A stretch of 15,768 nt of DNA from Propionibacteriaceae bacterium (GTDB taxonomy: Bacteria > Actinomycetota > Actinomycetes > Propionibacteriales > Propionibacteriaceae): NCBI GenBank assembly GCA_031255975.1, contig JAIRRM010000092.1, positions 1-15,768 on the forward strand, given 5' to 3'. This document shows, piece after piece, positions 1 through 15,768 of this stretch. Below the pieces are notes generated by a model. The model made no database searches. It was not told where the DNA came from and saw nothing but the letters and a program-made list of their open reading frames with translations. Both the position numbers and the translations under genes were made by a program. Position 1 is the stretch's first letter. Each line of letters starts with the position of its first letter.

Positions 1-3000
1 CGGTGGTGGCGTTCACCGACGGCAACCAGATCGGTGCGGTACTCGACCGCAACGGATTACGCCCGGCCCGCTATTGGCTTACCCGCGACAACCGCATCAT
101 CTTCGCCTCCGAAGCCGGGGTGTTGCCGGTGGCCCCCGCCGACGTGCTCTCCAAAGGACGACTGCGTCCCGGACGGGTGCTGCTGGCCGACATCTCGGCG
201 CACCGTCTCATCGACGACCGCGAGATCAAGGACGCGCTGGCCGCCGAGCATCCGTACGGCGAATGGCTGGCGGCGGGCGTGGTAAGCATAGATGACCTGC
301 CAGAGCGTACCCATGTGGTGCATTCACCCGCGTCCGTCAACCGTCGCGGGCAGATATTCGGCTACACCCATGAGGAACTGCGCCGCATCATCGCGCCGAT
401 GGCCAACACCGGCGCGGAACCGGTGGGCGCAATGGGCGACGACACTCCGCTGGCGGTGCTCTCCGACAAGCCGCGCAACCTGTTCGACTATTTCCGCCAG
501 GTATTCGCTCAGGTTACCAACCCTCCGTTGGACGCCATCCGTGAGGAGTTGGTCACCTCACTTGCCACCGGTATCGGCCCAGAGGCGAACCTACTGGCAC
601 CGGGGCCGGATTCCTGCCGCCAAATCGTCATTCCGTTCCCGATCCTGGATTCGGAGCAGTTGGCCAAAATCGTGCATCTGGGGGAGCACTCCGGGCAGCC
701 CACCGGTGGCCACACCCATGTCATCCGGGGCCTTTATGACGTGGATCACGGGGCTGCCGCGCTTAGGGAGCGGCTCAATCAGATTCGTGACGAGGTGAGT
801 GTCGCCATCGCCGCCGGGGCGCGGGTGATCGTGCTCTCCGACAGGCACTCCGATGGAGATCACGCTCCGATCCCGTCACTGTTGCTCACCGCCGCCATCC
901 ACAATCATTTGGTGAACGTGAAGCAGCGCACTCAGGTGGGGTTGATCGTCGAGGCCGGCGATGTACGCGAAGCGCACCATGCCGCGCTGCTCATCGGCTA
1001 TGGGGCGGCTGCCATCAATCCGTATCTCGCGTTCGAGACCGCCGAAGATTTGGCCCGGCGTGAGTTGTATGTCACCGTGGCACCTGAGAAGGCCATCGAG
1101 AATGTACGCAAGGCGCTCGGCAAGGGTGTGCTCAAAGTGATGAGCAAAATGGGCATCTCTACCATCTCCAGTTACACCGGTGCCCAGGTTTTCGAGGCGG
1201 TTGGTCTGGCGCAGGATTTTGTGGACGAGTTTTTCACCGGCACGGTGAGCCGTATCGGTGGCATCGGATTGGAGCAGGTGGCCCGCACCAGCGCCGCGCA
1301 GCATGCGTTGGGCTATCCGCTCACCGGCAATAAGCAACCACATCGTACGTTGCCCAGCGGCGGTGATTACCAGTGGCGGCGTGAGGGTGAGGAGCACCTG
1401 TTCGATCCGGAGGCTATCTTCACGCTGCAACAGGCGGTACGTGCCAACGATCCCGCCCTGTTCAGGCGCTACAGCGACCGCATCAACGACTCGTCAGGGC
1501 GATTGATGACGCTACGCGCCCTGTTCGAGTTGAAAGGTGTCCGTCCGGCGGTGCCACTCGACGAGGTGGAACCGGCTTCCGAGATCGTGAAGCGGTTCTC
1601 CACCGGGGCGATGAGTTTTGGTTCCATCTCAAAGGAGGCGCACGAGAACGTCGCCATCGCCATGAATCTGCTGGGCGGTAAATCGAACACCGGTGAGGGT
1701 GGTGAGGACCCAGAACGCCTCTACGACCCAGCACGCTGCTCTGCCATCAAACAAGTGGCCAGCGGGCGATTCGGAGTGACCAGCGAGTACCTGGCGAACG
1801 CCACCGATATTCAGATCAAGATGGCGCAAGGTGCGAAGCCGGGCGAGGGGGGGCAACTGCCCGGCCAGAAGGTGTACCCGTGGGTGGCGAAGGTGCGCCA
1901 TTCCACCCCTGGGGTGCAACTCATCAGCCCGCCGCCACACCACGACATCTACTCCATTGAGGACATCAAGCAGCTGATCCACGACCTGAAAAGCGCCAAT
2001 CCACTAGCCCGCGTTCATGTGAAGTTGGTATCCGAATCCGGTGTGGGCACGGTCGCCGCCGGAGTGGTGAAGGCGAAAGCCGACGTGATTCTCATCTCCG
2101 GGCATGACGGCGGCACCGGGGCCAGTCCACTCACCTCCATCAAGCACGCCGGTAGCCCGTGGGAACTGGGTTTGGCCGAGGTGCAGCAGACACTATTGCT
2201 GAACGGTCTGCGTGATCGGGTGGCGGTGCAGGTGGACGGCCAACTCAAGACCGGTCGCGATGTGGTGGTGGCCACGCTGTTGGGGGCGGAGGAGTTCGGG
2301 TTCTCCACCACGGTGCTGGTGGCCAGCGGTTGTGTGATGATGCGGGTGTGCAACAAAGATACCTGTCCGGTTGGTATCGCCACCCAGAATCCAGCATTAC
2401 GCAAATACTTCACCGGGAAGCCGGAATATATCGTCAATTTCTTCATGATGCTGGCCGAGGAAGTGCGCGAACTGCTGGCTGAACTCGGATTCCGCAGCGT
2501 CAAAGAGGCGGTAGGGCATGTGGAGGCGTTGCACTTGCGTAAGGCGCTGAATCACTGGAAGGCCGCCGGGCTTGACCTCACCCCGGTGCTCACCAACGTG
2601 GAGCCGAAGCGGGGGCAACGGCGGCACCAGGCGCGGGCGCAAGATCACGAACTCGACAAGGCGCTCGATGTGAGTCTGATCGCCGCCGCCCAGCCTGCCA
2701 TCGCCGCCGGTACCCCGGTGGTAGCTGATTTCGAGGTGCGCAATACGCATCGCACCGTGGGTACCACGCTTGGCTACCACGTCACCAAGGCCACCCGTGG
2801 TGCTGGACTACCAGAGAACACCATTGACTTCACCCTCACCGGTACCGGTGGACAGAGCTTCGGGGCGTTCCTGCCACGCGGTGTGACACTTAGGCTGGTG
2901 GGGGACTGCAACGACTATCTCGGCAAAGGGCTCTCCGGTGGACGCATCATCGTGTATCCGCACCCAGATTCCCCGTTCGATCCGGCGAATGAGATCGTGG

Positions 3001-3497
3001 CCGGCAACGTCATCGGCTACGGTGCCACCAGCGGGCAGTTGCTACTGCGCGGCCAGGTGGGGGAGCGGTTCTGTGTGCGTAACTCTGGCGCGACCGCAAT
3101 CGTCGAAGGGGTCGGCGACCATGGCTGCGAGTACATGACCGGTGGTGAGGCGCTGATCCTCGGCCCTACGGGGCGCAACTTCGCAGCAGGTATGTCGGGG
3201 GGCGTGGCCTGGGTGCTCGACCTTGATCCGGGGCGGCTCAACACCGAGTTGGTGGACGCTGAACCGCTCGGCGGGGCCGACGTGGCGCGGGTGTCAGAGC
3301 TATTGGCGATGCACCAGCTAGAAACTGGTTCCACCGTGGCGGCGACACTGTTGGCCGAAAGCCGTATCGCGGAACGGTTCACCAAAATCGTGCCACGCGA
3401 TTATGCAAAAGTGTTGGCTGCCAAAGAGCAGGGCATCGCCGAAGGAGTGAGTGAAGACCGGCTCGTGGAGATGATGATGGAGGCGACCCGTGGCTGA
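1..3497 (+). CDS. gltB: Glutamate synthase large (alpha) subunit, 5' partial
   Basis: This is the large subunit of NADPH-dependent glutamate synthase (GOGAT), which moves the amide of glutamine onto 2-oxoglutarate in the cytoplasm. The reading frame is open from base 3 and the start lies upstream. About 1164 residues are present against roughly 1500 in the family, so most of the N-terminal glutamine amidotransferase domain is missing; its end is visible at residues 1-90 ([11 protein letters not shown]). The central domain follows to about residue 430. The FMN-binding synthase domain then runs to about 880, with [14 protein letters not shown] near 700 and the 3Fe-4S cysteines as Cx5Cx4C from residue 777 ([12 protein letters not shown]). 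The C-terminal GXGXG beta-helix ([10 protein letters not shown]) is at about 930-1115. The stop overlaps the gltD start by 8 bases, so the two are coupled. No frameshift or missing cofactor residue is seen. Confidence 0.97.
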
Positions 3498-4944
3498 CCC
3501 ACAAGGTTTCATGAAGGTGCCGCGTCAGATCGCGGAGCGTCGTCCGGTCAACGAAAGAATAGCGGACTGGCAGGAGGTGTACCCCGGCACTCCAGGTGCC
3601 GCCGTACTGCCTTTCATCGAGGCGCAGGCCAGCCGCTGTATGGATTGTGGTGTGCCGTTTTGTCATTCCGCTTGCCCGCTCGGCAATCTGATGCCGGAGT
3701 GGAACGATTTGGTGTGGAAGGACGAGTGGCAGGTTGCCGCTGATCGGTTACACGCCACCAACAACTTCCCGGAGTTCACCGGCAGGCTCTGCCCGGCGCT
3801 CTGTGAAGCGGCGTGTGTGGTGGGTACGGTACGTGAACCGGTCACCATCAAGAACATCGAGGTGGCGATCATCGACCGCGCTTGGGCCGACCGGCGCGTC
3901 GAACCGGTGAGCCCGGATTGGCACTCGCTGAAAACCATCGCCGTGGTGGGTTCCGGCCCCTCTGGGCTGGCGCTCGCGCAGCAGTTGACCCGCGCCGGGC
4001 ACACCGTGGTGGTATATGAGCGCGCCGACGCCATCGGCGGCCTGCTGCGTTACGGCATCCCCAATTTCAAACTGGAAAAGGGCGTGCTTGATCGCAGACT
4101 GAAGCAGATGGCGCTGGAGGGCACCACCTTCAAGACCGGCGTTAGCATTGGGCGTGACATCACCGGGGCGCAACTGGTGGAACGCTTCGATGCGGTGGTG
4201 CTGGCCATCGGTTCCACGCTACCCCGCGACTTGGCCGTACCGGGCCGTGAACTGGTGGGCGTACATCAGGCGATGGAGTATCTATCCGCCGCCACGAAGG
4301 CGGTGAGCGATGGGGTTGAGTCCGGCATCGACGCCAAGGGAAAACATGTCGTCGTCATCGGCGGCGGCGATACCGGCGCTGACTGTGTAGGCACGGCCAT
4401 CCGGCAGGGTGCGGCCAGTGTCACCAGCTTGGAGATCATGCCACGGCCTGGCGTGGAGCGCCCGGCGGGCCAGCCGTGGCCGACGTATCCCAATGTCTAC
4501 CGCGTAGCCAGCGCGCATGAAGAAGGGGGTGAGCGACGCTACTCCGTCTCCACCACCAGGTTCATCGGTGCGAATGGTCATGTCAGCGCCATCGAGATCA
4601 GCGACGTGGATGCAAATTTGACTCCCGTCCCGGGCACTGCTCGCACTTTGCCCGCCGATCTGGTGCTACTGGCGATGGGCTTCCTGGGCCCGGAACGGGG
4701 TGGCTTGGTCGGTGAGTTGGGTTTGGAGTTGGACGTCAGGGGCAATATTGCGCGGGGTGCCGATTTCCAGACCAGTGTGCCTGGAGTGTTCGCGTGTGGA
4801 GATTGTGGTCGGGGGCAGTCGCTCATCGTTTGGGCTATCGCCGAGGGGCGTTCCTGCGCGAATGGTGTCGATGCTTTTCTCACCGGACGGGTGAGGGGTT
4901 TGCCGAACCCCATCGTTCCCTCCGCGCGCGCCTTGACCGTTTGA
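3490..4944 (+). CDS. gltD: Glutamate synthase small (beta) subunit
   Basis: The small subunit of glutamate synthase takes electrons from NADPH through FAD and iron-sulfur centres and passes them to GltB. The protein is 484 residues, normal for the family. The N-terminal ferredoxin-like part has cysteines 50, 53, 58 and 62 ([13 protein letters not shown]) and a second group at 101, 105 and 109 (CPALCEAAC). Next come the FAD-binding motif [15 protein letters not shown] near 155, the NADPH-binding motif [14 protein letters not shown] near 290, and the C-terminal FAD contact [12 protein letters not shown] near 435. The GTG start at 3490 is set by a GGAGG at 3479-3483, six bases upstream and inside the end of gltB. 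A broken copy of this gene's last ~75 codons lies 1.6 kb downstream, beyond the secreted-protein gene. No convincing terminator hairpin follows the stop. Confidence 0.97.
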
Positions 4945-5033
4945 TGCTCTAGCGGCTCTGTGTCGAAAGCATTGCGTTCGGCGGTGGGTGGCATCTGGAT
5001 GATACTGTTTGGACGAGTTTCGCGCTTGAGATG

Positions 5034-5065
5034 TTTACTGATGATTGCAGGAGTGGGCATATAAT
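5034..5065 (+). promoter_or_regulatory. Likely promoter of the secreted-protein gene
   Basis: A perfect TATAAT lies at 5060-5065, in an AT-rich patch that stands out from its surroundings. The best upstream element is TTTACT at 5034-5039, four of six matches to TTGACA, with a wide 20-base spacer; no better -35 box is present at 17 bases. Transcription would start near 5072 and give a leader of about 120 bases before the GTG at 5192. The position fits independent expression of the secreted-protein gene. The -10 box is clear and the -35 box is weak. Confidence 0.5.
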
Positions 5066-5177
5066 ATGACCCGGCTGAGTCCGAGACCTTTGTACTATTA
5101 CCGAGGCTCTGCGGCCGTGCGCCGTGGCGGCGAGGTCTGCCCTTGGCGTCATTGGAGAAGGCGTTTGGTACTGGTTT

Positions 5178-5185
5178 GAGGAGGT
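5178..5185 (+). promoter_or_regulatory. Strong ribosome binding site
   Basis: GAGGAGGT is nearly the full anti-Shine-Dalgarno complement and ends six bases before the GTG at 5192. It fixes that GTG as the start of the secreted protein and is among the strongest ribosome binding sites in the window. Confidence 0.8.
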
Positions 5186-5191
5186 TACGCT

Positions 5192-6307
5192 GTGCGTGTT
5201 GGGAAGGTTTGCGTGGCGCTGGTTTTCGCCGTGATGTTGTTGGTGCAAGTGTTCCCGGGGCGTGCGGCGGCGTACACCTACTCCAGCACTTATTACCCGC
5301 GCCTCGGCTACGTCATCAATCACTACCAAGATAAAGCGGGGAACGGCGGTGTGGTTGTGGGGTTTAATCTCAATCACCTTAACGACGATGTCACCGTCGT
5401 TGATTTTCCGTTTCTCGAATCCTTGTACCTTCCCCTCCGGGCTTTGGATGCGACGGCTTTTGCGACAAACTCTGAAAATCTGCAACTAATCACGCTGCCG
5501 GACACTATCGTCGAGATTCAGCCGGGGGCGTTCTCTGGTTGTACTCATCCAGATTTTGAGGTTTTCGCGCCCACGCAAGCGATATACGACCTGATTGTTG
5601 CCGCTGGCCTTCCTCCCGACAGGATCGCCACCGCTCCCGTGGTCAACACGCCTGGTTCGACCACTGTCGCCTACGATGGCACGACGATCGATCTAGTCGC
5701 GCTCTCCGAGTTATTTACCGTAGATCCCCATGCTGGTGCTCCGAGCTACAGCCTGGAAGCTGGCGGCACCGGGGCGGGCACCGTCTCGACTGGTACGCTC
5801 ACCATCACCAAAACGGGAGAGTTTGTCATTGGATTGGTAACCGCGCAGAACGGCTCCTACGAGGCTGGCGCTCTGGTGAGAGCCACGCTTACCGTGGAAA
5901 AAGGAACCCGTTCCGCTCCGGCAGGGCTCAGCGTGGCTGATGCGGCCAACTTAGGCGGTACCGACGGCAAAATCATCGGACTCGCAGCCGATACGGCATA
6001 CGAGTATCGCAAAGATGGCGGTAGCTACACGCTGGCGGTTTCCAACGCCGCCGGTGAGATCACCGGCCTCGCGGCAGGCTCCTACGTGGTGCGGTTCCCG
6101 GCGAATGACTTGTATCCCGCCAGTCCGGACTCGGTTGCGACCGTGATTGCCGAACCGTTCCCGGCACCGCCGGATGTCGCAACCGGTGGCAGTCTCACGG
6201 GCGGTGCCGGCACCGCCGGGTTGGCGCTTTGGATCGGTTTGCTGGGCATCGGCGCGCCGGGAATGGCTGGTTGCGCCCGTACCCTCGCCCGCCGCAAGTC
6301 CCAGTAG
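5192..6307 (+). CDS. Secreted surface protein with leucine-rich-like and beta-repeat segments
   Basis: This encodes a 371-residue exported protein of unknown role, probably held at the cell surface. Residues 1-27 are a typical signal peptide: basic start (MRVGK), hydrophobic core, and an AAA cleavage site before YTYSS. Residues ~75-150 resemble one or two turns of a BspA-type leucine-rich repeat (ITLPDTIVEIQPGAFSGC). Residues ~160-240 look like an Ig-like beta domain. Residues ~245-320 match a short repeat known in Gram-positive surface proteins, with the landmarks GGTDGKIIGL, YEYRKDGGSY and EITGLAAGSYVVRF. The C-terminus has a sorting-signal layout without LPXTG: VATGG at 329-333, a hydrophobic stretch at ~339-358, and a basic end (ARRKSQ). 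The GTG start is fixed by GAGGAGGT. The gene has a clear -10 box, lower GC in its first third than its neighbours, and a decayed gltD end behind it, all suggesting insertion. A role in adhesion is only a guess. Confidence 0.85.
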   Translation: MRVGKVCVALVFAVMLLVQVFPGRAAAYTYSSTYYPRLGYVINHYQDKAGNGGVVVGFNLNHLNDDVTVVDFPFLESLYLPLRALDATAFATNSENLQLITLPDTIVEIQPGAFSGCTHPDFEVFAPTQAIYDLIVAAGLPPDRIATAPVVNTPGSTTVAYDGTTIDLVALSELFTVDPHAGAPSYSLEAGGTGAGTVSTGTLTITKTGEFVIGLVTAQNGSYEAGALVRATLTVEKGTRSAPAGLSVADAANLGGTDGKIIGLAADTAYEYRKDGGSYTLAVSNAAGEITGLAAGSYVVRFPANDLYPASPDSVATVIAEPFPAPPDVATGGSLTGGAGTAGLALWIGLLGIGAPGMAGCARTLARRKSQ

Positions 6308-6351
6308 CGCGGAGCGCCGCCAATCGGAGTGTCCGGCGAGGGCGGGGCGCG

Positions 6352-6539
6352 GTTTGGGGTTGGAGGCCGGGGGGCGGCATTGTGCGTGGTGCCAGTTTCC
6401 AGATCAATGCGCCTGGGGCTTCGCGTGTGGAGGTTGTGGTCGCTCATCGCCTGGGCTATCGCCGTGGGGCGTTCCTGAGCGGATGGTCTCATGGAACGGG
6501 GTGAGTGGTTTGCTCCCTTCCGCGCGTCCCTTGGTTTGA
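6352..6539 (+). pseudogene. Decayed duplicate of the gltD 3' end
   Basis: This stretch aligns with 4721-4944, the last ~75 codons of gltD. Short shared blocks include TTTCCAGA, TCGCGTGTGGAG, TTGTGGTCG, TGGGCTATCGCCG and GGGGCGTTCCTG. By hand, the part matching 4817-4862 shows about five mismatches in 46 bases; the earlier part is nearer 80 per cent identical. Read with frame changes it still gives GGIVRGASFQ (glt[11 protein letters not shown]), FACGGCG (FACGDCG) and SLIAWAIAVGRS ([12 protein letters not shown]). It is broken by compensating one-base changes near 6370 and 6420, a 10-base deletion after 6441, an in-frame TGA at 6477-6479, and further deletions before a conserved end at the gltD stop position (TTTGATG). 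Homology ends at the stop. It lacks the rest of gltD and cannot make a working protein. It fills most of the space between the secreted-protein gene and dnaE. Confidence 0.88.
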
Positions 6540-6562
6540 TGGGATAGGTGGCCGGGTAGACT
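6536..6562 (+). promoter_or_regulatory. Possible weak promoter before dnaE
   Basis: TAGACT at 6557-6562 fits the loose actinobacterial -10 pattern, and TTGATG at 6536-6541 resembles a -35 box, but the spacer is only 15 bases. If real, the -35 box is made partly from the decayed gltD stop region. It is offered as the best candidate between the secreted-protein gene and dnaE, with low confidence. Confidence 0.2.
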
Positions 6563-6601
6563 CGGCTGCACCGCAGGGCTTGTTTCGAGGGGGTGGTGTG
6601 C

Positions 6602-9600
6602 GTGCTCGGTTTCGTACATCTGCACAACCACACCGATTATTCGATGCTTGACGGTGCCGCCCGGCCGGAGGAGTTGATCGTCGCCGCGGCAACCCAGGGA
6701 ATGTCGGCGCTGGCCATCACCGACCATGGCAACATGTTCGGTGCCTACGACTTCTACAAGGGGTGCCAGAAGGCTGGTATCAGACCGATCATCGGTCTGG
6801 AGGCGTATGTGACGCCCGGCACTTCACGCTTTGAGCGTATCCGGGTGCAGTGGGGTGACGGTGGCGGCGACGATGTGTCGTCCAAAGGGGCATACACCCA
6901 TATGACCATGTGGGCGGAGACCACCGAGGGGATGCTGAACCTGTTCCGATTGACATCGAAAGCCAGCTTGGAGGGTGTGTTCTACAAGCCTCGTATCGAC
7001 CGCGAACTGCTGCACCGTTACCACGCGGGCATCATCGCCACCACCGGTTGTCCTTCCGGTGAGGTGGCCACCAAGTTACGTGTCGGACGTTACGACGACG
7101 CGCTGGCCGCGGCCGCCGAGTTCCAAGACATCTTCGGGCGCGACAACTTCTTCGTGGAGTTGATGGATCACGGGATCCCGATCGAGCAGCGTACCCGCGA
7201 CGATTTGCTCCGGGTGGCTCATGCCATCGGCGCTCCGTTGGTGGCTACCAACGATCTGCACTACGTAAAGTCTTCCGATGCCCAGATCCATGACGACCTG
7301 TTGTGCGTGCAAGCCGGTGCGTTACGCTCCGACACTGATCGGTTCCATTTCGAAGCGCAGGAGTTCTATCTCAAAAGCGCGGCCGAAATGCGTGCCCTTT
7401 TTATCGGACGGGAAGAAGCCTGCGACAACACCCTGGCGATCGCGGAACGCTGCCAGGCGCAGTTTGTCGAGGAAGAGGGGCGTTACATGCCCCAGCCGGT
7501 GTTGCCAGAGGGCGAAACCGAGGAAAGCTGGCTCCGGCACGAGACCGAAATCGGGCTCATCGAACGTTTCGGGTCGCCGTTGCCGGACGTAGTACGCGAG
7601 CGCGCCGAGTATGAACTCGACGTCATCGTGCAGAAACGCTACGCCGGTTACTTCCTGGTGGTCTCCGATTACGTACGTTGGGCCAAGACGCAGGGCATCG
7701 GGGTAGGGCCAGGGCGTGGTTCCGGTGCCGGATCGCTGGTTGCGTACGCCATGAGCATCACCGAGGTGGATCCACTGCGCTTCGGCCTGCTGTTCGAGCG
7801 TTTCCTGAACCCGGAGCGGCCGTCCCTGCCTGACTTCGACATCGATTTCGACGACCGCCGTCGCGGCGAGGTAATCGACTATGTAACCCATAAATACGGT
7901 ACCGACCATGTGGCGCAGATCGTCACCTTCGGTCGGATTCAGTCGAAACAGGCGGTGCAGGACGCCGCCCGTATCCTCGGCGAGCCGGTGTCCGTGGGTG
8001 AGAAGATGTCCAAGGAGATGCCGGGAGGTGCCCAGGGCGTCCATATCACCCTGGCGGACATGGTGAACTCCGAGTCGAAGCATTACCGGGAGGCGGCCCC
8101 GTTCCGTGACCTGGTATCAACCAGCCCCAACTACCAGCAGGTGTTGGACGTAGCCATCGGGCTGGAGGGGTTGAAGCGCAACTGGGGGGTACACGCCGCC
8201 GGCGTCATCATGTCGAGTGCGCCGTTTGAGGATGTCATCCCTATCATGCGCCGCGACAAGGATGGGGCCATCATCACTCAGTTCGACTATCACAGCGCCG
8301 AGGCGTTGGGGTTGGTCAAGATGGACTTTTTGGGACTGCGCAACCTGTCGATGCTCTCCGACACGGTAGAGAACATCCGGCTGAACACCGGCGTGGAGAT
8401 CGACCTAGACGAATTGATGCGCGACCCGTCCGACGCGGAGACGTACCGTTTGCTGCGTGAAGGCAACACCCTGGGTATTTTCCAGATGGACTCCGACGGC
8501 ATTCAGACGTTGATGCGGGAAATGCGAGCTGACAGTTTCGACGACATCACCGCCGTGCTCGCCCTATATCGCCCCGGCCCGATGGGCCAAGACGCCCACA
8601 CCACCTACGCCGCCCGCAAACGCGGTGAGCAGCGTGTCACCCCCATTCACGTGGAGTTCGTCGACTCCATCGGGGACATTCTGGAGCCGACATACGGTCT
8701 GATCGTCTACCAGGAACAGGTGATGCAGATCGCGCAGCGGGTGGCTGGTTACTCCATGGGACGCGCAGACAAGCTGCGTAAGGTGATGGGCAAGAAGGAC
8801 TCCGTCGCGCTGGAAGCGGAGCACGAGCCGTTCGTAGCCGCCATGCTGGAGCGCAACTTTTCGCGCGAAGCCATCGATGCTTTGTGGGAGGTGTTGGTTC
8901 CGTTCGCGTCCTACGCCTTCAACAAGTCGCACAGCGTGGCGTACGCCTTCATCTCGTACTGGACGGCGTACCTCAAAGCCCATTATCCGGTGGAGTTTAT
9001 GGCGGCGCTGCTGGAATCCGTGAAAGGCAACCGCGACCGGTTCACCGGCTATCTGAACGAGTGTCGCCGTATGGGTATCAAGGTGCTGCCTCCCGATGTG
9101 AACGAGTCGGAGCAGCGTTTTGCCGCAGTTGGCGGCAACATCCGCTTTGGGCTTTCGGCCATCAAGGGGGTGGGCGAGGGTGTCGTCGCCGACATGTTGC
9201 AGGCCCGACGGGAGAAGAGCCAGGCCACCAGCTTCTACGACTTCATGGAGAAGGCACCAGCCAGCGCCTGTAATAAGCGGGTCGTCGAAGCGCTCATCAA
9301 GTCGGGGGCCTTCGATTCACTGGGCCACAACCGCCGCACCCTGATGAGCATCTTCATGGAGGCGGTGGACTCCATGACCCAGACGAAACGTAACGAGGAG
9401 TTCGGGCAGGGCGACCTATTCGGTGGCGCGGCGTCGCAGGGCGGTAAGCAGTATCCAGAGATCACGGTGATCGACGAGTGGGATCGCCGTACCAAACTGG
9501 CGTTCGAGCGCGAAATGCTGGGGTTACAAATCTCCGACCACCTGCTCGCCGGGCTGGATCATGTGCTCGCCAACTATCGCACTCACACCATTGACCAACT

Positions 9601-10108
9601 TTCTGATTTGGCCGATGGGACGAAGGTGTCGGTGTGCGGCCAGATCTGTAACCCGCCACAGCGCAGACAGTCCAAGCGGGGGCAGTTGTATGCCATCATT
9701 GACCTTGATGACCGCCACGGCCAGGTTTCAGCTACGGTGTTCCCCGGCGTGTACGAAAAAGACAGCGAAGCCGTGGTACAAGACAATGTGGTGCAGCTCA
9801 GCGGTCAGGTTACCCATCGCGGCGACATCGTGGAGATCAGGGCGAAGTCGGTGGCGGCGTTGGATCTGGGCTCGCTGGAGGATCGTCCATTCACCATCGC
9901 GTTGCGCTCCACCCGCTGCACCCCCAAGGTGGTGGGGGAACTCAAAACCATCCTGGGACGCCACGTCGGCGCGTCTGAGGTGTTGCTACGGCTGACAGAC
10001 GGAGCGAAAGCCACCACTTTGCGACTGGACGAGTCGATTAGGGTACACGCCTCCGACGAATTGATGAGCGAATTGAAGGCACTGCTCGGACCGGGGTGTG
10101 TCGCCTGA
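6602..10108 (+). CDS. dnaE: DNA polymerase III alpha subunit with PHP proofreading domain
   Basis: This is the replicative DNA polymerase catalytic subunit, 1168 residues, of the actinobacterial DnaE1 type. The N-terminal PHP domain keeps the metal-binding set known from mycobacterial DnaE1: His8, His10 and Asp17 (HLHNHTDYSMLD), DHGN, GLEAY, YTHMTM, TTGCPSGE, and Asp218/His220 (TNDLHY). Intrinsic 3'-5' exonuclease activity is therefore expected. The polymerase core has GPGRGSGAGSLVAYAM and the catalytic aspartates 413 and 415 in PDFDIDF. A helix-hairpin-helix (LSAIKGVGEGVV) lies near 860, and an OB fold (KVSVCGQI to HRGDIVEIRAKSV) near 1010-1090. The GTG at 6602 was chosen because GAGGGGG at 6587-6593 ends eight bases before it; GTG codons at 6593 and 6596 are in frame but sit on or too close to that site. 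Housekeeping gene, no intein or frameshift. Confidence 0.97.
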   Translation: MLGFVHLHNHTDYSMLDGAARPEELIVAAATQGMSALAITDHGNMFGAYDFYKGCQKAGIRPIIGLEAYVTPGTSRFERIRVQWGDGGGDDVSSKGAYTHMTMWAETTEGMLNLFRLTSKASLEGVFYKPRIDRELLHRYHAGIIATTGCPSGEVATKLRVGRYDDALAAAAEFQDIFGRDNFFVELMDHGIPIEQRTRDDLLRVAHAIGAPLVATNDLHYVKSSDAQIHDDLLCVQAGALRSDTDRFHFEAQEFYLKSAAEMRALFIGREEACDNTLAIAERCQAQFVEEEGRYMPQPVLPEGETEESWLRHETEIGLIERFGSPLPDVVRERAEYELDVIVQKRYAGYFLVVSDYVRWAKTQGIGVGPGRGSGAGSLVAYAMSITEVDPLRFGLLFERFLNPERPSLPDFDIDFDDRRRGEVIDYVTHKYGTDHVAQIVTFGRIQSKQAVQDAARILGEPVSVGEKMSKEMPGGAQGVHITLADMVNSESKHYREAAPFRDLVSTSPNYQQVLDVAIGLEGLKRNWGVHAAGVIMSSAPFEDVIPIMRRDKDGAIITQFDYHSAEALGLVKMDFLGLRNLSMLSDTVENIRLNTGVEIDLDELMRDPSDAETYRLLREGNTLGIFQMDSDGIQTLMREMRADSFDDITAVLALYRPGPMGQDAHTTYAARKRGEQRVTPIHVEFVDSIGDILEPTYGLIVYQEQVMQIAQRVAGYSMGRADKLRKVMGKKDSVALEAEHEPFVAAMLERNFSREAIDALWEVLVPFASYAFNKSHSVAYAFISYWTAYLKAHYPVEFMAALLESVKGNRDRFTGYLNECRRMGIKVLPPDVNESEQRFAAVGGNIRFGLSAIKGVGEGVVADMLQARREKSQATSFYDFMEKAPASACNKRVVEALIKSGAFDSLGHNRRTLMSIFMEAVDSMTQTKRNEEFGQGDLFGGAASQGGKQYPEITVIDEWDRRTKLAFEREMLGLQISDHLLAGLDHVLANYRTHTIDQLSDLADGTKVSVCGQICNPPQRRQSKRGQLYAIIDLDDRHGQVSATVFPGVYEKDSEAVVQDNVVQLSGQVTHRGDIVEIRAKSVAALDLGSLEDRPFTIALRSTRCTPKVVGELKTILGRHVGASEVLLRLTDGAKATTLRLDESIRVHASDELMSELKALLGPGCVA

Positions 10109-10150
10109 CTATGGTGTGCTGGGCCGAGATAGCGCACTAGAGTGTGGCAT

Positions 10151-10642
10151 ATGAGGTTGGAGGTGCGTACCCGGGTGCTGCTGCTCAGCGGCGTCTGCCT
10201 GGCCTCCGCCGCGCTCGGCGGCTTGGTGTGGCATTCGGCTACGGTGGTGCAGGCGTACACCATCGGCGCGGATGGTGGCGCTGTCATCACCGAGCGAGGA
10301 CTGTCACAGTTGTTCGCCATCGATGTGTGGTACGCGTTCACCGGGCTCATCATCGGCATTCTGCTCGGGGCGCTCACCTGGGCGCTGTTCCATGAGATCG
10401 GCTGGTGGGTGGCACCGCTTGCCGCCGTGGTGGGGTTGGTGGCCGCAGTGGTGTGCTGGCGAGTCGGGGTGGCGTTCGGCCCGTCGGATTTCGCAACCCG
10501 AGTGGTGGCGGCACAGCCTGGCGACAAGGTGCCGGTCGATTTCAAGCTGCACACCCTGGTGGCGCTGCTGACCTGGCCGTTTGGGGCGCTGGTGCCGGTG
10601 GCGCTGTACGCGGCGTTCGAGCGTGGGCCGGTAGAATCCTGA
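10151..10642 (+). CDS. Four-helix membrane protein, DUF2567-like
   Basis: This is a small inner-membrane protein of about 163 residues with no known biochemical function. Four hydrophobic segments are visible: ~8-32, ~57-78, ~82-105 and ~135-155. Between the first two is a short outside loop containing GADGGAVITERGLSQLFAIDVWYAF, given here only as its landmarks GADGG and DVWYAF. The third segment ends in VVCWRVGVAFGPSDFATR, and the last begins LHTLVALLTWPFGAL. This pattern, especially WRVG..FGP and LLTWPFGAL, resembles the DUF2567 family of actinobacterial membrane proteins, by memory rather than search. The ATG at 10151 has a weak AGAG eight bases upstream; an in-frame GTG at 10142 would add three residues. 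It lies 42 bases after dnaE and only 2 bases before hisD, so it probably heads the histidine operon. Whether it has anything to do with histidine is not shown. Confidence 0.8.
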   Translation: MRLEVRTRVLLLSGVCLASAALGGLVWHSATVVQAYTIGADGGAVITERGLSQLFAIDVWYAFTGLIIGILLGALTWALFHEIGWWVAPLAAVVGLVAAVVCWRVGVAFGPSDFATRVVAAQPGDKVPVDFKLHTLVALLTWPFGALVPVALYAAFERGPVES

Positions 10643-10644
10643 GT

Positions 10645-11949
10645 GTGCTGAGAACCATCGACTTACGCGAGCAGAACTACGACGACCTGATTGCCGTACT
10701 GCCCCGGGCCGATTTCGACATCAGTCGGGCCATGGACGCGGTGGTGCCGATCTGCCATGCGGTACGCGAGCGCGGTGAAGCCGCGCTGCGGGAGTTTTCA
10801 GAGCGTTTCGATCATGTGGCACCGGAGCAGCTACGGGTGCCCGCGCGGGCGATCAAGGCGGCATTGGACTCGCTTTCCCCCGAACTGCGCGCCGCCATAA
10901 CAGTGGCCATAGAGCGTCGCCGTACCGTCGCCACGACGTTGGAGGTCGATGCCGGTTATCGTGAAGCGGAGGTCGCGCCGGGGGCGGTGATTGGCTATCG
11001 GGTACTGCCGGTGGATCGCGTCGGACTGTATGTACCGGGCGGGCTGGCTCCGTTGGCGTCGTCGGTGCTGCACAACGCCGTACCGGCGTTGGCCGCCGGG
11101 GTGCGTTCCGTCGCGCTGGCTTCACCACCTCGGGCCGATTTCGCGGGACTGCCACATCCCACCATCCTGGCGGTGTGCGCGCTGCTGGGGATCGACGAGG
11201 TGTACGCCGTCGGCGGGGCACAGGCTATCGCCATGTTCGGCTATGGGGTGCCGGGGCTCTGTCCCCGGGTAGACATGGTGACTGGCCCTGGGAACGTGTA
11301 TGTGGTGGCTGCAAAGCGCTACCTGCGCGGGGTGGTAGGCATCGACTCGGAGGCGGGGCCGTCTGAGATCTGCGTTTGGGCTGATGACACCGCAAATCCG
11401 GCTTGGGTGGCCGCTGATCTCATCAGTCAGGCAGAACATGACCCGTTGGCGGCTTCGGTGTTGGTCACCGAGTCGGAGTCATTTGCGGCGGCGGTGAACG
11501 CCGAGATCGCGGCGCAGTTGCCGCTGAATCCGCTGGCGGAGCGGCTGGGTATGTCACTGGGGGGCAACCAGTCGGCGGTGATTCTGGTCGCGGATCATGA
11601 CCAGGCGCTACAGGTGGTGGATGCCTATGCCGCCGAACACCTAGAGATACAGACCGTGGCCGCAGAGAGAGACGCCATGCTGGTGCGCAACGCCGGAGCG
11701 GTGTTCGTGGGGCCGTACTCCCCGGTGCCACTGGGGGACTACTCCGCAGGCTCCACCCATGTGCTGCCCACCTCCGGGGCGGCGCGTTTTTCGGCTGGGC
11801 TGACAGCGCGTAGCTATCTGAAGGCTATGCACTACATCAAATACGACGCCGCCGGGCTGGAGGCCATCGGCTCGGGTGTGGCGGCGTTCGCCATGGCAGA
11901 AGAGTTGCCCGGTCACCGAATGGCCATCGTGCAGCGGGTTGGAGATTAA
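10645..11949 (+). CDS. hisD: Histidinol dehydrogenase
   Basis: The enzyme carries out the last two steps of histidine synthesis, oxidising L-histidinol to histidine with two NAD and a bound zinc. The protein is 434 residues, the usual length. Visible family motifs are [37 protein letters not shown] and [13 protein letters not shown]. Zinc ligands expected from the family are present as Gln262, His265, Asp365 and His424, and the catalytic pair is Glu331/His332 (AEHLEIQT). The usual D-M-x-A-G-P-S-E reads D-S-E-A-G-P-S-E here, a mild change. The GTG at 10645 gives the normal N-terminus (LRTIDLREQ); the open frame extends far upstream, but that part overlaps the membrane protein and is not conserved-looking. 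No strong Shine-Dalgarno is seen, so translation probably depends on coupling to the stop two bases before. Confidence 0.97.
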
Positions 11950-11951
11950 CG

Positions 11952-13043
11952 ATGAACGAGATCACTGTGTTGGATCTGCCGTTGCGAGAGGAGTTGGTGG
12001 GGCAGCAACCGTACGGCGCGCCGCAGTTCGATGTGCCGGTACGGCTCAACACCAACGAGAACCCGTACCCGCCGAGTTCCAAAGTGCGAGCACAGTTGAG
12101 CGATGCCGTGGCCGACGCTATCCGTACCATCGGACGCTATCCAGAGCGTGACGCGGTAGAACTGCGTACCGCTTTGGCGGGTTATCTAGGCTTCGGGCTG
12201 ACCTATGAGAGCATCTGGGCCGCGAATGGCTCCAATGAGGCGATGACCCATGTGCTACAGGCGTTTGGCGGCCCAGGACGACGGCTGCTGACGTTCACGC
12301 CAACCTACTCGATGTACGCCGAATACGCCCGCAACACCCACACCGAGTTCGTCACGGTGCCCCGGGCCTCCGATTTCACCGTGGACGCGGCACTGGCGAT
12401 TGACGCGGTGCGGCGACTGAACCCGAGCGTGGTGGTCATCGCCAACCCTAACAATCCCACCGGCACGCTTATCCCGGTGGCGGTGATCGACCAGATCTGC
12501 GCGGCGGTGGATGCCATCGTGATGGTGGACGAGGCATACCAGGAGTTCACCGCCTATCCCGACGACTCCGCCTTGGCGCTGTTGGCGAAGCATCCCCGAT
12601 TGGTGGTGGCTCGCACCATGTCGAAGGCGTTCGCGTTCGCCGGTGGGCGACTGGGCTATCTGGCTGCGGCCCCAGCTATCGTGGACGCCTGCCGTATCGT
12701 GCGGCTGCCGTACCACCTCTCGACGCAGACGCAGGCGCTGGCGCAGGTGGCGCTGGCCAACTCCGATCAGATGCTGGCGCAGGTGGTACGGCTCCGCGCC
12801 GCCATCCAGTCGCTACAAAGCTGGCTTCGCTCCGAGGGGTTGGACGTGCCACACTCCGAGGCGAACTTTTGCCTGTTCGGCCCGTTCGATGATCGGCACG
12901 CCGTCTGGGAAGGGCTGTTGGAACACGGGGTGTTGGTGCGTGAGGTCGGCCCGGCGGGCTATCTGCGGGTGAGCGCCGGCACCGTGGCTGAGATGAGCGC
13001 CTTCCGAGTTGCACTGCTGGCAGTGCTGGGCAGGGGTGAATGA
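11952..13043 (+). CDS. hisC: Histidinol-phosphate aminotransferase
   Basis: This PLP-dependent fold-type I aminotransferase converts imidazole-acetol phosphate and glutamate to histidinol phosphate and 2-oxoglutarate. It has 363 residues, normal for the family. Motifs in order are [11 protein letters not shown] near 32-42, the cofactor-phosphate loop [11 protein letters not shown] near 90, [11 protein letters not shown] near 162, VDEAYQEF near 195, and the PLP lysine Lys225 in [16 protein letters not shown]. The ATG at 11952 is two bases after the hisD stop and has GGAG seven bases upstream. The stop shares one base with the hisB start. Glutamate from the GltBD enzyme encoded upstream would be its amino donor, a metabolic link only. 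Confidence 0.97.
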
Positions 13044-13651
13044 TGGCGCGACGCGCGGAGATGACCCGTAGAACCGGCGAAACCAAGGTCGAGGTGTCGC
13101 TGCATCTTGATGGCACCGGGCAAGCCGACATCGCTACGGGTATCGGTTTTTACGATCACATGCTGACGGCGCTGGCGAAGCATTCGCTCATCGACCTGAG
13201 TGTGAAGGTGATGGGGGATGTCTGGATCGATTCGCACCACTGCATTGAGGATGCCGCCATCACCATTGGACAGGCCATCAAGGAGGCGTTGGGAGACAAG
13301 CGCGGCATTCGCCGTTTCGGCGAGGCCACCGTGCCGCTGGACGAGGCTTTGGCGCACTGCGTGGTGGATGTGGCGGGGCGCTCGTACTGCGCGGTGAGCG
13401 GCGAGCCAGAGGGTATGGCGTACGTGCGTATCGGTGGCGAGGGGGTGCTGTATCCCGGCTCGATGACGACGCATGTGCTGGAATCACTGGCGGCCAACGC
13501 CGAGATCTGCATCCACATGCGAGTACTGGCCGGACGTGAACCACATCACATCGTAGAGGCCCAGTTCAAGGCCCTCGCCCGGGCGCTCCGGGCCGCCGTG
13601 GAGCCGGATCAACGGGTGGTGTGGGTGCCCAGCACGAAGGGCATCTTGTGA
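13043..13651 (+). CDS. hisB: Imidazoleglycerol-phosphate dehydratase
   Basis: This manganese enzyme dehydrates imidazole glycerol phosphate to imidazole-acetol phosphate. It has 202 residues and is the single-domain form without the histidinol phosphatase fused in enteric bacteria. Motifs present are [18 protein letters not shown] at 63-70, [38 protein letters not shown] and PSTKG. Two positions differ from the common form: Cys67 replaces the threonine of D-x-H-H-T-x-E-D, and GREPHH replaces the usual GRNxHH. All metal-binding histidines and glutamates remain, so activity is expected. ATG codons at 13040 and 13043 are both possible; 13043 is preferred because AGGGG at 13032-13036 then stands six bases away. 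It overlaps hisC by one base. Confidence 0.95.
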
Positions 13652-14328
13652 GCGTTCCGCCGCGGACGGCTACCGCGCCCCCGCCGCGTGTCGCGGTGCT
13701 GGATTACGGCTCTGGCAACTTGCATTCGGTGTGCCGGGCGCTCGGTGCCGCCGGTGCCAAGGTGGTGTTGGCCACCACAACCGCGATGACGGCTGGCTGC
13801 GACGCTCTGGTGGTGCCGGGGGTAGGTGCCTTCGCGGCTTGCATGGCCGGATTGCGCGATGTCCACGGCGACGAACTGATCCGGGAGTGGTTGGCGGCTG
13901 GCCGTGCGATGCTCGGAATCTGCGTCGGTCACCAGGTGATGTTTGAGCAAGGTGTGGAACACGGTGTGGCCGTCGCCGGGGTGGGGGTGCTGCCCGGGGT
14001 GGTGGAGCGGCTACAAGCCGAGCGGCTGCCGCACATGGGGTGGAACACGGTAGCGCCACCGGTAGGTACCCGCATGTTTGCCGGATTGAACGGCGAACGT
14101 TGCTATTTTGTTCACTCTTACGCGCTACGAACTCTGGACGGCCCCGGTGTGACCTGGGCTGAACACGGAGGGGATCGCTTCGTGGCGGCTTTGGAGCGAG
14201 GCCCACTGTGGAGCACCCAATTTCATCCCGAGAAGTCCGGTGCCGCTGGAGCGAGACTACTGGCCAACTGGTTGGCGTTCGTATCTGAATGTGCCGTCAC
14301 GGGCAGTGCGTATGGTGAGGCGACCTGA
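13648..14328 (+). CDS. hisH: IGP synthase, glutamine amidotransferase subunit
   Basis: HisH hydrolyses glutamine and channels ammonia to HisF, which makes imidazole glycerol phosphate and AICAR. The protein is 226 residues. The class I amidotransferase triad is visible as Cys92 ([10 protein letters not shown]), His193 and Glu195 (QFHPEKSG). The early [12 protein letters not shown] and the PHMGWNTV segment are typical of HisH. The GTG at 13648 overlaps the hisB stop as GTGA and has AAGGG six bases upstream; it adds a proline-rich leader of about 14 residues before the conserved VAVLDYG. A start at the in-frame GTG codons nearer that motif is possible but lacks this coupling. hisF is not adjacent in this window. 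Confidence 0.95.
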
Positions 14329-15107
14329 TGGCCGCGCCACTTATCCTGTTGCCCGCCGTAGACATTCGCCACGGCCAAGCGGTGCAGTTGGTACGGGGCG
14401 TCGCCGGTTCTGAACGGGTATTCGGCGACCCGGTGCAGGCCGCGCTTCGCTGGCGGCATGAAGGTGCCGAGTGGTTGCACCTTGTCAATCTGGACGGTGC
14501 CTTCGGCGATGCCGACTCCTGGGAGTTGGTGCGCCAGGTGGTGGCCGCCATTGCCCCCACCGGCATGAATGTGGAACTCTCCGGAGGCATCCGGGATAAC
14601 AACACCCTGGCGGCGGCGTTGGACACCGGTGTGGCCCGGGTAAACATCGGCACCGCAGCCATCGAAAACCCGGCGTGGACGGAGCAGGTCATCGCCCAGT
14701 ATGGCGAGCGCATCGCGCTGGCTATCGATGTGGCGCACGGACGGGTGACCGGGCGCGGTTGGGTGAGTCCGGGGCCGAACGCACTGGACACGGTGCGGCG
14801 ATTCACCGCCGCCGGATGCGCCAGGTTCGTTGTCACCGATGTGGCCTCCGATGGCACTCTGGTCGGCCCCAACCTTGAACTGCTGCGTTCCGTATGTGCG
14901 ACGACTACGGCCAGTGTGGTGGCTAGTGGCGGCATCGCTACTATCGCTGACATCGCCGCGATCACCGAACTGGTCTCCAGTGGGGTGGAAGGTGCGATCA
15001 TCGGTACCGCACTGTATCTGGGGCGTATCGACTTGGGGGCGGCGCTGGCACTCACTAAAGTGAAGGCAGCGGAGCACGATCAAGTGGCGGTCGCTGAGCA
15101 GGGCTGA
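14328..15107 (+). CDS. hisA: ProFAR isomerase, PriA-type (possibly bifunctional HisA/TrpF)
   Basis: This TIM-barrel isomerase converts ProFAR to PRFAR in histidine synthesis. It has 259 residues. Catalytic aspartates are present as Asp12 (LLPAVD) and Asp171 (VVTDVASDGTL), with Asp134 in AIDV. Phosphate-binding segments are ELSGGIRD, NIGTAAIEN, ASGGIAT and EGAIIGTALY. Arg143-Gly144-Trp145 matches the Arg143/Trp145 pair of mycobacterial PriA, which also does the TrpF reaction of tryptophan synthesis; that second activity is an inference. One oddity: the usual V-R-L-x-Q-G after the first aspartate reads V-Q-L-V-R-G, so the Arg19-equivalent is Gln20 and an arginine stands at position 23. The ATG shares one base with the hisH stop, with GAGG seven bases upstream. 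Confidence 0.93.
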   Translation: MAAPLILLPAVDIRHGQAVQLVRGVAGSERVFGDPVQAALRWRHEGAEWLHLVNLDGAFGDADSWELVRQVVAAIAPTGMNVELSGGIRDNNTLAAALDTGVARVNIGTAAIENPAWTEQVIAQYGERIALAIDVAHGRVTGRGWVSPGPNALDTVRRFTAAGCARFVVTDVASDGTLVGPNLELLRSVCATTTASVVASGGIATIADIAAITELVSSGVEGAIIGTALYLGRIDLGAALALTKVKAAEHDQVAVAEQG

Positions 15108-15121
15108 CCTGGAGGGCTGAC

Positions 15122-15768
15122 ATGGCAGAGCGCGACCACACCGCGGTGGTCGAGGGCACTTTAGAGTGGTCGATCGTCACCGAGGCGGATCTTCCCGAAC
15201 TCTCCGAGTTACGGGCGGCGGTGGAGTACTTCGACAACCCCATCGATCACGTCAATCTGTCCGATCTCATCGCCGATTTCCGCAGTTATTCACAGTTACC
15301 TGGCTGGATGGCCACCGTGGGGCGCGTCAAAGGTGGTGGCGTGGCGGCATACGGGGGTATCCACCCTGATGGCACCGGCAGACTGTGGTTGCAACTCGCG
15401 GTGCATCCGGCAGCCCGTCACAAGCAGTTGGGGCGCAGATTGGTGCAGTGGGCGGTGCGCCGCGCCGTGGAGTGGCGCGATTCCCAACCGGAGCACACCG
15501 AACTGTGGTTGGGCTATCTGCTGGAGGAACGCCATGCCGGGTTGAGGCGGGTGCTGGTGGAGGAAGGTTTCCGCGCGGAGCGCTGGTTTTTCGACGCGCA
15601 TCGCGACCTGTTGGAAGAACCGGAACTGTCTGAGGTTGATCCCGCGATCACTCTCGTCCCGTACACCCCGGCCCGTTCCGCCGAAGTACGGCTGTTGTTG
15701 AATCAGGTATGGGATAGCGTGGCCGGGTCGCGCCCGGTGAGCGAGGCTGAATGGCAGCAGCAGATGCG
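15122..15768 (+). CDS. Tandem GNAT-family acetyltransferase, 3' partial
   Basis: The frame is open from the ATG at 15122 to the window end, giving 215 complete codons. Residues ~16-155 form a GNAT domain, with the acetyl-CoA motif A at 94-107 (VHPAARHKQLGRRL), preceded by RLWLQLAV. After a linker ending FFDAHRDLLEEPEL, a second GNAT-like domain begins at about residue 176 (ITLVPYTPARSAEVRLLLN). This two-domain layout occurs in actinobacterial acetyltransferases, including mycothiol synthase MshD, but nothing here identifies the substrate. In motif A the first glycine of R-x-x-G-x-G is a glutamine (RHKQLG). GGAGG at 15111-15115 lies six bases before the ATG. It follows hisA by 14 bases and may be co-transcribed, in the place where hisF is often found in actinobacteria. 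Confidence 0.85.
   Translation, partial: MAERDHTAVVEGTLEWSIVTEADLPELSELRAAVEYFDNPIDHVNLSDLIADFRSYSQLPGWMATVGRVKGGGVAAYGGIHPDGTGRLWLQLAVHPAARHKQLGRRLVQWAVRRAVEWRDSQPEHTELWLGYLLEERHAGLRRVLVEEGFRAERWFFDAHRDLLEEPELSEVDPAITLVPYTPARSAEVRLLLNQVWDSVAGSRPVSEAEWQQQM

What the first reader, a model, noticed from the sequence alone, without database searches (positions are those of the whole stretch)
4721..6539. Surface-protein gene bracketed by intact and decayed copies of the gltD 3' end
The last ~75 codons of gltD (4721-4944) recur at 6352-6539 as a broken copy. Both end at the stop codon, and the secreted-protein gene lies between them. The proteins read from the two opposite strands also share a matching stretch ([13 protein letters not shown] and QERPTAIAQAMSD), which confirms the duplication. 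The simplest history is that gltD once lay directly before dnaE, and an element carrying the secreted-protein gene plus a replacement gltD end integrated there, leaving the old end to decay. This could be Campbell-type homologous integration or a site-specific integrase using a gene 3' end. A tandem duplication followed by partial loss would give the same layout.
Basis: partly seen in the sequence, partly recalled or inferred. Interest (0 to 1): 0.72.

Follow-up and report, generated by a model that had tools for sequence, protein, structure and literature searches.

The report
Surface-protein gene captured behind gltD
In an uncultured actinobacterium, a foreign-looking surface-protein gene was inserted between two housekeeping genes, leaving behind a broken second copy of the end of one of them; the way this happens is known, so it is a well-preserved example rather than a new kind of system.

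Summary
The last 75 codons of gltD (4720-4946) recur, damaged, at 6351-6541 (161 of 190 aligned bases identical, 9 gaps), with a 371-codon secreted-protein gene between. A congener (G005) has the empty site: gltD directly before dnaE, with a spacer matching the DNA after the damaged copy and not that after the intact copy. So the damaged copy marks the old junction; 4947-6350 and one gltD end are new. The two ends show no excess of third-codon-position differences (6/13/10), unlike gltD between species (9/7/38): they were near-identical at birth and one decayed in place, so the new end was not foreign. No integrase was found in the interval. Best reading: single-crossover (Campbell-type) integration of a circle carrying the gltD 3' end plus the gene, an outcome seen experimentally at E. 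coli lacZ (PMC3240628). The gene stayed open while the remnant took five frameshifts, so selection probably kept it. A second, independent case exists in another genus (G124: YCII and sigma-factor genes between gltD and a 204-nt gltD end), with a diverged donor. New member of a known kind; modest interest.

The parts
3490..4944 (+). gltD, intact (484 aa), glutamate synthase small subunit
   Evidence: ORF; Pfam Pyr_redox_2 and Fer4_20; 84% and 82% identical to G006 and G005; the name gltD is my reading of these
4720..4946 (+). intact copy of the duplicated block: last 75 codons of gltD (stop included) plus 2 nt
4947..5191 (+). new DNA before the cargo gene, 55.5% G+C, no match to the flank of the other copy
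   Evidence: no match elsewhere in own genome at E 0.001
5192..6307 (+). cargo gene, 371 aa: hydrophobic N-terminus like a signal peptide (my reading), weak BspA-type leucine-rich repeat at residues 88-118, a part (206-342) resembling other open frames, hydrophobic C-terminus followed by RRK (my reading)
   Evidence: lowest host codon-usage fit of 10 window genes, the other nine being the training set
6308..6350 (+). short linker, 81% G+C, between the cargo stop and the recognisable start of the remnant
6351..6541 (+). decayed copy of the gltD 3' end (9 gap events, 29 substitutions)
6542..6592 (+). ancestral spacer before dnaE, with a TAGACT -10-like hexamer at 6557-6562; TAGA[AC]T also occurs upstream of dnaE in G005 and, further from the start, in G006
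6593..10108 (+). dnaE, intact
   Evidence: ORF; 83-85% identical to G005 and G006; the name is my reading of the translation

Best explanation
A piece of DNA in which the 3' end of gltD was followed by the surface-protein gene entered the cell, was trimmed and closed into a circle, and integrated by one homologous crossover within the gltD end (Campbell-type single crossover). The crossover gave gltD a complete, near-identical 3' end followed by the cargo gene. It also pushed the resident last 75 codons of gltD downstream, where they still carry the old spacer of dnaE but lack the rest of the gene. That remnant then decayed without constraint, while the cargo gene stayed open. Shown: both copies, the empty site in G005, which copy lies at the ancestral junction, decay from near-identity without coding constraint, absence of the cargo in six congeners. 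Inferred: the circle, the single crossover, a donor of the same or a very close lineage in which the cargo followed gltD, and selection on the cargo.
For: Duplicated block with sharp ends. G005 has gltB-gltD-dnaE with about 53 nt between gltD and dnaE; that spacer matches the DNA after the decayed copy (14.8 against 7.4 +/- 1.3, 0 of 300) and not the DNA after the intact copy (118 of 300). Cargo in 0 of 6 congeners; in 198 family genomes, own included, one other genome has a partial match and no other any. Differences between the copies by codon position are 6/63, 13/62, 10/63, against 9/61, 7/60, 38/61 for intact versus G005; of the 29 differences, 12 are changes in the decayed copy, 3 in the intact one, and 14 cannot be polarised. 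Five frameshifting gaps in 227 nt would predict about 24 in 1,113 nt of cargo, which has an open frame. PMC3240628: of 60 E. coli Lac-minus clones obtained with a cut plasmid of one-sided homology, 56 gave the PCR product diagnostic for a duplication of the lacZ end; 14 were sequenced and held 109-950 bp, explained as single crossover of a trimmed circle (passages and Discussion read). Independent parallel in G124.
Against: No donor molecule or strain was found. The cargo has no full-length relative in what was searched, so foreign origin rests on absence in relatives and on codon usage. In G006 gltD and dnaE are not neighbours, so the adjacency in the close group rests on G005 alone (longer intervals in six more distant relatives). 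[quoted passage not shown] Any event that duplicates about 225 nt around an insert leaves the same final map.
Confidence: 0.6

Rival explanations
1. Homology-facilitated illegitimate recombination: a linear donor fragment (gltD end plus cargo) crossed over homologously inside gltD at one end and was joined without homology at the other end, inside the resident gltD about 225 nt before its stop.
For: Gives the same final map; proposed for displaced gene ends in Vibrio effector arrays (PMC5361080, passages read).
Against: The product is generally a deletion of about the size of the insert, and in E. coli most products with the expected phenotype were duplications from circularised molecules (PMC3240628).
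Confidence: 0.17
2. Insertion with a long target duplication: a staggered break or template switch at the gltD stop copied about 225 nt on both sides of a captured cargo fragment, without any gltD homology on the incoming DNA.
For: The two ends were near-identical at birth, as expected if both come from the same chromosome.
Against: The duplication ends within 2 nt of the stop codon, which I judge unlikely by chance (not computed), and does so again in G124, where the two ends are diverged coding sequence (14 of 16 codon-assigned differences at third positions). No Ku gene was detected in the 7 genomes of the genus, own included (six of the seven are below 90% completeness).
Confidence: 0.15
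3. Site-specific integration of a mobile element whose attachment site carries a replacement gltD 3' end, as e14 does at icd, followed by loss of all but the cargo gene.
For: Same architecture and similar block length as e14 at icd (163 bp, PMC6379469 passages).
Against: No recombinase or phage family in the interval, no tRNA in the window, no inverted repeats within 4930-5200 or within 6290-6620 (one search lists four weak pairs in 4000-7600, one of them, 4682-4715 with 6717-6750 at 74%, bracketing the insert from inside gltD and dnaE). An element's own gene end should differ mostly at third positions; this one does not. Left breakpoints differ between the window (codon 411) and G124 (codon 420). 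No confirmed relative of the gltD end or the cargo in viral contigs.
Confidence: 0.05
4. Tandem duplication of gltD end plus cargo, then loss of one copy.
For: Tandem duplications are common (general knowledge).
Against: Needs the cargo already between gltD and dnaE, and complete loss of its second copy with the old dnaE spacer left directly after the decayed gltD end.
Confidence: 0.03

Closest known systems
Single-crossover integrants of trimmed, circularised linear DNA at E. coli lacZ (PMC3240628; passages and Discussion read)
   Same: An insert flanked by a complete gene end and a second, shortened copy of that end; duplicated length 109-950 bp in 14 sequenced clones, here 225 nt.
   Different: Laboratory plasmid with a selected marker; here a natural, old event with a decayed remnant and a surface-protein cargo.
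e14 prophage at icd in E. coli (PMC6379469, passages read; it cites Hill 1989)
   Same: A housekeeping gene receives a new 3' end and the old end stays as a pseudogene of 163 bp.
   Different: e14 integrates site-specifically as a phage; no recombinase was found here, and the new end was not a diverged element-borne version.
Displaced effector 3' ends in Vibrio type VI clusters (PMC5361080, passages read)
   Same: One-sided homology is proposed to insert a new gene and shift the old 3' end downstream.
   Different: There effector-immunity modules are displaced; here a metabolic gene end is duplicated and an unrelated gene is gained.
G124 (same family, another genus): gltD, YCII, DUF6596 sigma factor, second gltD end
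   Same: Same architecture, remnant of 204 nt ending at the stop codon.
   Different: Other cargo; remnant still open; 14 of 16 codon-assigned differences at third positions (plus two compensating one-base gaps), so the donor was a diverged lineage.

Membership tests
Campbell-type single-crossover integrant | Insert bounded by direct repeats of the homologous segment | tested here: met
   4720-4946 and 6351-6541 bracket the insert
Campbell-type single-crossover integrant | Uninterrupted ancestral site in a relative | tested here: met
   G005 gltD-dnaE with matching spacer; one relative only
Campbell-type single-crossover integrant | Distal copy shortened at its 5' side and carrying the native downstream flank | tested here: met
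   Recognisable remnant starts at codon 411 and is followed by the dnaE spacer
Campbell-type single-crossover integrant | Donor or circular intermediate | not testable with these tools
Site-specific integrative element at a gene 3' end (e14-like) | Integrase or other recombinase gene in the element | tested here: not met
   No recombinase match in the cargo or in six further open frames of the interval (Pfam), nor for three of these in PHROGs
Site-specific integrative element at a gene 3' end (e14-like) | Element-borne gene end evolved as a coding sequence (third-position differences) | tested here: not met
   6/13/10 by codon position; third against first plus second P = 1.0
BspA-type leucine-rich repeat surface protein | Match to LRR_5 above the curated cut-off | tested here: not met
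   16 bits against 27.7; local similarity to two solved surface-protein chains, 4gt6 and 4fs7, at residues 86-122

The most novel reading that the evidence does not exclude
The 3' end of gltD is a recurrent gene-capture site in this family: unrelated genes are repeatedly acquired behind it by one-sided homology, each event leaving a gltD-end scar of about 200-225 nt that works as a built-in clock and as a record of whether the donor was of the same or another lineage.
Probability: 0.15. Interest if true: 0.5.

Novelty: new member of a known kind. Interest (0 to 1): 0.33.

Why it matters
Small insertions make up much of bacterial diversity, and their mechanism is usually invisible. Here the scar survives: the empty site, the direction of decay and the codon-position test together separate a donor of the same lineage (window) from a diverged donor (G124), and the frameshift load of the scar suggests that the inserted surface gene was kept. 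The same test can be run on other gene ends.

Tried and rejected
Repeat limits: extension beyond 4720/6351 and beyond the stop codon was tested and not supported.

Integrase, RNA and repeat leads: no tRNA or Rfam family in the window, no inverted repeats within either flank of the insert (four weak pairs in 4000-7600), no recombinase or phage family in the interval, no confirmed viral relative of the gltD end or cargo, no plasmid match. Two unannotated faecal phage records match part of the cargo.

NHEJ: Ku not detected in 7 genomes of the genus, own included; the same search rang in 1 of 14 control genomes.

LRR_5 in the genus: one sub-cut-off match, in G006, unrelated in place.

Fold of the cargo: single-sequence AlphaFold2 gave mean pLDDT 35 and was not used.

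Foreign gltD tail in the window: third-position divergence from G005 is flat along gltD (228/409 before the block, 45/74 in it, P = 0.45). It rises against G006 (184/409 to 49/74, P = 0.0009), but so does G005 against G006 (231/409 to 54/74, P = 0.01), and G006's own end has skewed third bases, so I assign the rise to G006.

Donor for G124: none of the 20 genomes of its genus, G124 included, shows another gltD followed by YCII and sigma. Which of G124's two ends is native was not resolved.

Surveys: one search found two matches in 7 of 349 genomes with a gltD end (391 searched). G124 was inspected and has a doubled end. G026, G029 and G032 have a second gltD elsewhere. G215, G218 and G221, of the same genus as those three, were not followed. 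In one search (394 class genomes, 370 with a match) many genomes have two matches; these were neither counted nor followed, so that survey neither supports nor opposes recurrence. Frameshifted remnants, the window's own among them, escape these protein surveys, so counts are lower bounds. No control gene was surveyed for comparison.

Full report
Where it is. The window is contig 65 of a draft genome of 1,607,479 bases in 212 contigs, 88.6% complete. Gene order is gltB, gltD, cargo, dnaE, a 166-aa protein, then his genes (gene names are largely my reading of the translations).

The observation. The block 4720-4946 recurs at 6351-6541: 190 aligned columns, 161 identical, score 132 against at most 33 in 500 randomised versions. 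The right copy has lost 8 stretches and gained 1 nt; five of the nine events are not multiples of three. Both copies end at the stop codon plus 2 nt, and no significant similarity continues on either side.

The empty site. Six congeners are held. In G005, gltB, gltD, dnaE, the 166-aa protein, hisD and hisC lie in the same order with about 53 nt between gltD and dnaE. That spacer matches the DNA after the decayed copy (14.8 against 7.4 +/- 1.3, 0 of 300 as good) and not the DNA after the intact copy (118 of 300). So the decayed copy sits at the old junction and 4947-6350 is new. G006 does not show the adjacency: the two genes lie on different contigs, gltD followed by an AbiEi_4 antitoxin-like gene and dnaE preceded by an aminotransferase gene. 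gltD was not found in G001-G003 (76-81% complete); in G004 gltD and dnaE lie on different contigs. The cargo is in 0 of 6 congeners; in 198 family genomes, own included, it is whole only in the window's genome, and one other genome, G183, has a partial match.

Age and origin of the two ends. Intact and decayed copies differ at 6/63, 13/62 and 10/63 first, second and third codon positions. Intact against G005 gives 9/61, 7/60, 38/61 and against G006 13/63, 7/62, 41/63. The share of third-position differences is lower between the two copies than between intact and G005 (P = 0.002). Of the 29 differences, 12 are changes in the decayed copy, 3 in the intact one and 14 cannot be polarised. The two ends were therefore near-identical when they parted, and one decayed without coding constraint. 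The new end came from the same or a very close lineage.

The cargo. It is 371 aa, with a hydrophobic N-terminus, a weak BspA-type repeat (16 bits, below the 27.7 cut-off; similar to two solved surface-protein chains at 86-122), a part at 230-342 that resembles a 2,120-codon open frame of G183 (E 8.9e-6) and at 206-325 two faecal phage records, and a hydrophobic C-terminus. It has the lowest host codon-usage fit of ten window genes (0.041 against 0.131-0.348; the other nine are also the training set) and the lowest third-position G+C (0.67 against 0.70-0.83). At the remnant's rate of frameshifting gaps, about 24 would be expected in its 1,113 nt, yet the frame is open. If it arrived in the same event it has probably been kept by selection. 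With no full-length relative this cannot be checked by dN/dS, and gaps made at the birth of the remnant would inflate the rate.

A second case. A DNA survey of 197 family genomes (107 with a match) gave two matches in only two: the window's genome and G124, a 7.2-Mb single-contig genome of another genus, with a listed contamination of 7%. In G124 gltD is followed by a YCII gene, a DUF6596 sigma-factor gene and, directly after the sigma stop codon, a second gltD end of 204 nt that is still open. Its two ends differ at 1/68, 1/66 and 14/67 codon positions, besides two compensating one-base gaps, so they had evolved as coding sequence in different lineages before being joined. G135, the nearest relative held (gltD 94%), has no second end and no YCII or sigma gene in the 6.2 kb read; gltD and the same AlkZ-like flank are about 3.9 kb apart there. 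Left breakpoints differ (codon 411 in the window, 420 in G124). Order survey: 349 of 391 genomes have a gltD end and 7 have two; only G124 is shown to have them side by side (the others are told in Tried and rejected).

Neighbourhood. Where gltD and dnaE lie on one fetched locus, the distance between the two matches is 60 (G005), 470, 761, 800, 1652 (window), 2472, 2717 and 4609 nt in eight genomes, with different open frames (their families were not tested). Among the gltD loci (120 rows, redundant and window-derived rows included), no second end better than E = 1e-6 appears outside the window-derived rows.

Mechanism. A circle carrying the gltD end plus cargo, integrated by one crossover, gives this map with native flank on the distal copy and a remnant cut at its 5' side. 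In E. coli, 56 of 60 Lac-minus clones obtained with a cut plasmid of one-sided homology gave the PCR product diagnostic for a partial duplication of the lacZ end; 14 were sequenced (109-950 bp), explained as trimming, circularisation and single crossover (PMC3240628; passages and Discussion read). Homology-facilitated illegitimate recombination would give the same map but generally deletes (same paper). e14 at icd leaves a 163-bp icd remnant (PMC6379469, passages) but is a site-specific phage, and no recombinase was found here. Small variable segments are a recognised class of bacterial diversity (PMC2884548, passages). A paper search on gltD, dnaE, insertion and glutamate synthase listed 10 of 73 papers, none on this site by title and abstract start (listing only).

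Verdict. The finding is a real, well-preserved scar of a one-gene insertion, with a known mechanism. Its value lies in the internal tests and in the second case.

Noticed in passing
L129 (G006) 898-1200, minus strand: The last 85 or so codons of gltD in G006 have skewed third codon bases (C 26, G 1 in the last 34 codons) just before an AbiEi_4 antitoxin-like gene, as if this end too had been exchanged.
   Followed up: partly
L133 (G124) 6350-9609, minus strand: gltD, YCII and DUF6596 sigma-factor genes, then a second gltD end that starts directly after the sigma stop codon.
   Followed up: yes
L009, L011, L033-L036: The gltD-dnaE interval differs in length and open frames among relatives, so it is a variable site.
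   Followed up: partly
window 6557-6562: TAGA[AC]T hexamer upstream of dnaE also in G005 and G006; in G005 any -35 element would overlap the gltD 3' end, so the remnant may keep part of the dnaE promoter (inference).
   Followed up: no
window 10142-10642: 166-aa protein without a family match above cut-off between dnaE and hisD, conserved in place in G005 (80%) and more weakly in G002 and G003.
   Followed up: no
window 5807-6166: Cargo residues 206-325 resemble stretches of two unannotated human faecal phage records, MT837546 and MT835501.
   Followed up: no
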